Origin: Halapricum desulfuricans
GTDB taxonomy: Archaea > Halobacteriota > Halobacteria > Halobacteriales > Haloarculaceae
Direction of reading: 5' to 3'
Assembly: GCF_017094465.1 (NCBI RefSeq)
Contig: NZ_CP064791.1
Location: 248,001 to 312,000 of the forward strand
DNA length: 64,000 nt
The notes below the pieces were generated by a model. The model was not told where the DNA came from. It saw nothing but the letters and a program-made list of their open reading frames with translations, and made no database searches. Shown here piece by piece: positions 1-64,000 of the stretch; positions within the stretch are counted from its first letter, which is position 1, and every line of letters begins with the position of its first letter. A program made the position numbers and the translations under genes.

Positions 1-1
1 A

Positions 2-250
2 TACCTCCTGACGGAGGGGAACGTGATCTTCTGGGGTGGCGTCGTCGCCGCCGGCCTGCTGTTGCCGCTTGCGATCTCCGGCGGTCTGCTCGCTTTGGAG
101 TGGCGCTACGATCTCCACGAGAACCCGCGACTTGAACGGCTGGCGACCGCCGGCTACGCGACGAAGTTCGGCTTCGTCATCTTCGGCGGGTTGATGCTTC
201 GGCTGACGATCATCTACGCGGCGTTGAACGTGCCGCTGTTTGGAGTGTGA
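2..250 (+). CDS. NrfD/PsrC-type membrane subunit, C-terminal end only
   Basis: The reading frame is open to the first bases of the window, so only the C-terminal ~82 residues are present. Two hydrophobic helices are visible (around VIFWGG...LLLPLAI and FGFVIFGGLMLRLTIIY), as expected for the last transmembrane segments of the NrfD/PsrC family, the quinol-interacting membrane subunit of molybdopterin oxidoreductases such as polysulfide or DMSO reductase. The stop codon overlaps the start region of the next gene, a four-cluster ferredoxin subunit, which is the usual partner. The family call leans on that neighbour, because the piece is short; a catalytic subunit would be expected outside the window. 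Confidence 0.7.
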   Translation, partial: YLLTEGNVIFWGGVVAAGLLLPLAISGGLLALEWRYDLHENPRLERLATAGYATKFGFVIFGGLMLRLTIIYAALNVPLFGV

Positions 251-255
251 TTACG

Positions 256-1491
256 ATGAGTGACAAATCCAACTACGACGACATCGAGGACCGGGCCGAG
301 GAACGACTCTCACACGTCGAGTTCGACACCGAACTCGGCAAGCAGATGGCACGCGATGCCCGCCGCGTCTCGAACGACGAGCTCTCGCGAGCGGCCTTCG
401 AGGAGAAGTACGTCGACGACGTCCGCCAGGAGTTCGGTGTCGATCTGCGATCGGACAGCCAGGCGGACGCCGAAGCCACGCCGGGCGTCCCGCCGACCGA
501 GAGCAAGGCCTCCCGACGGGACATGCTCAAGGCGACCGGCGCGCTCGCGACGGGCGCGGTGGCAGCCGGCGCGGGCAGTAGCGTGGCCGGGGAGTTCGTC
601 TCCGGCAGTACCGGCGGCACGGCGGCCGCCCAGGAGGGCGGGGACGTCCAGATGGGGATGGTCATCGACACCACGACCTGTATCGAGTGTCTCCGATGTG
701 TCCAGGGCTGTAAAGAGGAGAACAACACGCCCGAGGGGCACTTCTGGCAGGACGTCTTCCGCTTCCAGCGTGAGGACAAAGAGTACGACGCCGCGCCGAA
801 CACCCTTGAAGGGTCTGACCCGCTGCAGCGTCCCTGTATGCACTGTGACGACGCACCCTGTATCGAGGTGTGTCCGAACAACTCCCGGTTCAAGACCGAG
901 AACGGTCGGGTCCTCTGTGACTACGACACCTGTCTGGGCTGTGCCTACTGTGAGGTCGCCTGCCCGTATCACGTCAACTCCTTCGTCCACGAGGGGCCGC
1001 CGGACTACCTCGCGAACCCCGAGGAGAACGAGGACTACGAACCGATCCTCGACGACGTCACCGCGGAGTTCGAAGACCAGAAACGCGACGAGGAAGGGCG
1101 CTGGGTCGCCGGAACGCCGCCGGACGGATCCTGTAGCAAGTGTACGTTCTGTGCTCACCGCGAGCTCGACGACGAACAGGACGGCTCGACGACCGCCTGC
1201 GAGGACGTCTGCCCGGTCGACGCGATCCAGTTCGGGGACCTCCACGACCCCGAGAGCGCACCCCGGCAGTACCTCCGGGAGACCGTCGGCGAACTCGACG
1301 ACGCGGAGGCCGGTCCCAAACAGTACATCGAGGAGTACCCCGACGAGACGTTCACCCTCCGTGAGGACGCATCGGATCCGAACATCATCTACGTCGGCGA
1401 CGACCTCTCGGATGTCGAGGTGACGGCCGTCCCCGGACCGACGACGAAGGATGACCGTGGACTCGAGGAGAAAGACCGAACGCTACACTGA
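256..1491 (+). CDS. Four-cluster [4Fe-4S] ferredoxin subunit with an internal Tat signal
   Basis: A PsrB/NrfC/DmsB-like electron-transfer subunit that would carry electrons between the NrfD quinol subunit and a molybdopterin catalytic subunit. Cysteine groups for four clusters are visible: CIECLRCVQGC, CMHCDDAPC...C, CDYDTCLGCAYCEVAC, and CSKCTFC with a later CEDVCP. A twin-arginine motif (SRRDMLK) followed by an Ala/Gly-rich hydrophobic stretch sits near residue 87, not at the N terminus, so an acidic ~85-residue segment precedes the export signal. A GTG nine bases upstream (247) is an alternative start; ATG 256 is preferred because it opens MSDKSNYDD. It overlaps or abuts the nrfD-like gene, so the two are probably co-transcribed. 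Confidence 0.85.
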   Translation: MSDKSNYDDIEDRAEERLSHVEFDTELGKQMARDARRVSNDELSRAAFEEKYVDDVRQEFGVDLRSDSQADAEATPGVPPTESKASRRDMLKATGALATGAVAAGAGSSVAGEFVSGSTGGTAAAQEGGDVQMGMVIDTTTCIECLRCVQGCKEENNTPEGHFWQDVFRFQREDKEYDAAPNTLEGSDPLQRPCMHCDDAPCIEVCPNNSRFKTENGRVLCDYDTCLGCAYCEVACPYHVNSFVHEGPPDYLANPEENEDYEPILDDVTAEFEDQKRDEEGRWVAGTPPDGSCSKCTFCAHRELDDEQDGSTTACEDVCPVDAIQFGDLHDPESAPRQYLRETVGELDDAEAGPKQYIEEYPDETFTLREDASDPNIIYVGDDLSDVEVTAVPGPTTKDDRGLEEKDRTLH

Positions 1492-1690
1492 TCGCACCTC
1501 TTCGTGACTGGTGGAACTGTCTACCGGTGCGATCGGCCGGGCCACCAGCAATCACTCTCAGTCTGTCCCACTCCGTCTGCCTGTTCGTGTGATTTCTGAT
1601 CGTCGAGTGGTGGTTGTTCACATAGATACACGGGATAACTGTATGATTAACCACTACATTCCGGCTTGTGGCACTAACTACCGGGCACTG

Positions 1691-1700
1691 CTTATATATC
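1691..1700 (+). promoter_or_regulatory. TATA box of the duplicated-domain lipoprotein gene
   Basis: The sequence cttatatatc is centred about 27-30 nt before ATG 1726, the distance for a leaderless archaeal transcript. Confidence 0.6.
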
Positions 1701-1725
1701 CCTGTACGTTTCCAGACTAGTCTTT

Positions 1726-2814
1726 ATGGGGATGGGGCGGCATCGTAACTGTGTAATGACACCTGAGCCGTCAGATTCCGAATCAGACACAGGCGTTTCG
1801 CGACGGAAGTTCGTCGCCGGCGGTGCCGCCGGCTGGGCGTCCGTCGCGCTCGCCGGTTGTAACGCGCTGAGTCCCGGTGACGACACCGACACCGAAGAAC
1901 CGACTGACACCGAGACCGAGACTGGCACGCCCGAGCCCCAGCCGGAGAACTACGTCGTGACCGACGACATTCTCGCCGGATCGGGCGGGTCCGCTCCCGC
2001 CGGTGCCGGTGGGTTCGCAGACTCCTGTTCCTGGACGCGGACGTTCACCCACGGGATGGAGCCGGTCTTCAAGGTCGGCGTCTACGACTCGAGCGGCGAG
2101 CAGCTCGGCAGCGACGAGATCTCCGTCGCGATCAACATCGACGGTGGTCCGACCGCCGATCTCGCCTGGAGCCAGGACGACGATCCCGAAGCCGACCCCG
2201 AGTGGAGTGGCCCAGTCTGGGAGCAGATTCCCGATGACTGGGAGACCGGCGAGACGACCTATACCGTCGAGATCTCCGACAGCGACGCCAACTTCAGCAA
2301 CGTCGGCATCGCGTCGGGCATGTTCGAGGTCGTCGACTACAACGACCCCGGCAACAACTACGTCGTCACCGCCGAGACCTACCACACGAGTACGCTCGGC
2401 GACGCCGGCAGCGGCAGTCAGTTCATCAGTAGCTGCAACCCCGACTACACGTTCGACTCGACCGGCTCGGTCGGCTTCGACATCGGCATCTGGCACGCCG
2501 GCAGCGGCGAGATGGTGACTCCGAGCGACGAGATCGTCGACTCCGCCCAGATCACCTTCCCCAGCGACGAGATCGACACGACGCTCGAACTCGCGTGGGG
2601 CGCCGAGAACAATGATTCCTGGTCGGAGGGGAGCCACGCCTGGAACGCCGTCTGGAAGGCCGACTCCATCTCGGACGATCTCAACGGCGAGTACACCTAC
2701 GAGGTGGAGATTTCGGGCTCCAACGAGAACCAGGAGTTCAACGACGTCGGCGTCTACCTGGGCTCGATCTACTTCGTGAACCCGAACGCTGACTCCGGCG
2801 GCGACGGTTCGTAA
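1726..2814 (+). CDS. Tat lipoprotein with two tandem homologous domains
   Basis: An exported lipoprotein of unknown function. The signal has a twin-arginine motif (SRRKFV), a hydrophobic stretch and a lipobox ending in LAGC, followed by a Thr/Glu/Pro-rich linker. The mature part contains two related ~130-residue units, each opening with NYVVT, carrying a SC pair, then an acidic W/D-rich strand region (LAWSQDDD; LAWGAENND), and closing with a YTVEIS or YTYEVEIS segment before a (FS/FN)(N/D)VG motif. The strongly acidic Ser/Asp/Gly composition suits a surface protein. TATA spacing supports ATG 1726; ATG 1756 (MTPEPSD) would give a more typical Tat signal length. No known family is recognised. 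Confidence 0.8.
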   Translation: MGMGRHRNCVMTPEPSDSESDTGVSRRKFVAGGAAGWASVALAGCNALSPGDDTDTEEPTDTETETGTPEPQPENYVVTDDILAGSGGSAPAGAGGFADSCSWTRTFTHGMEPVFKVGVYDSSGEQLGSDEISVAINIDGGPTADLAWSQDDDPEADPEWSGPVWEQIPDDWETGETTYTVEISDSDANFSNVGIASGMFEVVDYNDPGNNYVVTAETYHTSTLGDAGSGSQFISSCNPDYTFDSTGSVGFDIGIWHAGSGEMVTPSDEIVDSAQITFPSDEIDTTLELAWGAENNDSWSEGSHAWNAVWKADSISDDLNGEYTYEVEISGSNENQEFNDVGVYLGSIYFVNPNADSGGDGS

Positions 2815-2906
2815 GCGACTCCGCTTTCGACGCCACCTGGCCGTTTTCTCTTTCGAACTGCGCCCTACTGAGCGGTCGGTTTGTCCCGGTGGAAAACAGT
2901 GGGCCG

Positions 2907-3467
2907 CTACTCCGACTCGACTTCGTCTTTGATGTTCTGGAAGTACGTCTCGATGTCGCCCTGGATGACCCGGCTCAGGAGCCGCGCGCCGAGCCGGGCG
3001 ACGCCTCCGGTGTAGTACAGCTCCGCCGAGTAGGAGAGGTCGGTCCCGTTCTCGTGTTCGTCCATCTCCATCGCGGCGAGCACGTCGAAGTCGCTGCCGG
3101 TCGTCGAGTCGAACCCGTTGCCCTCCATGACGATCCAGTCCGGTTCGTTCATCTCGACGAGTTCGAACTCGCCGTCCAGCGAGACCGTCACGCGGCTGAT
3201 CCCGCGCGTAATCTCGCAGGTGTAATGTCGCTCGGAGAGTCGTTCGACCGACTCCGCGCCGGGGATGCAGTCCGCGAGGTTCTCGGCCCGGGAGATAAAC
3301 TCCCAGAGGTCGTCTTTGTTCGTCTCGATGGAGACCGTGTCCGCGAACTCCAGGCGCGCCTCCTCCTCGTCGAACGTCGACTCGCTTGCCATCTCCGAGG
3401 CGCTCGTCTCCGCCGTCTCTTGTTCGCTCGATACGTCCGTCTCCGGTTCGTTGATGTTGTCTGTCAT
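2907..3467 (-). CDS. CoxG-like SRPBCC-domain protein
   Basis: A 186-residue protein with an acidic low-complexity N terminus (about 35 residues), then a START/SRPBCC fold of the CoxG type: a strand-rich start, WEFISRAENLADCIPGAESVERL (the CoxG hallmark around the I-PG motif), strands through the middle, and a C-terminal helix with LGARLLSRVIQ. CoxG proteins bind hydrophobic ligands or anchor CO dehydrogenase to the membrane, but no CO dehydrogenase genes are nearby. Its ATG overlaps the stop of the upstream ABC permease by 4 bp, so it is the last gene of the transporter operon and may handle the same, probably hydrophobic, substrate (inference). Confidence 0.75.
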   Translation of the reverse strand: MTDNINEPETDVSSEQETAETSASEMASESTFDEEEARLEFADTVSIETNKDDLWEFISRAENLADCIPGAESVERLSERHYTCEITRGISRVTVSLDGEFELVEMNEPDWIVMEGNGFDSTTGSDFDVLAAMEMDEHENGTDLSYSAELYYTGGVARLGARLLSRVIQGDIETYFQNIKDEVESE

Positions 3468-4243
3468 GGTTGGTACGTTCCTTCCCAGGGTGTGAGTGCG
3501 TCACCGAGAATCTCCGTGCCGTGGACGAACAGCACGCCCAGCACGTTGATCGAGAAGACGGCGACGTACATCCGCGGAATCGTAAACAGCTGCCAGGAGT
3601 TCCAGATGACGTAGCCCAGCCCGGACTCGGCGGCCAGCATCTCGATGACCACCAGCAGCGCGAAGCCGACGCTGAAGCCCATGCTGAGCGAACTGAATAT
3701 CTGCGGGCGCGCACCCGGCAGGATGACCTCCCGATACAGGTCGAACGTCCCGGCGCCGTTGTCAAGTGCTGCCTCCACGTGGACGTCCTCGATCGATCGG
3801 ACGCCGCCCATCGTGTTGATCGCGACTAGCAGGAACACCGCCAGCGCCATGGTCAGGACCCGCACGGTCTCGGTGAGCCCGAACAGCGCGAACATCACCG
3901 GCAGCAGCGCGATCTTCGGGAGCGGGTACAGCACCGCCAGATGCGGGTTCACCAGTAGCCGCGCCCGGTGGGACCAGCCGGCGACGATCCCGACGGCGAT
4001 CCCCGCGCTCGCGCCGATCGCGGTCGCGAGCACGATCCGCCGGACGCTCGCGGCGGCGTGTGTCAGGAAGTCGCCGTCGAGATACAGCTCGGCGGCCAGG
4101 GGTAGCGTCACTGACGGTGGCGGGAAAAACCGGGGATCGAGTAGCACGCCCGCGGCCAGCTCCCACACGAGCGCGAGCACGACGAACGGGCCCAGCAGCG
4201 ACGGAAGCTGTCTGACGACTCTGGAGCCCGTGAGACGCGTCAT
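3464..4243 (-). CDS. NitT/TauT-family ABC transporter permease, first copy
   Basis: An inner-membrane permease of the nitrate/sulfonate/taurine class (SsuC/TauC-like, BPD_transp_1). About six hydrophobic helices are visible, with the EAA-type loop in the region GAGTFDLYREVILPGARPQIFSSL that contacts the ATPase. The ATG at 4243 overlaps the stop of the ATPase gene (4-bp ATGA overlap), which decides the start against an upstream in-frame codon at 4288. Length is about 259 residues, normal for the family. A second, sequence-divergent permease lies beyond the binding protein at 6408-7178. Confidence 0.88.
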   Translation of the reverse strand: MTRLTGSRVVRQLPSLLGPFVVLALVWELAAGVLLDPRFFPPPSVTLPLAAELYLDGDFLTHAAASVRRIVLATAIGASAGIAVGIVAGWSHRARLLVNPHLAVLYPLPKIALLPVMFALFGLTETVRVLTMALAVFLLVAINTMGGVRSIEDVHVEAALDNGAGTFDLYREVILPGARPQIFSSLSMGFSVGFALLVVIEMLAAESGLGYVIWNSWQLFTIPRMYVAVFSINVLGVLFVHGTEILGDALTPWEGTYQP

Positions 4244-5136
4244 TGTCTTTCGACTGTGCGCTGGACTTCGTCGCTCAATACGTCCCACACGCGGGTCTGC
4301 AGTTCTTCGAGGCGAGCGATGTCGAGGTTCTCGCGGGTGCGCGGCCGCTCGAGATCAACGTCGACGATCTCCTTGATGTGGCCTGGGCGCGCACCCATGA
4401 CGCCGAGTCGATCGCCGAGCTGGATCGCCTCCTCGATGTCGTGAGTGACGTAGACGACGGTCTTCTTCGATTCGCTCCACAGCGACAGCAACTCCTCCTG
4501 AAGGTACCGTTTCGTCTGGGCGTCCAAGTCGCCGAAGGGCTCGTCCATCAACAGCACCTGCGGGTCGTTGGCGAACGCGCGAGCGATCCCGACCCGCTGG
4601 GCCATCCCGCCCGAGAGCTGGTGGGGGTATGCGTTCTCGAACTCCGAGAGGTTGACCTTCTCGATGTACTCGCGGGCGATCTCGTAGCGTCGCTGTTTGC
4701 CGACACCGCGCATCTTCAGGCCGAACGCGACGTTGTCCAGCACCGACTTCCAGGGGAAGATCCCCTTCTCCTGGAAGACCATGCTGGTGGACGGTCGATC
4801 GCCGTTGGATTCGGTCCGGATATCGATCTCGCCGGCGTCGGCGTCCAGTAGCCCGCTGACTAGTCGCAGGAACGTCGACTTGCCACAGCCGGAGGGGCCG
4901 AGCAGACAGAAGAACTCGCTGTCGTACACTTCCAGATCCAGCCCCGATAGTGCCTGTACGTCCCCGTCACGGCCGGTGTAGGCCTTTTCGATGCCCGACG
5001 CGCGGATCCGGACCGATCGCTCTCCGGTCCCGGTTGTAGGCCCTGACCGGGAATCAGCTGTCTCGTCGGCCGTCGAACGCTGTGGCGATTCCATACGTAT
5101 GTCCTGCCCCGGTCCGCCCGCCGCCTGATCGCTCAT
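4240..5136 (-). CDS. NitT/TauT-family ABC transporter ATP-binding protein
   Basis: The ATPase of the importer. Walker A (GPSGCGKST) is at residues 80-88, the Q-loop glutamine at ~122, the signature LSGGM at 174-178, Walker B (VLLMDEP) at 194-200 and the switch histidine at ~232 (VTHD). The MVFQEKGIFPWKSVLDNV segment is characteristic of SsuB/TauB/NrtD proteins. An acidic, Ser/Thr-rich extension of ~40 residues precedes the nucleotide-binding domain. It overlaps the solute-binding protein gene upstream (5133-5136) and the permease gene downstream by 4 bp each, so the three are translationally coupled. Confidence 0.93.
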   Translation of the reverse strand: MSDQAAGGPGQDIRMESPQRSTADETADSRSGPTTGTGERSVRIRASGIEKAYTGRDGDVQALSGLDLEVYDSEFFCLLGPSGCGKSTFLRLVSGLLDADAGEIDIRTESNGDRPSTSMVFQEKGIFPWKSVLDNVAFGLKMRGVGKQRRYEIAREYIEKVNLSEFENAYPHQLSGGMAQRVGIARAFANDPQVLLMDEPFGDLDAQTKRYLQEELLSLWSESKKTVVYVTHDIEEAIQLGDRLGVMGARPGHIKEIVDVDLERPRTRENLDIARLEELQTRVWDVLSDEVQRTVERQ

Positions 5137-6320
5137 TCACACAGCGAGTCGGCCGGGAATCCCTCGGGCTGATCGACGGTCTCCAGCTCCGAATAGGGCT
5201 TGGGTGAGTTCTGTCCCCACTCGTTTATAGTCTCGACGGACGGTTTGGGATCGTCGAGACGACCGACTTCATCGAGCGCATCCTCCAGTGGCGATTCGTC
5301 GACGATCGCCGACGCGTCGACCTCCTCCTCGACGGTGCCACGACAGTGGTGATAGGTCTGCTGGCTCATCAGGCTGTCCGTGTTGATGCGTCCGTTCTTG
5401 TGCGGCAACGAGGGGATCGACATCTTGATGAGGTTCTTCGGGAGACCGAACTCCTCGCTGACGATCGAGGCGACCTCGTCGCTGGGGAACCCGCCCATCT
5501 CGTAGTACTCGCGGACGCCCAGCAGATACGCCTCTAGCCACCGCCGCGCGACCTCGGGACGGTCGTTCATGAACGGTTCGCCGAACAGGTAGACGCCGAT
5601 CTGCATCCGCGGTGCGAGCTCCGAGGCGTACAGCAGCCGTTCGGCGCCGGTTTGGTTGACCATGCTGAGGCCGAGCGGATCGGGAATGGCGGCGGCGTCG
5701 ATCTCGCCGGCGGACATCGCGCCTGTCATGTTCGTATAGAGGATCTCCTTCGTCTGGACGTCATCCCAGGTCATTCCGTTGCGCTGGAGGAGCGAGCCCC
5801 AGATGTACGAGTCGACGTTCCCCTCGCCGTGCAGCGCGATCGTGAAGTCCCCGGAGACGTCCGAGAGCGTCATCCCTTCGGAGTACTTCTCCGGACGGAT
5901 CAGGACCTTGTTCGAGGACGGCTGCCCGCGCCAGTACTGGGTCTGGTCGGCGACGACGCTGATCTCGACGCCCTGTGCGGCGGAGTTGAACAGGCTCGCG
6001 CCGACCGATCCGGTCGCCGTGTCGAGTTCGCCGCTGGCCAACTGCGGGGTCGCCTGGGGCGCGCTCTGGATGCGCTTGACTTCGAGCTCGATGTCTCGCT
6101 CCTCGAAGTAGCCGCGGTCTCTGGCGACCAACACCTCCGCCACGGCCGGGATCGTCAGCGTCCCGAAGCTCACGGTCGCCGGCCCGGTGTTCGATTCTGC
6201 ACTCGAACCGAGCAATCCGGTACAGCCGGCGACTCCGGCTGTCGCTGCAGTGCCTGCGCCCGCCAGGAACCTGCGCCGTGAACTCGATGCCCGCCCGCCC
6301 TGCCGATCACTGTCCGCCAT
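5133..6320 (-). CDS. NMT1/SsuA-like ABC transporter substrate-binding lipoprotein
   Basis: The extracellular binding protein of the importer. It has a Tat signal (SSRRRFLAGAG) and a lipobox ending in VAGC, then a periplasmic-binding fold of the NMT1/SsuA type opening with TVSFGTLTIPAVAEVLVARDRGYFEERDIELEVKR in outline. ATG 6320 is chosen over an upstream in-frame ATG at 6362 because the TATA element at 6374-6381 places the transcription start near 6350, downstream of 6362. Substrate cannot be read from sequence; relatives bind sulfonates, nitrate, pyrimidine precursors or aromatic compounds. Confidence 0.88.
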   Translation of the reverse strand: MADSDRQGGRASSSRRRFLAGAGTAATAGVAGCTGLLGSSAESNTGPATVSFGTLTIPAVAEVLVARDRGYFEERDIELEVKRIQSAPQATPQLASGELDTATGSVGASLFNSAAQGVEISVVADQTQYWRGQPSSNKVLIRPEKYSEGMTLSDVSGDFTIALHGEGNVDSYIWGSLLQRNGMTWDDVQTKEILYTNMTGAMSAGEIDAAAIPDPLGLSMVNQTGAERLLYASELAPRMQIGVYLFGEPFMNDRPEVARRWLEAYLLGVREYYEMGGFPSDEVASIVSEEFGLPKNLIKMSIPSLPHKNGRINTDSLMSQQTYHHCRGTVEEEVDASAIVDESPLEDALDEVGRLDDPKPSVETINEWGQNSPKPYSELETVDQPEGFPADSLCE

Positions 6321-6373
6321 AGTTATTCGTTGTCCTCTTTCTGTGAAACCACTGTGCTTCATATTTTAGTTTG

Positions 6374-6381
6374 TTTTATAC
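6374..6381 (-). promoter_or_regulatory. TATA box upstream of the binding-protein gene
   Basis: An AT-rich stretch reads TATAAAACAAAC on the minus strand. It predicts a start site near 6350 and an internal promoter for binding protein-ATPase-permease-CoxG. Confidence 0.5.
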
Positions 6382-6407
6382 ATCCGTCCCTGGCAAGTGT
6401 CGTCCGC

Positions 6408-7178
6408 TCACAGGACGACAGTCCGGTGGTTACCGGCGTGCCAGGGCACGAGTCGGTGTTCGATCGCGGCCAGTCCGTACGTGAACGTCATCCCCAGGAC
6501 GCCGCTGACGACCAGCCCGGCGTACAGGTCGGTGATGTCGTAGGACATCCAGGCGACCCACAGGAAGCTCCCGAGGCCGCTGCCCCCGGCGACCAGCTCG
6601 ACGGCCACGACGATCAGTAGCGAGGTGCTCAACCCGAGGCGTAGCCCCACGAGTACCAGCGGGAGCGATCCCGGGAGCAATACCTCTCTGAACAGCCGGT
6701 AGGTCGAGGTCGCGCCGTTGTCCCTGGCGACCTCGACGTGGACGTTCTCGATCCCGCTGGCGCCGTCCATGGCGTTCCACAGCACCACGAAGAACGTGCC
6801 GAGCCCCGCGGTGACGACCAGCGCGGTCTCGGTACTCCCCAGCAGGAGGATCACCAGCGGCAACAGCGCGATCATCGGCAGCGGGAAGATCGCCGCCGCC
6901 AGCGGCGAGAGAACGGCCTTTACCCGCGGGTTCCAGCCCATCGCCAGTCCGACGACCGTCCCCAGCGTCGACCCGCCGATCGAGGCCACGAGCGTCCGCT
7001 GGATCGTGACGAGTACGTCCGCACGAAAACTCGCCTGGGTCAGCAGCGCCGCCGTCGTTTCGACGATCGCCGCCGGCGGCGGCAACAGCGACGGATCGAT
7101 AACCCCGAACACACCCGCGGCTAGCTGCCACACCACCAGCGGGACGGCGAGCGAACACGCCTGATAGAACCGATCCAT
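6408..7178 (-). CDS. NitT/TauT-family ABC transporter permease, second copy
   Basis: A 256-residue BPD_transp_1 permease with about six membrane helices and the EAA-type loop (DNGATSTYRLFREVLLPGSLPLVL). It shares architecture and several motifs (LLPPPA, FPLPMIALLP, IENVHVEVARDNGA) with the permease at 3464-4243 but is clearly divergent. NitT/TauT importers usually have a single permease acting as a homodimer, so the presence of two next to one ATPase suggests a heterodimeric channel or two alternative transporters sharing an ATPase (inference). It lies between the TIG-domain gene and the binding protein, all on the minus strand. Confidence 0.87.
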   Translation of the reverse strand: MDRFYQACSLAVPLVVWQLAAGVFGVIDPSLLPPPAAIVETTAALLTQASFRADVLVTIQRTLVASIGGSTLGTVVGLAMGWNPRVKAVLSPLAAAIFPLPMIALLPLVILLLGSTETALVVTAGLGTFFVVLWNAMDGASGIENVHVEVARDNGATSTYRLFREVLLPGSLPLVLVGLRLGLSTSLLIVVAVELVAGGSGLGSFLWVAWMSYDITDLYAGLVVSGVLGMTFTYGLAAIEHRLVPWHAGNHRTVVL

Positions 7179-7204
7179 TCGTGTGCTGTGGGGCGCTCAG
7201 GCGC

Positions 7205-8638
7205 CTACTCGGTGATCTTGAACGCCATGTGCAGTCCCGGCAGCGGCCGGACCGGGTGGTTGTCGAGATACGAGAGATGCGGGATCAACTCGAAGTTGGG
7301 CTCGTCTTCCTCGACGTCGAAGAGGCTGGGATAGACGTCGATGAAGTGCCAGCCGGGCTCGCCGGCCGCGCGCAGCACCGTCTCGTTGATCTTCGCTTCG
7401 AGTCCACAGATGTACCCCAGCGGCTTGTTGTCGTACATGAAGTAGTACGCGTTCTCGTAGATCGGCCAGCCGACTCCCGAGAGCGCGATCTCGATCTCCG
7501 TTCCCGAGGGGCCGCTGGTCGGCGTCATCTCCGTGATCTCCGGCTGGAGCATGAAGCCGGTGACGGCGACCGATTCGCCGTCGATCAGTGCCGTGATCGG
7601 TCTGGTCGCGCCGCGGTCTTTCGGGATCTCGAACTCGAGCTGGAACGTGCCGTCCTCGTCGGTCTCGACGGACGGCAGCACACCCGGAACCGGCTCGGGC
7701 GTGATCGGGATGTCCTTCACGCGATGGCCCTCGTGGGTGTGCCAGACCAGATCGACCCGCTGTTCCGGTGGGAAACCGCGGCCCTTGATGACCGTGTCGG
7801 TGCCGGGCTTGCCGCTCTGGGGCGTAATCTCCAGTTCGGCGTCAGTCTCCCGGTCGGGGTCGGGCATGTGAGCCGAAAGCGGCGCTTCGTCGAACGTCGA
7901 CTCGACCCATGCAGTCTCGGGCTCGCTCTCGGGCTCGGTCACTTCGACCGACCAGGCGTACTGGCGCCCGCCCGCGACTTCGCCGAACGGCGACTGGGTG
8001 TTGTTCTGCAGGAAGGGCACGCCCCGGTAGTTGCGCCAGACCTGGATCTCGTGGGAACCGACCGGCCCGACCGCCCGGACCCGAGCCGTCGCCGTCCCAC
8101 GGTTGATCACGCCGGTCATGAAGCCCATCGTTCCGTTGTCCCAGGCGATCTGGTAGTTGTTCTCCAGCACGTTGGGGCCGATGCCGTATCCCGTGATCGT
8201 GAAGAAGTCCCCGAGCGGAGCCTCGGTCCGATCGATCTCGAACCAGGGCGTGATCGCGATCGTCGTCGCCGCCAGCGGCGGACCGTCCTCGCCCGTCCGA
8301 ACTTCGAGCGTGTGTTCCCCGCCGTAGTCCTCGGGAATTTCCCAGTCTTCCTCGAAGCGTCCGTCCTCGTCGGTCGTCGCCGAGAACGCCGTCGTCGTCC
8401 GGGGCCGATACTGTGGGCCGACGACCTGGTTTGCCTGCAGGACGCCCCACTGTCCCTCGACCGTCTTCCAGATCACGTCGACCTCCGTATTCGCGGGCAG
8501 GTTAAGCCCCCGCAGTGTGATCGTATCGCCGACGTACGCCTCCTCGTCGCTCGCGACGAGCGTGCCCGAGGCGGTCTGGTCCTCCCGCCGCTCCTGTAAC
8601 CTGTCTTTGACTTCTGAGGACAGCCTATCGTCTGCCAT
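7205..8638 (-). CDS. Duplicated TIG/Ig-like domain protein without export signal
   Basis: A 477-residue strand-rich protein. It consists of two homologous halves (about residues 25-235 and 265-470), each with a TIG-like domain (GTLVASDEEAYVGDTITLRG; LEITPQSGKPGTDTVIKG), a TDEDGxFxxxxEIP strand segment, then a second Ig-like domain with a conserved NY/AYYF...DN..(M/L)G(F/Y) block. No signal peptide, lipobox or transmembrane helix is visible, although TIG domains are mostly found in surface proteins. It is the first structural gene after two HTH regulators and precedes an ABC importer on the same strand. No specific function is recognised. Confidence 0.8.
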   Translation of the reverse strand: MADDRLSSEVKDRLQERREDQTASGTLVASDEEAYVGDTITLRGLNLPANTEVDVIWKTVEGQWGVLQANQVVGPQYRPRTTTAFSATTDEDGRFEEDWEIPEDYGGEHTLEVRTGEDGPPLAATTIAITPWFEIDRTEAPLGDFFTITGYGIGPNVLENNYQIAWDNGTMGFMTGVINRGTATARVRAVGPVGSHEIQVWRNYRGVPFLQNNTQSPFGEVAGGRQYAWSVEVTEPESEPETAWVESTFDEAPLSAHMPDPDRETDAELEITPQSGKPGTDTVIKGRGFPPEQRVDLVWHTHEGHRVKDIPITPEPVPGVLPSVETDEDGTFQLEFEIPKDRGATRPITALIDGESVAVTGFMLQPEITEMTPTSGPSGTEIEIALSGVGWPIYENAYYFMYDNKPLGYICGLEAKINETVLRAAGEPGWHFIDVYPSLFDVEEDEPNFELIPHLSYLDNHPVRPLPGLHMAFKITE

Positions 8639-8691
8639 ACGTCTCTATATTGGCACTTCAGGTAAAGACGCTTGGCTGCAATATACAGCCG

Positions 8692-8701
8692 TTTAAATAG
8701 A
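8692..8701 (-). promoter_or_regulatory. TATA-like element of the TIG/ABC cluster
   Basis: CTATTTAAAC on the minus strand, about 55 nt upstream of ATG 8638. It predicts a start site near 8668. A second AT-rich element (tatatt) lies at 8681-8688, so the exact box is uncertain. Confidence 0.4.
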
Positions 8702-8721
8702 GGAGGTTACGGCGGCCGCTG

Positions 8722-9093
8722 TCAGATCGGTTCGGTCTCCTGGATCCGCGTCGCACCGAGGATCGCGGACATGATCTTCCCCTCGGCTGCCCGTAGCCGC
8801 TGTGAAGCCGCTGATTTCGAGATGCCGAGATCGTTCGCGATGTCCGAGAGGTTCCCCCCGCGCTGTGTCGAGTAATGGCCCAACTCGTGGGCGACCTCCA
8901 GCGCTTCCCACTGTTTTTCGGTCACGTCGCTGACATCGATCGACAGGCAGTTGACGTCCTCCCGTGACGGGTCGACGATCGAGATCATCTTCACGTTCGA
9001 CTCCAGTTGTGAGTACTGGCGGACGACGTGCTGGAGGACCGACCGGTCTTCGACCTTCAGCGTCACGAACAGCGGGTAATCCGAGTCAGTCAT
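8722..9093 (-). CDS. HTH-10 (bacterio-opsin activator type) regulator, short form
   Basis: A 123-residue protein with a small N-terminal strand domain (LFVTLKVEDRSVLQHVVRQYSQLESNVKMISI) and a C-terminal HTH_10 domain: VTEKQWEALEVAHELGHY, then NLSDIANDLGISKSAASQRLRAAEGKIM. HTH_10 is a haloarchaea-typical DNA-binding domain found in Bat-like regulators. ATG 9093 (MTDSDYP) is chosen over upstream in-frame codons, which would add an unlikely Arg/Thr-rich extension. It directly precedes the TIG/ABC cluster, so it is a plausible local regulator. Confidence 0.85.
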   Translation of the reverse strand: MTDSDYPLFVTLKVEDRSVLQHVVRQYSQLESNVKMISIVDPSREDVNCLSIDVSDVTEKQWEALEVAHELGHYSTQRGGNLSDIANDLGISKSAASQRLRAAEGKIMSAILGATRIQETEPI

Positions 9094-9301
9094 TGCCCCT
9101 CTCGGCGTCTTCGACCCCGTCCGGTCGCTGTTGGCCGTTCGTTGCACCCTCACTGTTTGCCCTTGGCCGACTGCAAACCGTATTCACGCTCATAGAGAGA
9201 CATCTGTGTACCGACAGCGAGAAGATTCACCTTCATTTTACACTGTTTCAAGTACTGTCGACCCTCGATACCTGGAACGATTGATACGTTGGGCGACGAG
9301 A

Positions 9302-9976
9302 TCAGTCCATCGACCAGTGGTCGACGAGCTTGTGAATGAGCTTCGATTCGATCGATTTGAGCCGCTGAGAGACCGCTGACTTCGAGATGTCGAGTCGATC
9401 GGCCAGGACTTCCAGATCCGCCTTGCGGGGCGTCTCGTAGTAGCCTTCTTCGACGGCGACTGTCAGCGCCTCCCGCTGTTTGTCGGTGATGTCCGTGAGA
9501 TCCATGACGATCGACTCGCTGCTCTCGGCGTTCGACTGTGTAATCCCGTAGACGTCGACGCTCGAACCGACGTCGCGCAGCCGCTGGACGAGCTCCCGGA
9601 GCGTCTCTCGATCGGGCAACAGCACGGAGACGACGATTCGGTTGCCCTGGACGCGTTCGATCGACGGCACGCAGTCGACCTCGTGAAAGACCAGACAGAA
9701 ACAGTCCGACTCGATATCCGACTGGACGTATCGATCGGAGAACACACCTTCGTCCTCTTCGACGACGTTCGTGTGACAGGTCCCGTCTTCGAGGCTGTTT
9801 CCACCGGCCGACCGCGAGAACGTCAGGTTGTGGTCCTGAATATCGATGTTGTTGGCTTCGCTTACGACGACACAGTCGGCCTCCGGCGGCGGCTCGACCG
9901 CCAGTGTCGCTGTGATCGGCGGTCCCTCGGGCATGGTCGTCCCATGTGATTCGTCCGATATACTCTCGGGGCCCAT
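9302..9976 (-). CDS. HTH-10 (bacterio-opsin activator type) regulator, long form
   Basis: A 224-residue regulator. The N-terminal part (residues ~20-95) is Cys-containing (DCVVV, GTCHTN, DCFCLVF), the middle is an ACT-like strand segment, and the C terminus is an HTH_10 domain: ITDKQREALTVAVEEGYYETPRKADLEVLADRLDISKSAVSQRL in outline. It resembles the short regulator at 8722-9093 in its HTH. The Cys-rich N terminus could sense redox or metal, but no defined site is recognised. TATA at 10008-10014 supports ATG 9976 with a very short leader. Confidence 0.85.
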   Translation of the reverse strand: MGPESISDESHGTTMPEGPPITATLAVEPPPEADCVVVSEANNIDIQDHNLTFSRSAGGNSLEDGTCHTNVVEEDEGVFSDRYVQSDIESDCFCLVFHEVDCVPSIERVQGNRIVVSVLLPDRETLRELVQRLRDVGSSVDVYGITQSNAESSESIVMDLTDITDKQREALTVAVEEGYYETPRKADLEVLADRLDISKSAVSQRLKSIESKLIHKLVDHWSMD

Positions 9977-10007
9977 AGTTCTGGTAAAGAACACTTAGTA
10001 AGCTTCA

Positions 10008-10014
10008 CATATAC
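10008..10014 (-). promoter_or_regulatory. TATA box of the long HTH-10 regulator
   Basis: GTATATG on the minus strand, about 33 nt from ATG 9976. Confidence 0.5.
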
Positions 10015-10157
10015 GTCCTTCCCTGTCGGTATTCACTACTGGTATCTATGACAAATCCGCGATTGGGTTTTACTTCACGAATTATCTTGTGCGGTGTCTG
10101 CACGATTGTCCGAATCGGCTCGTGCCGGGTTGCGGTCGAGCTGTCGGGATTGGGCTC

Positions 10158-10850
10158 TCACCGCAGTTCCGAGACCGAGACGAGCGCGTCGGCGGCCTCG
10201 CTCGCGGCTTCGAGGTGCTCGCGAGCGCGTCGCGGGTCCTCGGTCTGTTCGGCCGCCCGGGCGAACCGCAGCAGGCTTCGCCGGAGCGACGCGTCGGCCT
10301 GTTCCAGGTCGTCGCCGCCGACCGCTTCGCGTTCGAACTCCTCCTCGCGTTCGAATTCCTCACGGCGGGCCGGCGGGTCCGGGCGGCGCAACTCCTCTCC
10401 GGGGCTCCGATCGCGATCGGGGACCTCCGGCCGCTCGCGGCGCTCCGGCAGATCCGTCCGCTGCGACCGTTCGCGTTCGGACGTACTCTCCCGTTCCCGT
10501 CCTTCGCTCGGCTGTCCGTCCGTATCGTCCCGGTCCGTTTCGTCTGCCGGGTCGCGTTCGTCCTCCGCGTCTTCGGCCGCCGACTCGTCGGTCCCGTCGG
10601 TATCCGTCTCGGCGTCACCATCGTGTAGTTTCGTCCCGTCTTCCGCGACGGCCTCCTCACAGGTCGGGCAAAACAACTGTCCCTCGTATCGGAAGATCGG
10701 GTCGCCACACGTCTCGCAGTGGGCGTTCGTCATCGTCGCCCCCTTCAGGAGGAGTTCGCTCATCCGCTCGGTCGCCTCCCGCTTTTGCTCGTCGCGCTCG
10801 TACTGTTCGCGGAGCCGTTCTCGTTCGGCTTCCTCGTCGAAATCGCTCAT
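10158..10850 (-). CDS. Zinc-ribbon protein of the Sjogren/scleroderma autoantigen 1 family
   Basis: A 230-residue protein. The N terminus is helical and charged (SDFDEEAERERLREQYERDEQKREATERMSELLLKGATM), the hallmark region of the SSSCA1/autoantigen p27 family, followed by a zinc ribbon CETCGDPIFRYEGQLFCPTC. A long Asp/Glu/Arg-rich low-complexity linker (residues ~85-170) leads to a C-terminal helical segment. The molecular role of archaeal members is unknown. ATG 10850 is the family-like start; upstream in-frame extension is Gly/Arg-rich and lies across an inverted repeat at 10857-10883. Confidence 0.8.
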   Translation of the reverse strand: MSDFDEEAERERLREQYERDEQKREATERMSELLLKGATMTNAHCETCGDPIFRYEGQLFCPTCEEAVAEDGTKLHDGDAETDTDGTDESAAEDAEDERDPADETDRDDTDGQPSEGRERESTSERERSQRTDLPERRERPEVPDRDRSPGEELRRPDPPARREEFEREEEFEREAVGGDDLEQADASLRRSLLRFARAAEQTEDPRRAREHLEAASEAADALVSVSELR

Positions 10851-10856
10851 GTGCGT

Positions 10857-10883
10857 TCTTTTTCGGCCGATACCGAAAAAAGA
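10857..10883. repeat. Inverted repeat with T/A-rich arms just upstream of the zinc-ribbon gene
   Basis: TCTTTTTCGG and CCGAAAAAAGA form an imperfect hairpin with a 6-nt centre. It lies 7 nt upstream of ATG 10850 and could be an operator or a 5'-leader structure. The stretch 10851-11141 otherwise holds only the TATA box of the downstream plus-strand gene. Confidence 0.5.
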
Positions 10884-11075
10884 CGCGGGCGAGCCCGGAC
10901 GTCCGTTCTCATGACGGCCCCCGTCGTAACGTCTCCCGCCGTCAGGAGGAACAGCCATTCGACCGTCGATCGCCGGTCTCCTCGGGGACTGTCTCGTCCA
11001 GTAGCGACGCCCACTCCTCTATGTGTGAGTGTCGCTTTCGCATGGATTGAACGTCTATCCCATTCCTAATAGTCG

Positions 11076-11082
11076 TTTATAT
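11076..11082 (+). promoter_or_regulatory. TATA box of the NCS2 permease gene
   Basis: TTTATAT predicts a start site near 11106 and a leader of about 36 nt. Confidence 0.5.
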
Positions 11083-11141
11083 CGGGCAGCGAGGTCGCTT
11101 CGACGCTTTTTCGTACGGTAGGGACGACGCGGTGGACAGAG

Positions 11142-12680
11142 ATGGGAGACAGCGATTCCAGCGCGCTCGTCGAGTACGGGATCGAGGACCGGCCGCCGCT
11201 CGGGCGGTCGATCCTGCTTGGAGCACAGCACTACCTGACGATGATCGGGGCGAACATCGCCGTTCCGCTCTTGCTGGCGAGCGCGATGGGAATGCCGACC
11301 GACGCCACCGCGAAGTTCATCGGGACCTTCTTCGTCGTCAGCGGACTCGCGACGCTCGCACAGACGACCTTCGGTAATCGCTATCCGATTGTCCAGGGCG
11401 CGCCGTTCTCGATGCTTGCCCCCGGGCTCGCCATCGTCACGACGGAGGTGGCCGTCGTCGGGCTCCCGACCTGGAACGCCAAACTCCTCTTCCTGCAGGG
11501 TGCGATTATCACCGCAGCGCTCGTCGAGGTCGCTATCGGATACTTCGGACTGGTCGGCAAACTCAGAGAATACCTCTCGCCGGTCGTGGTCGCGCCGGTC
11601 GTGACCCTGATCGGACTGTCGCTTTTCTCCGCGCCGCAGATCACTGCCGCCACGAACAACTGGTATCTGCTGTTGCTCACGCTCGGTCTGATCGTCCTCT
11701 TCTCGCAGTATCTTGACCGTCGGTCACCGATCTTCAACCTCTTTCCCGTCTTGCTCGGCATCGCCGGCGCGTGGATCGTCGCGGCGGTCGCCTCCGTCAC
11801 GGGCGTCATTCCTGCTAGCGATCCCGGATTTATCGACTTCGGCCAGGTCACCAACGTCGAATCGGCTCTCTACATCCCGTATCCGCTCCAGTGGGGGATG
11901 CCCCAGTTCAAGGCCTCGTTCTTCGTCGGGATGTTCGCCGGCGTGCTGGCCTCGATCATCGAGTCGTTCGCTGACTATCACGCCGTCGCCCGTATCTCCG
12001 GTATCGGCGCGCCATCGAGCAAGCGGGTCAACCACGGTATCGGGATGGAAGGGATCGCGAACGTCTTCTCTGGGCTGATGGGCACCGGCGGCTCGACCTC
12101 CTATTCGGAGAACATCGGCGCGATCGGCCTGACCGGCGTTGCCTCCCGGTTCGTCGTCCAGATCGGCGCAGCCGTGATGCTCGTCGTCGGCGTCATCCCG
12201 GCGTTCGGACAGCTGATCGCAACTATCCCGAATCCGATCGTTGGCGGGCTCTACATTGCCATGTTCGGCCAGATCGTCGCTGTCGGACTCTCGAATCTGA
12301 AATACGTCGACCTGGACTCCTCGCGGAACCTCTTCATCGTCGGGATCGCGATCTTCGCCGGGATGGCGATTCCGCAGTATATCGGTGGCCTGGACGGGTA
12401 TGCGGCCCTCCAGAGCGGGTTCGAGAACGTCCCGCTGTTCGGATCGATCCTCGGTGCGGAAGTGATCGCCCGGACGGTCTACATCGTCGGTGACGTCGAG
12501 ATGGCCGTCGGTGGCTTCATCGCGCTCGTGCTCGACAACACGATCCCTGGCACGCGCGAGGAACGCGGTCTGACCGACTGGGCACAGATCGCCGAGGACG
12601 AGGGCGCCTTCGACTCCGCGCTCGACCGCGCCCGCGACCGCTGGTCGCGCGAATCGCCGCCGATGTCCGGCGACGACTGA
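11142..12680 (+). CDS. NCS2-family xanthine/uracil permease
   Basis: A 512-residue integral membrane protein with about 12-14 hydrophobic segments. It opens with the NCS2 signature region (LGAQHYLTMIGANIAVPLLL), has the QGAPFSMLAP helix-3 segment, and the substrate/proton motif region ESFADYHAVARISG with the conserved Glu of NCS2 proteins, then GTGGSTSYSENIGAIGLTGVASR. It takes up nucleobases by proton symport. The C-terminal tail is hydrophilic and acidic, common in haloarchaeal versions. Specific base cannot be assigned by eye. Confidence 0.9.
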   Translation: MGDSDSSALVEYGIEDRPPLGRSILLGAQHYLTMIGANIAVPLLLASAMGMPTDATAKFIGTFFVVSGLATLAQTTFGNRYPIVQGAPFSMLAPGLAIVTTEVAVVGLPTWNAKLLFLQGAIITAALVEVAIGYFGLVGKLREYLSPVVVAPVVTLIGLSLFSAPQITAATNNWYLLLLTLGLIVLFSQYLDRRSPIFNLFPVLLGIAGAWIVAAVASVTGVIPASDPGFIDFGQVTNVESALYIPYPLQWGMPQFKASFFVGMFAGVLASIIESFADYHAVARISGIGAPSSKRVNHGIGMEGIANVFSGLMGTGGSTSYSENIGAIGLTGVASRFVVQIGAAVMLVVGVIPAFGQLIATIPNPIVGGLYIAMFGQIVAVGLSNLKYVDLDSSRNLFIVGIAIFAGMAIPQYIGGLDGYAALQSGFENVPLFGSILGAEVIARTVYIVGDVEMAVGGFIALVLDNTIPGTREERGLTDWAQIAEDEGAFDSALDRARDRWSRESPPMSGDD

Positions 12681-12780
12681 TCCCCTACTCGATTCCGATA
12701 CCCGCCGTGAGACGCCTGTCAGACGCTCTTCTCCCAATCCTGGCCAAGAGTTAAGTGCTCCGGGAAGCTCGGTGAAAGTG

Positions 12781-13908
12781 ATGAGCGACGACCCCGAAGA
12801 GGGGATGCTGTCCTGGGACGAGTCGGTGTTTCGCGACGAACACGTCTTCGAAATCGACTACGTCCCCGAAACCTTCCGCCATCGCGACAGCCAGATGGAG
12901 AGCCTGAAGTACGCGCTCCGACCTGCCGTCCGGGGGTCGCGGCCGCTGAACGTGATCGCTCGCGGCCCGCCCGGGACCGGCAAGACGACCGCGGTCCAGA
13001 AGCTGTTCTCAGAGTTGCGCGCCCAGACGGACGTCAACGTCGCCCGCGTCAACTGCCAGGTCGATTCGACTCGCTACTCGGTGTTCTCGCGGCTATTCGA
13101 GCACGTTTTCGAGTACGAACCGCCCGCCAGCGGCATCTCGTTCAAGAAGCTGTTCGGACAGATCACCGACAAACTCGTCGAAGAAGACGAGGTACTGGCG
13201 GTGGCGCTGGACGACATCAACTATCTCTTCTACGAGAACGAGGCCAGCGAGACACTGTACTCGCTGCTGCGCGCCCACGAGGCCCATAGCGGCGCGAAAG
13301 TCGGTGTCATTGTCATCTCCTCGGACCTGGATCTCGACGTAATCGAGGCACTCGACAGTCGCGTCCAGAGCGTCTTCCGCCCGGAAGAGGTCTACTTCAA
13401 CAAGTACGGTGAGCGCGAGATCGTCGACATCCTCCAGGAGCGCGTCGAGCGTGGCTTTCACGAGGACGCCATTGGCCCGGCCGTGCTCGATCGGGTCGCT
13501 GAACTGACTGCCGAGCAGGGCGGCGACCTGCGCGTCGGCATCGACCTCCTCCGGCGGGCGGGCATGCACGCCGAGATGCGCGCCAGCCGAACCGTCGAAC
13601 GCGAGGACGTCGAGGAGGCCTACGATAAATCCAAGTACGTCCATCTCTCCCGGCACCTCCGGGGCCTTTCCGATTCCGAGCAGGCGCTGGTCGAGGTCCT
13701 CGCCGAGGCGGACGGCGGTCGCGCCGGTGACGTCTTCGAAGCGTTTCACGACCGGTCGGATCTGGGCTACACCCGCTACTCGGAGATCATCAACAAGCTC
13801 GACCAGCTGGACATCATCGACGCCGAGTACACCAGTGTCGACGGCCGCGGCCGATCGCGGGAGCTGACGCTGAACTACGACGCCGGCGCTGTCTTAGAGC
13901 GGCTGTGA
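12781..13908 (+). CDS. Orc1/Cdc6 family replication initiator
   Basis: A 375-residue AAA+ ATPase. Walker A (GPPGTGKTT) lies near residue 64, Walker B as LAVALDDINYLF, sensor 1 around VIVISSDLDL, arginine-finger region DSRVQSVFRPEEVYF, and a C-terminal winged-helix region (GYTRYSEIINKLDQLDIIDAEY). Orc1/Cdc6 proteins bind origin recognition boxes and load MCM; haloarchaea carry many paralogues. ATG 12781 is preferred to a GTG three codons upstream. A pair of 12-bp direct repeats lies 50-95 bp downstream of the stop. Confidence 0.92.
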   Translation: MSDDPEEGMLSWDESVFRDEHVFEIDYVPETFRHRDSQMESLKYALRPAVRGSRPLNVIARGPPGTGKTTAVQKLFSELRAQTDVNVARVNCQVDSTRYSVFSRLFEHVFEYEPPASGISFKKLFGQITDKLVEEDEVLAVALDDINYLFYENEASETLYSLLRAHEAHSGAKVGVIVISSDLDLDVIEALDSRVQSVFRPEEVYFNKYGEREIVDILQERVERGFHEDAIGPAVLDRVAELTAEQGGDLRVGIDLLRRAGMHAEMRASRTVEREDVEEAYDKSKYVHLSRHLRGLSDSEQALVEVLAEADGGRAGDVFEAFHDRSDLGYTRYSEIINKLDQLDIIDAEYTSVDGRGRSRELTLNYDAGAVLERL

Positions 13909-13950
13909 TGCTGTCCGTCTCTCTATCTCCGAGCGGCTGTACTGCCCGCC

Positions 13951-14002
13951 GACTGGTCGTTCTGTGAACGAAAAATCGCTGACTGATCGGTTCTGTGAAC
14001 GA
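13951..14002. repeat. Pair of near-identical direct repeats beside orc1/cdc6
   Basis: TTCTGTGAACGA occurs at 13960-13971 and 13991-14002, 31 bp apart (about three helical turns), each preceded by a GACTG(A/G)TCG element. The first copy is also an inverted repeat (TCGTTC-TGT-GAACGA). Placement next to an Orc1/Cdc6 gene suggests initiator binding sites, but the sequence is only loosely like the archaeal ORB consensus. Confidence 0.45.
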
Positions 14003-14024
14003 GATATTAGCGTCGAGAAAAACC

Positions 14025-14051
14025 GCACTCCTGTCTGTCGGACGGGAGTGC
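14025..14051 (-). terminator. Hairpin followed by T-run, terminator of the acidic exported protein gene
   Basis: An 11-bp stem (with one G-T pair) and 5-nt loop; on the minus strand it is followed by GGTTTTTC. It lies 11 bp beyond the stop of the gene at 14062-14610. Confidence 0.6.
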
Positions 14052-14061
14052 CTACGAGTGC

Positions 14062-14610
14062 TTAGTCGTCTCCTTCTGTTTCGTCGTCATCATCGTCCTC
14101 GTCTCTCTCTTCGTCATCACCGTCGTCATCGTCGTCTTCCTCGTCCGCTTCGCGTTCGTCGTCCTTGCTCTCGTCGTCATCCGCCTTGTCCTCTTTTTCG
14201 TCTACTTCGTACTCGTACTCCTCTTCGAGGAGCGTGAGCGAGTTCTCCTCGACGGTGTACTCCAGTTCACCCTCCGCGCCGTCGGATTCGTACTCCACTT
14301 CTAGCTCGGTGAGCGACTCGTTGTCCTCCGTGAGCGCCGAGCGGTCGACTGTCGCGGTCCCGTCCGCGTCGGTGGTGACGGTAACCTCCTCTTCACCTTC
14401 GACGGTGATAGTTGCGTTCTCCACGGGGTCCTCGCCGTCAGTGGCGGTTACGGTGACGGTTTGGTTGGCAAGCGCCGCGTCCATATCCAGATCGGATACG
14501 GACGCTGTGGAGGTGCCGGTATCTGTCTGTGCGACGCCCGTTACTGCGATACCGCTCCCAGCAACGAGCAATACTGCGAGCACTGCCATCAGGATTTTCG
14601 AGGCTGTCAT
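14062..14610 (-). CDS. Exported Ig-like protein with an extreme Asp/Glu tail
   Basis: A 182-residue protein with a Sec-type signal (ILMAVLAVLLVAGSGIAV), a short Ala/Thr/Ser linker, a single Ig-like or CarboxypepD_reg-like strand domain (VTVTATDGEDPVENATITVEG...TTDADGTATVD) and a C-terminal tail of about 50 residues that is almost only Asp, Glu, Lys and Arg, ending in DDDDDETEGDD. The tail could bind Ca2+/Mg2+ or act as an electrostatic brush. The TATA box at 14635-14642 places transcription start at the ATG, so the mRNA is probably leaderless. Confidence 0.8.
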   Translation of the reverse strand: MTASKILMAVLAVLLVAGSGIAVTGVAQTDTGTSTASVSDLDMDAALANQTVTVTATDGEDPVENATITVEGEEEVTVTTDADGTATVDRSALTEDNESLTELEVEYESDGAEGELEYTVEENSLTLLEEEYEYEVDEKEDKADDDESKDDEREADEEDDDDDGDDEERDEDDDDDETEGDD

Positions 14611-14634
14611 TGCAGTCGGTACGACGCCTGTGAA

Positions 14635-14642
14635 GTATATAA
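14635..14642 (-). promoter_or_regulatory. TATA box of the acidic exported protein gene
   Basis: TTATATAC on the minus strand, about 28 nt upstream of ATG 14610; leaderless spacing. Confidence 0.6.
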
Positions 14643-14690
14643 CCCGGGAAGACCGTTACACCGAGTTTTACCGAGTTAATTCGGATTACA

Positions 14691-14739
14691 GCGGTAGCGA
14701 GGCGAAAGCCCATCGGCTTTAGCCGTGTGGAGGATGTCA
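14691..14739 (+). mobile_element. Probable right-end scar of an IS200/IS605 (TnpB/IS1341-type) element
   Basis: The hairpin GGCGAAAGCC-CATC-GGCTTTAGCC (one mismatch) followed by GTGTGGAGGATGTCA closely matches, from memory, the right ends of haloarchaeal TnpB-only elements and their palindrome-associated non-autonomous derivatives (PATEs), which end in a GGCTTTAGCC-type hairpin followed by a GGAG(G/T)ATGTCA-like tail. No tnpA or tnpB gene remains next to it, so it would be a solo end or the trace of a small non-autonomous copy. Confidence 0.5.
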
Positions 14740-14859
14740 GGCTGCAGTATCGGCAACACTACGCCAGGACCCCGATCTCCGAGCGGCTGTGATACACTCC
14801 AGGACCCTGATCGACAGCCGTGGCGTCCGAAAGCAGTAACACCGCCGCGACGCGACAGG

Positions 14860-15387
14860 ATGGTAATGGTAGTCTCCAACGAGAAGGGTGACCGCCGCGA
14901 GCGCGAGCTCGTCAACGCCCTCGATTCGGCCGGCTTCGCGGTGATGCGTGCGCCGGCAAGCGGGAGCGCGACCGAGCGAGAACTCCCGGACGTGCTGGCG
15001 GGCGACGGCTCGACCTTCTACGCCATCGAGGCCAAATCCAGCAGCGGCGATCCGATCTATCTCTCCGGCGAGGAGATCGAGGCGCTGGTCTACTTCTCGC
15101 GCAACTTCGGCGCGAAACCGCGGGTCGGTGTCCGCTTCGACCGCGAGGACTGGTATTTCTTCCACCCGGGCGACCTCTACACGACCGACGGCGGCAACTA
15201 CCGGGTCAAAAAGGAGACCGCGCTCGCGGAGGGGACGGACTTCGAGGAGTTCGTCGGCCACTCACAGAAAGTCACGCTGGACGACCTCGGCGAGGACGAC
15301 GGCCCGGACCAGAACACCCTCGACGTGCTCGCGGCCTTCGACCGCGGCGACCTGGATATCGACGAGGCCGCGGCGATGTTAGAGTAA
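14860..15387 (+). CDS. hjc: Holliday junction resolvase Hjc
   Basis: A 175-residue nuclease of the archaeal Hjc family that cleaves four-way DNA junctions in recombination. The fold's catalytic set is visible near the N terminus: [13 protein letters not shown] (Glu), a [13 protein letters not shown] segment with the catalytic Asp, and YAIEAKSSS carrying the Glu-x-Lys. The C terminus is an acidic extension with a possible short helical motif ([22 protein letters not shown]). Start ATG 14860 is chosen because upstream in-frame sequence runs through the mobile-element scar; ATG 14866 is an alternative. Confidence 0.88.
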
Positions 15388-15397
15388 CTGTCCGGGA

Positions 15398-16024
15398 TCA
15401 GATATCCAGCAGTCGCTGATCGGTCGCTGCGAGCCGCGAGTGCGGGAACGCGTAGGTCCGGGGCTCGTCGCCGTCGCCGAGGTAGCTCACTTCGACAACC
15501 AGATCGCCGTCGGGATAGCCCGCGTTCGTCTCGTGGGCGGCGACGGTGCTGTCGGTCGCGTCGATCACGTATTCGTCGGCCCGACTGGTCGTGACACCGG
15601 CGACGATCAGCCGGTCGCCGGTCTCGCGGTCGAGGACGACGTCACCGGGCTCGAACCGGCAGGTCCCACAGAGCCACGGCCCCTCGCTGTCCTCCTCGAC
15701 GAACGTTTCGACGCCACACTGGGCGCATCGAGCGCGTCGCTTGCCCGGCGGCGGGACGCGGTGGCTGGTCACTTCGATGGCGACGCGACGGATGTGCTTG
15801 CAGCGCTCGCCGCGGATCCGGTGATCGGGACAGGTACAGCGACTCTCGGGAAGGTCGACGACGTATGTCGCGCCGCTGTGGCTGTCGACGGCGTAGCGAC
15901 CCCTGCCCAGTGGACGAACGGCCATCCGCTCGGTCCAGGCACGGGCCGCCCGCTCGTCCATCGTCCGGGGGTCGGGCGCGAGCGCAGTCTTTCGGGTCGT
16001 GTGACCCGGGAGTGGTTCGGTCAT
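15398..16024 (-). CDS. SWIM zinc-finger domain protein
   Basis: A 208-residue protein. A SWIM finger (CTCPDHRIRGERCKHI, pattern CxC-xn-CxH) is around residues 63-78, a second Cys pair group CAQCGVETF...CGTC forms a zinc ribbon near 100-125, and the C-terminal part is a strand-rich domain (FEPGDVVLDRETGDRLIVAGV). SWIM domains bind DNA or protein in varied contexts; haloarchaeal small SWIM proteins have no assigned function. It converges with hjc, 10 bp apart. Confidence 0.85.
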   Translation of the reverse strand: MTEPLPGHTTRKTALAPDPRTMDERAARAWTERMAVRPLGRGRYAVDSHSGATYVVDLPESRCTCPDHRIRGERCKHIRRVAIEVTSHRVPPPGKRRARCAQCGVETFVEEDSEGPWLCGTCRFEPGDVVLDRETGDRLIVAGVTTSRADEYVIDATDSTVAAHETNAGYPDGDLVVEVSYLGDGDEPRTYAFPHSRLAATDQRLLDI

Positions 16025-16179
16025 TGTCGGTCGGACACGGCTGGGTTCCCGTTGCGTCCACTAGGAATATAGGCGCTCTAACAGCCTAAATGAACCGGTA
16101 GTAGGGGTCAACGTCCGGACAGCGGCGCAATCATGCGCTTCGACACGCTTTTCCGGATTCGTATCGGATTCTCCCGGTA

Positions 16180-16719
16180 ATGGAGCGTTCAGACGCTGTC
16201 GAGATTGGCGTTGCTATCGGATCTGTCGCGATATTCGTTGCCGCACTCGCCGTGGTGGGAACGCTCTACGGTGCCAGCGGCAGCACGTTCGACGGAACCA
16301 TGACCGGTGATGCCGTCCTCGACGAGGGCGGAGTCACTGGCACGATCGACGGCGATCTGTCCGGTGACGTCAACGCGACTTCCGGTGGCCAGTTTAGCGG
16401 CACGTTCGAGGGGACGTTCAACGGCACGAACGGGGAGTCGGTCAACGGCACGCTCTCGGTGACGGTCACCGGGACGCTCGCCGGATCGGGCGGCGATACT
16501 CTCTCGGAGGCCGAGAACGCGACGCTCACCGGGACGTTCTCCGGGACACTCGACGACGAAAACGTTTCCGGGCAGATCAAGGACAGCACCGTGACCGGCA
16601 CTGTCCAGGAGAACGATCACCTCTCCGGGGACGGCGCGCTTGCACTCGTCGGCGCACTACTGCTCTTTATTCTGGTCCTTACCGCCGTCGGGTTCTTCCT
16701 CGCGCGTCAGGATTCCTGA
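16180..16719 (+). CDS. Membrane-anchored protein with GT-rich short repeats
   Basis: A 179-residue protein with a transmembrane helix at each end (about residues 10-30 and 152-174) and between them an external stretch made of short strand repeats of the type GT(F/I/L)xGT (SGTFEGTFNGT, TGTFSGTL, TGTI...), compatible with a small beta-solenoid. At least five N-glycosylation sequons (NAT, NGT, NGT, NAT, NVS) are present. No family recognised. Its stop codon lies inside a palindrome shared with the convergent priL stop (16704-16722). Confidence 0.7.
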   Translation: MERSDAVEIGVAIGSVAIFVAALAVVGTLYGASGSTFDGTMTGDAVLDEGGVTGTIDGDLSGDVNATSGGQFSGTFEGTFNGTNGESVNGTLSVTVTGTLAGSGGDTLSEAENATLTGTFSGTLDDENVSGQIKDSTVTGTVQENDHLSGDGALALVGALLLFILVLTAVGFFLARQDS

Positions 16720-16722
16720 CGC
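16704..16722. terminator. Palindrome spanning the two convergent stop codons
   Basis: GCGTCAGGA-T-TCCTGACGC is a 9-bp perfect inverted repeat around one base. It contains the stop of the GT-repeat protein (16717-16719) and, on the other strand, the stop of priL (16707-16709). No T-run follows, so a terminator role is uncertain. Confidence 0.4.
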
Positions 16723-17786
16723 TCGCGCCAGTCGGTCACGTCGTCCTCGTCGGCCTCGTCGAGCGCGTCCTCGTAGTAGGCCATCGGATGTGAGATCCGC
16801 TCGCAGCGATCGTCCATGTTGACACAGTCCCCGTAGGACTGCATCGTCGCACACGACGGCGTCGAGTACTCTGTCGGGCTGGTTTCCCCGCGGATGTGGT
16901 CGGTCTGATAGCGCGTCATCTCCTCGCCGAATCCGGGATTGATCTCGTACAGCTCGACGATCTCGTCGGTACTCATTCCGATCGAGGTCAGAAACGAGGT
17001 GATCGCGAACCGCGAGTGGTGTTCGAGGTGCTCGCCGCTCTGGATCTGATCCAGCAACGCGCGCATACACGGCGGGAACAGATCCGGCACGACCGTATCG
17101 ATGTCGCGGGTCAGATCTAACTCCGCGAGCGTCTCCCGCAACTGGGCGACCTCCGCATCGAGCGGGTCGGCAATAGCGTCCGGCACTGACAGCGGCAGGC
17201 CCGATTCGACGCGTTGCTGGACGGCCCGACGACACAGTACGAGCAGCTCGTCCCCCTCCAGCGGGACCTCGCCGTCGGTCAGCGGGCGGTTGACCAGCCG
17301 CCACTCCTCGCCCCACTGCCCGGCCGCAAGATCCAGATACGCCCCGACGTCGACCCAGTAGCGGTCGGCCTCCGCCAGTGAGCCACCATCGGGTCTGACG
17401 GCTTCGAGCAGGTCGAACTCCGCGAGCAAATCCCGTCGCGTCAGCGAATCCCCGCTGGTACTTTGCAACTGCGTGGTTGAGGCCAACTCGTCGGTGAACC
17501 GATCGTGCGCACTGGCCGCCTCCGCGCGGGCGTACGACCGGGTCAGGACCGCCTCGTCGACGATCGACACGAGCACGCGAGCGATCGGGTACGACAGCAA
17601 CTCCACGCGTGACTGTCTGTGGGGCTCGCCGACGGTGCCGTCCTCGAGAGCCGCCTCGACGCGTTCGAGTCCGCGCTCGACGGCCGGCCCTCCGCGCTGG
17701 ACCACGGTCGCCAGGTCGATCTCGGCCGCCTCAACGGCCTCTCTGGCTTCCCGCATGAACGGATACCGCGCGTGCAGCGGCTTCAT
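16707..17786 (-). CDS. priL: DNA primase large subunit PriL
   Basis: A 359-residue homologue of archaeal/eukaryotic primase large subunit, which with PriS makes replication primers. The C-terminal iron-sulfur domain is recognisable: FPPCMRALLDQIQSGEHLEHHSRFAITSFLTSIG, then CATMQSYGDC and DDRC, giving the four Cys that bind the [4Fe-4S] cluster, followed by SHPMAYYEDAL. The N-terminal half is helical, with DRYWVDVGAYLDL in the middle. ATG 17786 (MKPLHARYPF) fits the family; upstream in-frame sequence is the repeat region. Confidence 0.92.
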   Translation of the reverse strand: MKPLHARYPFMREAREAVEAAEIDLATVVQRGGPAVERGLERVEAALEDGTVGEPHRQSRVELLSYPIARVLVSIVDEAVLTRSYARAEAASAHDRFTDELASTTQLQSTSGDSLTRRDLLAEFDLLEAVRPDGGSLAEADRYWVDVGAYLDLAAGQWGEEWRLVNRPLTDGEVPLEGDELLVLCRRAVQQRVESGLPLSVPDAIADPLDAEVAQLRETLAELDLTRDIDTVVPDLFPPCMRALLDQIQSGEHLEHHSRFAITSFLTSIGMSTDEIVELYEINPGFGEEMTRYQTDHIRGETSPTEYSTPSCATMQSYGDCVNMDDRCERISHPMAYYEDALDEADEDDVTDWRERQES

Positions 17787-18051
17787 TCGACCGTTGGTTG
17801 CGTGCGCGCCTGAATAAACTCGGCGGTCCCCGAGACCGTCTCCGAGAACCCTCGCTTCGCTCGGCGTCTCGCTGCTCGCGGTTCGTTTCACTCACCGTTC
17901 GACTCTTCGAAACTCCTCGATTCGCTCGGCGTCTCGCTGCTCGCGGCTTCGCCGTTCGCTATTCGTTGGCTCCCTACGGTCGCTATCGCTACTCGCGGGT
18001 CATCCTTCCCCGCTCGACTCTCCGAGACCCCTCGCTTCGCTCGGCGTCTCG
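17787..18051. repeat. Intergenic cluster of GC-rich palindromic repeats
   Basis: Contains three copies of a CTTCGCTCGGCGTCTCGCT-type unit (near 17853, 17918 and 18033) and, at 17945-17998, a 54-bp block that recurs at 21121-21174. No gene is supported here. Such CTCGCTTCGCTCG-like sequences are common between haloarchaeal genes. Confidence 0.6.
17945..17998 (+). repeat. Dispersed 54-bp repeat, copy 1
   Basis: Matches 21121-21174 at 51 of 54 positions. It lies downstream of the membrane-protein gene at 18052 and upstream of priL. Confidence 0.7.
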
Positions 18052-18663
18052 CTACTCCCCAAACTCGGATTCGATCTCCCGAATCACGTCCGACTGCTCG
18101 CCGCCGTCGCCGCGGATCGTCTGCCGGTACTGCTGGTACTGCTCGCGGGACACGCGAACGGTCTTGGTCTCGCCCTCCCGGGTGACTTCCATCCGCACCG
18201 TCCCCTGTGGGTTGTTCCGGACCCGGTAGCTGGCGGCCGTGGAGAACACCGACCACAGCGCCAGACACACCCCGACGAAGTAGATCATGGTCGTCTCGAA
18301 GGCGTAGGCTGGCTCGGCGGGCGGCCACATCCACGGGTAGGCGTAGACGAACAGTCCCACACCGACGAGCGAGATCGCTGCCCCGGCGACGACGCCGATC
18401 CCCTGGCGACGACTCGACGGCAGGACGCCGACGACGCTGAGCAGTATCGCCGGCACGCCAAGTCCCGCCAGCACGCCGGCGGCCTTCCGCGCTTCGTATT
18501 GCCCGGTCAGGCCGAGCGCGTCCCCGAGTGGCGTCGCGACCAGCGCGATCGCGGCGACGATCGCCGCCACGCCCGACAGGAACGCACCGATTCCGGCGAT
18601 CACCCGCTCCCGGTCTCGGTCGCCCCACTCCTGCTGGTCGTATGCCTCCCCGAGACTGGTCAT
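18052..18663 (-). CDS. Hypothetical four-helix membrane protein
   Basis: A 203-residue protein with four hydrophobic helices (about residues 22-42, 58-78, 84-105 and 120-145) and a hydrophilic C-terminal third that looks like a small cytoplasmic region (VRMEVTREGETKTVRVSREQYQQYRQTIRG). The start ATG 18663 (MTSLGEAYDQQEWG) is preferred over a GTG/ATG further upstream. It is on the same strand as priL, separated by the repeat cluster. No function is recognised. Confidence 0.75.
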   Translation of the reverse strand: MTSLGEAYDQQEWGDRDRERVIAGIGAFLSGVAAIVAAIALVATPLGDALGLTGQYEARKAAGVLAGLGVPAILLSVVGVLPSSRRQGIGVVAGAAISLVGVGLFVYAYPWMWPPAEPAYAFETTMIYFVGVCLALWSVFSTAASYRVRNNPQGTVRMEVTREGETKTVRVSREQYQQYRQTIRGDGGEQSDVIREIESEFGE

Positions 18664-18742
18664 ACGCGCACACACGCCTGCGAGATACAAAACTGTCCGT
18701 CAGACAGAGGCAAGACGCCTCCGGCCGCGGTGTCCGTCCCGT

Positions 18743-19360
18743 CTAGACTAACGCTTGCAGCGTCGCCCAGAAGTCCGGTGCGCCGTCCTCCTCTTGGACG
18801 CGGACGGGGACAAACCCGGCGTTGCGCGCCCCTTCGATGTCCGAATCACTGTCCCCGACCATCACGTACTCCTCGGCCTCGATCCGCCGCCGGGCGTGCT
18901 CGAACGGTGCCGGATCGGGCTTGTGCGCCCCGGCGTCGTACGACGAGACGACCGTCTCGAAATACGGGAGCAGATCGTGGGCCGCGAGCTTCTCGCGTTG
19001 CCAGTCGCCGACACCGTTGGTGAGCACGCCCAATCGATTCGACTCACGTAGGGCGTCGAGACTCTCGTCGGTCCCCTCCGGGACCGTCGTGTGCTCGTGT
19101 TCGGCCGCCTGTAACGACGCGACCATCGCGTTTGGGTCGCCGTCTTCAGTCGCCTCTTTGAGAACGGCTTCCATCCCACGGCGGACAGGCTCCGGTTCGA
19201 GTGCCTCGAAGGCCGCGGTGAACGCCTCGTCGTAGACTCCCAGCAGCGAATCGGACGCATCCCCGAGTTCCGCCTCGAACACGCCACGCAAGAGGTCGGC
19301 ATACGAGCGCTCGAAACGCACGAGTGTGCCGTCACAGTCGAAGAAGATCGCGGTCGTCAT
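18743..19360 (-). CDS. HAD-superfamily hydrolase
   Basis: A 205-residue haloacid-dehalogenase-like phosphatase. Motif I DCDGTLVRFE is at residues 9-18, motif II is LGVLTNG, the motif III Lys follows in SYDAGAHKPDP, and motif IV is VMVGDSDSDIEGARNAGF. The cap is the helical type used by phosphoglycolate phosphatase-like enzymes. It overlaps the upstream gene by 4 bp (19357-19360), the last gene of a three-gene operon. Substrate unknown. Confidence 0.88.
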   Translation of the reverse strand: MTTAIFFDCDGTLVRFERSYADLLRGVFEAELGDASDSLLGVYDEAFTAAFEALEPEPVRRGMEAVLKEATEDGDPNAMVASLQAAEHEHTTVPEGTDESLDALRESNRLGVLTNGVGDWQREKLAAHDLLPYFETVVSSYDAGAHKPDPAPFEHARRRIEAEEYVMVGDSDSDIEGARNAGFVPVRVQEEDGAPDFWATLQALV

Positions 19361-19779
19361 CGGTCGTCGGTCTCGACGGGCCGACCGTCCTGCGTCGGCG
19401 GTGCGATGTGATCGATAACCGTCTCGACGTCCGGTTCGATCACGCGCACCCGAACGTGGATCTCGCCGAGCTCGTCCGGATCGCCGACGGCGAAGTTGGC
19501 TACTTCCTGGAACGCCGCCTGCTTCTTGAGGTCGAAGCTGAACGTCTCACCCTGGCGGTTCTCGAAGAACGCACCCCGGGCGGTATCAAGGATCTCCCGG
19601 CGGTGCAGCAACTCCGAGAAGTGGCTCAGATCGTGGGTCTCGCCGACGATCTCGCCGTGCTTGTGGTCGAGTTCCGCTCCCGGGAAGACGTTCGTGATCG
19701 CGTCGGCTACCCGGTCGGGGACTTCGGTGTCGTAGACCGGCGCGGTGATCTGGACGTCCACGCTGTAGACCTCGCTCAT
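19357..19779 (-). CDS. UPF0201/DUF54-type RNA-binding-like protein
   Basis: A 140-residue protein resembling the archaeal UPF0201 family: a compact alpha/beta domain (SVDVQITAPVYDTEVPDRVADAITNVFPG), the HFSELLHRREILDTAR helix, and the strand segment TFSFDLKKQAAFQEVANF. It may bind RNA, but the biochemical role is not established. Overlaps both neighbours by 4 bp; the upstream partner is the UPF0200 kinase-like gene, a neighbour pair that recurs in archaea. Confidence 0.82.
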   Translation of the reverse strand: MSEVYSVDVQITAPVYDTEVPDRVADAITNVFPGAELDHKHGEIVGETHDLSHFSELLHRREILDTARGAFFENRQGETFSFDLKKQAAFQEVANFAVGDPDELGEIHVRVRVIEPDVETVIDHIAPPTQDGRPVETDDR

Positions 19780-20345
19780 CGGTCTCCCTCCACCGCGGCC
19801 AGCCCCTCGGTCAACAGCGTCCGGACCCGGTCGTGAAACGCCTCCAGGGAGTCGGTGTTTGCGATCGTGTAATCGGCCATCGCCATCGCCTCGCCCATCC
19901 CGAAGCCGAGTTCGCGCTCGTCGCGGTCCTCGAGGCTCTCGCCGCCCTCCTCGACGCTCGCGTCCCGCCCCCGCAGGTCCAGCCGTTCGGCTCGCACCTC
20001 CTGGGGTGCCTCAATACTAAGTAACTCGAAATCCTCGCCGAAGGCCTCGCGGAAGCGTTCGACCTCGACGTCCGAGCGGATGCCGTCGACGACGACCGTG
20101 TCGCCGTCCTCCAGTGCCTCCCGGATGATCGGCAGCGATCGCTCGGCGATGGCGGCCGGCCCGTTCTCCTCGCGCAGGGCTTTGGCGACCTCGCCGTGGT
20201 GGGTCGCGGGGTCCAGCCCCCGGTCGCGACACGCCTGGCGGATGACGTCGCCCATCGTGACCACTGGGATGTCGAGATCGCGGGCGACCGCGGCGGCCTC
20301 GCTCTTGCCGCTGCCCGGCAATCCGACGGTTCCGATAACTCTCAT
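19776..20345 (-). CDS. UPF0200-type P-loop nucleotide kinase-like protein
   Basis: A 189-residue P-loop protein. Walker A is GLPGSGKS at residues 8-15, followed by DIPVVTMGDVIRQACRDRG, typical of dephospho-CoA kinase/adenylate kinase-like folds; VVVDGIRSDVEVERFR supplies the Walker B-like region. The archaeal UPF0200 family has no confirmed substrate. First gene of the three-gene minus-strand operon with UPF0201 and the HAD phosphatase. Confidence 0.85.
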   Translation of the reverse strand: MRVIGTVGLPGSGKSEAAAVARDLDIPVVTMGDVIRQACRDRGLDPATHHGEVAKALREENGPAAIAERSLPIIREALEDGDTVVVDGIRSDVEVERFREAFGEDFELLSIEAPQEVRAERLDLRGRDASVEEGGESLEDRDERELGFGMGEAMAMADYTIANTDSLEAFHDRVRTLLTEGLAAVEGDR

Positions 20346-20439
20346 TGGGCCAGATTTGGCTACAGCGGGTGGTAAGGATTGCGTCTCGACGAGATGGCGC
20401 GATCAATGTGTGGTCGCCTGTCGGACGGGCGAGTTCGCT

Positions 20440-21009
20440 TCACTCGGCTGTCTCTGTCGCGGTATCTGCACTCAACGCCCCCAATCTGAAGTTGAAATCC
20501 ATCTCAGTCGGCGGCTTGGCATCGTCGAGCAGTCGCCAGAGGATGAAGGAGTAATCGTAGGTGTATTCGGGGTCGTTGGGGTCATCGACCCCACCGACTG
20601 ACGTTTCTGTCGCTTCTGCGTAGACGTGTATCGTCCGGTTCTCGATATGTGCATCGCGGTAGTCGCCCAGCCCGTAGCCGAACGGGAGCGCACCGACGAA
20701 TACAGTCAAGAACGTTTCAGAGTTCAGATTGCCCTGGATCCGTCGTAAGCTCATTTTTCGTCCCCCCACGTGCTCCCATCGGACATTGTCGTTCATCCAC
20801 TCCGGATCCGTCACGAGCCAGCCGTCAGCAGCAGGGGCGACTTCGAACGTGGGCTGTCCCTTGATATACCGCGACTGAGACCCTCCTCCATTGCTCGTTT
20901 GTACCCGTGCCTTCCGTCCTTCCAGTATACCGCTGATTGTAGCACAGCCTGCAAGCCCAGCGACGGCTGTCACCCCCATCGCCATAACTGCTCGTCTGGA
21001 TTGCCCCAT
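20440..21009 (-). CDS. Tat lipoprotein of unknown function
   Basis: A 189-residue exported lipoprotein: twin arginine at residues 5-6 (QSRRAVMAMG) and lipobox LAGC. The mature part is strand-rich (FEVAPAADGWLVTDPEW; TIHVYAEATETSVGG) and carries no family I recognise. The TATA box at 21033-21041 puts the transcription start at the ATG, so the message is probably leaderless. Confidence 0.75.
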   Translation of the reverse strand: MGQSRRAVMAMGVTAVAGLAGCATISGILEGRKARVQTSNGGGSQSRYIKGQPTFEVAPAADGWLVTDPEWMNDNVRWEHVGGRKMSLRRIQGNLNSETFLTVFVGALPFGYGLGDYRDAHIENRTIHVYAEATETSVGGVDDPNDPEYTYDYSFILWRLLDDAKPPTEMDFNFRLGALSADTATETAE

Positions 21010-21032
21010 TTTATCCCTGTAGAAGCAACGAC

Positions 21033-21041
21033 GGATATATG
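21033..21041 (-). promoter_or_regulatory. TATA box of the Tat lipoprotein gene
   Basis: CATATATCC on the minus strand, about 28 nt from ATG 21009. Confidence 0.6.
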
Positions 21042-21120
21042 ATTTAAAATATTTGTTAAATCTTTCTTCCGTTCATCCTCGCCGTTTCGAGGACTCACCC
21101 CGTTCGTCCTCGCTGCTCAC

Positions 21121-21174
21121 GGCTTCGCCGTTCGCTCTTCGATAGCTCCCTACGGTCGCTATCGCTACTCGCGG
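21121..21174 (+). repeat. Dispersed 54-bp repeat, copy 2
   Basis: Second copy of the block at 17945-17998. It lies in the 214-bp gap between the lipoprotein gene and the prenyl synthase, which also contains further CTCGCT/CTACGCTCG palindromic units and no gene. Confidence 0.7.
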
Positions 21175-21223
21175 TTCCTTCGTCACCGCTCGCTATTTCG
21201 AGGACTCGCTACGCTCGTCCTCG

Positions 21224-22066
21224 CTACCGCTCACGGACGACGACAAACTTCGCCAGATCCTCGAGATATGCAAGTGACTCTTCGGCCTCGGTATCGACCG
21301 TCGAGAGCGCCTCGAGGGCGGCGTCGGACTGCTTGCGAGCGCGCTCGTTGGCTTCCTCGGGCGTCAGTTGCGTCACCTCGACCAGCGAGGGTCGCTCCAT
21401 AGCGGCGTCCTGACCGGCGGGCTTGCCCAGCTTCTCCGCGTCGGCGGTCGCGTCCAGCACGTCGTCGCGCATCTGGAAGGCCACGCCCACGCGCTCGGCG
21501 TAGTCGCCGACGGCCTCGACGGCGTAGGGATCGGCGTCGGCGGCGATCGCGCCCAACTCGGCGGCCGCTCGAAAGAGCGCGCCGGTCTTGCGCCGGGCCA
21601 GCCGCATGTACTCCTCCTCTGAGGTGGGCTGGGCGACCAGTTCCGAGGCCTCTCCCTCGCCGAGTTCGACCATCGCCTCGGAGACGGTCCGCATCGCCCG
21701 CTCGTCGCTGGAGAAGAGTTCGAACGCCTCGCCCAGAAGCCCGTCGCTGGCGATGATCGCGGACCCGTGTCCAAATGCCGCCCAGGCACTGTCAGATCCG
21801 CGCCGGAGATCGGACTCGTCGATGATGTCATCAATCACCAGCGAGGCGTTGTGCACGAGTTCGATCCCGACCGCGAAATCAAGGGCGTCCTCGGCGTCGC
21901 CGCCCAGCGTCTCACAGACCAGCACAGTCACGATCGGCCGAACGCGCTTGCCGCCGGCGAGCACGACGCTTTCGAGTTGCTCGCCGAGTGTGTCCGGCTC
22001 GACTCGCTCGACGACCGCCTCCAGGCGATCGGCGACCATCGACCGACGACGCTCCAGATACTCCAT
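21224..22066 (-). CDS. Trans-isoprenyl diphosphate synthase
   Basis: A 280-residue all-helical prenyltransferase that elongates isoprenoid diphosphates. The GGKRVRP substrate motif, the first Asp-rich motif DDIIDESD and the second FQMRDDVLDAT are all present. The sequence is shorter than typical geranylgeranyl diphosphate synthase IdsA (~340-350 residues), and resembles the short polyprenyl synthases that haloarchaea carry as extra copies. Product length cannot be decided by eye. It is separated from the thermosome gene upstream by a 207-bp gap without a gene. Confidence 0.88.
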   Translation of the reverse strand: MEYLERRRSMVADRLEAVVERVEPDTLGEQLESVVLAGGKRVRPIVTVLVCETLGGDAEDALDFAVGIELVHNASLVIDDIIDESDLRRGSDSAWAAFGHGSAIIASDGLLGEAFELFSSDERAMRTVSEAMVELGEGEASELVAQPTSEEEYMRLARRKTGALFRAAAELGAIAADADPYAVEAVGDYAERVGVAFQMRDDVLDATADAEKLGKPAGQDAAMERPSLVEVTQLTPEEANERARKQSDAALEALSTVDTEAEESLAYLEDLAKFVVVRER

Positions 22067-22273
22067 CGGACGCGCCCTTCGGACTGGAATGTAAAGTACG
22101 TGACGGTCAAAATCGAACGACGGAACCGAGCACAGGCGGCCGATGCGCCCGGAACGAGTCCGTAACCGACCGCCGGGAGACTATCCTCTTCCCGTAACGG
22201 ATTCGCGCAAGAATAGGTCACCACGAGCCGACAGACTCGTGTGCGAGACCTGACGGCGAAACAGTGGCGGCTC

Positions 22274-23941
22274 CTACATCATGCCGCCCATGCCGCCGCC
22301 CATACCGCCCATGCCACCCATGCCGCCGGCACCGGGTCCGCCTTCCTCGTCGCCGCCGGACGTCGAAAGATCACCGGCAGCGATGATGTCGTCGATCTTC
22401 AGCACGAGGTTGGCGGCTTCGGCAGCCGAGGACAGCGCCTGGGACTTGGCGTGGGCCGTCTCGACGACGCCCGCCTCGTAGGTGTCCTCGATGTCGCCGG
22501 TGAAGACGTTCAGCCCGGCGTTCTCCTCGCCGTCCTCGTGAGCGGCGCGGACCTCGACGAGTGTGTCGATGGAATCGAGGCCGGCGTTCTCCGCGAGGAC
22601 GCGCGGGATCAGTTCCAGGGAGTCCGCGAAGGCCTCGACGGCCAACTGCTCGCGACCGCTGACACCGTCGGCGTAATCGCGCAATCGGCGAGCGAGTTCG
22701 ACCTCGACGGCACCGCCGCCGGCCAGGACGAGTCCGTCCGCGACAGCCGCGGAGACCACGTCCAGGGCGTCGTTGACGCCGCGTTCGAGCTCGTCGACGA
22801 CGTGGTCGGTCGACCCGCGCAGCAGCAGCGTCACGCCGTGGGAGTTCTCGCCCTCGACGACGAACCACTCGTTGTCGGCCTCGTAGGTCACGTTACCGGT
22901 GCCGAGGTCCTCGGCGGTGGCGCTGTCGAGATCGGAGACGATCCGCGCACCGACGGTCTCACGCATGAACTCGATGTCGGATTTCTTGGCTCGCTTGACG
23001 GCCAGAATGCCCTCCTTGGCCAGCAGGTGCTGGACCATGTCGTCGATGTTCTTCTGACAGAAGACGACGTCGGCGCCGGTCGCCTTGATGTCCTCGACCA
23101 TCTCCTTGAGCTGCTGTTCCTCCTGCTCGACGAACTGCTGGAGCTGGGCGGGATCGTCGACACTCAGCTGGGCGTCCGCGTTGGTTTCCTCGATCTCCAG
23201 GGCCGTGTCCATCAGCAGGATGTCGGCGTTCTCGAAGTCAGTCGGCATGTCCTCGTGGGCGGGGTCCTCCTTGAGGAGGACGCCCTCGACGAGCTCCGAA
23301 TCGGCCGCGGTACCGCTGGCCTCGGTCGTGATGTTGAGGAACTCCAGATCGACGACCGAGGAACCGTCCTCGGCCTCGACGGTAACGTTCTCGACGGCGT
23401 CGACGATCAGCTGACCCAGCAGGTCCTTGTTCTGTTCGGCACCTTTCCCGGTCATCGCCGTCTCGGCGACCTGCTTGAGAATCTCCGTATCCTCGACGCT
23501 GACTTCCTCAGCGACGTCGTCGATCTGGCTGCGGGCTTCCTTGGCGGCCATGTCGAAGCCCTTGATGATCGTCGAGGGGTGGATGTCCTGTTCGAGCAAC
23601 TCTTCGGCGTTTTTCAGTAGCTCACCCGAGATCGACACCGCAGAGGTCGTCCCGTCGCCGGCCTCGTCTTCCTGTGTCTCGGCGACCTCGACGATCATCT
23701 CCGCGGTCGGATTGTCGATGTCCATCTCCCGGAGGATGGTCACGCCATCGTTGGTGACCGTCACGTCTCCCATCGAGGAGACGAGCATCTTGTCCATCCC
23801 CTTCGGACCGAGCGTCGAACGTACTGACTCCGCGACAGCCCGAGCTGCGGAAATGTTGTGACTCTGTGCGTCTTTGTCCTGCATTCGCTGGGAATCCTCG
23901 CCCAGAATCACCATGGGCTGGCCCTGCATTCGCTGACTCAT
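22274..23941 (-). CDS. Thermosome subunit (group II chaperonin), copy 1
   Basis: A 555-residue chaperonin subunit. Equatorial-domain ATP motifs are visible ([31 protein letters not shown]), and the C terminus ends in a Gly-Met repeat tail (GGMGGMGG...MM) typical of archaeal thermosomes. It assembles into the double-ring folding machine. The promoter at 23952-23975 is identical over 24 bp to that of the second thermosome gene at 26234-27925, which runs in the opposite direction. Confidence 0.95.
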
Positions 23942-23951
23942 ATTCGGTCGA

Positions 23952-23975
23952 GGATTGAATGTGATTCTATATAAA
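23952..23975 (-). promoter_or_regulatory. Thermosome copy 1 promoter core
   Basis: Begins TTTATATAG and continues to TCAATCC; the TATA centre is ~30 nt before ATG 23941. The same 24 bp occur at 26200-26223. Haloarchaeal thermosome genes are known to be heat-inducible from their core promoters. Confidence 0.75.
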
Positions 23976-24116
23976 TGTGTGGGTTCGCGATTGTTATCGT
24001 GGATTCCCCAGTGCCAGGAACACTCGGAGAATAGCGCCGATTACACGGCTATTTGCGGCATTTGTGTGTCATTTGATGACATGGGTGTCGGGGCACTGAT
24101 CGACGATTGGCCACGA

Positions 24117-24190
24117 TTTATATAGGCCATGGTCGGGCTGGGACGGCCCGTCAATTCGACGGCTGTCGCTGGATAGCAGTCAGCGATCGG
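24117..24190 (+). ncRNA. Candidate small RNA after an isolated TATA box
   Basis: A clear TATA element (TTTATATA, 24117-24124) is followed, at the expected start distance, by two adjacent hairpins: CCGTC-AATTC-GACGG at 24148-24162 and TCGCTG...CAGCGA at 24166-24186. No reading frame follows on the plus strand. The second hairpin could instead be a 3' structure of the minus-strand zinc-finger gene ending at 24210. The rest of 23976-24209 holds nothing else recognisable. Confidence 0.3.
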
Positions 24191-24209
24191 GAGTAGTAGG
24201 GTGTGCGCG

Positions 24210-24386
24210 TCACCGAGCTGGCGACCAGCCACAGATTGTACACTCTACGGCGCCGGAATCGTGGAGCCCACCACATTCGGGGCACTGCTTTTTGTTGTAG
24301 CTGTCTTCCCAACTGGAAGCTTCCATGTCGTGGCCACGCTGCGACAGGAACTCATCGAACATGTCGTCGCTCGGTGCTGAGGCCAT
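24210..24386 (-). CDS. Small zinc-finger protein, HVO_0416-like
   Basis: A 58-residue protein: an acidic helical start (SAPSDDMFDEFLSQRGHD), a middle WEDSYNKKQ, and a zinc finger CPECGGLHDSGAVECTICGW (CxxC-x10-CxxC). The pattern and the MFDEFLS..RGH opening match, as I remember them, the haloarchaeal HVO_0416-type small zinc-finger proteins. ATG 24386 is about 28 nt from the TATA box at 24411-24417, so the transcript is probably leaderless, which supports this as a real gene. Small proteins of this kind often act as regulators, but no target is visible. Confidence 0.8.
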   Translation of the reverse strand: MASAPSDDMFDEFLSQRGHDMEASSWEDSYNKKQCPECGGLHDSGAVECTICGWSPAR

Positions 24387-24410
24387 GCATGCTATGGTAT
24401 ACCACGACGG

Positions 24411-24417
24411 TATATAT
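24411..24417 (-). promoter_or_regulatory. TATA box of the small zinc-finger gene
   Basis: ATATATA on the minus strand, centred ~28 nt before ATG 24386. Confidence 0.6.
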
Positions 24418-24420
24418 GCT

Positions 24421-24814
24421 TATTGGTTCGTCAATACATGACATAGACAATGCAGTCGTGAGTGGATTCGACGCTGGTCAGTCGAGAGCAACCCGACCAA
24501 TAGCACCTAATATTGATATCTGTAATTCGATTTTCCCGGCCCAGGTCCTTGAGATATCCCGGACAACAGACTGTACGTCCACGTACGACCGCTCACCTCA
24601 ATTCGCGAGTCGAAAAGCGAAACTCGACAGATGGGACTGCCGGGTTTGGTCTTCGAAAGTAGGTGGGGGGGGGGGGTGGGTGGGGGGAAAGGATCATGGC
24701 ACCGGTGGGGCGGTGCCACTACAACCTTCTGGGGGAGCCTAAGTAAAAAATCTTGGGGGCAAATTATCGACTCTGATAATAGGCGAACTCTGAGGTACCG
24801 AATCAGGGCGACAA
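24421..24814. other. Gene-free, less GC-rich stretch with a G12 tract
   Basis: No coding region is supported. It contains a run of 12 G at 24665-24676 followed by TGGGTGGGGGG (a G-quadruplex-capable purine stretch) and a 7-bp perfect hairpin GGCACCG-N6-CGGTGCC at 24698-24717. The base composition is lower in GC than neighbouring genes, so it may be decayed or imported DNA. Confidence 0.55.
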
Positions 24815-25300
24815 TCAACTGGTAAGCTGCTTCGATAGTACGATGAACTCAAGCTCTATCCCATCTATTTCACGCGATCGTGTTTCAACACGCGTGTATC
24901 CATGCAATTCGTAAAATTCCGTTGCGTTCCGTGACGACACGACTGTCAGCGCCCGGCAACCGATCAGTAGCGCGCTCGATTCGAGCTGTCCGAGCAATCG
25001 CGTGCCGATACCGGACCGTGCCCGGTGTGGATGGACAAAGAGCGCTTCGATCCGATCCGATTCGGCGTTGAGCACCCCATAGCCCACCACCTGCTCGTCA
25101 TCGCAGGCCACGAGGATCTGAAACCCATCGGTCTCCGTCGCGTTCCGATATTCGGTGAGTGCGTCGTCGTCCGGTGTCCAGGCCTCGATCTGTTGTCGTG
25201 TGTACGCGCTCGCGGACAGTTCGGCAATCGCGGCCTGTTTTACCGCCAGAATCGCCTCGGCGTCGCCCGGCCGCGCTGTCCGCACCGATACGTTCACCAT
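24815..25300 (-). CDS. GNAT-family N-acetyltransferase
   Basis: A 161-residue acetyltransferase of the GNAT fold. The start (VSVRTARPGDAEAILAVKQAAI), the acetyl-CoA-binding motif A (IEALFVHPHRARSGIGTRLLGQLE, with the R-x-x-G-x-G/A pattern), and the C-terminal ATEFYELHGYTRVE segment are all characteristic. ATG 25300 starts directly before the domain; upstream in-frame sequence is His/Gln-rich and not family-like. Substrate unknown; divergent from serB. Confidence 0.85.
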   Translation of the reverse strand: MVNVSVRTARPGDAEAILAVKQAAIAELSASAYTRQQIEAWTPDDDALTEYRNATETDGFQILVACDDEQVVGYGVLNAESDRIEALFVHPHRARSGIGTRLLGQLESSALLIGCRALTVVSSRNATEFYELHGYTRVETRSREIDGIELEFIVLSKQLTS

Positions 25301-25474
25301 CCGGGTGTTTGTTCCCTCTCCCTCATCTTGTGTATGGCCATCCCGGCAGGCGCGATGCTGGTGGCTGTGTATTTGCGACAATATTCGTCATCCCGTGTTG
25401 GCGCGTCACCCCGAACTGATACAGTCACAAGTCTGAACCGGGGACTTTGTCAACCCCGGCGTCGAAGCGCGAGT

Positions 25475-26107
25475 ATGCTCGTAGCCTTTGATTTCGACGG
25501 CACGCTCTCGGACTCGGAGATGGTCGTTCTGCTGGGCGAACAGTGCGGCGTCGCCGGGGAGATCGACGAGATCACCGAACGCGCGATGAACGACGAGATC
25601 GAGTACGCCGAGAGCCTCCGCCAGCGTTGTGCGCTCCTGGAGGGGCTTGCTGACGAAGACGCACAGGCGGCCTTCCAGCAGGTCCGGCTCCGCGAGGGCG
25701 CTCCCGAAGTCATCGACGCGCTCAACAGCGCCGGCGTCCACACCGCCGTCCTCACGGGTGGGTTCGAACGGGGCGTCCAGGCGGCCCTTGCGTCCGCCGG
25801 CGTCGACGTCGACACCATCGTCGCCAATCGGCTGCCGGTCGATAGCGGGACTCTCACTGGTGAGGTCGAAGGTCCCCTGATCGAGGGCACGAAAGACACT
25901 GCTATGGAATCCACCGCGGCCGATCTGGGACTTGACGCTTCGGACACGGTCGCGGTCGGCGACGGTGCCAACGACTTGCCGATGCTCGAAGTCGCCGGTC
26001 TCGCGATCGGGTTCGATCCGAAGCCGGCCGTCGAGGACGCCTGCGATGTCGTCGTCTCCTCGATGTCCGAACTCCGGACCGTCCTCGAACAGCAGGGCGT
26101 CCTCTGA
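25475..26107 (+). CDS. serB: Phosphoserine phosphatase-like HAD hydrolase
   Basis: A 210-residue HAD phosphatase of the SerB type, the last step of serine synthesis. Motif I DFDGTLSDSE is at residues 5-14, motif II appears as AVLTGGFERGVQ, a Lys is in GTKDTAM, and motif IV is VAVGDGANDLPMLEVAGLAIGF, a near-diagnostic SerB pattern. ATG 25475 puts motif I at the N terminus; in-frame sequence upstream belongs to the antisense of the GNAT gene. A typical haloarchaeal serB has this length. Confidence 0.88.
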   Translation: MLVAFDFDGTLSDSEMVVLLGEQCGVAGEIDEITERAMNDEIEYAESLRQRCALLEGLADEDAQAAFQQVRLREGAPEVIDALNSAGVHTAVLTGGFERGVQAALASAGVDVDTIVANRLPVDSGTLTGEVEGPLIEGTKDTAMESTAADLGLDASDTVAVGDGANDLPMLEVAGLAIGFDPKPAVEDACDVVVSSMSELRTVLEQQGVL

Positions 26108-26199
26108 TATCCGACTCGGTTTATAGACTAGCTCGGTAGCTATTCACATACCTTCGATCCCGGGCCCGGGAGTGTTGATCTCCATCTCCCAAAGAAAGC

Positions 26200-26223
26200 T
26201 TTATATAGAATCACATTCAATCC
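26200..26223 (+). promoter_or_regulatory. Thermosome copy 2 promoter core
   Basis: Identical over 24 bp to the promoter of thermosome copy 1 (23952-23975). The TATA centre is ~30 nt before ATG 26234. Upstream of the TATA box the two diverge. Confidence 0.75.
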
Positions 26224-26233
26224 AAGCTTGACT

Positions 26234-27925
26234 ATGGCTCAGCAGATGGGTAACCAGCCCCTCATCGTACTCTCGGAGGAGTCCCAGCGGACATCCGGGA
26301 AGGACGCACAGTCGATGAACATCACGGCCGGGAAGGCCGTCGCGGAATCCGTTCGGACCACACTCGGCCCGAAAGGGATGGACAAGATGCTCGTCTCGGA
26401 CACGGGCGATGTCGTCGTCACCAACGACGGCGTCACCATCCTTGATGAGATGGACATCGAGCACCCCGCCGCGAACATGATGGTCGAGGTCGCCCAGACC
26501 CAGGAAGACGAAGTGGGCGACGGCACGACCACCTCCGTCGTCATCGGCGGTGAACTGCTGACGAAGGCCGAGGACCTGCTCGATCAGGACATCCACGCGA
26601 CCGTCCTCGCACAGGGGTATCGCCAGGCGTCCGAGAAGGCCAAGGAGATTCTCGAGGACATGGCCATCGAAGTCGACGCCGACGACACCGACATCCTCGA
26701 ATCCATCGCCGAAACCGCGATGACCGGCAAGGGTGCCGAATCCGCCAAGGATACCCTCGCGGAACTGCTCGTCAACGCGGTTCAGTCCGTGGCTGACGAG
26801 GAAGGCATCGACACGGACAACGTCGATGTCGAGACGGTCGTCGGCGGCTCCATCGAGGAGTCCGAACTCGTCGAGGGCGTCATCGTGGACAAGGAGCGCG
26901 TCCACGAGAACATGCCCTACAGCGTCGAGGACGCCAACGTGGCGCTGCTCGACACCGCGATCGAGGTCAAAGAGACCGAACTCGACACCGAGGTCAACGT
27001 CTCGGACCCGGACCAGCTGCAGGAGTTCCTCGACCAGGAGGAACAGCAGCTCCAGGAGATGGTCGACAAGCTCGCCGACGCCGGTGCCGACGTCGTCTTC
27101 TGTCAGAAGGGCATCGACGACATGGCCCAGCATTACCTCGCCCAGGAGGGCATCCTGGCCGTTCGCCGCGCCAAGAAGTCCGACATCAAGGCGCTCTCGC
27201 GCTCGACCGGTGCCCGGATCGTCTCGAACATCGACGACATCACCGCCGACGATCTCGGCTTCGCGGGCTCAGTCTCCCAGAAGGAGATCGCCGGCGACGA
27301 GCGCATCTTCGTCGAGGACGTCGAGGACGCCAAGGCCGTCACGCTGGTCCTGCGCGGCGGCACCGAGCACGTCGTCGACGAAGTCGAGCGCGCCGTCGAG
27401 GACGCGCTCGGCGTCGTCGCCGTCACGCTGGAGGACGGCAAGGTCGTCCCCGGTGGCGGCGCGCCCGAGGCCGAGCTCGCGCTCGGTCTGCGTGACTACG
27501 CCGACTCCGTCGGTGGCCGCGAACAGCTGGCCGTCGAGGCCTTCGCTGACGCCATCGACGTCATCCCGCGCACCCTCGCGGAAAACGCTGGCCTCGATCC
27601 GATCGACTCGCTGGTCGATCTCCGCAGCCAGCACGACGGCGGCGACACGACCGTCGGGCTGGACGCCTACACCGGCGACATCATCGACATGGAAGACAAC
27701 GGCGTCGTCGAGCCGCTGCGCGTGAAGACGCAGGCCGTCGAGAGTGCGACTGAGGCCGCCGTGATGATCCTGCGCATCGACGACGTGATCGCCGCAGGCG
27801 ACCTCAAGGGCGGCGCCGGTGACGACGACGAAGACGAAGGCGGACCCGGTGCCGGCGGCCCCGGCGGTATGGGCGGCGGCATGGGTGGCATGGGCGGCAT
27901 GGGCGGTATGGGCGGCGCGATGTAA
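26234..27925 (+). CDS. Thermosome subunit (group II chaperonin), copy 2
   Basis: A 563-residue thermosome subunit, paralogous to the one at 22274-23941. It carries [23 protein letters not shown] and GDGTTTSVV for ATP binding, and ends in an acidic then Gly-Met-repeat tail ([13 protein letters not shown]...GGMGGAM). ATG 26234 is preferred to a TTG two codons upstream because of the TATA distance. Thermosomes of haloarchaea are hetero-oligomers of two or three subunit types; the pair here likely co-assembles. Confidence 0.95.
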
Positions 27926-27984
27926 GTTCGGCCGAAGGCTGAACCCGTCGTCCGTTGACGCTCGCAAAACGAACCGATCGCAGT

Positions 27985-28011
27985 ACGTTTCCGTTTTCGC
28001 TTTCGCCTTCG
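27985..28011 (+). terminator. Pyrimidine-rich terminator candidate of thermosome copy 2
   Basis: GTTTCCGTTTTCGCTTTCGCC lies 60-85 bp after the stop: the repeated T-runs are typical of archaeal U-rich terminators. Confidence 0.4.
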
Positions 28012-28035
28012 AGCCCTGCTTCTGTTCGTATTGAG

Positions 28036-28224
28036 TTAGACCATCGCGCCCATACCCAGCGAGGAGAGCGTGTTCTTGACGATTGCGAACACGCCGAGGC
28101 CGAGACCGAGCAATACGAGCAGCAGGCCGGCAGCGATCACTGGCGATTCGTAGGCGATGACTCCGAGTCCGCCTACTGTGACGAGAGCACCAGCAACGCC
28201 GACGATTCCGAGTTTCTCAAGCAT
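28036..28224 (-). CDS. Small two-helix membrane protein
   Basis: A 62-residue protein of two transmembrane helices (LGIVGVAGALVTVGGLGVIAY and IAAGLLLVLLGLGLGVFAIV) with few other residues. Similar small hydrophobic proteins are widespread in haloarchaea; no function is known to me. Downstream of, and convergent with, thermosome copy 2. Confidence 0.6.
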   Translation of the reverse strand: MLEKLGIVGVAGALVTVGGLGVIAYESPVIAAGLLLVLLGLGLGVFAIVKNTLSSLGMGAMV

Positions 28225-28284
28225 ATCTCACTGGGCGCTCGGATGCGGTAAAACGGTGCCGGAGTCGAGCGGGTAGCGACCCGG

Positions 28285-28716
28285 TCAATATCGGAAGTCG
28301 GTTTCGACCCGGGCCGCTGTTTCGCCCATTTCCACGAGCGCGTTCTGGTATCGCATCGCTTGCATTTTTGATCCGTCGACTTTGAGCGTCCCGTCCATGA
28401 CACTCGAGACGATATCGGCCTCGCCCCGGATGATCCGCTTCCAGTCGCTGTAGGACCCTTTGAGGGTGTACCCGTGAGCGACTTCGTCGGGATCGTCCAG
28501 CACAGCGGTCTGCAGGCACTCGCCGTCCCGGAGTTCGAGATAGAGATACAGCGGCTCGCCGTCGTAGGTGTCGTCCGGCCCGATCTCGAGGACGAAATCG
28601 CCGTCGAAGCCGACGCCCCAGCCGTCGGCAGCCGCCGCGTAGGCATCGTTGTCGTTGAGACGGTCCCGGAACGACTCGACCCAGGCTTCGGCTTCCTCGG
28701 GCAGCTCGATCGCCAT
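28285..28716 (-). CDS. SCP2-like sterol-binding-fold protein
   Basis: A 143-residue protein with an SCP2-type domain: a helical start ([16 protein letters not shown]), [32 protein letters not shown], and a C-terminal [33 protein letters not shown] region, matching the SCP2 strand-loop-helix pattern. SCP2-fold proteins bind hydrophobic ligands such as lipids. The ligand here is unknown. It is divergent from aIF-1A. Confidence 0.8.
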
Positions 28717-28851
28717 CGTGTACGTGGCTTCTCACCTCTTGCCCTTGGATGTATCGCCCGCGTCCTGCCAGTCTGTCCTGGCCCCCTCGTGTGTCTCCTC
28801 GATTCGCCTGCAACCGTCAGTCTGAAATCCTGTGCCGTTGAACCATCCTAT

Positions 28852-29139
28852 ATGGGCGACGACAGCGGGCGAAACGACCTCCGCATGCCCGACGACGACG
28901 AGGTGTTCGCCGTCGTCACGAACATGCTGGGGGCCAACCGCGTGAAGGTACGGTGCATGGACGGCAAAGAACGCACGGCGCGCATTCCGGGGAAGATGCA
29001 GAAACGCATCTGGATCCGTGAAGACGACGTCGTGCTCGTCGAGCCCTGGGACTGGCAAGACGAAAAGGCCGACATCGCCTGGCGGTACGACAAGCAGGAA
29101 GCCGATCAGTTGCGCGAAGAGGGTCACATTCAGGAATAA
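28852..29139 (+). CDS. eif1A: Translation initiation factor aIF-1A
   Basis: A 95-residue S1/OB-fold factor that occupies the A site during initiation. The core is unmistakable: [55 protein letters not shown] in outline, with the conserved G-K-M-(R/Q)-K-R-(I/V)-W-I segment. ATG 28852 is the family start; longer in-frame sequence upstream is antisense to the SCP2-like gene. Confidence 0.95.
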
Positions 29140-29205
29140 CGTCTGTCTGTTCTCACGCCGACAAAGGGAAGTATATGAGTCTCAGACACCTACCGCAAGG
29201 TATCG

Positions 29206-30090
29206 ATGCAATGGCAACCTGACTGGGGACTCCGCGGCCGGATGGGCCTGACGATGGTCCTGCTCGGGCTCCTGTACGTCGGCTTCATCGCTGTGCTGGC
29301 GGTCTCCGGGATCAGTCTCCTCGGTATGGTGCTGTTCCTGGGGCTGTTTAGCCTCGGGCAGTTCTTTTTCAGTGACAAACTCGCGCTCAGGAGCATGGGC
29401 GCGCGAACCGTCTCCGAGGAGGAGTACCCCGAACTTCACGCGACTGTCGGCCGACTCGCACAGCAGGCCGACGTGCCGAAACCGGACGTCGCGGTCGCCG
29501 ACACGCAGATCCCGAACGCCTTCGCGACGGGACGCTCTCAGTCGAGTGCGACCGTCGCCGTGACGACGGGGATCATGGGGACGCTCGATCAGGACGAACT
29601 CGAAGGCGTTCTCGCCCACGAACTGGCCCACGTCAAGAACCGCGACGTGATGGTGATGACGATCGCGTCGTTCCTCTCGACGATCGCGTTTATGATCGTC
29701 CGCTGGGGCTGGTTGTTCTCGGGCGGTCGCGGCCAGGGTCGCGGCGGCAACCAGGCGCCGATCTGGGTCGCAATCGTGGTGTCGCTGGTCGTCTGGATCG
29801 TTTCGTTCCTGCTCATTCGGGCACTCAGCCGCTATCGGGAGTACGCGGCCGACCGCGGTGGCGCGATCATCACCGGCCAACCCTCGGCGCTCGCGAGTGC
29901 GCTGCTGAAGATCTCCGGCCGGATGGACCGGGTTCCCGAGGAGGACCTCCGCGATCAGGCCGAGATGAACGCGTTCTTCGTCATCCCAATCAGCAAGGGC
30001 TTTGTCGGCCGGGTGTTCAAGACCCATCCCGCGACGGAAAAGCGGGTCGAACGCCTGCGCGAGATGGAACGGGAAATCGAGACCGCGTGA
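29206..30090 (+). CDS. htpX: HtpX-type zinc metalloprotease
   Basis: A 294-residue membrane peptidase of family M48. Two N-terminal helices precede the zinc motif HELAH (in GVLAHELAHVKNRD), then two more helices and the third-ligand Glu in YREYAADRGGA. HtpX degrades damaged membrane proteins in stress. It is followed 60 bp downstream by the PspAB gene, a neighbour pairing known in archaea, which suggests a membrane-stress unit. Confidence 0.92.
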   Translation: MQWQPDWGLRGRMGLTMVLLGLLYVGFIAVLAVSGISLLGMVLFLGLFSLGQFFFSDKLALRSMGARTVSEEEYPELHATVGRLAQQADVPKPDVAVADTQIPNAFATGRSQSSATVAVTTGIMGTLDQDELEGVLAHELAHVKNRDVMVMTIASFLSTIAFMIVRWGWLFSGGRGQGRGGNQAPIWVAIVVSLVVWIVSFLLIRALSRYREYAADRGGAIITGQPSALASALLKISGRMDRVPEEDLRDQAEMNAFFVIPISKGFVGRVFKTHPATEKRVERLREMEREIETA

Positions 30091-30150
30091 CTGGGTCGAT
30101 TCTCCCCCAAGTTCACCGGGTGTAAATAGCGCCCGTCCGAACCCTCCGAT

Positions 30151-30762
30151 ATGGGACTGCTCGATGGGCTCAAGCAGGCGCTCGGACTCAAGGCCGAGGC
30201 CGACGCGACCCGGGACGCCGATCCCGACGACCTCTGGGGGATGAGTACCGCCTACGTGACGATGGAAGCGGATCTGGGGTACGCGCCGACCGGCAACGCC
30301 GCGCTGTGTTTCGCCGCCGTCGATAGCACGGATTTCACGGACGCCCTCGGCAACGTCGAAGCGATTCTGGAAGCCGGCGAGGCCGAGACCGGGACGACCG
30401 CGGAGTTCGTCGAGGATAGCCACGGCTATCACTGGATCGTCCTCGAAGACGACACCTTCGAGGACCTGGTGACGAGCGTGCACTTCGCCGCCGACGAACT
30501 CATCGAACAGGGCTACGGCTCGCGGCTGCTCGCGGCGCTGTTCGCCTTCGATCACCCCGCCGAGGATCGATCGGTCTACTGGGTGTACTCGTTCCGACGC
30601 GGGGCCTACTACCCGTTCGCGCCGTTGCCCGGCAAACGCGAGCGCGATTCGGGCCCGGAGTTCAAACTCCGGAGTGTCCTCGACGGCGAACTCGACCTCG
30701 AGGACGACGAGGCCTACTGGTATCCGCTCTGGCCCGAGGACGACGGCCACCCCTGGGAGTGA
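30151..30762 (+). CDS. pspAB: PspA-associated protein PspAB
   Basis: A 203-residue protein with the family start MGLLDGLKQALGL, then an alpha/beta body containing GYHWIVLEDDTFEDLVTSVHFAADELIEQGYGSRLLAALF and FRRGAYYPFAPLPGKRERDS in outline, strongly resembling PspAB proteins that accompany HtpX. It is thought to act in membrane-stress response, possibly with PspA, which is absent here. Co-directional with htpX. Confidence 0.8.
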   Translation: MGLLDGLKQALGLKAEADATRDADPDDLWGMSTAYVTMEADLGYAPTGNAALCFAAVDSTDFTDALGNVEAILEAGEAETGTTAEFVEDSHGYHWIVLEDDTFEDLVTSVHFAADELIEQGYGSRLLAALFAFDHPAEDRSVYWVYSFRRGAYYPFAPLPGKRERDSGPEFKLRSVLDGELDLEDDEAYWYPLWPEDDGHPWE

Positions 30763-30893
30763 CGACGCTCTCGGAACCTTTTCGCATCTAAACCCCGCGA
30801 TGTACTGCCGATCCGTAGCAGCGCTGTCCTGCGCTTTCACTTTCACTATACTGTTAACGAGGGTTTATGACCCATCCGATACAAGCGAGGGGT

Positions 30894-31943
30894 ATGGCAG
30901 CAACCGAAGACCTTGAAGACCTTCCGGGTGTCGGCCCGGCGACAGCCGAGAAGTTGCGCGATAACGGATACGAGTCCTATCAGGGGATCGCAGTCGCCTC
31001 GCCGGGCGAGTTATCGAACACGGCCGATGTCGGCGAATCGTCGGCGGCGGACATCATTCAGGCCGCCCGCGAGGCCGCCGATATCGGCGGGTTCGAGTCC
31101 GGCTCGACCGTTCTCGAACGGCGCGAACAGATCGGGAAGCTCTCCTGGGGCGTCGAGGAGATCGACGAGTTGCTCGGCGGCGGCGTCGAGACCCAGTCGA
31201 TCACCGAAGTCTACGGCGAGTTCGGGGCCGGCAAGTCCCAGGTCACCCATCAGCTGTCCGTCACCGTCCAGCTCCCCAGCGAGTACGGCGGGCTGGAGGG
31301 AAGTGCGATCTTCATCGACAGCGAGGACACGTTCCGTCCCGAGCGGATCGATCAGATGGTCAACGGGCTGGACGACGAGGCCATCGAGGCGACGATGGTC
31401 CTGCACGGGATCGTCGAGGAGGAAGGTGACGCAGACGCCGGTGACGAGGCACTCGTTGAGGAACTCGTCGAGTCGATGCTCGACAAGATCCACGTCGCGA
31501 AGGCGTTCAACTCCAACCACCAGATTCTCCTGGCCGAGAAGGCCCAGGAGATCGCCAGCGAGTCCCAGGACGACGAGTTCCCGGTCCGCTTGCTGACGGT
31601 CGACTCGCTGACCGCCCACTTCCGCGCGGAGTACGTCGGTCGTGGCGAACTCGCCGAGCGCCAGCAGAAGCTGAACAAGCACCTCCACGACCTGATGCGG
31701 GTCGGCGACCTGAACAATACCGCCGTTGTCGTCACCAACCAGGTCGCTTCCAATCCCGATTCGTTCTTCGGCGATCCGACCCAGCCGATCGGTGGCAACA
31801 TCCTCGGCCACACCTCGACGTTCCGGATGTACCTCCGCAAGTCCAAGGGCAACAAGCGGATCGTCAAACTCGTCGACGCGCCGAACTTGCCGGATGGTGA
31901 GGCAGTCATGCGCGTCGAGGAAGGCGGTCTTATGGCCGAGTAG
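30894..31943 (+). CDS. radA: DNA repair and recombination protein RadA
   Basis: A 349-residue recombinase (archaeal RecA/Rad51). An N-terminal HhH domain ([28 protein letters not shown]) is followed by Walker A (GEFGAGKSQ, residues ~108-116) and Walker B (RLLTVDSLT); L2 and the C-terminal region ([25 protein letters not shown]) are standard. ATG 30894 is the conserved start. Length shows that no intein is present. A hairpin terminator follows at 31970-31991. Confidence 0.96.
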
Positions 31944-31969
31944 CGCCGGTATCGCTGGTTTCCTTTTCA

Positions 31970-31991
31970 GCCCTCGTTTCGTGTCGAGGGC
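31970..31991 (+). terminator. Hairpin after radA
   Basis: GCCCTCG and CGAGGGC form a 7-bp perfect stem with an 8-nt loop, 27 bp after the radA stop; T-rich sequence (TTTCCTTTTC) precedes it. The remaining 200 bp to the tRNA gene show no other gene; CCTTAAC near 32161 is the likely tRNA promoter element. Confidence 0.5.
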
Positions 31992-32195
31992 GCTCTGGCC
32001 CCTTCTCCGTATCCAGCCCCGGAGTGAAAGTGAACGAAATATGCTGGAATCGCAGTACGTGAGTCGGCTTCGATCCGAAAACAGGGGGTTGGGAACGACT
32101 CGCGTACGCTGGGGTGGTGGTCAGCCAGCACCGTCTCGGTCGCCCGACTCAGAACGAAAGTCCTTAACCGACCGATTGCAGATATAGCAATGCGA

Positions 32196-32277
32196 GCCAG
32201 GATGGCCGAACGGTAAGGCGCACGCCTGGAAAGCGTGTTCCCTTTCGGGATTCTGGGTTCAAATCCCAGTCCTGGCG
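32196..32277 (+). tRNA. tRNA-Ser (anticodon GGA)
   Basis: A full cloverleaf with a long variable arm, as expected for serine. The acceptor stem is GCCAGGA/TCCTGGC with discriminator G, the anticodon stem CACGC/GCGTG surrounds loop CTGGAAA (GGA at 32228-32230), the variable arm is TTCCC-TTT-CGGGA, and the T arm is CTGGG-TTCAAAT-CCCAG. CCA is not encoded. Its 3' part and 13 bp of flank are repeated at 32388-32421. Confidence 0.95.
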
Positions 32278-32290
32278 TACTTTTGCCGCG
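32257..32290 (+). repeat. 34-bp direct repeat, copy in tRNA-Ser 3' end
   Basis: From the T loop through the tRNA end and 13 bp of flank (GTACTTTTGCCGCG). Identical to 32388-32421. Tandem tRNA-3'-end copies are the usual trace of att sites. Confidence 0.8.
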
Positions 32291-32311
32291 AGCAATACCG
32301 CGAGCGGCAAA
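32282..32311. repeat. Hairpin just after the tRNA gene
   Basis: TTTGCCGC and GCGGCAAA form an 8-bp perfect stem with a 14-nt loop; may help end tRNA transcription. Confidence 0.4.
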
Positions 32312-32320
32312 TACGGAATA

Positions 32321-32335
32321 GACTGGGATTTGAGC
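32321..32335 (-). repeat. Inverted partial copy of the tRNA T-arm
   Basis: GACTGGGATTTGAGC is the reverse complement of the tRNA T-loop/T-stem segment TCAAATCCCAGTC. It lies between the two direct 34-bp copies. Confidence 0.65.
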
Positions 32336-32387
32336 AGAGAAGTCGCAGCCCGCGCAGGCCAGCGGCCGAGCAGGACCGTCTTCGCGA

Positions 32388-32421
32388 GTTCAAATCCCAG
32401 TCCTGGCGTACTTTTGCCGCG
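32388..32421 (+). repeat. 34-bp direct repeat, downstream copy (att-like)
   Basis: Second copy of 32257-32290, 131 bp away. No integrase gene or cargo lies between the copies. Confidence 0.8.
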
Positions 32422-32449
32422 GGCAGCAAACTCGCGCTCAACTAGATTG

Positions 32450-32704
32450 TCATCCCTCGCCTTCGGATTGGAAAGGTTCCCCGACCGCCTCCCGCGGCAG
32501 GACGTTGTGGAGTTCGGTTTCGAGGTCACGGGGGGTGTCGAACGTCTCAGTGGTCGTCTGTGAGATCAATTTGCCTAGGTTTCTCTCTCCGTCAGCCAAC
32601 TGCAAGGTGATTTCGGCGAACTCGTCCGCCGCGGTAGCCCGATCAACCGGATACTCTAGCTCGCTGAGGACCGACTGGCTTTCACTGAGCTTTACTCTAT
32701 CCAT
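32450..32704 (-). CDS. Small DUF5789-like haloarchaeal protein
   Basis: An 84-residue acidic protein whose pattern (SELEYPVDRATAADEFAEITLQLADGERNLGKLI, then LHNVLPREAVGEPFQSEGEG) agrees with the haloarchaeal DUF5789 family as I recall it: a small helical protein of unknown function. The stop lies just beyond the tRNA-derived repeat. An AT-rich element near 32720-32730 may be its promoter. Confidence 0.75.
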   Translation of the reverse strand: MDRVKLSESQSVLSELEYPVDRATAADEFAEITLQLADGERNLGKLISQTTTETFDTPRDLETELHNVLPREAVGEPFQSEGEG

Positions 32705-32859
32705 TACGATTAATCCTTATGTATGGCGCGGTATTAACTGCCCTGTCTGTGAATCTGATACGTCAGGTCAGTTCACTTGCAGTTGCTCACCGCGCCGACT
32801 AGCACTTCTCAGCCCGAGGCGTCACAGTTTAGCCGCCGGTTGCCCTGTCATCGTATACG

Positions 32860-34062
32860 ATGGACGGGGTACTGTTCGCAGTCGGAATCCTCGTCGCCGC
32901 CTTTGTCGGCTTCAACATCGGCGGGTCCTCGACGGGCGTAGCGTTCGGACCGGCGGTCGGGGCGGGGACGATTTCCAAGCTCGGCGCGGCGGCACTGATG
33001 ACGGTGTTCGCGCTCGCCGGCGGGCTGACCGTCGGCCGGGAAGTCGTCGACACCCTTGGATCGGACATCGTCGTGACAGAGTTCACGATGGTCGTGAGCA
33101 TCGTCGTGCTATTTTTCGTCGGCTTTGCGCTCTTTCTGTCGAACGTCGCGGGCGTGCCCGCGTCGACGTCGATGACGGCCGTCGGCGCGATCGCGGGGCT
33201 CGGGCTGGCCGAACACACGCTGCAGTGGCGCGTGATGGGCCAGATCGTCGCCTGGTGGCTGGTCGCGCCGGTCGTCGCCTTCTGGGTCAGCGGCGTGATC
33301 GGGCGGTATCTCTACCCGACGCTCGTGGAGTGGTTCGCGATCACCCAGTCGGAAGGCGTGCTGTTCGTCCTCGATCGGTCCGGCCCGCTTCCGCGGCCGC
33401 GACTGGGCGAGGAGACCACGCCCCGGGAGGTCTTCGGGACGGTCCTGGTCGTCGGGATCGGCTGTTACATGGCCTTCGCCGCGGGGGCGTCGAACGTCGC
33501 CAACGCCGTCGCGCCGCTGGTCGGCAACGGGGCGCTCGGCGAGACCGAGGGGATCCTGCTCGCCGGCGGGGCGATTGGCCTCGGCGCGTTCACGATCGCC
33601 CGCCGGACGATGGACACTGTCGGCAACGACCTGACTGATCTGCCGCTGCTCGCGGCGATCGTCGTCGCCGTCGTGAGTTCGACCGTCGTCACCGCGCTGT
33701 CGGCGATCGGCATCCCCGCGAGTTTCGTCGTCATCGCGACGATGAGCATCGTCGGCCTGGGCTGGGGTCGGGCGACCCGGACTGTGACGATCGAGGAGAC
33801 CGTGCACGGAGCGGCCCCCGACGTCTCGGTCGGTGCGCTCACCGCCGACACGGAGGACGCGCCGACCGTCGGCGGGGAGATCGGCACACCGACCAACACC
33901 GAGACCCGAGCGATCGGCGAGGAGCGCAGCGAGGACATCCCGGCTGCCGACGAGCTGTTCGAGCCGAAAACGACTGCGAGGGTCGTCCTTATGCAGAATC
34001 TCGTCCCGTCTATCGCGACGATCGCGGCCTTCCTGATGTTTCGATTCACCCCGATCGCATAG
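32860..34062 (+). CDS. PiT-family inorganic phosphate permease
   Basis: A 400-residue membrane protein with about ten hydrophobic helices, the PiT family that imports phosphate. The second inverted-repeat signature is intact (GASNVANAVAPLVG), but the first, normally GANDVANA-like, reads GFNIGGSSTGVAFGPAVG and has lost the Asn-Asp-x-Ala core. A long acidic cytoplasmic loop (residues ~310-365) separates the last helices. It is the only phosphate uptake gene seen here. Confidence 0.88.
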   Translation: MDGVLFAVGILVAAFVGFNIGGSSTGVAFGPAVGAGTISKLGAAALMTVFALAGGLTVGREVVDTLGSDIVVTEFTMVVSIVVLFFVGFALFLSNVAGVPASTSMTAVGAIAGLGLAEHTLQWRVMGQIVAWWLVAPVVAFWVSGVIGRYLYPTLVEWFAITQSEGVLFVLDRSGPLPRPRLGEETTPREVFGTVLVVGIGCYMAFAAGASNVANAVAPLVGNGALGETEGILLAGGAIGLGAFTIARRTMDTVGNDLTDLPLLAAIVVAVVSSTVVTALSAIGIPASFVVIATMSIVGLGWGRATRTVTIEETVHGAAPDVSVGALTADTEDAPTVGGEIGTPTNTETRAIGEERSEDIPAADELFEPKTTARVVLMQNLVPSIATIAAFLMFRFTPIA

Positions 34063-34144
34063 GAATCTAGTGGCATGTTCTGTGGTATCATGGACCATTT
34101 CGAACAGCAAAGTCTAACCGTTAGGCGTCAGTACACCTCTGGTG

Positions 34145-34534
34145 ATGCCTACAGTAGAGTACCTTAACTACGAAGTAGTGGACGACCAGGGCTGGGACAT
34201 GTACGACGACGACCTCTTCGAGAAGGCCGATGAGGCCGGTCTCGATGAGAACGACTACGGCGAGCTCGAGGTCGCCGAAGGCGAGTACATCCTCGAGGCC
34301 GCCGAAGCCCAAGGGTACGACTGGCCGTTCTCGTGCCGTGCCGGTGCCTGTGCGAATTGTGCGTCGATCGTCCTCGATGGCGAAATCGAGATGGACATGC
34401 AGCAGATCCTCTCGGACGAAGAGGTCGAAGACAAGGGTGTCCGCCTGACCTGTGTCGGCACGCCCGGCAGCGACGAGGTCCAGATCGTCTACAACGCCAA
34501 ACACCTCGATTACCTGCAGAACCGCGTCATCTAA
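34145..34534 (+). CDS. Plant-type [2Fe-2S] ferredoxin, halophilic form
   Basis: A 129-residue ferredoxin that carries electrons, for example to or from 2-oxoacid oxidoreductases. The cluster Cys pattern is CRAGACANC (CxxxxCxxC) plus LTCVG. An acidic N-terminal extension and the inserted helical region ([24 protein letters not shown]) are the haloarchaeal hallmark. ATG 34145 is the second codon of a GTG-ATG pair and fits the known N terminus (PTVEYLNYE). Confidence 0.95.
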
Positions 34535-34644
34535 CGCGCGGCGCGCAGCGATCGATTTTTCGGGGCCATGCGGTTTGGCCCTGTTCGACTTCCCCAGCAG
34601 TCGAGGGTATCGTAGCTAACCAGTGTCCTGACGAACCTCGCAAC

Positions 34645-34652
34645 GTTTATAC
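34645..34652 (+). promoter_or_regulatory. TATA box of the first cold-shock gene
   Basis: TTTATACG centred ~30 nt before ATG 34679; near-leaderless. Confidence 0.6.
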
Positions 34653-34678
34653 GTCTCGATGGTGTCGATATACATGCA

Positions 34679-34879
34679 ATGGCGAAAGGAACGGTTGATT
34701 TCTTCAACGACACTGGCGGTTACGGCTTCATCGAGACTGAGGACGCGGACGAGGACGTTTTCTTCCACATGGAAGACGTTGGCGGCCCGGACCTTGAGGA
34801 AGGCACAGAACTGGAATTCGACATCGAAGAGGCCCCCAAAGGCCCGCGCGCGACCAACGTCACACGCCTCGACGAATAG
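34679..34879 (+). CDS. cspA: Cold-shock domain protein, copy 1
   Basis: A 66-residue cold-shock protein (nucleic acid chaperone). It has KGTVDFFNDTGGYGFIET (RNP1) and DVFFHMEDVGG (RNP2) motifs, and ends in GPRATNV. The second copy at 60611-60820 is very similar. It is preceded by a short leader and followed at ~34904 by a T-rich stretch (ATTTTCGTTTCTTTT), a plausible terminator. Confidence 0.95.
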   Translation: MAKGTVDFFNDTGGYGFIETEDADEDVFFHMEDVGGPDLEEGTELEFDIEEAPKGPRATNVTRLDE

Positions 34880-34903
34880 GCTCTGACTGCGGACGCGAGC
34901 ACA

Positions 34904-34922
34904 TAATTTTCGTTTCTTTTAG
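34904..34922 (+). terminator. U-rich terminator candidate after cold-shock copy 1
   Basis: AATTTTCGTTTCTTTTAG: three T-runs 25-40 bp after the stop. Confidence 0.5.
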
Positions 34923-34994
34923 CCGGGGAGTGGCAAGACTGCTGTCGTAGTGCCTGGCCACCAGACATATACTCCCGTCCGTGTAGTACATCAT

Positions 34995-36035
34995 ATGATA
35001 CTCTCACTGGCGAAGCGACTCCTCAAACTCGTCGGTGGGGTGTTCCTCGTCGTCGCAGTGTTGCTGGCATTCGGTCTCGTGACTGGGGCTATCGGGGTCC
35101 CGAGCGTCACTGTCGAGGATCCCGGCGAGTGGGGAACGACCACCGAAGAGACGACCGAAATCGAGACGACCCTGGCAGTCGAGAACCCGAATCCCCTCGG
35201 TGTGACCGTTTCCGATGGGTTCAGCGCGCGGTACTGGGTTGCGCTCAACGACGTCAGACTCGTTGAGGGGCAGCGCGAGTCGATATCGATCCCGAAGGGA
35301 ACGAGCACGGTCACCCTCACGTCGACGATGGACAACGATCGGATCGTCCCGTGGTGGGTCGAATACGTCCGTGCCAACGAGACGATCAGGCTCCACGCGA
35401 CGGGGGAGGCGACAGTCAACGTCTTCGGCCAGCGCCGGATATCGTTCCCCGAGCAGGAACGGACGTTACTGGCAGACCAGCGACCCGTTATCGACGCCTT
35501 TTCGGCGGCCGTCTCGACGATGGAAGGGGAGTACACGGCCGGAGCCGGTACCGCCGGCTACGAGATCCGTGACACGGACGCGGAGTGGGCTACGGTGACC
35601 GAGGAGACCTCGAATATGACGCTCACGATGGAGGTACACAATCCCGGGTCGGTCCCGGTACCGCTGGTGCCGGACGGGTTCCGGTTTGACGCCACTGCCA
35701 ACGACGTAGCCCTGTTCACTGCGAGCGGAGACGCACTTACGCCCGAGAGTGTCGATCGAGATGCGATGCTCCGGGCCGGCGAGACCCGGACTGTCGAGTA
35801 CACGGTGACGATGACGAACGACAACGTCGACGACTGGTTCCGTAGCCACATCGCAAACGGCGAACAGTCCGATCTCGTGATCGAGCCGCGTCTGGAGTTC
35901 GGCGTTCCGGAGGTCGGCGCCACGATCACGATTCCGGACCACGGCGGCTACGAGTGTGAGTTCCGGACGGCGATCCTCGAAGACCAGGAAAGCGGCTCGA
36001 CCTGTGGCTCCGGCGGCTCGGTGACCGTCGAGTGA
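34995..36035 (+). CDS. Membrane-anchored protein with two LEA14-like domains
   Basis: A 346-residue protein with one N-terminal helix (VGGVFLVVAVLLAFGLVTGAI) and two external LEA/WHy-type domains. Each begins with a W(G/A)TxTEET block and contains an ENPNPLGVTVSDGF- or HNPGSVPVPLVPDGF-like segment (NP motif typical of LEA2) and a (W/F)-rich motif: PWWVEYVRANETI and DWFRSHIANGEQS. The domain pattern is shared with the four-domain protein at 37943-39775. Archaeal LEA14-like domains are linked to desiccation or osmotic response by homology only. ATG 34995 is chosen as the start next to the anchor. Confidence 0.8.
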   Translation: MILSLAKRLLKLVGGVFLVVAVLLAFGLVTGAIGVPSVTVEDPGEWGTTTEETTEIETTLAVENPNPLGVTVSDGFSARYWVALNDVRLVEGQRESISIPKGTSTVTLTSTMDNDRIVPWWVEYVRANETIRLHATGEATVNVFGQRRISFPEQERTLLADQRPVIDAFSAAVSTMEGEYTAGAGTAGYEIRDTDAEWATVTEETSNMTLTMEVHNPGSVPVPLVPDGFRFDATANDVALFTASGDALTPESVDRDAMLRAGETRTVEYTVTMTNDNVDDWFRSHIANGEQSDLVIEPRLEFGVPEVGATITIPDHGGYECEFRTAILEDQESGSTCGSGGSVTVE

Positions 36036-36051
36036 TCGACTGCCTACCACC

Positions 36052-36291
36052 TCACCTGGTCACCTGATCGAGCGGCACGAGCCGGTGTTCCAGCATGGGC
36101 TTCGTGTACCCCGAGGACTCGTTCGTCACTCCGGCCGTGTAGACTTTTACTTTCTGCTGGAGGACGTGGGGCTCGCCTTTCTTGTTCTTGATCACGTCGA
36201 CCGATCGCCAGGCCTCCTCCTCCATAGTTGTCGTCTTTCCCGACCGGAACTTCACTTTACCGGCCACGGCGGCTCGCTCGACAGTCGGCAA
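36052..36291 (-). CDS. Small hypothetical protein, start uncertain
   Basis: Up to 79 residues from a TTG, or 57 from ATG 36225 (MEEEAWRSVD). It is unusually Lys-rich for this genome (VDVIKNKKGEPHVLQQKVKVYTAG). TATA-like sequence at 36336-36342 could serve either start. It converges with the LEA-like gene; no family recognised. May be spurious. Confidence 0.4.
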   Translation of the reverse strand: MPTVERAAVAGKVKFRSGKTTTMEEEAWRSVDVIKNKKGEPHVLQQKVKVYTAGVTNESSGYTKPMLEHRLVPLDQVTR

Positions 36292-36342
36292 CGACTACCG
36301 GGACGGGGAGAACTATGAATCTTCAATCATTAATAATAAAGT

Positions 36343-36483
36343 ATGTCGTCTCAAAGCACGATTTACGCCTGCCCATCCTGTGGCAGCGATCGACGGGAGA
36401 TCACCGCACGCGAATCGGTCCCCGGCGGCACGGACTGGCGACACTACGAGTGCGCGGACTGTGGGTTCGAGTGGCGGGTGTAG
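36343..36483 (+). CDS. 46-residue zinc-ribbon protein
   Basis: A small protein with two Cys pairs: YACPSCGSDRREI and YECADCGFEWRV, joined by a 24-residue linker, making a TFIIS-like zinc ribbon (CxxC-xn-CxxC). The arrangement is what nucleic-acid-binding zinc ribbons of haloarchaea look like. It is too short for usual gene-length thresholds, but the regular Cys spacing argues for a real gene. Its 3' half overlaps nothing else supported. Confidence 0.65.
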   Translation: MSSQSTIYACPSCGSDRREITARESVPGGTDWRHYECADCGFEWRV

Positions 36484-36632
36484 ACTTCCCGGTCGCCTCG
36501 CCGCCTTCCGGTGGCTCCTCGAGGCTCGCGTATTCACTCCAATTTCCGGCATACGGACTGCTGTCGGTCTGTTCAGTCGTATCGCCGTCGCGGTCGTAGC
36601 TTTCTCGTAGGTCGGGCTCCGAGCGACGTGAC

Positions 36633-37901
36633 ATGCTCGAATTGCATGCGGTCTTTCTGACCGTGGTCGTGGGGACCGAGCTCTCCTTTGCAACACTGTC
36701 ACTGCTCAATGTCAGGCACGGGGCCGCGACCGTTGCCGAACGGACGGAGTGGGTGACCGAGCGCCTCGGCGTCGATGACACCGAGCGACTGCTCGACTAT
36801 CAGCGCGCCGGCACCGGGCTGTCGCTGTTGCGATCAGTTGTCGGGCTGGCCGTCGTCCTGCTCGTGCTGTACTCCGGGCTGTTCGGCGACGCCGTCGCCG
36901 CCATCGAGCGCATCGCGCTCCCGCCGGTCGCGCGCGGCGTGGTCTTTTTCGTCGGACTAGTCACAGCCGTGCGGATCGCCGGCGCTCCGTTCTCGCTGTA
37001 CGAGACGTTCGTCGTCGAGGAGCAGTTCGGCTTCAACCAGCAGTCGCCACGGCTGTGGGTCCGGGATTTCCTCGTCGGACTCGGGGTCTCGATCGTTCTG
37101 ACCGCGATCGTCGCTGGCGGCGTCCTGTTGACACTGTCGCTGTTGCCCGAGTGGTGGTGGATCGGTGCCTGGGGGCTGTTCGTCGCCTTCTCGCTCGCGA
37201 TGCTGGTGATCTATCCGCGGGTGATCGCACCGCTGTTCTACGAGTTCGAGCCGATCGAGAGCGGCGATCTCCGGGACGCCGTCGATGACGTCTTCGAGCG
37301 AGCCGGCTTCGCCTGCGAGCAGGTGTATCAGATGGACGCCTCCAGTCGCTCCTCGCACTCGAACGCCTACTTCGTCGGCTTCGGCCGGACCAAGCGTGTC
37401 GTCCTGTTCGATACGCTGATCGAGCAGATGGATCACGGGGAGATCAAAAGCGTCCTCGCGCACGAACTCGCCCACTGGAAGAAGGGCCACATTTGGAAAC
37501 AACTCGCCAGTTCAGCGCTGCGGATCGGGATCGTCCTGGGGGTCTTTGCGGTCCTGATCGAGCAGCCCTGGCTCTACGGAATGTTCGGCGTTCCGGAGAC
37601 GGCCTACGCCGGACTCGCCCTCGGAGCGCTGTGGATCGAACCGTTGCTGCGTCTCAGCGCGCCCCTGGAGAACAAGCTCTCGCTGGCACACGAACGCGAG
37701 GCCGATAGTTTCGCCGTCGAGGTCATGGGCGGCGGTGTTGCGCTGGCGGATGCGCTGGCGAACCTGACGAGCGAGAACCTCGCAAACCCGTTCCCGCATC
37801 CCCTCTATGCCACGTTCCACTACACGCACCCGCCGATCCCCGAGCGCATCCGTTACATCGAGAGTGAGGGCGATGCCGCCTCCGATAGTGACCCCGGCTG
37901 A
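36633..37901 (+). CDS. Ste24-type M48 membrane protease
   Basis: A 422-residue integral membrane peptidase related to CAAX prenyl protease 1 (Ste24). There are about 6-7 hydrophobic helices, the zinc motif HELAH (VLAHELAHWKKGH), and the third ligand in LAHEREADSFAVEV. A CAAX-lipid pathway is not known in haloarchaea, so the role is probably quality control of membrane or surface proteins. It sits between the two LEA-like domain genes on the same strand. Confidence 0.9.
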   Translation: MLELHAVFLTVVVGTELSFATLSLLNVRHGAATVAERTEWVTERLGVDDTERLLDYQRAGTGLSLLRSVVGLAVVLLVLYSGLFGDAVAAIERIALPPVARGVVFFVGLVTAVRIAGAPFSLYETFVVEEQFGFNQQSPRLWVRDFLVGLGVSIVLTAIVAGGVLLTLSLLPEWWWIGAWGLFVAFSLAMLVIYPRVIAPLFYEFEPIESGDLRDAVDDVFERAGFACEQVYQMDASSRSSHSNAYFVGFGRTKRVVLFDTLIEQMDHGEIKSVLAHELAHWKKGHIWKQLASSALRIGIVLGVFAVLIEQPWLYGMFGVPETAYAGLALGALWIEPLLRLSAPLENKLSLAHEREADSFAVEVMGGGVALADALANLTSENLANPFPHPLYATFHYTHPPIPERIRYIESEGDAASDSDPG

Positions 37902-37942
37902 CAGCGAGCCACATAAACCGATCGATCACATATGGCGATACA

Positions 37943-39775
37943 ATGGATCTGCCCGATCCCGTTCGGTCAGTACTCGCGGCGCTGCCGTCGTTACGGACAG
38001 CCGTCGTCGGTATCGTCGTCACGCTGGGAGTTGTCGCATTGCTTGCTACTGCTCTCGTCGCAACTGGCGTCATCGCCCAACCGACCGTCGAGAGTATCGA
38101 CAACGAGTGGGGCGAAGCCACGAACGAGACGACACAGATCGAGACCCAGGCCCGTGTCGACAATCCGAATCCGATCGGCATTCCCGGTCTCCTCTCCGTG
38201 GAGTACACGGCCTCGCTGAACGACGTCGTCCTCGTGGAGGGCAAGGAGTCGGGCGTCGGGCTCTCGCCCGGCGAGAACACGATCGCGTTCACCACCGCGA
38301 TGGATAACGATCGGATCGCGGACTGGTGGGTGACACACGTCAACGGCGACGAACGCTCGACGCTGACGATCGAACCGTCGGTGAGCGGTCCGGGAGTCAG
38401 CAAGTCGCTCCCCGAACAGACCTCGACCGTCGAGACCGACCTCCTGTCGTCGTTCGAGAACGGGACCGAAGAGACGGTCTCCGTGGACGGCGAACCGTTA
38501 CTCACGATCGGTGACCGGGACGCAGCGTGGGGTGAGGCGACAGCGGAGACGACGCCACTGACGCTGACGGCCGAACTATCGAACGACCACGACCGGCCGG
38601 TTTCCTTCTCGGGCGTCGAGTACGTCGTTACCATGAACAACGTCACGCTGGGTGCGGGTCAGACGAGCGACGGGATCGATCTCTCGTCCGGCGAGTCCGG
38701 GACGCTGACGGTCGATGCGGCCCTGGAGACGGCCGCGTTCGCCGACTGGTGGCCGACCCACGTCCGCAACGACGAGACCAGCCGGATGCGCGTCGAACTG
38801 TACGGGCTCGTCGACCGGGGCGGCACCCAGACACGGGTCCCGATACAGCTCTACCAGCAGCGATTACAGTTCCAGACGGATCTGCTCGGGGACGACGGCA
38901 CGAGCGTCGAGTCGCTGTCGAGTACCCGCGACTCGGTCGCCGTGCCGACGATCGGTGAGATCGACCGTGACTGGGGGACGGTAACCGATGAGACGACCGA
39001 GGTGCACGCGGACACGACTGTCGACAATCCCAATACCGATCCAGCGGTCAACGACCTCGTCCGGTTGACGACGACCGCCGAGACATCGATCAACGACGTC
39101 TTCGTCGGATCGGGGTCACGCGAGACGACCCTGGAGTCCGGCACGAACGAGTTGCGCCTGACCAGCCAACTCGACAACACGAAGGTCCCAACCTGGTGGG
39201 CTCGCCACCTCAATCGCGGTGAGACCTCGGCCGTGTCGACGGTGACGACCACGACTGCGGACGTCGGGTTCACGACGATCGAAGTCCCGACCGACGACGT
39301 GAACTCGACAACCGAGACGAACCTGCTGGCCGATCTGAACACGGACAGCCAGCAGTCGATCGGTGGGGACGGACAGACGTATTTCGTCGCCGAGTCGACG
39401 GCAGCTGAATGGGGCGACGCGACTCCGCAGGTAGCGCCCCTCGACGCACAGAGTACCCTGCGAAACGAACAGCCTGTCCCGATCACGATCCAGGAGATCC
39501 AGTACACCGTCTCGATCGGTGGCGTCACGCTGGCAGATGGGAGCCAGTTGGACGGGACGACGATCGGATCGGGCGAACGCGGGACTGTCGATCTGCGTAT
39601 CGACCTCGATAACTCTCGGATGGACGAGTGGTGGCTCACGCACGTTCGCAACGGCGAACAATCGACGCTCGCGGTCGACGTGACGGCGACGATCGCGGCC
39701 GGCGGTCAGGCCCGGACGATCCCGCTATCGATGTTCTCGACGAACGAGACCGTCGAGACGGACCTGCTCGGGTAG
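37943..39775 (+). CDS. Membrane-anchored protein with four LEA14-like domains
   Basis: A 610-residue protein with one N-terminal helix (about residues 20-42) and four ~145-residue repeats. Each begins WG(E/T/D)(A/V)T-ET (near 56, 196, 344, 490), has a DN(P)-type turn, a (D/N)(D/N)xx(I/F/V/M)xxWW-TH(V/L)xxxExS block (WW at 128, 269, 418 and 563), and ends in an (E/Q)T(D/N)LL motif before a spacer. The two-domain paralogue is at 34995-36035. It would project a long rod outward from the membrane. Possibly leaderless from a TATA-like CATAAA near 37912. Confidence 0.8.
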   Translation: MDLPDPVRSVLAALPSLRTAVVGIVVTLGVVALLATALVATGVIAQPTVESIDNEWGEATNETTQIETQARVDNPNPIGIPGLLSVEYTASLNDVVLVEGKESGVGLSPGENTIAFTTAMDNDRIADWWVTHVNGDERSTLTIEPSVSGPGVSKSLPEQTSTVETDLLSSFENGTEETVSVDGEPLLTIGDRDAAWGEATAETTPLTLTAELSNDHDRPVSFSGVEYVVTMNNVTLGAGQTSDGIDLSSGESGTLTVDAALETAAFADWWPTHVRNDETSRMRVELYGLVDRGGTQTRVPIQLYQQRLQFQTDLLGDDGTSVESLSSTRDSVAVPTIGEIDRDWGTVTDETTEVHADTTVDNPNTDPAVNDLVRLTTTAETSINDVFVGSGSRETTLESGTNELRLTSQLDNTKVPTWWARHLNRGETSAVSTVTTTTADVGFTTIEVPTDDVNSTTETNLLADLNTDSQQSIGGDGQTYFVAESTAAEWGDATPQVAPLDAQSTLRNEQPVPITIQEIQYTVSIGGVTLADGSQLDGTTIGSGERGTVDLRIDLDNSRMDEWWLTHVRNGEQSTLAVDVTATIAAGGQARTIPLSMFSTNETVETDLLG

Positions 39776-39826
39776 TGTCGCGGGAACCGTGCCGCAAGTA
39801 CGTGTCCGCGGTCGCCTGGAGGCTGG

Positions 39827-40030
39827 ATGAACCACGACTGGCCGGACAACGACTGGACGAGCGTGAATCGGCGGATCAACGAGGTCGACTTCGACACCGT
39901 CCAGGAGGGACAGGCCCTCCTCGCCCAGCCCAGGCGAGGTGACAAGGGGCAGATCATGGCCCTCCAACTGATCGCCACGGTTCTGAACTTCCAGTACCAG
40001 AGTTCTGACACTCAAAGACGCGCTCGATAA
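39827..40030 (+). CDS. Doubtful small hypothetical protein
   Basis: A 67-residue frame (NHDWPDNDWTSVNRRINEVDFDTVQEGQALLAQ...) with a GGAGG Shine-Dalgarno-like sequence 4-8 nt before ATG. The antisense frame reads as low-complexity, so the plus frame is more protein-like, but no homologue is recognised and it may be a remnant. Confidence 0.35.
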   Translation: MNHDWPDNDWTSVNRRINEVDFDTVQEGQALLAQPRRGDKGQIMALQLIATVLNFQYQSSDTQRRAR

Positions 40031-40305
40031 CATCAACAATAACCGCCTCGGTCCCGAGGGAAGCGCTTGTCAAAACGATTAAAATGAGATCACGGCCGTC
40101 GGAGGCGGTCGAATCGGCTGGGGTGGCGTGTAGTGCCGTATCCGGGCAGTGGCAGAAGGTGTATCCAGCATACGGCGACCGCAGGTCGCCGTTTCACTCG
40201 ACCGAACGGAGTGAAGTCGAGGTCGTTTTTCCCCAGTTTTTGCAAGGAGAGGTGCCCGCAGCGCGCCGAAGGCGCGCAAGAACACCCGACGCAGCAAAAA
40301 GTGGC
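40031..40305. other. Gene-free stretch with three hairpins before the menB stop
   Basis: GGCGACC-GCA-GGTCGCC (near 40169-40185), TTCACTC...GAGTGAA (40191-40213) and GCGCGCC-GAA-GGCGCGC (40260-40276) are inverted repeats. On the minus strand they lie directly after the menB stop and could be a 3' stability or termination region. No gene is supported. Confidence 0.4.
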
Positions 40306-41253
40306 TTAGTAGTGCCAGGGGAACTCCTCGAAGTCGGGTTCCCGGCCCTCGTTGAAGGCGTCCCGGCCTTCCTCGGCCTCGTCGGTCATGTACGCCAGGC
40401 GGGTCGCCTCGCCGGCGAAGACCTGCTGGCCGACCATCCCGTCGTCGGTAAGGTTGAACCCGTATTTGAGCATCCGCATCGCCGTCGGGGACTTGCCCGT
40501 CATCGTCTCGGCCCACTCCAGAGCGGTCTCCTCCAGTTGCTCGTGGGGGACGACCTCGTTGACCATGCCCATCTCGGCAGCCTCCTCGGCGGAGTAGGTC
40601 TTCCCGAGGAAGAACACCTCTCGGGCCTTCTTCTGGCCGATTTGCTTGGCGAGATACGCCGACCCGAAGCCGGAGTCGAAGCTCGCCACGTCGGGGTCGG
40701 TCTGCAGGAACTTGGCGTGCTCGGCGCTCGCAAGCGTCATGTCACAGACGACGTGCAGCGAGTGGCCGCCGCCGACAGCCCAGCCCGGCACCACCGCCAC
40801 AACGGGCTTCGGGATGTGGCGAATCTGGCGCTGGACTTCGAGGATGTGCAGGCGGCCGACGTTCTCGGGCGCGTCGGGGTTGTCCGGACCCTCACTCGCT
40901 CGCGGGTCGGTCCCCGCTCCGCTCGCCGAGTCGCGTGGCGATTCGCTGTATTCATACCCGGAATCGCCACGGATCGACTGGTCGCCGCCGGCGCAGAACG
41001 CCCAACCGCCGTCCTTCGGCGAGGGGCCGTTGCCGGTCAGCAGGACGCATCCGACGTCGGTCTGGCGCTTGGCGTGATCGAGCGCGGTCGAGAGTTCGTC
41101 GACGGTTTCGGGTCGGAAGGCGTTGCGCACTTCGGGGCGGTCGAAGGCGATCCGGACCGCGCCGACCTCGCGAGCGCGGTGGTAGGTGATGTCCGAGAAG
41201 TCAAAGCGGTCGATCGACTCCCAGCGGTCGGGATCGAAGATTTCCGAGACCAT
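40306..41253 (-). CDS. menB: 1,4-dihydroxy-2-naphthoyl-CoA synthase MenB
   Basis: A 315-residue crotonase-fold enzyme that closes the second ring in menaquinone synthesis. Typical segments are RPEVRNAFRPETVDEL, AFCAGGDQSIRGDSGY, VVPGWAVGGGHSLHVVCDMTLAS, and SFDSGFGSAYLAKQIGQKKAREVFFLG in outline, which place it in MenB and not general enoyl-CoA hydratases. A Ser/Pro/Asp-rich insertion of ~25 residues follows the GGDQ loop, common in haloarchaea. ATG 41253 is the family start. Divergent from the J-domain gene. Confidence 0.93.
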   Translation of the reverse strand: MVSEIFDPDRWESIDRFDFSDITYHRAREVGAVRIAFDRPEVRNAFRPETVDELSTALDHAKRQTDVGCVLLTGNGPSPKDGGWAFCAGGDQSIRGDSGYEYSESPRDSASGAGTDPRASEGPDNPDAPENVGRLHILEVQRQIRHIPKPVVAVVPGWAVGGGHSLHVVCDMTLASAEHAKFLQTDPDVASFDSGFGSAYLAKQIGQKKAREVFFLGKTYSAEEAAEMGMVNEVVPHEQLEETALEWAETMTGKSPTAMRMLKYGFNLTDDGMVGQQVFAGEATRLAYMTDEAEEGRDAFNEGREPDFEEFPWHY

Positions 41254-41346
41254 GGCTGTGCTGGGGTCCGGAGGAGCAAAAAAGGTGCTCGCTCCGTCGG
41301 GGGATTTTTGCGCTGGGGGACGATAGCTAGGGGAAGATAGGTCCCC

Positions 41347-42324
41347 ATGGCAGAGACGTTCTACGACGTGCTCGGCGTGAAAGCGGACGCCGAGGAACCA
41401 GCGATCGACGCGGCCTTCCGGAAGCGGATCAAGGAGGTGCATCCGGACGTCAACGACAGCCCCGAGGCCGAAGAGCGCTCCCGGCGGCTGATCGAGGCCA
41501 AGGAGGTGCTCACCGACGAGGCGGAACGTGCCCGCTACGACCGACTCGGCCACGACCAGTACGTCCGCCAGGCCGACACCGACGCGAGCTGGGCGACCGG
41601 TACGTCGACACGGTCACCGTCCGGGACGGCCACGGAGCGAGCGGCAGAGACCGACAGCGACGCGGCCGGAGCGGCCGACCCTACCTGGGCCGGGCGGGAC
41701 GACTGGCGGCACAGACGACGGCGCAACCGCGGGAGTCGGCGCACACGGGACCGACGCGATACCGGGGACTCCCGAACCAAAAACGGCGACCGAGCGAGTT
41801 CGAGCGACGGCAGCGGGACTGATCGGACGGCCGAACGGAGCGACGACGCGACGGCGAACGCCGCCTCCGCGTCGGTCGATGAGACGCAGGCCTCGGCCGG
41901 GGTCGGCACGACGAGTAACGTCGGCGGATCGGTCGGGTGGGCGGCCGGCGGTAGTCACGCCGTCCGGAACGAGCCGGGCCAAGCCGGCGTCGGTCGGGGT
42001 CGACTGTTCCCGGCGACGCAGTCGGTCGTGTTGCTCGTCGCGACGTTTTTCTCGTATCCCGGCCTGGTGTTCAGCAGTGTCTATCCCGGGTTTTCGCCGC
42101 TGGTCAACGTCATCGTCGCGGCGTGTACGCTGGCGCTGATCGTCTATCTCGCCTCGATACCGGAGGTCGGTATCTACGTCTTCGGCGGCTGGACGGTGTT
42201 CGGGACGTTCGTCGTGCTCGCGAGCACAATCGAGCCGCTCTCACCGGTCGGCCTCCTCGTTCTCGGGGTGACGTGGCTGCCGCTCGGACTGACAGTGCTG
42301 ACCTACTGGGCACTTCGGTGGTAG
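41347..42324 (+). CDS. J-domain protein with C-terminal membrane helices
   Basis: A 325-residue protein. An N-terminal J domain (FYDVLGVKADAEEPAIDAAFRKRIKEVHPDVND) with the conserved HPD at ~32-34 would stimulate a DnaK ATPase. The middle (~80-220) is low-complexity, polar and Arg/Asp/Thr-rich; the C-terminal ~100 residues contain three or four hydrophobic helices. It is not canonical DnaJ, since Gly/Phe and zinc-finger regions are missing. It stands alone on the plus strand inside the menB-menD-menF group. Confidence 0.87.
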   Translation: MAETFYDVLGVKADAEEPAIDAAFRKRIKEVHPDVNDSPEAEERSRRLIEAKEVLTDEAERARYDRLGHDQYVRQADTDASWATGTSTRSPSGTATERAAETDSDAAGAADPTWAGRDDWRHRRRRNRGSRRTRDRRDTGDSRTKNGDRASSSDGSGTDRTAERSDDATANAASASVDETQASAGVGTTSNVGGSVGWAAGGSHAVRNEPGQAGVGRGRLFPATQSVVLLVATFFSYPGLVFSSVYPGFSPLVNVIVAACTLALIVYLASIPEVGIYVFGGWTVFGTFVVLASTIEPLSPVGLLVLGVTWLPLGLTVLTYWALRW

Positions 42325-42349
42325 TAATCCGCCGAGCACGGCCCGAGGG

Positions 42350-44098
42350 TCAACGGACGGCCGACCGGATCCGTTCGGCGAGACGCTCGCGAGTCCGGTG
42401 GCTCTCGTCGGCGTCGAACCGGACCTCGATGACCTGCGTGCCGTCGCTTTCGACGGAGTCGGTGTAGGCCGTCTCGAAGTCCGCGAGGTCCTCGACGATG
42501 GCGTATTCCAGCCCGTAGAGATCACCGACAGGCTCGAAATCGATCCCGTGTGGCGTCTTGAAGTACTCCGTGAACGGCGGGTCGAAGTCCTCGATCGGGA
42601 GCATATGGAAGATCCCGCCGCCGTCGTTGTGCAGCAGGACGATCGTCGCGTCGACGCCGCAGCGCTCGACTGCCAGTAACCCGTTCATATCGTGATAGAA
42701 CGCCAGATCACCGATGACGAGCACGAGCGGGTCGTCGGTGGCGCTACCGGCGCCGAGCGCGGTGCTTGTGACTCCGTCGATCCCGCTGGCACCGCGGTTG
42801 CCAAGCACAGTCAGATCGCCGTGCCGGGGCCGGCCGAACCGGTCGAGATCCCGGACTGGCATGCTATTCGAGACGACCAGCGTGGCCGGATCGGGCGCCT
42901 CACTGGCGACCGTCGAGAGGACCGCCCCCTCGAACTGTTCGGCCCCGACGGCGTCGGAGACGTTCTCCCAGTGGATCCGTTCGGCCCGACGAAATCGGTC
43001 GCGCCAGCCGCTGTCCGCCGAGCCGTCGATTCGGCCGGCCAGTCGCTCGCTCAGCCAGGTCGGGTCGGCCACGAGGAGATCCGTCGCAGTGAACTCCGCC
43101 TCCCGCCAGCCGCCCGCGGGATCGACGACAAGTTGGCGAGCAGCGTGGTCCCGCAGGTAGTGTCTGAGGACTTTCGAGGTGGGCGAGGCCCCGAACCGGA
43201 CGACGACATCGGGGTCGGGCCACGCCCCGGCGGCGTCGAGATAGGCGTCGTAGCCGCCACAGACGAGCGGGCCGTCGTGCCCGAAGCGATGGCCCGAGAG
43301 CGGATCGGCCAGCACAGGAAAGCCGGTCGCTTCGGCCAGCGACGCGAGCGCGTCGCGTGCGGGAGTCGGCTCGTTCGCCGGACCGGCGACGAGTAGCCCC
43401 CGATCGACGGTGGCGAGCGAATCAGCCAGATCGGCGACGGCGCCGGTATCGAGCGTCTGTCGCCCCGTCGTCGTGCGGACGAACGGCCCGTCCCGGCCCG
43501 CGGCCCCCAGCGGCGCGCGGTCGGCCAGATCGTCGGGCACGTCGCCGGGTACGTCGGTCGGTTCCAGGGGTTTCGCTACGGGGACGTTCAGGTGTACTGG
43601 CCCGGGCGGTGTGGCCGTCGCCCGCTGGACGGCCCGATCGGCAGTCGTCCGCAGCGATCGTAGCGTTCGCGCCTCGGGGGTGGGTTCGGGCAGGGTCCGG
43701 TAGTACCGGACGGCGTCCCCGTAGAGCTTCTCCTGGTCGATCGTCTGGTTCGCGCCGCTGTCCTGTAGCTCGGGCGGCCGATCGGCCGTCAGGACCACCA
43801 GCGGGACGCGGGACTGGTTGGCCTCGATGACGGCCGGGTGAAAGTTCGCGGCCGCGGTGCCCGAAGTACAGACCAGCGCGGTCGGCTCGCCCAGCCGCCG
43901 GGAACGGCCCAGCGCGAAGAAGGCCGCCGAGCGCTCGTCCAGCTGTGAAAACGTCTCGATGTCGTCGTGGGCGGCAAAGGCAGTCGTCAGCGGTGTCGAC
44001 CGGCTCCCGGGCGCGAGGACGACGCCGCTGACCCCTGCCGCGACCAGTTCCTCGACCAGCGTCTCGCCCCAGAGGGTGGCTCGGTTCGGTGCAGTCAT
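42350..44098 (-). CDS. menD: SEPHCHC synthase MenD
   Basis: A 582-residue thiamine diphosphate enzyme that joins 2-oxoglutarate and isochorismate. The N-terminal domain has SGVVLAPGSRSTPLTTAFAAHDD (the SRS/PGSR motif), an E-containing LGRSRRLGEPTALVCTSGTAAANFHPAVIEA segment, and the C-terminal TPP-binding GDLAFYHDMNGL motif. Length is normal. It is probably co-transcribed with menF, 36 bp upstream. Confidence 0.94.
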   Translation of the reverse strand: MTAPNRATLWGETLVEELVAAGVSGVVLAPGSRSTPLTTAFAAHDDIETFSQLDERSAAFFALGRSRRLGEPTALVCTSGTAAANFHPAVIEANQSRVPLVVLTADRPPELQDSGANQTIDQEKLYGDAVRYYRTLPEPTPEARTLRSLRTTADRAVQRATATPPGPVHLNVPVAKPLEPTDVPGDVPDDLADRAPLGAAGRDGPFVRTTTGRQTLDTGAVADLADSLATVDRGLLVAGPANEPTPARDALASLAEATGFPVLADPLSGHRFGHDGPLVCGGYDAYLDAAGAWPDPDVVVRFGASPTSKVLRHYLRDHAARQLVVDPAGGWREAEFTATDLLVADPTWLSERLAGRIDGSADSGWRDRFRRAERIHWENVSDAVGAEQFEGAVLSTVASEAPDPATLVVSNSMPVRDLDRFGRPRHGDLTVLGNRGASGIDGVTSTALGAGSATDDPLVLVIGDLAFYHDMNGLLAVERCGVDATIVLLHNDGGGIFHMLPIEDFDPPFTEYFKTPHGIDFEPVGDLYGLEYAIVEDLADFETAYTDSVESDGTQVIEVRFDADESHRTRERLAERIRSAVR

Positions 44099-44134
44099 CG
44101 GTGATCGTGTGTCACAGTCATCAGTTGTACACCG

Positions 44135-45481
44135 TCATGCGAGCGTATCCAGCATCGGGCGGTACTTCAACTGTACCTCGTCCCACTCGCGGTCGGGATC
44201 GCTGTCGGGTACGATCCCGGCTCCGGCGAACAGTGACGCCGTCCGGCCGCGAGCGAGCGCCGACCGGATCGCGACCGCGAAGGTGCCGTCGCCGGCGGCG
44301 TCGAACCAGCCCACCGGCGCGGCGTACCAGCCCCGATCGAAGGCTTCGGTTGCCTTGATCGTCTCCAGGGCAGCGTCCGGCGGCAGCCCGCCGACCGCCG
44401 GCGTCGGATGCAGCGCCTCGACGAGATCCAGAACGTGACTGTCGTCGTCGAGTTCCGCAGACACCGGCGTCCGGAGGTGCTGAACGGTCGCAAGCTGGCG
44501 GACGGTCCGCCCGCCGGTTCGAACGCTTTCGGCGACCGAGTCGAGTTGCTCGCGGATCGCCTCGACCACCAGGTCGTGCTCGTGGTTGTCCTTCTCGCTG
44601 CCCAGTAACTCCTCGGCCAGCCAGTCGTCCTCGTCGGGCGTCTCGCCGCGGCCGGTCGAACCGGCCAGCGCCTCGGTCTCGACGGTGCGACCCGACAGCG
44701 AGACGAGCGTCTCGGGGGTCGCACCCAGGAACGTCCGCTCGCGATGCTCCCCGGGGGCGATCGCGAACCGGTAGCAGTCGGGATAACGATCGTCGAGCCG
44801 CGCAAGGGCGTCAGGAATCGACAGCTCTACGGAAAGATCGGCCGACAGCGACTGCGCGAGGACGACTTTCCGGAGGTCGCCGGTCTCGATATCGGCGACG
44901 GCGTCCTCGATCTGTTCGCGCCACTCCGTCCGTGAAGGGGTCCGGGATTCGTCGACGATTCCCGGCGGATCCGTGCCAGCGTGTGCCGGCAGGTCGGCCA
45001 GGCGCTCGCGCCAGGTGTCGAGCCGTTCGCCGGCCGTGCGACCGGCGTCCGGCCCGGTCGCCGTCACTGTGAGCCACGTGCGGTCGCCCTCGCGGACGAC
45101 TTGAGCGGCCGGCAGGACGAACCAGGCGTCGGGGAACCCGTCCCAGACGCTCGATCGCCTGTGTTCGGCTCCGTCGTGGAAGGCGAAGCCGCCGAACAGC
45201 CGCGGCCGGGCCGCCCGGGGCGTCGATTGGGATCGCAGCCGCTCGAACAGCGCTGTCGCGGTCTCGCGGACGGTTCCAAATCGGTCGGGGCCCGCGGCCG
45301 TGATCGTCGCGGTCGCGCCCGTCGTCGCGATCGCGCTGTCCTGTCCCCGCCAGACGACGCTCGGCCCCTCGATGCTTGCGACGAGGGCGTCGTGATCGAG
45401 CGCGTCGAGTTCGAGACTGCGCGCTGCGACGGTGAGCTCCGACGCCGTCCCGACGGCCTCGTCCCCGCGCAGTAATTTCAT
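44135..45481 (-). CDS. menF: Isochorismate synthase MenF
   Basis: A 448-residue chorismate-utilising enzyme. The C-terminal domain has the catalytic blocks KVVLAQSLSADL, FLGATPETLVSLSGRTVETEALAGSTGRGETPDED, SEKDNHEHDLVVEAIREQL, VQHLRTPVSAEL, LHPTPAVGGLPPDAAL and SLFAGAGIV in outline. These are the Mg-chorismate site and make the family call secure; MenF is preferred over TrpE because of menD and menB next door. It makes isochorismate, the first committed step of menaquinone synthesis. Confidence 0.93.
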   Translation of the reverse strand: MKLLRGDEAVGTASELTVAARSLELDALDHDALVASIEGPSVVWRGQDSAIATTGATATITAAGPDRFGTVRETATALFERLRSQSTPRAARPRLFGGFAFHDGAEHRRSSVWDGFPDAWFVLPAAQVVREGDRTWLTVTATGPDAGRTAGERLDTWRERLADLPAHAGTDPPGIVDESRTPSRTEWREQIEDAVADIETGDLRKVVLAQSLSADLSVELSIPDALARLDDRYPDCYRFAIAPGEHRERTFLGATPETLVSLSGRTVETEALAGSTGRGETPDEDDWLAEELLGSEKDNHEHDLVVEAIREQLDSVAESVRTGGRTVRQLATVQHLRTPVSAELDDDSHVLDLVEALHPTPAVGGLPPDAALETIKATEAFDRGWYAAPVGWFDAAGDGTFAVAIRSALARGRTASLFAGAGIVPDSDPDREWDEVQLKYRPMLDTLA

Positions 45482-45543
45482 CTACCCGCGCTTAGGACTG
45501 CGGCGTTTTAGTCTCTGGCAAATCCGGGCTCTGTTCGGAGCGA

Positions 45544-46752
45544 TTACCGTTCGTAGACGTAGACGAATCCATTCTCAGAATGCCTGCCTGCGACGATTGT
45601 CGTTCCGTTCGTGGTCGCTATCTGGGAACCGAACTGCTCGGACGTATCGGGCGCTGTGAAATATGTCCCTCGCGGGTCGGTTGTATTGGACGGTTGCTCC
45701 AGTTTGTATACTGCACCGACCGAGTCGCCGAACTGTGCGTGTGGTGCGCCGACCAGCAACGTATCGCCGTCCATCGCGACTGTGTCTCCGAAGTACTGAT
45801 GGGAACCACTACCGGTTGCGGTGTACATCTGCTTGCGAGACCACTGTCCCGCTGATCGGTCGAACACGTACGCTGTATCGTTACCGTAATCGCCAATTAC
45901 TGCCTTCCCATCACACACCGAAACCGACCAGCCGAATTCATCTGTCCCAGTCGCTCCGGAGAGGGTCGTCTGATGACTCCAGGTCCCGCTTGATCGCCGG
46001 AAGACGTGAACGACGCCCGATTTGGCGCGTCGACGCTTGGACCCTGACTTCGGTGGCGCCCCGACCAGTATCGTCTCGCCATCAACCGCGACTGATCCGA
46101 CGGTCCGTCCGTCGTCGAACTCGTCAACGGATAGCGTCTGTCGCCGTCTCCACCCGCTCTCACGCTCGAAGACGTCGACGAGCCCGTCGCTGTCTGTCAT
46201 CCGCAAGACGGCCGTAGCATCGTCTACTGCCATCGATCCGACGTAGACGCGCTCGCTTAGCTTCGTCGTCAGTTTCCAGCTGTCTCCGTTCGATCGCTCG
46301 AACACTGACACAGGAATTCGCGATGTTCCCGAGTAGTTGTACTCGTTGCCGACTAGCAGCGTCGAGTCGCTGGCTGCGATCCGTCCGCCGAAATAGTCGT
46401 GTTTCTGCTTTCGACCGGTCAGCGTCGCTGTCTGCTCCCATCCATTTCCCGATTGTGTAAAGACAGCCACGATTCCCGCTCTTTTGATGCCATCAGGCGC
46501 TGCCTGCGGCACGCCGACGAAGACAGTATCGCCCGTCGTAGCGACCGCCTGCCCGAACGATTCCGATCGATCGGAGCCGCCGAGTGTGGCTACCGGAGAG
46601 TGGGATTTGGCAACCGCAGTGAACGGGTTTGGCGAGATCGTCTCCCAGTTGGGCTCCTCCGAGAACACTTCCAGACAACCACTCATACCAGCGAGCGTTC
46701 CGCCCGCGAGCCCTCCCAAGATTGCCCGTCTCGTTCGCCAGTCAGTTGCCAT
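45544..46752 (-). CDS. Tat lipoprotein with FG-GAP-like repeats
   Basis: A 402-residue exported lipoprotein: RRAILGG, lipobox SGC. The mature part has about seven ~50-residue repeats with (D/S)xFGxxV(A)xxGDT(V/L)LVG(V/A)P cores alternating with AVF/HVFRRS segments, a beta-propeller of the FG-GAP type. The base composition is visibly less GC-rich than its neighbours, hinting at recent acquisition. Function unknown; FG-GAP propellers usually bind partners or ligands outside the cell. TATA at 46773-46781 indicates a near-leaderless message. Confidence 0.8.
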   Translation of the reverse strand: MATDWRTRRAILGGLAGGTLAGMSGCLEVFSEEPNWETISPNPFTAVAKSHSPVATLGGSDRSESFGQAVATTGDTVFVGVPQAAPDGIKRAGIVAVFTQSGNGWEQTATLTGRKQKHDYFGGRIAASDSTLLVGNEYNYSGTSRIPVSVFERSNGDSWKLTTKLSERVYVGSMAVDDATAVLRMTDSDGLVDVFERESGWRRRQTLSVDEFDDGRTVGSVAVDGETILVGAPPKSGSKRRRAKSGVVHVFRRSSGTWSHQTTLSGATGTDEFGWSVSVCDGKAVIGDYGNDTAYVFDRSAGQWSRKQMYTATGSGSHQYFGDTVAMDGDTLLVGAPHAQFGDSVGAVYKLEQPSNTTDPRGTYFTAPDTSEQFGSQIATTNGTTIVAGRHSENGFVYVYER

Positions 46753-46772
46753 AGTTTCCTTTTACGCCAACT

Positions 46773-46781
46773 ATTATATAG
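46773..46781 (-). promoter_or_regulatory. TATA box of the FG-GAP lipoprotein
   Basis: CTATATAAT on the minus strand, ~27 nt from ATG 46752. Confidence 0.6.
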
Positions 46782-46905
46782 TATTTTCACCAATCGATTT
46801 AACAGGGATATCCAATCGGGTCACGTACGAGAGTCACACCCTAGATCTTACACGCGAGACAGTAGGAACGGATCAGAGGCCACGACACCCGACTGATCCA
46901 GTCGC

Positions 46906-49785
46906 TCACTCCCAGAACGATTTCGTCCGGGCGTACTCGCGTTCCCGGGCGAGGATGTCCCGGTAGAAGTCGTCCTCGTCCTCCCGCAGTTTGTTGATGA
47001 TCCGGGCGGCGTTGTGCGGCCCGACGCCGCGGGCCGCAAGCGCGATGATCGCCCGCTTGCCGTGACTCTGGACGAGACTCGCAGCACGGTAGGCCCGCTC
47101 GGTCTGTTTCTCCTGTTCGTCGTCCTTGTCGTCGGCCGTCACGGCCTGAACGACTTCGTCGGCCCAGGGATTCAGCGCGGCAATCTGGGTCGAGCCGCAG
47201 TGGGGACACTCCGGCTGGTCGGCGATGGAGTTGACCGTCCGCCTGGATTTCCAGTCCTGACAGTGCAGGCAGAACAGAATTACCCGGTCGTTCTGGATGC
47301 GCTCGCGCACGGTCTGGACGACGCTGGCGTCGGCGTTTTCGGGAGCCAGCAGTTCCTGGCCGCCCGACCGACCGCCCCGGCCGAGTGGGGTGCGCTCGCC
47401 GACGGTCTCGACGCTGATCTCGCCTGACTGGATCGCTTCGAGGATTTCACTGGCTTGCCCGACGGCCAGTTCCTCGTGCAGGACCGCCCGCAAGGCCTCG
47501 TCGTAGATCGGCGTGTCCTCCAGCGCCGCGAGGAGCCGATCCCGACCGAATCGGTTGCTCCCACTGCCCCGCCACCGCTTGAGTGCCCCGAACTTTGCGG
47601 CGACCTGGGCCAACCTGAACTTGAGCACGTCGGCGTTCTTGAGACTGAGTTCGATGATCGCCTCCAGATGGTCGGGATCAGTTTCATTGAGCACTTCGAC
47701 GACATCCCGGGCAGCGACCCCACCGGGGACCTCCAGTTCGATCCGGTAGGGGTCGATCTCCATCCCGACCGAGGAGCCGGTCCGCTGGCCGAGCATCGAC
47801 GAGACCAATCTGCCGAGCGTTTCGTTGACGGTGTGGCCGAAGGCGGCGTTGATGACCACCTCGCGGCCGCGAAACTCCACGAGGAGACGGTCGTCGGTCG
47901 GGATCGGGGCTTCGTGACGGTCCAGGGGTTCGAGGGCCTCGACGATCGTGTGCTCGTCGGCGGGGTAGCGTCGCTGCAGGTCCCGAGCGGTGGCCTCGGG
48001 GGTCGCGCCGCCGCGCAACTGCGTGCCCGCCACGTCCCGAATCTCCCCGACCTCCTGGGCGACCTCGTAGGGGACGGGAATCTCCTGACCGACCCAGGAA
48101 GGGACCTCGCCGCCGGGATCGGCGACGGGGCTGACCTGGACGAGTTCCTCCTCCTCGTCGATCTCGCTGATGCGCCACATCTCCCCGCGCTGGATGAATA
48201 TCTCGCCGGGCTGGGCGAAGTTGACGACGAACCGCTCATCAAGGGTGCCGATCGTCTCGCCCGAGGCCATGTCCTCGACGGTGTAGGTGGCCTCGTCGGG
48301 GATCATCGAGAGGTTCTGATAGAAGTACTGCCAGGTTCCTCGCCGCTTTTCGAGCGTATCGCGATCCTCGTCCAGCCAGAGGATGTCGTTGCCCGCGAGT
48401 TCCCTGACGACCTGCTTGAACTCGTCTTCGCCAATCTCCGCGAAGGGGTAGGCGCGAGTGAGAATCTCGTAGGCCTCCATCGCCCGGATCTCGCCGAAGT
48501 CCATCACGAGGCCGGCGGTCTGGTTGGCGACGGTATCGAGACTGCCGTGGTGAATCGCGGCGGGCTCGACGTCGCCCTCGGCGGCGCGGCGGGCGATCGC
48601 GATTGCCTCGAGGGTGTCGTCGGGCCGGGTCGTGATCACCGTCCCCGAGGAGACGACGTCCCGGCGGTGGCCCGCCCGACCCACCCGCTGGAGCAAGCGC
48701 CGGACCTCCCGGGGGCTGTTGTACTGGACGACGTGATCGACGTGGCCCACGTCGATGCCCAGTTCCATCGAGGAGGTACACAGGAGGGCGTCGAGTTCAC
48801 CCGACTTGAACCGGTCCTCGACGTCGATGCGGGCCTCCTTCGACAGGGAGCCGTGGTGGACGCCGATATCGGTGCCGAGTTTTTTGAACCGCGAACCCAG
48901 CGCCTCGGCCGTCTGTCTCGTGTTGACAAACACCAGCGTCGAGTCGTTCTCGTCGACGATCTCGTCGATCGCCCGCACGTGGCTCGCGACCTCGTCGTCA
49001 GTCATAAGTTCGCCCGCGAGTCGGCCGTCCTCGTCTGTAATCCGGGGTTCCCGGACCTCGATGTCCAGGCGGCTCCCCACGTCGACTTCGGCGATCGTAC
49101 AGCCCCGGTCGCCGGTGAGGAACTTCCCGACCTCCTCGGGATCGCCGACGGTCGCCGAGAGGCCGATCCGCTGGAAATCGCCAGCGAGCTCCCGGAGTCG
49201 TTCCAGCCCGACGGTCAGCTGTGCGCCGCGCTTGGCGGCGGCCAGTTCGTGGACCTCGTCGACGACGACGTGTTCGACGTCCTCCAGGGCGCGCCGGAGT
49301 TTCTTCCCGGTGAGCATCGCCTGCAGCGTCTCCGGGGTGGTGACGAGCACGTCCGGCGGATCGTTGGCCTGCTTGCTGCGCTGGTAGTCGGTGGTGTCGC
49401 CGTGGCGGACGTCTACGTCGAGATCCAGTGTCTCGCCCCACCACTCCAGGCGCTCGCGCATGTCCCGATTGAGCGCGCGCAGCGGGGTGACGTACAGCGC
49501 GCCGATACCGAAGCGCGCGCCGTCGCTCGTCGTCCGAGGTTCCGTGGCGCTCCGGCCCTCGCTTCCCTCGCCTACCAGCGCGTCGAGCACCGGAAGCATC
49601 GCGGTCTCGGTCTTCCCGGTCCCGGTCGGGGCGATTACCAGCGCATGCTCCCCCTGCGCGATCGGGCCGATCGCGCGGCGCTGTGGCTCGGTGGGGGTCT
49701 GAAAGCCGCGTTCGGACAGCGCCTCGCGGACGGCCTCGCCGAGTGCGGCGAACGCCGCCGCGCCGTTGCCCGCTGACTCTGCCAT
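46906..49785 (-). CDS. lhr: Lhr-type superfamily 2 helicase
   Basis: A 959-residue large helicase. Motif Ia region PTGTGKT (Walker A) is in LVIAPTGTGKTETAML, the DEVH box is VVVDEVHELAAAKRG, the SAT motif is LSATVGDPEEV, motif VI is around QRVGRAGHRRD, and a domain typical of Lhr follows. The C terminus has a zinc-binding group (CLHCQDWKS...CPHCGS). Lhr proteins unwind DNA or DNA:RNA hybrids in repair. ATG 49785 (MAESAGNG) is preferred; sequence upstream overlaps the divergent kinase gene region. Confidence 0.93.
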   Translation of the reverse strand: MAESAGNGAAAFAALGEAVREALSERGFQTPTEPQRRAIGPIAQGEHALVIAPTGTGKTETAMLPVLDALVGEGSEGRSATEPRTTSDGARFGIGALYVTPLRALNRDMRERLEWWGETLDLDVDVRHGDTTDYQRSKQANDPPDVLVTTPETLQAMLTGKKLRRALEDVEHVVVDEVHELAAAKRGAQLTVGLERLRELAGDFQRIGLSATVGDPEEVGKFLTGDRGCTIAEVDVGSRLDIEVREPRITDEDGRLAGELMTDDEVASHVRAIDEIVDENDSTLVFVNTRQTAEALGSRFKKLGTDIGVHHGSLSKEARIDVEDRFKSGELDALLCTSSMELGIDVGHVDHVVQYNSPREVRRLLQRVGRAGHRRDVVSSGTVITTRPDDTLEAIAIARRAAEGDVEPAAIHHGSLDTVANQTAGLVMDFGEIRAMEAYEILTRAYPFAEIGEDEFKQVVRELAGNDILWLDEDRDTLEKRRGTWQYFYQNLSMIPDEATYTVEDMASGETIGTLDERFVVNFAQPGEIFIQRGEMWRISEIDEEEELVQVSPVADPGGEVPSWVGQEIPVPYEVAQEVGEIRDVAGTQLRGGATPEATARDLQRRYPADEHTIVEALEPLDRHEAPIPTDDRLLVEFRGREVVINAAFGHTVNETLGRLVSSMLGQRTGSSVGMEIDPYRIELEVPGGVAARDVVEVLNETDPDHLEAIIELSLKNADVLKFRLAQVAAKFGALKRWRGSGSNRFGRDRLLAALEDTPIYDEALRAVLHEELAVGQASEILEAIQSGEISVETVGERTPLGRGGRSGGQELLAPENADASVVQTVRERIQNDRVILFCLHCQDWKSRRTVNSIADQPECPHCGSTQIAALNPWADEVVQAVTADDKDDEQEKQTERAYRAASLVQSHGKRAIIALAARGVGPHNAARIINKLREDEDDFYRDILAREREYARTKSFWE

Positions 49786-49871
49786 CGGCGTCGATTGGGG
49801 CTTGAACCGATTAAGCGGCGCGGTGGCGACCGGCCAACTGGTTTTTGTGGATCGGCCCAAAGAGAGGGGTA

Positions 49872-51587
49872 GTGACATCGGTCGATCCGGCGGCAGCCGT
49901 GTTCGTTCTTGTCGGGGCTGGGACCGCCGGACTCGCCGTGCTAGCCTGGCGTCAGCGCCCGAACCCGGGCGCGGAGACGCTGGGCGTCCTGATGGGCTCG
50001 GTCGCCGTCTGGAACGGAGCGTTGCTGTGGGGCACCACGTCCGTGGGGTACACGTCGTCCTTTCTGGCGTCTATTTTCGTGGTCGTCGCGGCGGCCGTGA
50101 CGGTGATCTCCTTTCTCGCGTTCACGCTGGAATATACGGGTCGCGAGGAACTCCTCGTCGGCCCGTACGTGTATCTGCTCGGGATCGAGCCGATCGCCGT
50201 CGCCGTGATCGGGCTGACCAACGAACTACACAACGCGCTCTGGAACGTCAAAGCGACGGCCGCGGGCTACGTTTTCGAGGCCGGGCCGCTGCTGTACGCA
50301 CATCTCGCGTTCACGTACGTCATAATGGCGCTCGGGACCGTCCTGATCGTGTTCCGCCTCTATCGGTCGCGTTCGGTCCACAGGCGGCAAGCGTGGGCTA
50401 TCCTCTTCGGAGTCATCCCGCCGTGGCTCGGAAACATCCTGTACATCGCTATCGATGTCGCTGCCTTTCAGGTCGCGGGATTCGTGGTAACCGGTGTCGT
50501 CGTCTACTGGGCGATCACGGAATACCAGCTCGTGGACCTGACGCCGGTCGCACGAAGCACCGTCATGGACGCCCTCGAAGTCGGCGTCGTAGTCGTCGAC
50601 GGGGACGGTCGGATCACGGACCTCAATCAGTTCGCCGCGACACTGCTGGAGGTCGAAGATGTCGAGCCGAACATCGGGCGTCAAGCCCGGCATCTGTTTG
50701 CCGACGCACCCGAACTCGCCGAGCGGACCGACGACGCCGAGACGTTCGATATGACTGCGATCATGACTGTCGATGGCGAGGAACGGATCGTCTCGGCGTC
50801 GGCGACGTTGTTGACCGACGCGCTCGATCGGCCGGTCGGACGGCTGCTATTGCTCGAAGACATCACCGAGCGCGAGCGCCGCCGCGAGGAGATCGAGACA
50901 CAGAACGAACGCCTCGAGGAGTTCGCGACGATGGTTTCACACGACCTCCGCAACCCGCTTGATGTCGCCAGCGGCCACGTCGAACTGATGCGCTCCAGCC
51001 GATCGGAAGCGCCGGATCAGTCGGGTGTCTATCTCGGAACCGACCGCCTCGATGAAGCCGCCGGCGCCCTCGAACGTATCGAAGCGATCGTCGAGGACGT
51101 GTTGACACTGTCCCGTGACGGTCGGGACGTCACCGACCCGGAGGCGATTTCGCTCCGGTCGGCCGCCCGATCGGCCTGGGAGCACGTCGACACCGCCGAC
51201 GGTCGACTCGTCGTCGGCACCGACGACCGGATCACTGCCGATCGAGACCGTCTCGAACGGCTGTTCGAGAACCTCTTCCGGAACGCCGTGGAGCACGGCG
51301 GATCCGGAGTCACCGTTTCGGTCGGTATCATCCACGACGGCCACGAGCGGACCGGGTTCTACGTTGCGGACGACGGCGACGGGATCCCGGCGGAACTACG
51401 CGGGGAGATCTTCGAATCCGGAGTCAGCGGCGACAAGAACGGGACGGGGTTCGGGCTGGCGATCGTCGAGCAACTGGCGGACGTACACGGGTGGACGATC
51501 GACGCCACGGAATCCGACGAAGGCGGCGCACGGTTCGAGTTCACGAGCGTCGATCTCGCCACCGAAGCGTTCCCGGAGGCCGACTGA
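49872..51587 (+). CDS. 7TM/PAS sensor histidine kinase
   Basis: A 571-residue sensor kinase. The first ~215 residues hold seven hydrophobic helices (histidine kinase N-terminal 7TM type), then a PAS domain (VGVVVVDGDGRITDLNQFAATLLEV), the HisKA phospho-acceptor in MVSHDLRNPLDVASGHVEL, and the HATPase with N box (LFRNAVEHG), G1 (DDGDGIP) and G2 (GTGFGLAIV). The GTG start at 49872 is chosen because the hydrophobic N terminus follows at once. No response regulator gene is adjacent. Divergent from lhr, convergent with the amylase. Confidence 0.9.
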   Translation: MTSVDPAAAVFVLVGAGTAGLAVLAWRQRPNPGAETLGVLMGSVAVWNGALLWGTTSVGYTSSFLASIFVVVAAAVTVISFLAFTLEYTGREELLVGPYVYLLGIEPIAVAVIGLTNELHNALWNVKATAAGYVFEAGPLLYAHLAFTYVIMALGTVLIVFRLYRSRSVHRRQAWAILFGVIPPWLGNILYIAIDVAAFQVAGFVVTGVVVYWAITEYQLVDLTPVARSTVMDALEVGVVVVDGDGRITDLNQFAATLLEVEDVEPNIGRQARHLFADAPELAERTDDAETFDMTAIMTVDGEERIVSASATLLTDALDRPVGRLLLLEDITERERRREEIETQNERLEEFATMVSHDLRNPLDVASGHVELMRSSRSEAPDQSGVYLGTDRLDEAAGALERIEAIVEDVLTLSRDGRDVTDPEAISLRSAARSAWEHVDTADGRLVVGTDDRITADRDRLERLFENLFRNAVEHGGSGVTVSVGIIHDGHERTGFYVADDGDGIPAELRGEIFESGVSGDKNGTGFGLAIVEQLADVHGWTIDATESDEGGARFEFTSVDLATEAFPEAD

Positions 51588-51666
51588 TACTGCCGGCTGT
51601 GGGTTCGTGAAGAGATGCGACCCACCGGGTAGTCGAATTCGTTCGAAATGGTACAGCCGGCAGTAT
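51587..51666. repeat. 14-bp perfect inverted repeat between convergent genes
   Basis: ATACTGCCGGCTGT at 51587-51600 and ACAGCCGGCAGTAT at 51653-51666 flank a 52-bp centre. It starts at the last base of the kinase stop and ends 16 bp before the amylase stop on the opposite strand. It is either a large bidirectional terminator or a small inverted-repeat element. Confidence 0.6.
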
Positions 51667-51681
51667 GACTGCCGGGACGGT

Positions 51682-53814
51682 TCAGAGATCCGCGTCGTCG
51701 GCCCGGAGTACGACGGCGTGTTCGACCTCGACGCCGTCAGCGCTGGCGACGGTTTCGTCGGTCAGCAGGTCGGTCGTCCCGACGCCGTCCGGCAGCGAGA
51801 CGGTCGTGGGATCCCCGCTGAAGTTGAGCACGACTAACACCTGTCCGTCTGAGCCGCCGCGGGCGTACGCGACCACGCCGTCGGGTCGCTCGTCGAGTTC
51901 GACCGGCGTCGTCGGCGCGTCACTGGCGAGTTCCGACAGCGAGTCCCTGGCGTCGATCAGGTTCTCGTAGTAGGCCTGCAGGTCCTCGTCGACGCTGTCC
52001 CAGTTCATCGTCCCGCGCTGGGCGGAGACGCCCGTCTCCTGGCCGTAGTAGAGCATCGGCGCGCCGGGCAGTGTGAACGTCGCCGCGCCGGCCGCCATCT
52101 GTGAGTCGCGGTCACCGATCGAGACGTAGCGGCTCATGTCGTGGTTCTCGACGTAGTTGAAGAAGGTCGTGTGATCGGGATAGCCCATCGCCGCTCGGTC
52201 GTCGAGCACGTCGTTGACGGCCGTGGCGTTTTCCTCGCCGCGGCCGATCGCCCGGAGCGTCTCGTTGAACCCGTAATCGAAGTGGGCGTCGAACTGGTCC
52301 TCCGCGAAGTCGCTGTGCCACGGGACTGTCTCGTCCAGCAGGAGAAAGTCCTCGTCGCGGGCCTTCACGCGATCGCGAACGTTCTTCCAGAAGCTCCGCG
52401 GGACGCCCCAGGCCACGTCACACCGGAACCCGTCGACGATCCCCTGCCAGTGGTCGATGACGTCGAGCAGCCACGACCGCAGCGCCAGCGAGTCGTAATC
52501 GACGACGGGGATCCCTTGCCAGTAGGCGTAGGTCTTGGCCGTCGTGCCGTACTCCCACTCGTAGAGACCGCGGAAGAACTCCTGGTCGTCCCCGGAGACG
52601 TTCTCGAAGTAGCCCAGATCGCTTGCGGAGACCGTCTCGCCGTGCTTGGCGGCCCGGAAATAGGGGTGTTCGCGGGCCGTGTGGTTGATCACCAGATCGA
52701 AGATGACCTTGATGTCCCGGTCGTGGCAGGCCTCGACCAGCGCCTCGTAGTCTTCCGTGGTGCCCAGGGCGTCGGCCGTCCCGTAGTAGTCTTTGATATC
52801 GTAACCGTGCGGACCTCCCGGAACGCCCGGGTTGGCGTGGCTATGTGATTCCAGGATCGGCGTCAGCCAGAGCGCGTCCACACCGAGGTCCTCAAGGTAG
52901 TCGAGTCGGTTCTCGATCGTCTCGAAGGTCACCTCGTCGTCGAACCGGCGGACGAATATCTCGTAGATCGTGGCGTCCTCGACCCACTCTGGCGGGTCAT
53001 TGGGGTGGGCCGTCGAACCGTCGGCCTCAAGCCGGACGAAATCGGCGACGCTGTGGCGATCACCGACGGCGACTGCGTGTACCCTGACGGTGTCCGTCAC
53101 CGCGTCCGCGGGGACGGTCGCAGTGTGGCCGTCGACCGACAGGTCTCCGTCCAGCGCGGGGCGGTCGCGGTCGTCGACGTAGAACTCCACGTCTAGATCC
53201 TCGACGGTGTTGTCCCCCTCTGGACTGGGCCGGGCGTCGGCGTCGATCCGGAACTGCTCGCCCTCCTGCTCGGCCGAAAGCGTGACGCGGGGCTGGGGGT
53301 CGTCCTCGTTTTCCTCCGGAAACGCGCGGACAGTGAGTGCGTAACTGCCGTCCGGACCGGTCATCTCCAGGCGGTACTGGCCGGGGACGTCGGGCTCGAA
53401 GTGGACGACCGACGCATCGCCGAGTTGCGCCTCCGAGCCGTCCGGCGTCTCCGCGATCGACCACTCGTAGCTCGCCGCCCAGTCGGGATCGAACGGCGCG
53501 AGGTCGCCGTCGACGCCCGAGAGTTCGACGTCCAGTGGTGAGAGATTGGTCCGTTCGCCGGAGCCGTGCAGCAACTCGCCGAGCGGCTCCGCGTCGACGC
53601 TCGTGAACCGGGGCGGTCCGGGGTGGTACAGCTCTCCGCGCTCGCCCGGTGGGATGGGCGTCGACATCTCCATCGGTGTGTCCGTCGTCGTTCCCGTCGG
53701 CGTGCCCGACCCGTTGTCGTTCTGACAGCCGGCGAGTGCGCCGAGACCAGCTACGCCGGCGGCGGCCAGAAGCCGCCGCCGACTGAAGCGAGGGTCATCG
53801 GTACGTGGTGCCAT
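51682..53814 (-). CDS. Exported GH13 alpha-amylase-family lipoprotein
   Basis: A 710-residue glycoside hydrolase, secreted by the Tat route (FSRRRLLAAAG) with lipobox ALAGC. A long N-terminal accessory region (residues ~50-280; Ig-like strands) precedes the TIM barrel. Family GH13 regions are visible: DLVINHT (region I), DGFRCDVAW with the nucleophile Asp (II), LLLDETVP with the acid/base Glu (III) and FVENHD-like NYVENHD (IV). It would digest external maltodextrin or starch. A TATA element at 53847-53856 fits. Confidence 0.92.
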   Translation of the reverse strand: MAPRTDDPRFSRRRLLAAAGVAGLGALAGCQNDNGSGTPTGTTTDTPMEMSTPIPPGERGELYHPGPPRFTSVDAEPLGELLHGSGERTNLSPLDVELSGVDGDLAPFDPDWAASYEWSIAETPDGSEAQLGDASVVHFEPDVPGQYRLEMTGPDGSYALTVRAFPEENEDDPQPRVTLSAEQEGEQFRIDADARPSPEGDNTVEDLDVEFYVDDRDRPALDGDLSVDGHTATVPADAVTDTVRVHAVAVGDRHSVADFVRLEADGSTAHPNDPPEWVEDATIYEIFVRRFDDEVTFETIENRLDYLEDLGVDALWLTPILESHSHANPGVPGGPHGYDIKDYYGTADALGTTEDYEALVEACHDRDIKVIFDLVINHTAREHPYFRAAKHGETVSASDLGYFENVSGDDQEFFRGLYEWEYGTTAKTYAYWQGIPVVDYDSLALRSWLLDVIDHWQGIVDGFRCDVAWGVPRSFWKNVRDRVKARDEDFLLLDETVPWHSDFAEDQFDAHFDYGFNETLRAIGRGEENATAVNDVLDDRAAMGYPDHTTFFNYVENHDMSRYVSIGDRDSQMAAGAATFTLPGAPMLYYGQETGVSAQRGTMNWDSVDEDLQAYYENLIDARDSLSELASDAPTTPVELDERPDGVVAYARGGSDGQVLVVLNFSGDPTTVSLPDGVGTTDLLTDETVASADGVEVEHAVVLRADDADL

Positions 53815-53846
53815 ACCTCCGACAGAGGACTGATCGCTGATAAGGA

Positions 53847-53856
53847 TTAATATATT
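53847..53856 (-). promoter_or_regulatory. TATA box of the amylase gene
   Basis: AATATATTAA on the minus strand predicts a start site near 53825, ~10 nt before ATG 53814; the GGAGGT just before ATG is too close to act as a normal ribosome site. Confidence 0.5.
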
Positions 53857-53928
53857 CTTTCATCAAACATTCACGCCGGTCGGGAGCGAACGGGAGCGTT
53901 GATACTGCTCGACGCCACAGGGTCACGT

Positions 53929-54609
53929 ATGGACGAGGCGGACTACGAGGAGTACCGGAACACCCTCGACGAGATCGTCGACGGTGGGGGTTGTGTGGAG
54001 ACGATGACCGCCGCAGACGGGCTTCGCCGCGGGGAGACCTCACGTCGGGACCTGCTCGGTAGTGACGCGCTCGCCGGATCAGTCACGGACGTGCTCGCGG
54101 AAGTCGACGCCGAGGACGTGCGTTCGACGCTCCGAGCGGGATACGACGACCTCGAGGACGTGCGCGAGACGTTCCGTGAGACCGTCGATCCGGCTCTGTT
54201 CGACGCGCTGGCTGCGGACGGCATCGACCTCGCGATGGACGCCCTGACACTCGATCCGGCAGTCTGCCTGAAGACGTTCAGTGGAGCCGACCTGCCGGAG
54301 GCGCTGACGCTCGTCCCGAACGTCGCCGAGGACGACGTCGTCGGGCGGATCGTCGTTCGAGAGACGGTCGGGGGCGAGCGCGTGACCGTTCACGTCGTCC
54401 CCGAGTGGGACCGGTCGTACGCCGTTCGCGACGGCGGTCGGATCGTGTTGCCCGACGGGACGGCCGAGGACTGTGCGAACCCGACGGAACGCGAGACGGG
54501 GGTCGATTGCGACCCCGAACAGGCCGGCCGGACCGAGTACGTCCAGACGACCTGTGCTATCGGCGGGGAGACGTACGTCATCGAGACGCGCTGCTCGCCG
54601 GTACAGTAA
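53929..54609 (+). CDS. Hypothetical cysteine-containing acidic protein
   Basis: A 226-residue soluble-looking protein without signal peptide. The first ~130 residues are helical and acidic (VTDVLAEVDAEDVRSTLRAGYDDLEDVRETFRETVD); the C-terminal part is strand-rich and contains most of the Cys (DCANPTE, GVDCDPEQ, TTCAIGG, ETRCSP), a spacing that could bind metal or form disulfides. No family recognised. ATG 53929 is chosen since the upstream extension lacks coding character. Confidence 0.6.
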   Translation: MDEADYEEYRNTLDEIVDGGGCVETMTAADGLRRGETSRRDLLGSDALAGSVTDVLAEVDAEDVRSTLRAGYDDLEDVRETFRETVDPALFDALAADGIDLAMDALTLDPAVCLKTFSGADLPEALTLVPNVAEDDVVGRIVVRETVGGERVTVHVVPEWDRSYAVRDGGRIVLPDGTAEDCANPTERETGVDCDPEQAGRTEYVQTTCAIGGETYVIETRCSPVQ

Positions 54610-54622
54610 CCCGACGCCGTCC

Positions 54623-55483
54623 TCACGCCGCGACACCGAGCCACGCGACGAACACGGCCAGCCCGCCGAGCGTCGTGCTCACGAGCGCGTGAGTTCGCAT
54701 GCGATCGAGCGCCGCGTGTGTGTGATCGTCGTGATCGGACAACTGGTCGATCTCGCCGCCGACCTCGCAGGACGGGAGAAAGTCCATCGCGACGTGCAGG
54801 AACACGCCCGAGGCAAACCCGAAGACTGCAGCGTTGAATGTCGCGGACTCGGGCAACGCGACCAGCGCGATAGGGATCGAGGTCAGACCGACGCCGGCCG
54901 ACGGCAGCAAGATCGGCAGCGCCGACTGGCCGGCGAGCGTCGATCGGCGGGCGGCGGCGTACCCGGCCGGTCCCTTATGCGAGACAATAGAGATACCCAG
55001 CAGCAGACCGAGTTCGGGCATCGCAGCGTAGATGATACCGATGATCAGCCCCGCCGAGAGAGCGTGTGCGGCCAGTTCCGTCGCCGTGGTGTCCATCGGC
55101 AGCTCCAGATGGGTCAGCCGGTGGCCGATCGTGTGGGCGTTGTATCCGACGAGGACGCCGGTGGCGATGCCGAACCCGCCGACCTGCGCGTGCTGGGAGA
55201 TGGCCTGCGGAACCAGAAAGACCGCGGCGCTGGTGATCATCGCGCCGCTCGCCAGGCCGTACCCCCAGACGAGTCGGGTCGGGTTCCGATCGCTGACGCG
55301 TGCGCCGAGCAGTGCACCGCCGGCCATCGCGCCAAAGGCGATCCAGGCAATCGCGAGCAGTTTCCACCGCCCGGTGACGACCGCCAGCACCGAAACCGCG
55401 AGAAACGCCACGACCGAGGCGTAGCCCAGGATCGCCTCGCCGTCGGTCAGATATCCGCGCCGTGCTGCCGATGTTCCTTCCAT
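54623..55483 (-). CDS. ZIP-family metal cation transporter
   Basis: A 286-residue membrane protein with about eight hydrophobic helices. Histidines typical of ZIP metal paths are visible in HTIGHRLTH, AAHALSAGLIIG, SHKGPAGYAAA and FASGVFLHVAMDFLP; a His/Asp-rich loop (DHDDHTHAALD) near the C terminus could bind metal. It would import zinc or another divalent cation. ATG 55483 is preferred; the upstream in-frame stretch is Arg-rich. Confidence 0.85.
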   Translation of the reverse strand: MEGTSAARRGYLTDGEAILGYASVVAFLAVSVLAVVTGRWKLLAIAWIAFGAMAGGALLGARVSDRNPTRLVWGYGLASGAMITSAAVFLVPQAISQHAQVGGFGIATGVLVGYNAHTIGHRLTHLELPMDTTATELAAHALSAGLIIGIIYAAMPELGLLLGISIVSHKGPAGYAAARRSTLAGQSALPILLPSAGVGLTSIPIALVALPESATFNAAVFGFASGVFLHVAMDFLPSCEVGGEIDQLSDHDDHTHAALDRMRTHALVSTTLGGLAVFVAWLGVAA

Positions 55484-55637
55484 TCGTAGTCCGCGCCGAC
55501 TGTCCCCACGTCTGCCGGGTACGCTCAAAAGGACTTCGATGAAAAAGGCCGCTACTCTCGTCCGTACCGCCCGTGGATCGCGCGCCCCCAGCAGTTTGGC
55601 ACGTGATTTATGCCGGTTGGCGGCGGTATGTCAGGTG

Positions 55638-57182
55638 ATGCAATCGCTTTCGGACCAGCAGGTCGTGGTTGTCGGTGGCGGGATCGGGGGACTCTCCACT
55701 GCGTGTTATCTCGCCGACGCCGGCGCGGACGTGACGCTGCTGGAGAAAAACGGACAGCTGGGTGGCCGGGCGAGCCGACTCGAAAGAGAGGGGTTCGTCT
55801 TCGACATGGGGCCGTCGTGGTATCTCATGCCCGACGTCTTCGAGCGGTTTTTCGGCCACTTCGACCGCACTCCTGAGGAGTTCTACGAGCTGGAGCGACT
55901 CGATCCACACTACCGAATCTTCTTCAAGGACGGAGAAGCCTCGGACGATGGTGCCGAGACGGGCAGACGGAGTGACAAGGTCGATATCAGCCCCAATCGA
56001 GCGGAAAACCGCGAACTGTTCGAGTCGATCGAACCGGGCGCTGGCGAGGCCTTCGATTCGTATCTATCGACCAGCGAAACCCACTACGAGACCGCGATGG
56101 AGAAGTTCGTCTACGAGGACCGCTCGCGACTCCGGGATTGGATCGACCCAGACGTGATGCGAGCGGCGCCGATCGGCCTGCAACTGATCGGCTCGATGCA
56201 GAGCCACGTCTCGGACTATTTCCAGCATCCCCGGCTCCAGCAGATCATGCAGTACACGCTGGTCTTTTTGGGTGGTTCGCCGAAGAACACCCCCGCGCTG
56301 TACAACATGATGAGCCACGTCGATTTCAATCTCGGTGTCTACTACCCCGTTCCGAAAAACGGCGACGGACCCGGCGGGGTCGGCGTGGTCGTCGACGCCA
56401 TCGTCGACCTGGCCGAACAGCTCGGCGTCACCTTTGAGACCAACAGCGAGGTCGGCGAGATCACCCGGCGCAAGGACGCCTTCCACGTCGAGACGGTCGA
56501 CGGAGACGTCTACCGCCCGGACCGTGTGGTGGTCAACGCCGACTACCGCCACGCCGAACAGGAACTGATGCCCGAGCACGAGCGCCAGTACGACGAATCC
56601 TACTGGGCGGATCGGACCTACGCCCCCTCTGCGTTTCTGATGTATCTGGGCGTCGAGGGTGACGTCGAGGAGCTGGCCCATCACACGCTCGTCCTACCGG
56701 AAGACTGGGATCCGCACTTCGATCAGATCTTCGAGCGCCCGGCCTGGCCGGACGATCCCGCCTACTACCTCTGTGTCCCCTCCAAGACCGACGAGGCCGT
56801 CGCCCCCGAGGGCCACAGCAACCTCTTCGTGCTCGTCCCGATCGCTCCCGGGCTTCGTGACACCGACGCCCTCCGAGAGCGTTACCGCGAGCAGATACTC
56901 GAAGACGTCGCGACGAACACCGGCGTCGATCTCCGGGATCGAATCGTCGTCGAGGAGACCTTCGCAGTCGACGACTTCGTCGACCGGTACAACGCGACGG
57001 AGGGAACGGCCCTTGGACTGGCCCACACGCTCCGCCAGACCGCACTCCTGCGGCCGAACAACCGTTCGTCGGCGGTCGACGGCCTGTATTTCACGGGCTC
57101 GTTCACCACGCCCGGGATCGGCGTCCCGATGACGCTGATCAGCGGCCAGCACGCCGCCGAGGCTCTCGTCGACGACCTGTGA
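55638..57182 (+). CDS. crtD: CrtI/CrtD-family carotenoid desaturase
   Basis: A 514-residue FAD-dependent desaturase. The dinucleotide motif VVVVGGGIGGLSTACYLA is at the N terminus, followed by GQLGGRASRLEREGFVFDMGPSWYLMP, and the C-terminal FAD motif is in LYFTGSFTTPGIGVPMTLISGQHAAEAL. The next genes are lyeJ-like and cruF-like, the same order reported for the bacterioruberin genes of Haloarcula (crtD, lyeJ, cruF), so 3,4-desaturation (CrtD) is likelier than phytoene desaturation; not certain by sequence alone. Confidence 0.87.
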   Translation: MQSLSDQQVVVVGGGIGGLSTACYLADAGADVTLLEKNGQLGGRASRLEREGFVFDMGPSWYLMPDVFERFFGHFDRTPEEFYELERLDPHYRIFFKDGEASDDGAETGRRSDKVDISPNRAENRELFESIEPGAGEAFDSYLSTSETHYETAMEKFVYEDRSRLRDWIDPDVMRAAPIGLQLIGSMQSHVSDYFQHPRLQQIMQYTLVFLGGSPKNTPALYNMMSHVDFNLGVYYPVPKNGDGPGGVGVVVDAIVDLAEQLGVTFETNSEVGEITRRKDAFHVETVDGDVYRPDRVVVNADYRHAEQELMPEHERQYDESYWADRTYAPSAFLMYLGVEGDVEELAHHTLVLPEDWDPHFDQIFERPAWPDDPAYYLCVPSKTDEAVAPEGHSNLFVLVPIAPGLRDTDALRERYREQILEDVATNTGVDLRDRIVVEETFAVDDFVDRYNATEGTALGLAHTLRQTALLRPNNRSSAVDGLYFTGSFTTPGIGVPMTLISGQHAAEALVDDL

Positions 57183-57190
57183 GTTGACGC

Positions 57191-58075
57191 ATGCCGGATC
57201 TTAGCCTGGAGAAACGACTCGGTGGCGCGCTCCCGTCCGAGGAGTCCTCGCTGGGGTATCTGTTCTGGCTCTCCCGACCGCGCTTCTGGCTGTACCTGGC
57301 CGGCCCGGTGATCGTCGGGGTCGCCTACGCCGCCGACTCGCCCGCCGAGTTGTTCTCGCCGCTCGCCGTCGCGCTGTTCGCGTACTTCCTCGTCCCGGCG
57401 AACGTCTACCTCTACGGGATCAACGACGTCTTCGACGCCGATATCGACGAAGTCAATCCCAAGAAAGACGACAAGGAAGTCCGATACGAGGGCGGGCCGC
57501 TGGTGATCCTGTCGGTGTTCGCCGCCGGCGCTGTCGGACTCGTGTTGATTCCGTTCCTGGGCCCGGCGGCGCTAGTCCCGTTCGGGCTGTTTTACCTGCT
57601 GGCGACAGAATACAGCGCGCCGCCGTTGCGATTTAAAACGACGCCGATCCTCGATTCGATCTCGAACGGGCTGTACGCGCTGCCGGGGATCGCCGCCTAC
57701 GCCGCGATCGCGGGGCAGTACCCGCCGATGGCAGCGATCGTGGGGGGTTGGCTGTGGACGATGGCGATGCACACCTTCAGCGCGATCCCCGATATCGAAC
57801 CGGACCGGAACGCCGGAATCAGAACGACAGCGACGCTGTTGGGCAAAGAGTGGACCTACGCCTACTGTGGGGCCGTCTGGCTGGCCGCCGCCGTCGGGTT
57901 CGCGCTCGTACATCCGTTCCTCGGGGCCGTCCTCGGGGTCTACCCGCTGCTCGTGGTCGTGATCGCGCTCGCGGACGTCCCGGTCGATCGCGCGTACTGG
58001 TGGTATCCGGCGATCAACACGGTCGTCGGCGCGGTGTTGACGATGGCGGCGCTGTGGGTGATGCTGTATGCCTGA
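57191..58075 (+). CDS. lyeJ: Lycopene elongase LyeJ-like UbiA prenyltransferase
   Basis: A 294-residue membrane prenyltransferase with about eight helices. The two Asp-rich motifs of UbiA enzymes are present: GINDVFDADIDEVNPKKDD (NDxxDxxxD) and SAIPDIEPDRNAG (DxxxD). It would add a C5 unit to each end of lycopene on the route to bacterioruberin. It overlaps the cruF-like gene by 8 bp and follows crtD by 8 bp, a clear operon. Confidence 0.9.
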   Translation: MPDLSLEKRLGGALPSEESSLGYLFWLSRPRFWLYLAGPVIVGVAYAADSPAELFSPLAVALFAYFLVPANVYLYGINDVFDADIDEVNPKKDDKEVRYEGGPLVILSVFAAGAVGLVLIPFLGPAALVPFGLFYLLATEYSAPPLRFKTTPILDSISNGLYALPGIAAYAAIAGQYPPMAAIVGGWLWTMAMHTFSAIPDIEPDRNAGIRTTATLLGKEWTYAYCGAVWLAAAVGFALVHPFLGAVLGVYPLLVVVIALADVPVDRAYWWYPAINTVVGAVLTMAALWVMLYA

Positions 58076-58964
58076 GTCGCCGTTCCCGCCGCTTGAACGC
58101 CGCGACCGGGCCGGCGTCGAGGCCTGGCTCGACCGACTGGTCGCGGAGAACCGCTTTACGATCGCGGTGGTCTTTCCGGTCGTCGGGGCAATATCGCTGT
58201 ACGCCTCGGCGATGGGGTGGTATCCCGACCCGATCTCGTTTATGTCGTTCAACCCGTGGTTCATCCTGCTGGGCGTGATCGTCATGCGCCTGCCGCTGGT
58301 CGCCGGACTCGCGCCGCTGGTGGATCGGCGGGCCGCGATCGCGCTGGGGGCCGTGACGGCCTACGCGTTCGGGATCGAGATGCTCGGCGTCTCGACGGGC
58401 TGGCCCTACGGCGCCTTCGAGTACGGGATCGATCTCGGGCCGATGCTCGCGGGGCTCGTTCCGGTCGGTCTGCCCGTGTTCTTCTTCCCGCTGGTGCTCA
58501 ACAGCTACCTGCTCGATCTGCTGTTGCTCGGGGAGAAAGCCCGTTCGGCGGCCGTCCGACTACCCGCGGTGATCGGGACGGTGCTTTTGATGGACCTCGT
58601 GTTGGACCCGGCGGCCGTCGGACTGGGCTTTTGGGCCTACGACGGTGGCGGGGCCTACTACGGTGTCCCGTGGTCGAACTACGCCGGCTGGGTGCTCTCG
58701 GCGACGGTCTCGGTCGTCCTGTTCGATCTCGCCTTCGACAGCGAGGCGTTGTCCGAGCGACTGCGGACCTGTCCGTTTATGCTTGATGACCTGGTCAGCT
58801 TCGTCATCCTCTGGGGGGCGATCAACGCCGCGTTCGGCAACTGGGTCCCCGTCGGGCTGGCAGCGCTGTTGGGCTCGGGTCTGCTCGTCACTGATCGGTT
58901 CGATTTCGACGTCCGGGATACGATTCCCGGAGCGGGCTGGGCGCGGCCGCGGAAGGGTGACTGA
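58068..58964 (+). CDS. cruF: CruF-like carotenoid hydratase
   Basis: A 298-residue membrane protein with about seven or eight helices. It has the CruF-type blocks AFGIEMLGVSTGWPYGAFEYG, VLNSYLLDLLLLG and LDPAAVGLGFWAYDGGGAYYGVPWSNYAGW in outline. CruF is the bisanhydrobacterioruberin hydratase, the last step to bacterioruberin, the red C50 membrane pigment of haloarchaea. Translationally coupled to lyeJ. Confidence 0.9.
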   Translation: MPESPFPPLERRDRAGVEAWLDRLVAENRFTIAVVFPVVGAISLYASAMGWYPDPISFMSFNPWFILLGVIVMRLPLVAGLAPLVDRRAAIALGAVTAYAFGIEMLGVSTGWPYGAFEYGIDLGPMLAGLVPVGLPVFFFPLVLNSYLLDLLLLGEKARSAAVRLPAVIGTVLLMDLVLDPAAVGLGFWAYDGGGAYYGVPWSNYAGWVLSATVSVVLFDLAFDSEALSERLRTCPFMLDDLVSFVILWGAINAAFGNWVPVGLAALLGSGLLVTDRFDFDVRDTIPGAGWARPRKGD

Positions 58965-59037
58965 TCGTACCGATATCAGGCACTGGTTCCGATGCAATAT
59001 CGACACGCGTTTGTCGCGTCCGACCCAATTGCGAGCG

Positions 59038-60138
59038 ATGACAGCGCTATTTTCTTCACTCAATCTCAGAGAGACGTCGATCCCCAATCGCGTGATGGTA
59101 TCGCCGATGTGTCAGTACTCCTGTGAGCAACGGGACGGACTGGCCACCGAGTGGCACCGCACTCATCTCGGTTCGCGTGCGGTCGGTGGCGCCGGACTCG
59201 TGATGAGCGAGGCGACCGCTGTCGAGCCTCGTGGCCGCATCTCCCCCGAGGATCTGGGTATCTGGAGTGACGAGCACGCCGAGGCGCTCGAACCGATCAC
59301 CGAGTTCATCCGCGAGCAGGGCTCGGTGCCGGGCATCCAGCTGGCGCACGCCGGCCGCAAGGCTTCGACGTCCCGACCCTGGGAGGACCACGGCCCGGTC
59401 GCTCCGGAGGACGGCGGCTGGACGGTCGTCGGTCCGACCGACGAACCGTGGCCCTACGACGACGAGGCGCCCTCGACCGAGCGGCTCACACCCGAAGACA
59501 TCGAGTCGGTCGTCGGGTCGTTCCGCACGGCCGCCGAGCGCGCGCTCGCGGCCGGCTTCGAGGTCGCCGAGGTCCACGCCGCTCACGGCTACCTGATCCA
59601 CGAGTTCCTCTCGCCGGTGACCAACACCCGCGGGGACGCCTACGGCGGTGGCTTCGAGGGCCGGACGCGTCTCGCGCGCGAGGTCACGGCGGCCGTTCGA
59701 GAGGTCTGGCCCGACGACAAGCCGGTCTTCGTTCGGATCTCCGCGACTGACTGGCTGCCCGACCGCGAATCTTGGACCGTCGCGGACTCAGTCCGGCTGG
59801 CTGACCGGCTCGCCGACCTCGGCGCTGACCTGATCGACGTCAGCGCCGGCGGCATCCATCCCGAGTCGAGCCCCGAGCGGGCCGGGCCGAACTATCAGGT
59901 CCGCTACGCCGAACGGGTCCGCGAAGAGACCGACCGGGAAGTCGCAGTCGGCGCTGTCGGCGGGATCACCACGCCCGAACAGGCCGAGGCGGTCGTCGCC
60001 AACGAACGGGCAGACATGGCGATCGTCGGCCGCGAACACCTGCGGGACCCCTACTTTACGCTACGGGCCGCCGAGGCGCTGGACGCGACCGACGAGATCG
60101 AGGGGCCGCCACAGTACCGGCGGGCGTTCGGGTTCTGA
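59038..60138 (+). CDS. Old-yellow-enzyme-type NADH:flavin oxidoreductase (YqjM-like)
   Basis: A 366-residue TIM-barrel flavoprotein. YqjM-class motifs are visible: NRVMVSPMCQYSC (the flavin-near Cys), WHRTHLGSRAVGGAGLVMSEATAVEPRGRIS, GIQLAHAGRKAST, VHAAHGYLIHEFLSPVTNTRGDAYGGGFEGRTR, DVSAGGIHPES, and VGAVGGITTPEQAEAVV in outline. It reduces activated C=C bonds with NAD(P)H. ATG 59038 (MTALFSSLNL) is the natural start. The physiological substrate is unknown. Confidence 0.93.
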   Translation: MTALFSSLNLRETSIPNRVMVSPMCQYSCEQRDGLATEWHRTHLGSRAVGGAGLVMSEATAVEPRGRISPEDLGIWSDEHAEALEPITEFIREQGSVPGIQLAHAGRKASTSRPWEDHGPVAPEDGGWTVVGPTDEPWPYDDEAPSTERLTPEDIESVVGSFRTAAERALAAGFEVAEVHAAHGYLIHEFLSPVTNTRGDAYGGGFEGRTRLAREVTAAVREVWPDDKPVFVRISATDWLPDRESWTVADSVRLADRLADLGADLIDVSAGGIHPESSPERAGPNYQVRYAERVREETDREVAVGAVGGITTPEQAEAVVANERADMAIVGREHLRDPYFTLRAAEALDATDEIEGPPQYRRAFGF

Positions 60139-60185
60139 TACTGCGAGCTAACCGTCCGAGACGAAAAGCCGGATTCGCATCGCCC

Positions 60186-60455
60186 TCACGTCGTGAGAGG
60201 GTCGCTCTGCCAGCCCGGATCCTCGCCGGTCCGTTCGAGGATGTCTGCCCGACACGCGGGGCAGTAATCGGGCGTCACTGATTCGCTCCGGGGAACGTAC
60301 ACCGCGCCGCCGCACTCCACGCATGCGTCCGTGACGATCGTCACACAGTCCGCACAGAGGTTGAAGTCGTCCACTGTGAGGTCGCGCAGGGGTTCGAGTT
60401 GTTTGTCCAAGGTGTACTCGTCGATGACCGCCTGACAGCGTTGGCACGGTTTCAT
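60186..60455 (-). CDS. Small multi-cysteine zinc-ribbon protein
   Basis: An 89-residue protein with four CxxC-type pairs: CQRC, CADC, CVECGG and CPAC, enough for two zinc sites. The middle (LEPLRDLTVDDFNLCADCVTIVTDACVECGGAVYVPR) looks conserved, as in a haloarchaeal small zinc-protein family that I recall without name certainty. It converges with the OYE gene. The stop lies in a CTCACG-T-CGTGAG palindrome. Confidence 0.75.
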   Translation of the reverse strand: MKPCQRCQAVIDEYTLDKQLEPLRDLTVDDFNLCADCVTIVTDACVECGGAVYVPRSESVTPDYCPACRADILERTGEDPGWQSDPLTT

Positions 60456-60504
60456 AGCGATGCAACTTGTCCCATGTGACCAATACTCAAGTATCTACCC
60501 CCTT

Positions 60505-60563
60505 GAACAGCGGTGGTCGTGGTACCGTGACGCGCGGACGGAACAGCGGTGGTCGTGGTACCG
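60505..60563 (+). repeat. Two 23-bp direct repeats upstream of the second cold-shock gene
   Basis: The 23-bp unit starting GAACAGCGGTGGTCG occurs at 60505-60527 and 60541-60563, 36 bp apart. They end about 15 bp before the TATA-like GTGTTATCC (near 60576) of the cold-shock gene; candidate operator sites. Confidence 0.7.
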
Positions 60564-60610
60564 CGACCCTCGGAAGTGTTATCCCCGGCAGACCCCTCTG
60601 TCTTCTCGTA

Positions 60611-60820
60611 ATGGCAAACGGTACGGTTGACTTCTTCAACGACACAGGCGGCTACGGCTTCATTTCGACTGACAGCGACGAAGTGGACGATGACGAAGAC
60701 GTGTTCTTCCACATGGAAGACGTCGGCGGTCCGGACCTCGAGGAGGGGCAGGACGTCGAGTTCGACATCGAATCATCCCCCAAGGGACCGCGCGCGACGA
60801 ATCTCGTCCGCCAGGACTAA
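60611..60820 (+). CDS. cspA: Cold-shock domain protein, copy 2
   Basis: A 69-residue cold-shock protein, nearly identical in core to that at 34679-34879 (GTVDFFNDTGGYGFIS; DVFFHMEDVGGPDLEEG) but with an acidic insert (SDEVDDDED) between RNP1 and RNP2. Its promoter region differs from copy 1, with the 23-bp direct repeats, so the two are probably expressed under different conditions. Confidence 0.95.
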   Translation: MANGTVDFFNDTGGYGFISTDSDEVDDDEDVFFHMEDVGGPDLEEGQDVEFDIESSPKGPRATNLVRQD

Positions 60821-60938
60821 CGACCGGTAGCCGTCGCTTGTCGCGATGGACACCGACGTCACTTCTCTCAGACCTCAGCTTGAATAGCCGAAGGTCCAAC
60901 CCTGGGCTTTCTTTTCGACAGCGACCCACGTACCACCG

Positions 60939-61934
60939 ATGAGTGTCATCGAGGACGTACACGACGATCACGGGGCGACGTTTCGCGAACTCGACGGTCG
61001 TCGCATCGTCGCCGAGTACGGCCGCCCCGAGCGGACCCACCGGGCGGTCCGGAACGTCGCCGGCGTGATCGAGATGGGATACGACATCCGCGTCGTGACC
61101 GGGGCCGATCGCGTCCCCGCGGTCGAGGCGGCACTCACAACTGCGGTACCCAACACAGATGGCGAGGGCTGTCGTGGGTTCGTCCTCGATGGCGGCACGA
61201 TCGCCGCGGAAGCAGCCGTCTACAACGCCGGCGACCGACTGCTCGTCGTTCTCTCGGCCGGCCAGGGAGACGTACTAACTGACGCCGTTGCAGAACGGAG
61301 CGTGACAGTCTCAGACGCGACAGACGGGATGGCCGTCTTCGGCGTTCACGGCGGGCAGGCGACCGAGAAGATCGCCAGCGTCCTCTCGACCGGCGGCGGC
61401 GCGCCCGAGCCGGCCCACACCTTCACCCGCGGGTCGATGGGCGACGAAGGGGTGACCGTAATCGCGGGCGACGCCCCGACCGGCGAGGAAGGCTACGAGG
61501 TGGTCTGTGCGGCCGAGGACGCAAAGCGGGTGTTCGACACGCTGGTCAACCGCGGGCTGAACGCGACGCCCTTCGGCTACCGGACCTGGGAGTCGCTGAC
61601 CCTGGAAGCCGGGACGCCGCTGTTCGAGTCGGAACTCGCCGACTGCGATCCGGCGATTCTCTCCAGGGGTGGTGCCGACGGCCGACGACTGATCGGCCTG
61701 ACCTGCGAGCGAGTTCCCGAGGCCGGGGCCGCGGTCTACGACGACCACGACCGGCAAATCGGAACCGTCACTCGCGCGGTCGAGAGCCCGACACTGGGCG
61801 AGCCGATCGCCTTCGCTCTCGTGACGGACGACCCGGCAGGCGCCGAGACGCCGGAGGGGCGAGTCGACGCCGAACGTGCGAGGTTACCGTTCGTCGAGAG
61901 CGGTGCGCGGTCGGGACGGTTGCCGGAGCGGTAG
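60939..61934 (+). CDS. YgfZ/GcvT-like folate-binding protein lacking the KGC signature
   Basis: A 331-residue protein of the aminomethyltransferase/YgfZ fold. The body is typical: AEYGRPERTHRAVRNVAGVIEMGY, AVFGVHGGQATEKIASVLS, FTRGSMGDEGVTVIAGD, GEEGYEVVCAAEDAKRVFDTLVNRGLNATPFGYRTWESLTLEAGTPLFESEL in outline. YgfZ proteins have a tetrahydrofolate site and the KGCxxGQE motif that is needed for iron-sulfur protein repair; here the sequence passes straight from FESELADCDP to GGADGRRLIGL, so that motif (about 25-30 residues) is missing. Otherwise normal; may be a derivative with altered function. Confidence 0.83.
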   Translation: MSVIEDVHDDHGATFRELDGRRIVAEYGRPERTHRAVRNVAGVIEMGYDIRVVTGADRVPAVEAALTTAVPNTDGEGCRGFVLDGGTIAAEAAVYNAGDRLLVVLSAGQGDVLTDAVAERSVTVSDATDGMAVFGVHGGQATEKIASVLSTGGGAPEPAHTFTRGSMGDEGVTVIAGDAPTGEEGYEVVCAAEDAKRVFDTLVNRGLNATPFGYRTWESLTLEAGTPLFESELADCDPAILSRGGADGRRLIGLTCERVPEAGAAVYDDHDRQIGTVTRAVESPTLGEPIAFALVTDDPAGAETPEGRVDAERARLPFVESGARSGRLPER

Positions 61935-61960
61935 GGCCGGAACGGTATCGAGGTGCCTGC

Positions 61961-63046
61961 CTACGACCGCGAGAGCATCGCCCGCAGTTGCTCTCGCGAG
62001 AAGAGCGTCGAGGGCTCGTCCATATGGACGCCGATCTCGCCGGCAAACAGCGACAGGCCCACCCGCTGGACGGTCTGGGGGAGCGAGTAGGCACGTCGGA
62101 TCCACGCGCCGAGCCGGATCTCACGGCCGAGGTCCGACCGCCAGGCAGCCTCGTACGCCGAAAGCGTCCCCGGACGGCGGGGATCGACCGTCTCGGCGGC
62201 GTGGTCGGCCGCGACCATGCCGTAGCGGATCCCGCCGCCGGTGAAGGGCTTGGTCTGGGCGGCGGCGTCGCCCAGCAGGAACGCACGGCGGGAGGTCACG
62301 CTGTCGGGCGGGCCGATGGGGATCAGTCCCGAACAGCGGTTGGTCGTCGCCGCGCCGTAACTGTCAGTGAATGCGTCGAACCACTCGCCGACCTCGGCGC
62401 CCGGTTCGGCGGCCAGTCCGTACTCGACGCCTGCCGCTCCGCGGGGGATCCGCCAGGCGAAGAATCCGGGGACTGTCAGGTGTACGTCCACGAAGTCTTG
62501 ATCGTCAGCCACCTCCTCGAAGCCGAGCACGCCGTGGAGCAACTCCCCGGGTTCGGGAAGCCCGACCTCCGAACGGACTTTCGACCGGGGGCCGTCGGCG
62601 CCGGCGACCATCCGCGCCCGGTGGGTCTCGACCCCGTCAGGTCCTCTGACTGTGACCGCGACGTGATCAGAGTGCTCCTCGACAGCAGTCACGGTATGGT
62701 GCTCGCGCAGGTCGGCCCCGACGTCCCGTGCCGCGTCCGCGAGCCACCGATCGAGCCCCACCCGATCGATGACGTTCGAGACGACTTCGTCCTTGTAGAA
62801 CGGGTAGGGATCGCTCTCCGGACCACCGAGCCGAAAGCGCGCGCCGTAGATCTCGTTCTGGAGGAGGTCCTCGCGAGCGCCGTCGGGGGTAAACTCCCAG
62901 ACGTCAGTGGAGACGTGGCCCGAGCACGCCAGGGGCTCGCCGACGGTTCCCTGCTCGAAGACGAGCACGTCCCACCCTGCCTCGGCGGCCCGGCGAGCAA
63001 AGCGGGAGCCGGCCGGCCCGGCTCCGACGACGAGGAAATCGTGCAT
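61961..63046 (-). CDS. Geranylgeranyl reductase-family FAD oxidoreductase
   Basis: A 361-residue flavoprotein. The N-terminal FAD motif is [29 protein letters not shown], followed by the CSGHVS segment near residue 45; the GGR second motif reads [22 protein letters not shown]. These enzymes saturate geranylgeranyl groups of archaeal membrane lipids or isoprenoid side chains. ATG 63046 agrees with leaderless transcription from the TATA element at 63070-63078. The substrate (lipid, quinone or carotenoid) is unknown. Confidence 0.9.
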
Positions 63047-63069
63047 AATCGTGTACACGTCGCTGGCGA

Positions 63070-63078
63070 GTAAATACC
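63070..63078 (-). promoter_or_regulatory. TATA box of the geranylgeranyl reductase gene
   Basis: GGTATTTAC on the minus strand, ~28 nt before ATG 63046. Confidence 0.5.
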
Positions 63079-63153
63079 TTCCCGAATCCGTCGAATATCA
63101 GTTCTTGTACTCGGGGGCACACGCATATTTTCGTGCAGGCCAGACAGCGGGAC

Positions 63154-63300
63154 ATGCACGCCAATCCCGTCGAAGTGGCTGCTCCCGGACGGGACAGGCG
63201 TTCGGAGACGCCGCGGTCCGTTTCCGACGGCGACACCTGCCGCCCCGCGGGATCACTGGCCGCGGAACACACAGCCTCCAGAGGGTGCATTCGAGCATGA
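63154..63300 (+). CDS. Possible leaderless 48-residue leader ORF
   Basis: The frame [18 protein letters not shown]... has an ATG ~28 nt after the TATA-like CATATTTTCG (63123-63132), and its TGA overlaps the ATG of the TSP3 gene (ATGA). Codon use is not convincing and no homologue is known, so this may be chance. The remaining 63047-63296 gap holds no other gene. Confidence 0.25.
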
Positions 63301-64000
63301 GACGGCGACTGCAGGCCACTCTCGGTGTAGTTGCGGTCCTGGTGGTGCTGTCGGGAGTCGTCCTCACCACGAACGTCGTCGCCCTGGACGGTGACGGTGT
63401 GCCGGCGGGGACGGAATTACTCGCGGGGACGGACCCGCTGGCGACCGACAGTGACGGCGACGGGCTCGCCGACGGGGTCGAACTCGACGGGCCGACCGAT
63501 CCACTCGATCCGGACAGCGACGGCGACGGGGTCGACGACGGCCGGGAACGGGAACTCGGCACGGATCCACTGAACGCCGACACCGACGGTGACGGGCTCA
63601 ACGACAGTCGCGAACTCGACCTGGAGACGGATCCGCGAAGTGCGGACACCGACGATGACGGGTTGAATGATAGCCGTGAACTCGGCCTGGAGACCGATCC
63701 GACGAACGCTGACACCGACGGCGACAGCCTCGAAGACGGACGGGAAGTGGAGCTGGGCACTGACCCGACGAGCGCCGACACCGACAGCGACGGTCTCAAC
63801 GACAGTCGTGAACTCGGCCTGGAGACTGATCCGACGAGCGCCGACACCGACAGCGACGGACTCAACGATAGTCGCGAACTCGACCTGGAGACCGATCCAA
63901 CGAGCGCCGACACCGACAGCGACGGCCTCGAAGACGGACAGGAAGTCGATTTAGGCACGGATCCGAGAGACGCGGACACCGACAGCGACGGACTCAACGA
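63297..64000 (+). CDS. Secreted TSP3-repeat (calcium-binding) protein, N-terminal part
   Basis: The frame opens with a Sec-type signal ([28 protein letters not shown]) and is still open at the window end. It contains about nine 22-residue repeats of the thrombospondin type 3 form, each with TDP...(D/A)TDSDGDGL(N/A)DG/S(R/V)E and the Ca-binding DxDxDG(L)xD pattern. At DNA level the later repeats are nearly identical every 66 bp, showing recent expansion. Such proteins form rigid, calcium-dependent surface stalks in haloarchaea. ATG 63297 fits the signal peptide. Confidence 0.85.

Follow-up and report, generated by a model that had tools for sequence, protein, structure and literature searches.

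A NitT/TauT-class ABC importer associated with a conserved TIG-LIPO-CoxG gene set in Halapricum desulfuricans: a candidate uptake-and-handling system of Halobacteria

Results

Gene content of the locus

We analysed a window of 64,000 nucleotides from Halapricum desulfuricans (RefSeq assembly GCF_017094465.1, contig NZ_CP064791.1, positions 248,001 to 312,000). As an earlier note on this DNA had stated, eight consecutive genes share the minus strand, and gene calls and Pfam matches place them at 2907-9994 (Table 1). The three successive 4-bp overlaps that it described are also present: they lie at 3464-3467, 4240-4243 and 5133-5136, each reads ATGA on the minus strand, and they link only the genes for the CoxG-like protein, permease 1, the ATPase and the substrate-binding protein (SBP). 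The other intergenic gaps are about 45 bp (permease/SBP), 26 bp (TIG/permease), 83 bp (HTH/TIG) and 148 bp (HTH/HTH), spacings that make a single transcript plausible. Both regulators carry the HTH_10 domain, and a DmsR_N domain is found in the second (9302-9994) only. The gene after it, a ninth on the minus strand, is kept only within the genus among the genomes sampled.

The eight genes of the earlier note were thus right, but the left part of the same system had been missed. Plus-strand genes for LIPO, a 4Fe-4S protein, an NrfD-type subunit and a double-2Fe-2S protein converge on the CoxG-like gene, the last two carrying the locus across the left edge of the window. A closely similar locus occurs in Halapricum hydrolyticum (L034), whose TIG protein is 94% identical.

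Table 1. Features of the locus. Positions refer to the window, except those prefixed G000:C1, which are contig coordinates.
Feature	Position	Strand	Evidence and remarks
Double plant-type 2Fe-2S Tat lipoprotein	G000:C1:246081-246983	+	Fer2 twice; outside the window, upstream of NrfD
NrfD-type membrane subunit, C-terminal end	2..250	+	PF03916 107 bits; entire gene G000:C1:247228-248250
Fe-S electron-transfer subunit (DsrO/ArrB/TtrB-like)	247..1491	+	
LIPO, Tat lipoprotein with duplicated Ig/MG-like domain	1726..2814	+	start probably 1756
CoxG-like SRPBCC protein, acidic N-terminal extension	2907..3467	-	PF06240 85.7 bits (cut-off 22.2)
ABC permease 1 (TauC/SsuC-like)	3464..4243	-	Pfam, NCBIfam
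ABC ATPase (TauB/SaoA-like)	4240..5136	-	Pfam, NCBIfam
NMT1/SsuA-type substrate-binding Tat lipoprotein (SBP7 subfamily)	5133..6362	-	Pfam NMT1/NMT1_2, NCBIfam
ABC permease 2 (SaoP/TauC-like)	6408..7178	-	Pfam, NCBIfam
TIG protein, four tandem Ig/MG-like domains (2 x 2 duplication), conserved N-terminal helix	7205..8638	-	
HTH-10 regulator	8722..9153	-	PF04967 58.6 bits (cut-off 23.1)
HTH-10 regulator with DmsR-type N-terminal domain	9302..9994	-	PF04967 70.9, PF24277 37.1 bits
Auto_anti-p27 zinc ribbon protein	10158-10850	-	next after HTH-10/DmsR_N

The importer resembles the NitT/TauT class

The predicted proteins make up an ABC importer of the NitT/TauT class: its SBP is a Tat lipoprotein, and it has two different permeases and one ATPase. 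The full domain set of this class is present, with all Pfam matches above cut-off (NMT1_2 53.4, BPD_transp_1 62.4 and 69.7, ABC_tran 102.8 bits). For every importer protein the best-scoring NCBIfam families belong to Tau, Ssu or Sao, far under the equivalog cut-offs: none was reached for TauC, SsuC, SaoP, TauB or SsuA (136.6 against 342 for TauC, 109.8 against 295 for SaoP, 219.9 against 357 for the taurine ATPase and 67.4 against 163.5 for the SsuA family). The cluster therefore does not match any known importer of established substrate, a possibility that the earlier note had considered. In a PDB comparison the SBP resembled solved structures weakly.

TIG and LIPO share an Ig/MG-like architecture

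Pfam recognises the TIG protein over one short stretch (PF01833, 24.4 bits, cut-off 20.9). An AlphaFold model (pLDDT 80) contains four Ig/MG-like beta-sandwiches, and the internal duplication described in the earlier note is borne out by HHalign, in which the halves are homologous (probability 99.5%, E 4e-22). The model's nearest fold neighbours are the MG domains of complement and alpha-2-macroglobulin, with 9-16% identity and a large rmsd overall, and searching PDB sequences with the TIG profile gave chance-level matches only (E 0.02 and above). About a hundred residues are invariant in an alignment of 33 sequences; together with the conserved N-terminal helix, they point to surfaces for binding and not to an active site of a known kind. 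The stop-to-stop frame has only 479 codons, so a signal peptide is impossible, which agrees with the earlier description of the protein as intracellular-looking as far as absence of a signal goes.

Beyond Halobacteria, a phylum-wide profile search returned only partial matches of 20-27 bits, which we judged to be chance Ig similarity. On a plasmid of Deinococcus sp. D7000, the gene of a full-length TIG homologue (27% identical) directly follows that of a LIPO homologue with a single domain (40 bits to the profile); by eye, each of the two proteins seems to carry a Sec signal. The pair is thus either ancient or has crossed between domains, and in bacteria it is an exported one. In haloarchaea, TIG may either act inside the cell or exit with a Tat partner. 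The window genome also has a TIG paralogue (L058), whose neighbours are an O-methyltransferase and a hotdog thioesterase.

LIPO has one conserved Cys in each of its two domains. Its model is also Ig/MG-like, at a pLDDT of 59, a low confidence that makes the fold matches indicative only. Tat and lipobox assignments, here and elsewhere, were made by eye and from weak profile matches.

The CoxG-like protein and the redox module

Structural relatives of the CoxG-like protein are 2pcs, 8uds and 2ns9. A role as part of a CO dehydrogenase is ruled out, since PF02738 (Mo-hydroxylase large subunit) has no match anywhere in the window genome. Experiments have shown that archaeal CoxG homologues anchor soluble enzymes at the membrane, as in S. 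acidocaldarius, where a CoxG-family protein does so for G3PDH (PMC11962113). The hydrophobic substrate proposed earlier on the strength of CoxG is hence one option, the other reading being a membrane anchor (PMC11962113).

The NrfD-type and 4Fe-4S subunits together match an NrfD/Psr-type complex. In the Fe-S subunit a Ferredoxin_N domain precedes the Tat motif, which is followed by Fer4 domains. Signal type gives the likely membrane side of the exported parts, and the module formed by NrfD, the Fe-S subunit and the double-2Fe-2S lipoprotein would face outward. No large protein that could be a catalytic molybdopterin subunit is encoded within about 16 kb upstream; the genes just upstream, where such a subunit was sought, are queuosine/archaeosine precursor genes, and all PF00384 (Mo-bisPGD) genes of the genome lie more than 160 kb from the locus.

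TIG, LIPO and CoxG co-occur across Halobacteria

We built phylogenetic profiles over 391 Halobacteria genomes, the genome-context search that the earlier note had proposed. TIG occurs in 24 of them (4 families, 13 of 86 genera), and full-length LIPO in exactly the same 24. LIPO matches below 60 bits in 77 further genomes were discounted, because nearly all cover only the signal or low-complexity start; a few extend to model position 126-140. A search for LIPO in plasmids found none. The CoxG subfamily is present in 23/24 TIG genomes (it contains a stop in G305 and is absent from G267) and in no TIG-free genome at a comparable score: the top TIG-free genomes reach 183-190 bits, against at least 234 for intact core genes, and their matches resemble the Mo-hydroxylase-linked CoxG of G161 and G165, both of which are rows in the search profile. 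The SBP subfamily was found in 15 genomes, all TIG-positive save one (364 bits, against at least 641 in the others). Fisher values are 8e-39 for TIG-LIPO and 3e-36 and 2e-18 for the other profiles; being uncorrected for relatedness, they overstate independence, since relatives share ancestry, although the TIG tree departs from the families.

Gene orders are conserved in families f1, f2, f7 and f4. In the TIG tree, the Halapricum proteins cluster with f2 at 100% support, and a genome of the same genus (G165) has a TIG of another clade; given this departure from the families, the genes appear to have moved together on repeated occasions. The best single piece of evidence for a system is co-occurrence without linkage in G317 and G359, of one genus, where the genes lie at three unlinked loci: TIG-CoxG-LIPO (with a methyltransferase after TIG in G359), SBP-ATPase-permease-permease, and a second LIPO in the order LIPO-2Fe2S-FeS-NrfD-type-FeS-NrfD. 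The concern that the genes might not be co-conserved outside close relatives is answered by the presence of TIG, CoxG and the importer together across four families.

The core occurs in two versions

Version A, in Halapricum and g17, g32 and g82, forms one TIG clade, whose deeper branches have moderate support, and carries the redox module. Among the TIG genomes 10, all of this clade, encode the double-2Fe-2S lipoprotein at full length; of the TIG-free genomes searched, 0/56 do. Version B is accompanied by DoxX in 12 genomes and by 4,5-dihydroxyphthalate-decarboxylase homologues in 9; one such homologue beside TIG matches 9jp7 (E 4e-43). Other TIG neighbours include UbiD/VdcC-like and XdhA/4-hydroxybenzoyl-CoA-reductase-like enzymes and O-methyltransferases, and by eye the version B Mo hydroxylase is adjoined by XdhC-like and MobA-like genes. 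Version B also has alternative importers: a second NitT/TauT type, an Fe type and, in G305, one read as Liv-type. The window genome itself has an unlinked cluster of a decarboxylase homologue and an Fe-type importer at 2.04 Mb.

Discussion

We describe a region of H. desulfuricans in which an ABC importer is tied genetically to an invariant core made up of the TIG protein with its four domains, a double-domain surface LIPO and a CoxG-like protein. To this the window's lineage adds a predicted NrfD/Fe-S/double-2Fe-2S module with Tat signals, beside HTH-10 regulators. The core is well supported, and its composition and co-inheritance are direct observations. The uptake-and-handling system proposed earlier survives as a co-conserved set, with revisions: its invariant part is TIG, LIPO and CoxG, the importer being one of several alternatives, and the content then listed (importer, TIG, CoxG) must be extended by the redox module in the window's version.

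The reading that we hold, with middling confidence, is a co-evolved uptake-and-handling system in which the ABC importer is coupled to the TIG-LIPO-CoxG core. Its substrates are probably small aromatic-type acids, judging from neighbours elsewhere. The SBP would pass to the importer a small organic anion, of which an aromatic or heteroaromatic acid is the likeliest kind, while LIPO, on the outside, and TIG may bind or present the compound or its partner protein. By analogy with the archaeal anchors (PMC11962113), CoxG could dock a soluble partner, for which TIG is a plausible candidate, at the inner face of the membrane; alternatively, it might carry a quinone or a hydrophobic ligand. The NrfD module would connect a redox step outside the membrane with the menaquinone pool, and expression of the set is probably turned on by the HTH-10 proteins. 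Several findings count against this model. The SBP has only weak matches among solved structures. The window cluster contains no aromatic-degrading enzyme, the genome has no xanthine-dehydrogenase-type Mo hydroxylase, and its decarboxylase homologues lie 1.8 Mb off, beside a different importer. The aromatic assignment draws on the neighbours in version B and holds less strongly for version A, that of the window. In addition, over half of the TIG genomes lack the redox module (14/24 lack the double-2Fe-2S protein), and the haloarchaeal TIG has no signal peptide, whereas its Deinococcus relative has one. In a bolder and tentative form of the model, TIG-LIPO-CoxG would be a three-part accessory, hitherto unrecognised, that several archaeal importer classes recruit to capture poorly soluble or reactive aromatics and pass them on across the haloarchaeal envelope, and that is wired to quinone in one lineage via an extracellular double-2Fe-2S ferredoxin.

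The absence of the redox module from so many genomes also bears on a respiratory alternative, in which the NrfD/Fe-S/2Fe-2S proteins, LIPO and TIG perform extracellular electron transfer, the importer supplies a cofactor or electron carrier and CoxG binds menaquinone. It would explain why LIPO sits within the redox locus when unlinked from TIG (G317 and G359), why 10 genomes have NrfD linked to the Tat-routed Fe-S protein and 2Fe-2S lipoprotein, and why one regulator is DmsR-like. However, besides those 14 TIG-LIPO genomes, the lack of an upstream catalytic molybdopterin subunit, with the Mo-bisPGD enzymes elsewhere in the genome, and the catabolic enzymes that are partners elsewhere make it unlikely.

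More doubtful still is the view that the importer is of the usual NitT/TauT kind, taking up a sulfonate, a nitrate-like anion or a precursor of a vitamin, and that the other proteins are unrelated to it and only share its transcript. The Tau/Ssu/Sao affinity of all importer proteins and the restriction of the ATGA overlaps to CoxG, permease, ATPase and SBP would fit, but the scores fall far short of every equivalog cut-off, the SBP subfamily follows TIG in 14/15 genomes even when unlinked, and co-occurrence speaks against neighbours being unrelated. Flavin or quinone salvage, with the importer taking up the cofactor, CoxG carrying it and a flavin-reductase-like protein using it, is improbable: a flavin-reductase-domain protein occurs in 12/24 TIG neighbourhoods, some of version A among them (245282-245929 of the window's contig), but half of the loci have none, and there is no match to known flavin or vitamin binding proteins in the PDB or NCBIfam.

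The importer-centred system found here is real and is an apparently undescribed variant. The earlier note knew of no described pathway of such composition, and we likewise found no description of an importer with TIG-LIPO-CoxG in the open-access literature. For many importers and Ig-like proteins of haloarchaea, annotation stops at the domain; here two unannotated proteins that are present or absent in the same genomes as each other and as a CoxG subfamily, even where some parts are unlinked, define a testable system. It may join aromatic-acid uptake, CoxG membrane docking and quinone-linked electron transfer in archaea, a combination for which the open-access literature yielded no description.

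Each part has relatives in known systems. With the NitT/TauT importers TauABC, SsuABC and SaoXPA it shares the SBP fold family and the permease and ATPase families, but here two divergent permeases score far below the equivalogs and are associated with TIG-LIPO-CoxG. The COXG domain is that of the CO dehydrogenase anchor and the S. acidocaldarius G3PDH anchor (PMC11962113), in the family of 2pcs and 8uds; in contrast to those, the genome has neither CO dehydrogenase nor another Mo hydroxylase, and the CoxG-like protein seems to work with the importer, TIG and LIPO. Psr, Dms and DsrO quinone-linked Fe-S complexes share NrfD and a Tat-exported 4Fe-4S subunit, whereas here a double plant-type 2Fe-2S ferredoxin lipoprotein stands in place of a nearby molybdopterin subunit. 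Finally, tandem beta-sandwiches like those of the TIG and LIPO models occur in alpha-2-macroglobulin and complement MG domains and in other Ig-like domains; TIG and LIPO lack the thioester domain and, at such low identity, have only the fold in common with them.

Flanking genes and TIG homologues elsewhere

The host genome carries a second copy of TIG, the four-domain Ig-like protein (G000:C1:1054908-1056338; L058 9402-10841), neighboured by an O-methyltransferase and a hotdog thioesterase, and this layout recurs in three further Halapricum genomes (loci L059-L061). At two other loci (L048 4116-8230; L052 3531-9477), TIG is adjoined by a Mo hydroxylase with a second CoxG, and the latter locus additionally holds genes that appear XdhC-like and MobA-like. 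On the Deinococcus sp. D7000 plasmid CP058536.1 (L077 14377-16359), a TIG homologue adjoins a homologue of the Tat lipoprotein LIPO; both are annotated as hypothetical and bear apparent Sec signal peptides.

Beside the importer cluster, the Auto_anti-p27 zinc-ribbon gene is kept, among the genomes sampled, within the genus only. The gene row in L062 is an unrelated archaeosine precursor cluster. The two thermosome-like genes lie on opposite strands, ~2.3 kb apart.

Flanking and other genes of the compared regions
Feature	Position	Strand	Placement
Auto_anti-p27 zinc-ribbon protein	window 10158-10850	-	upstream of regulators
PTPS/QueD, radical SAM (QueE-like), GTP cyclohydrolase I, QueC, consecutive	L062 9049-11633		just upstream
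Thermosome-like subunit	window 22274-23941	-	
Thermosome-like subunit	window 26228-27925	+	

Also in the host genome, a putative Fe-type ABC importer is flanked by three 4,5-dihydroxyphthalate-decarboxylase homologues (G000:C1:2044134-2050547; L105), and these are the partners that adjoin TIG in other genera.
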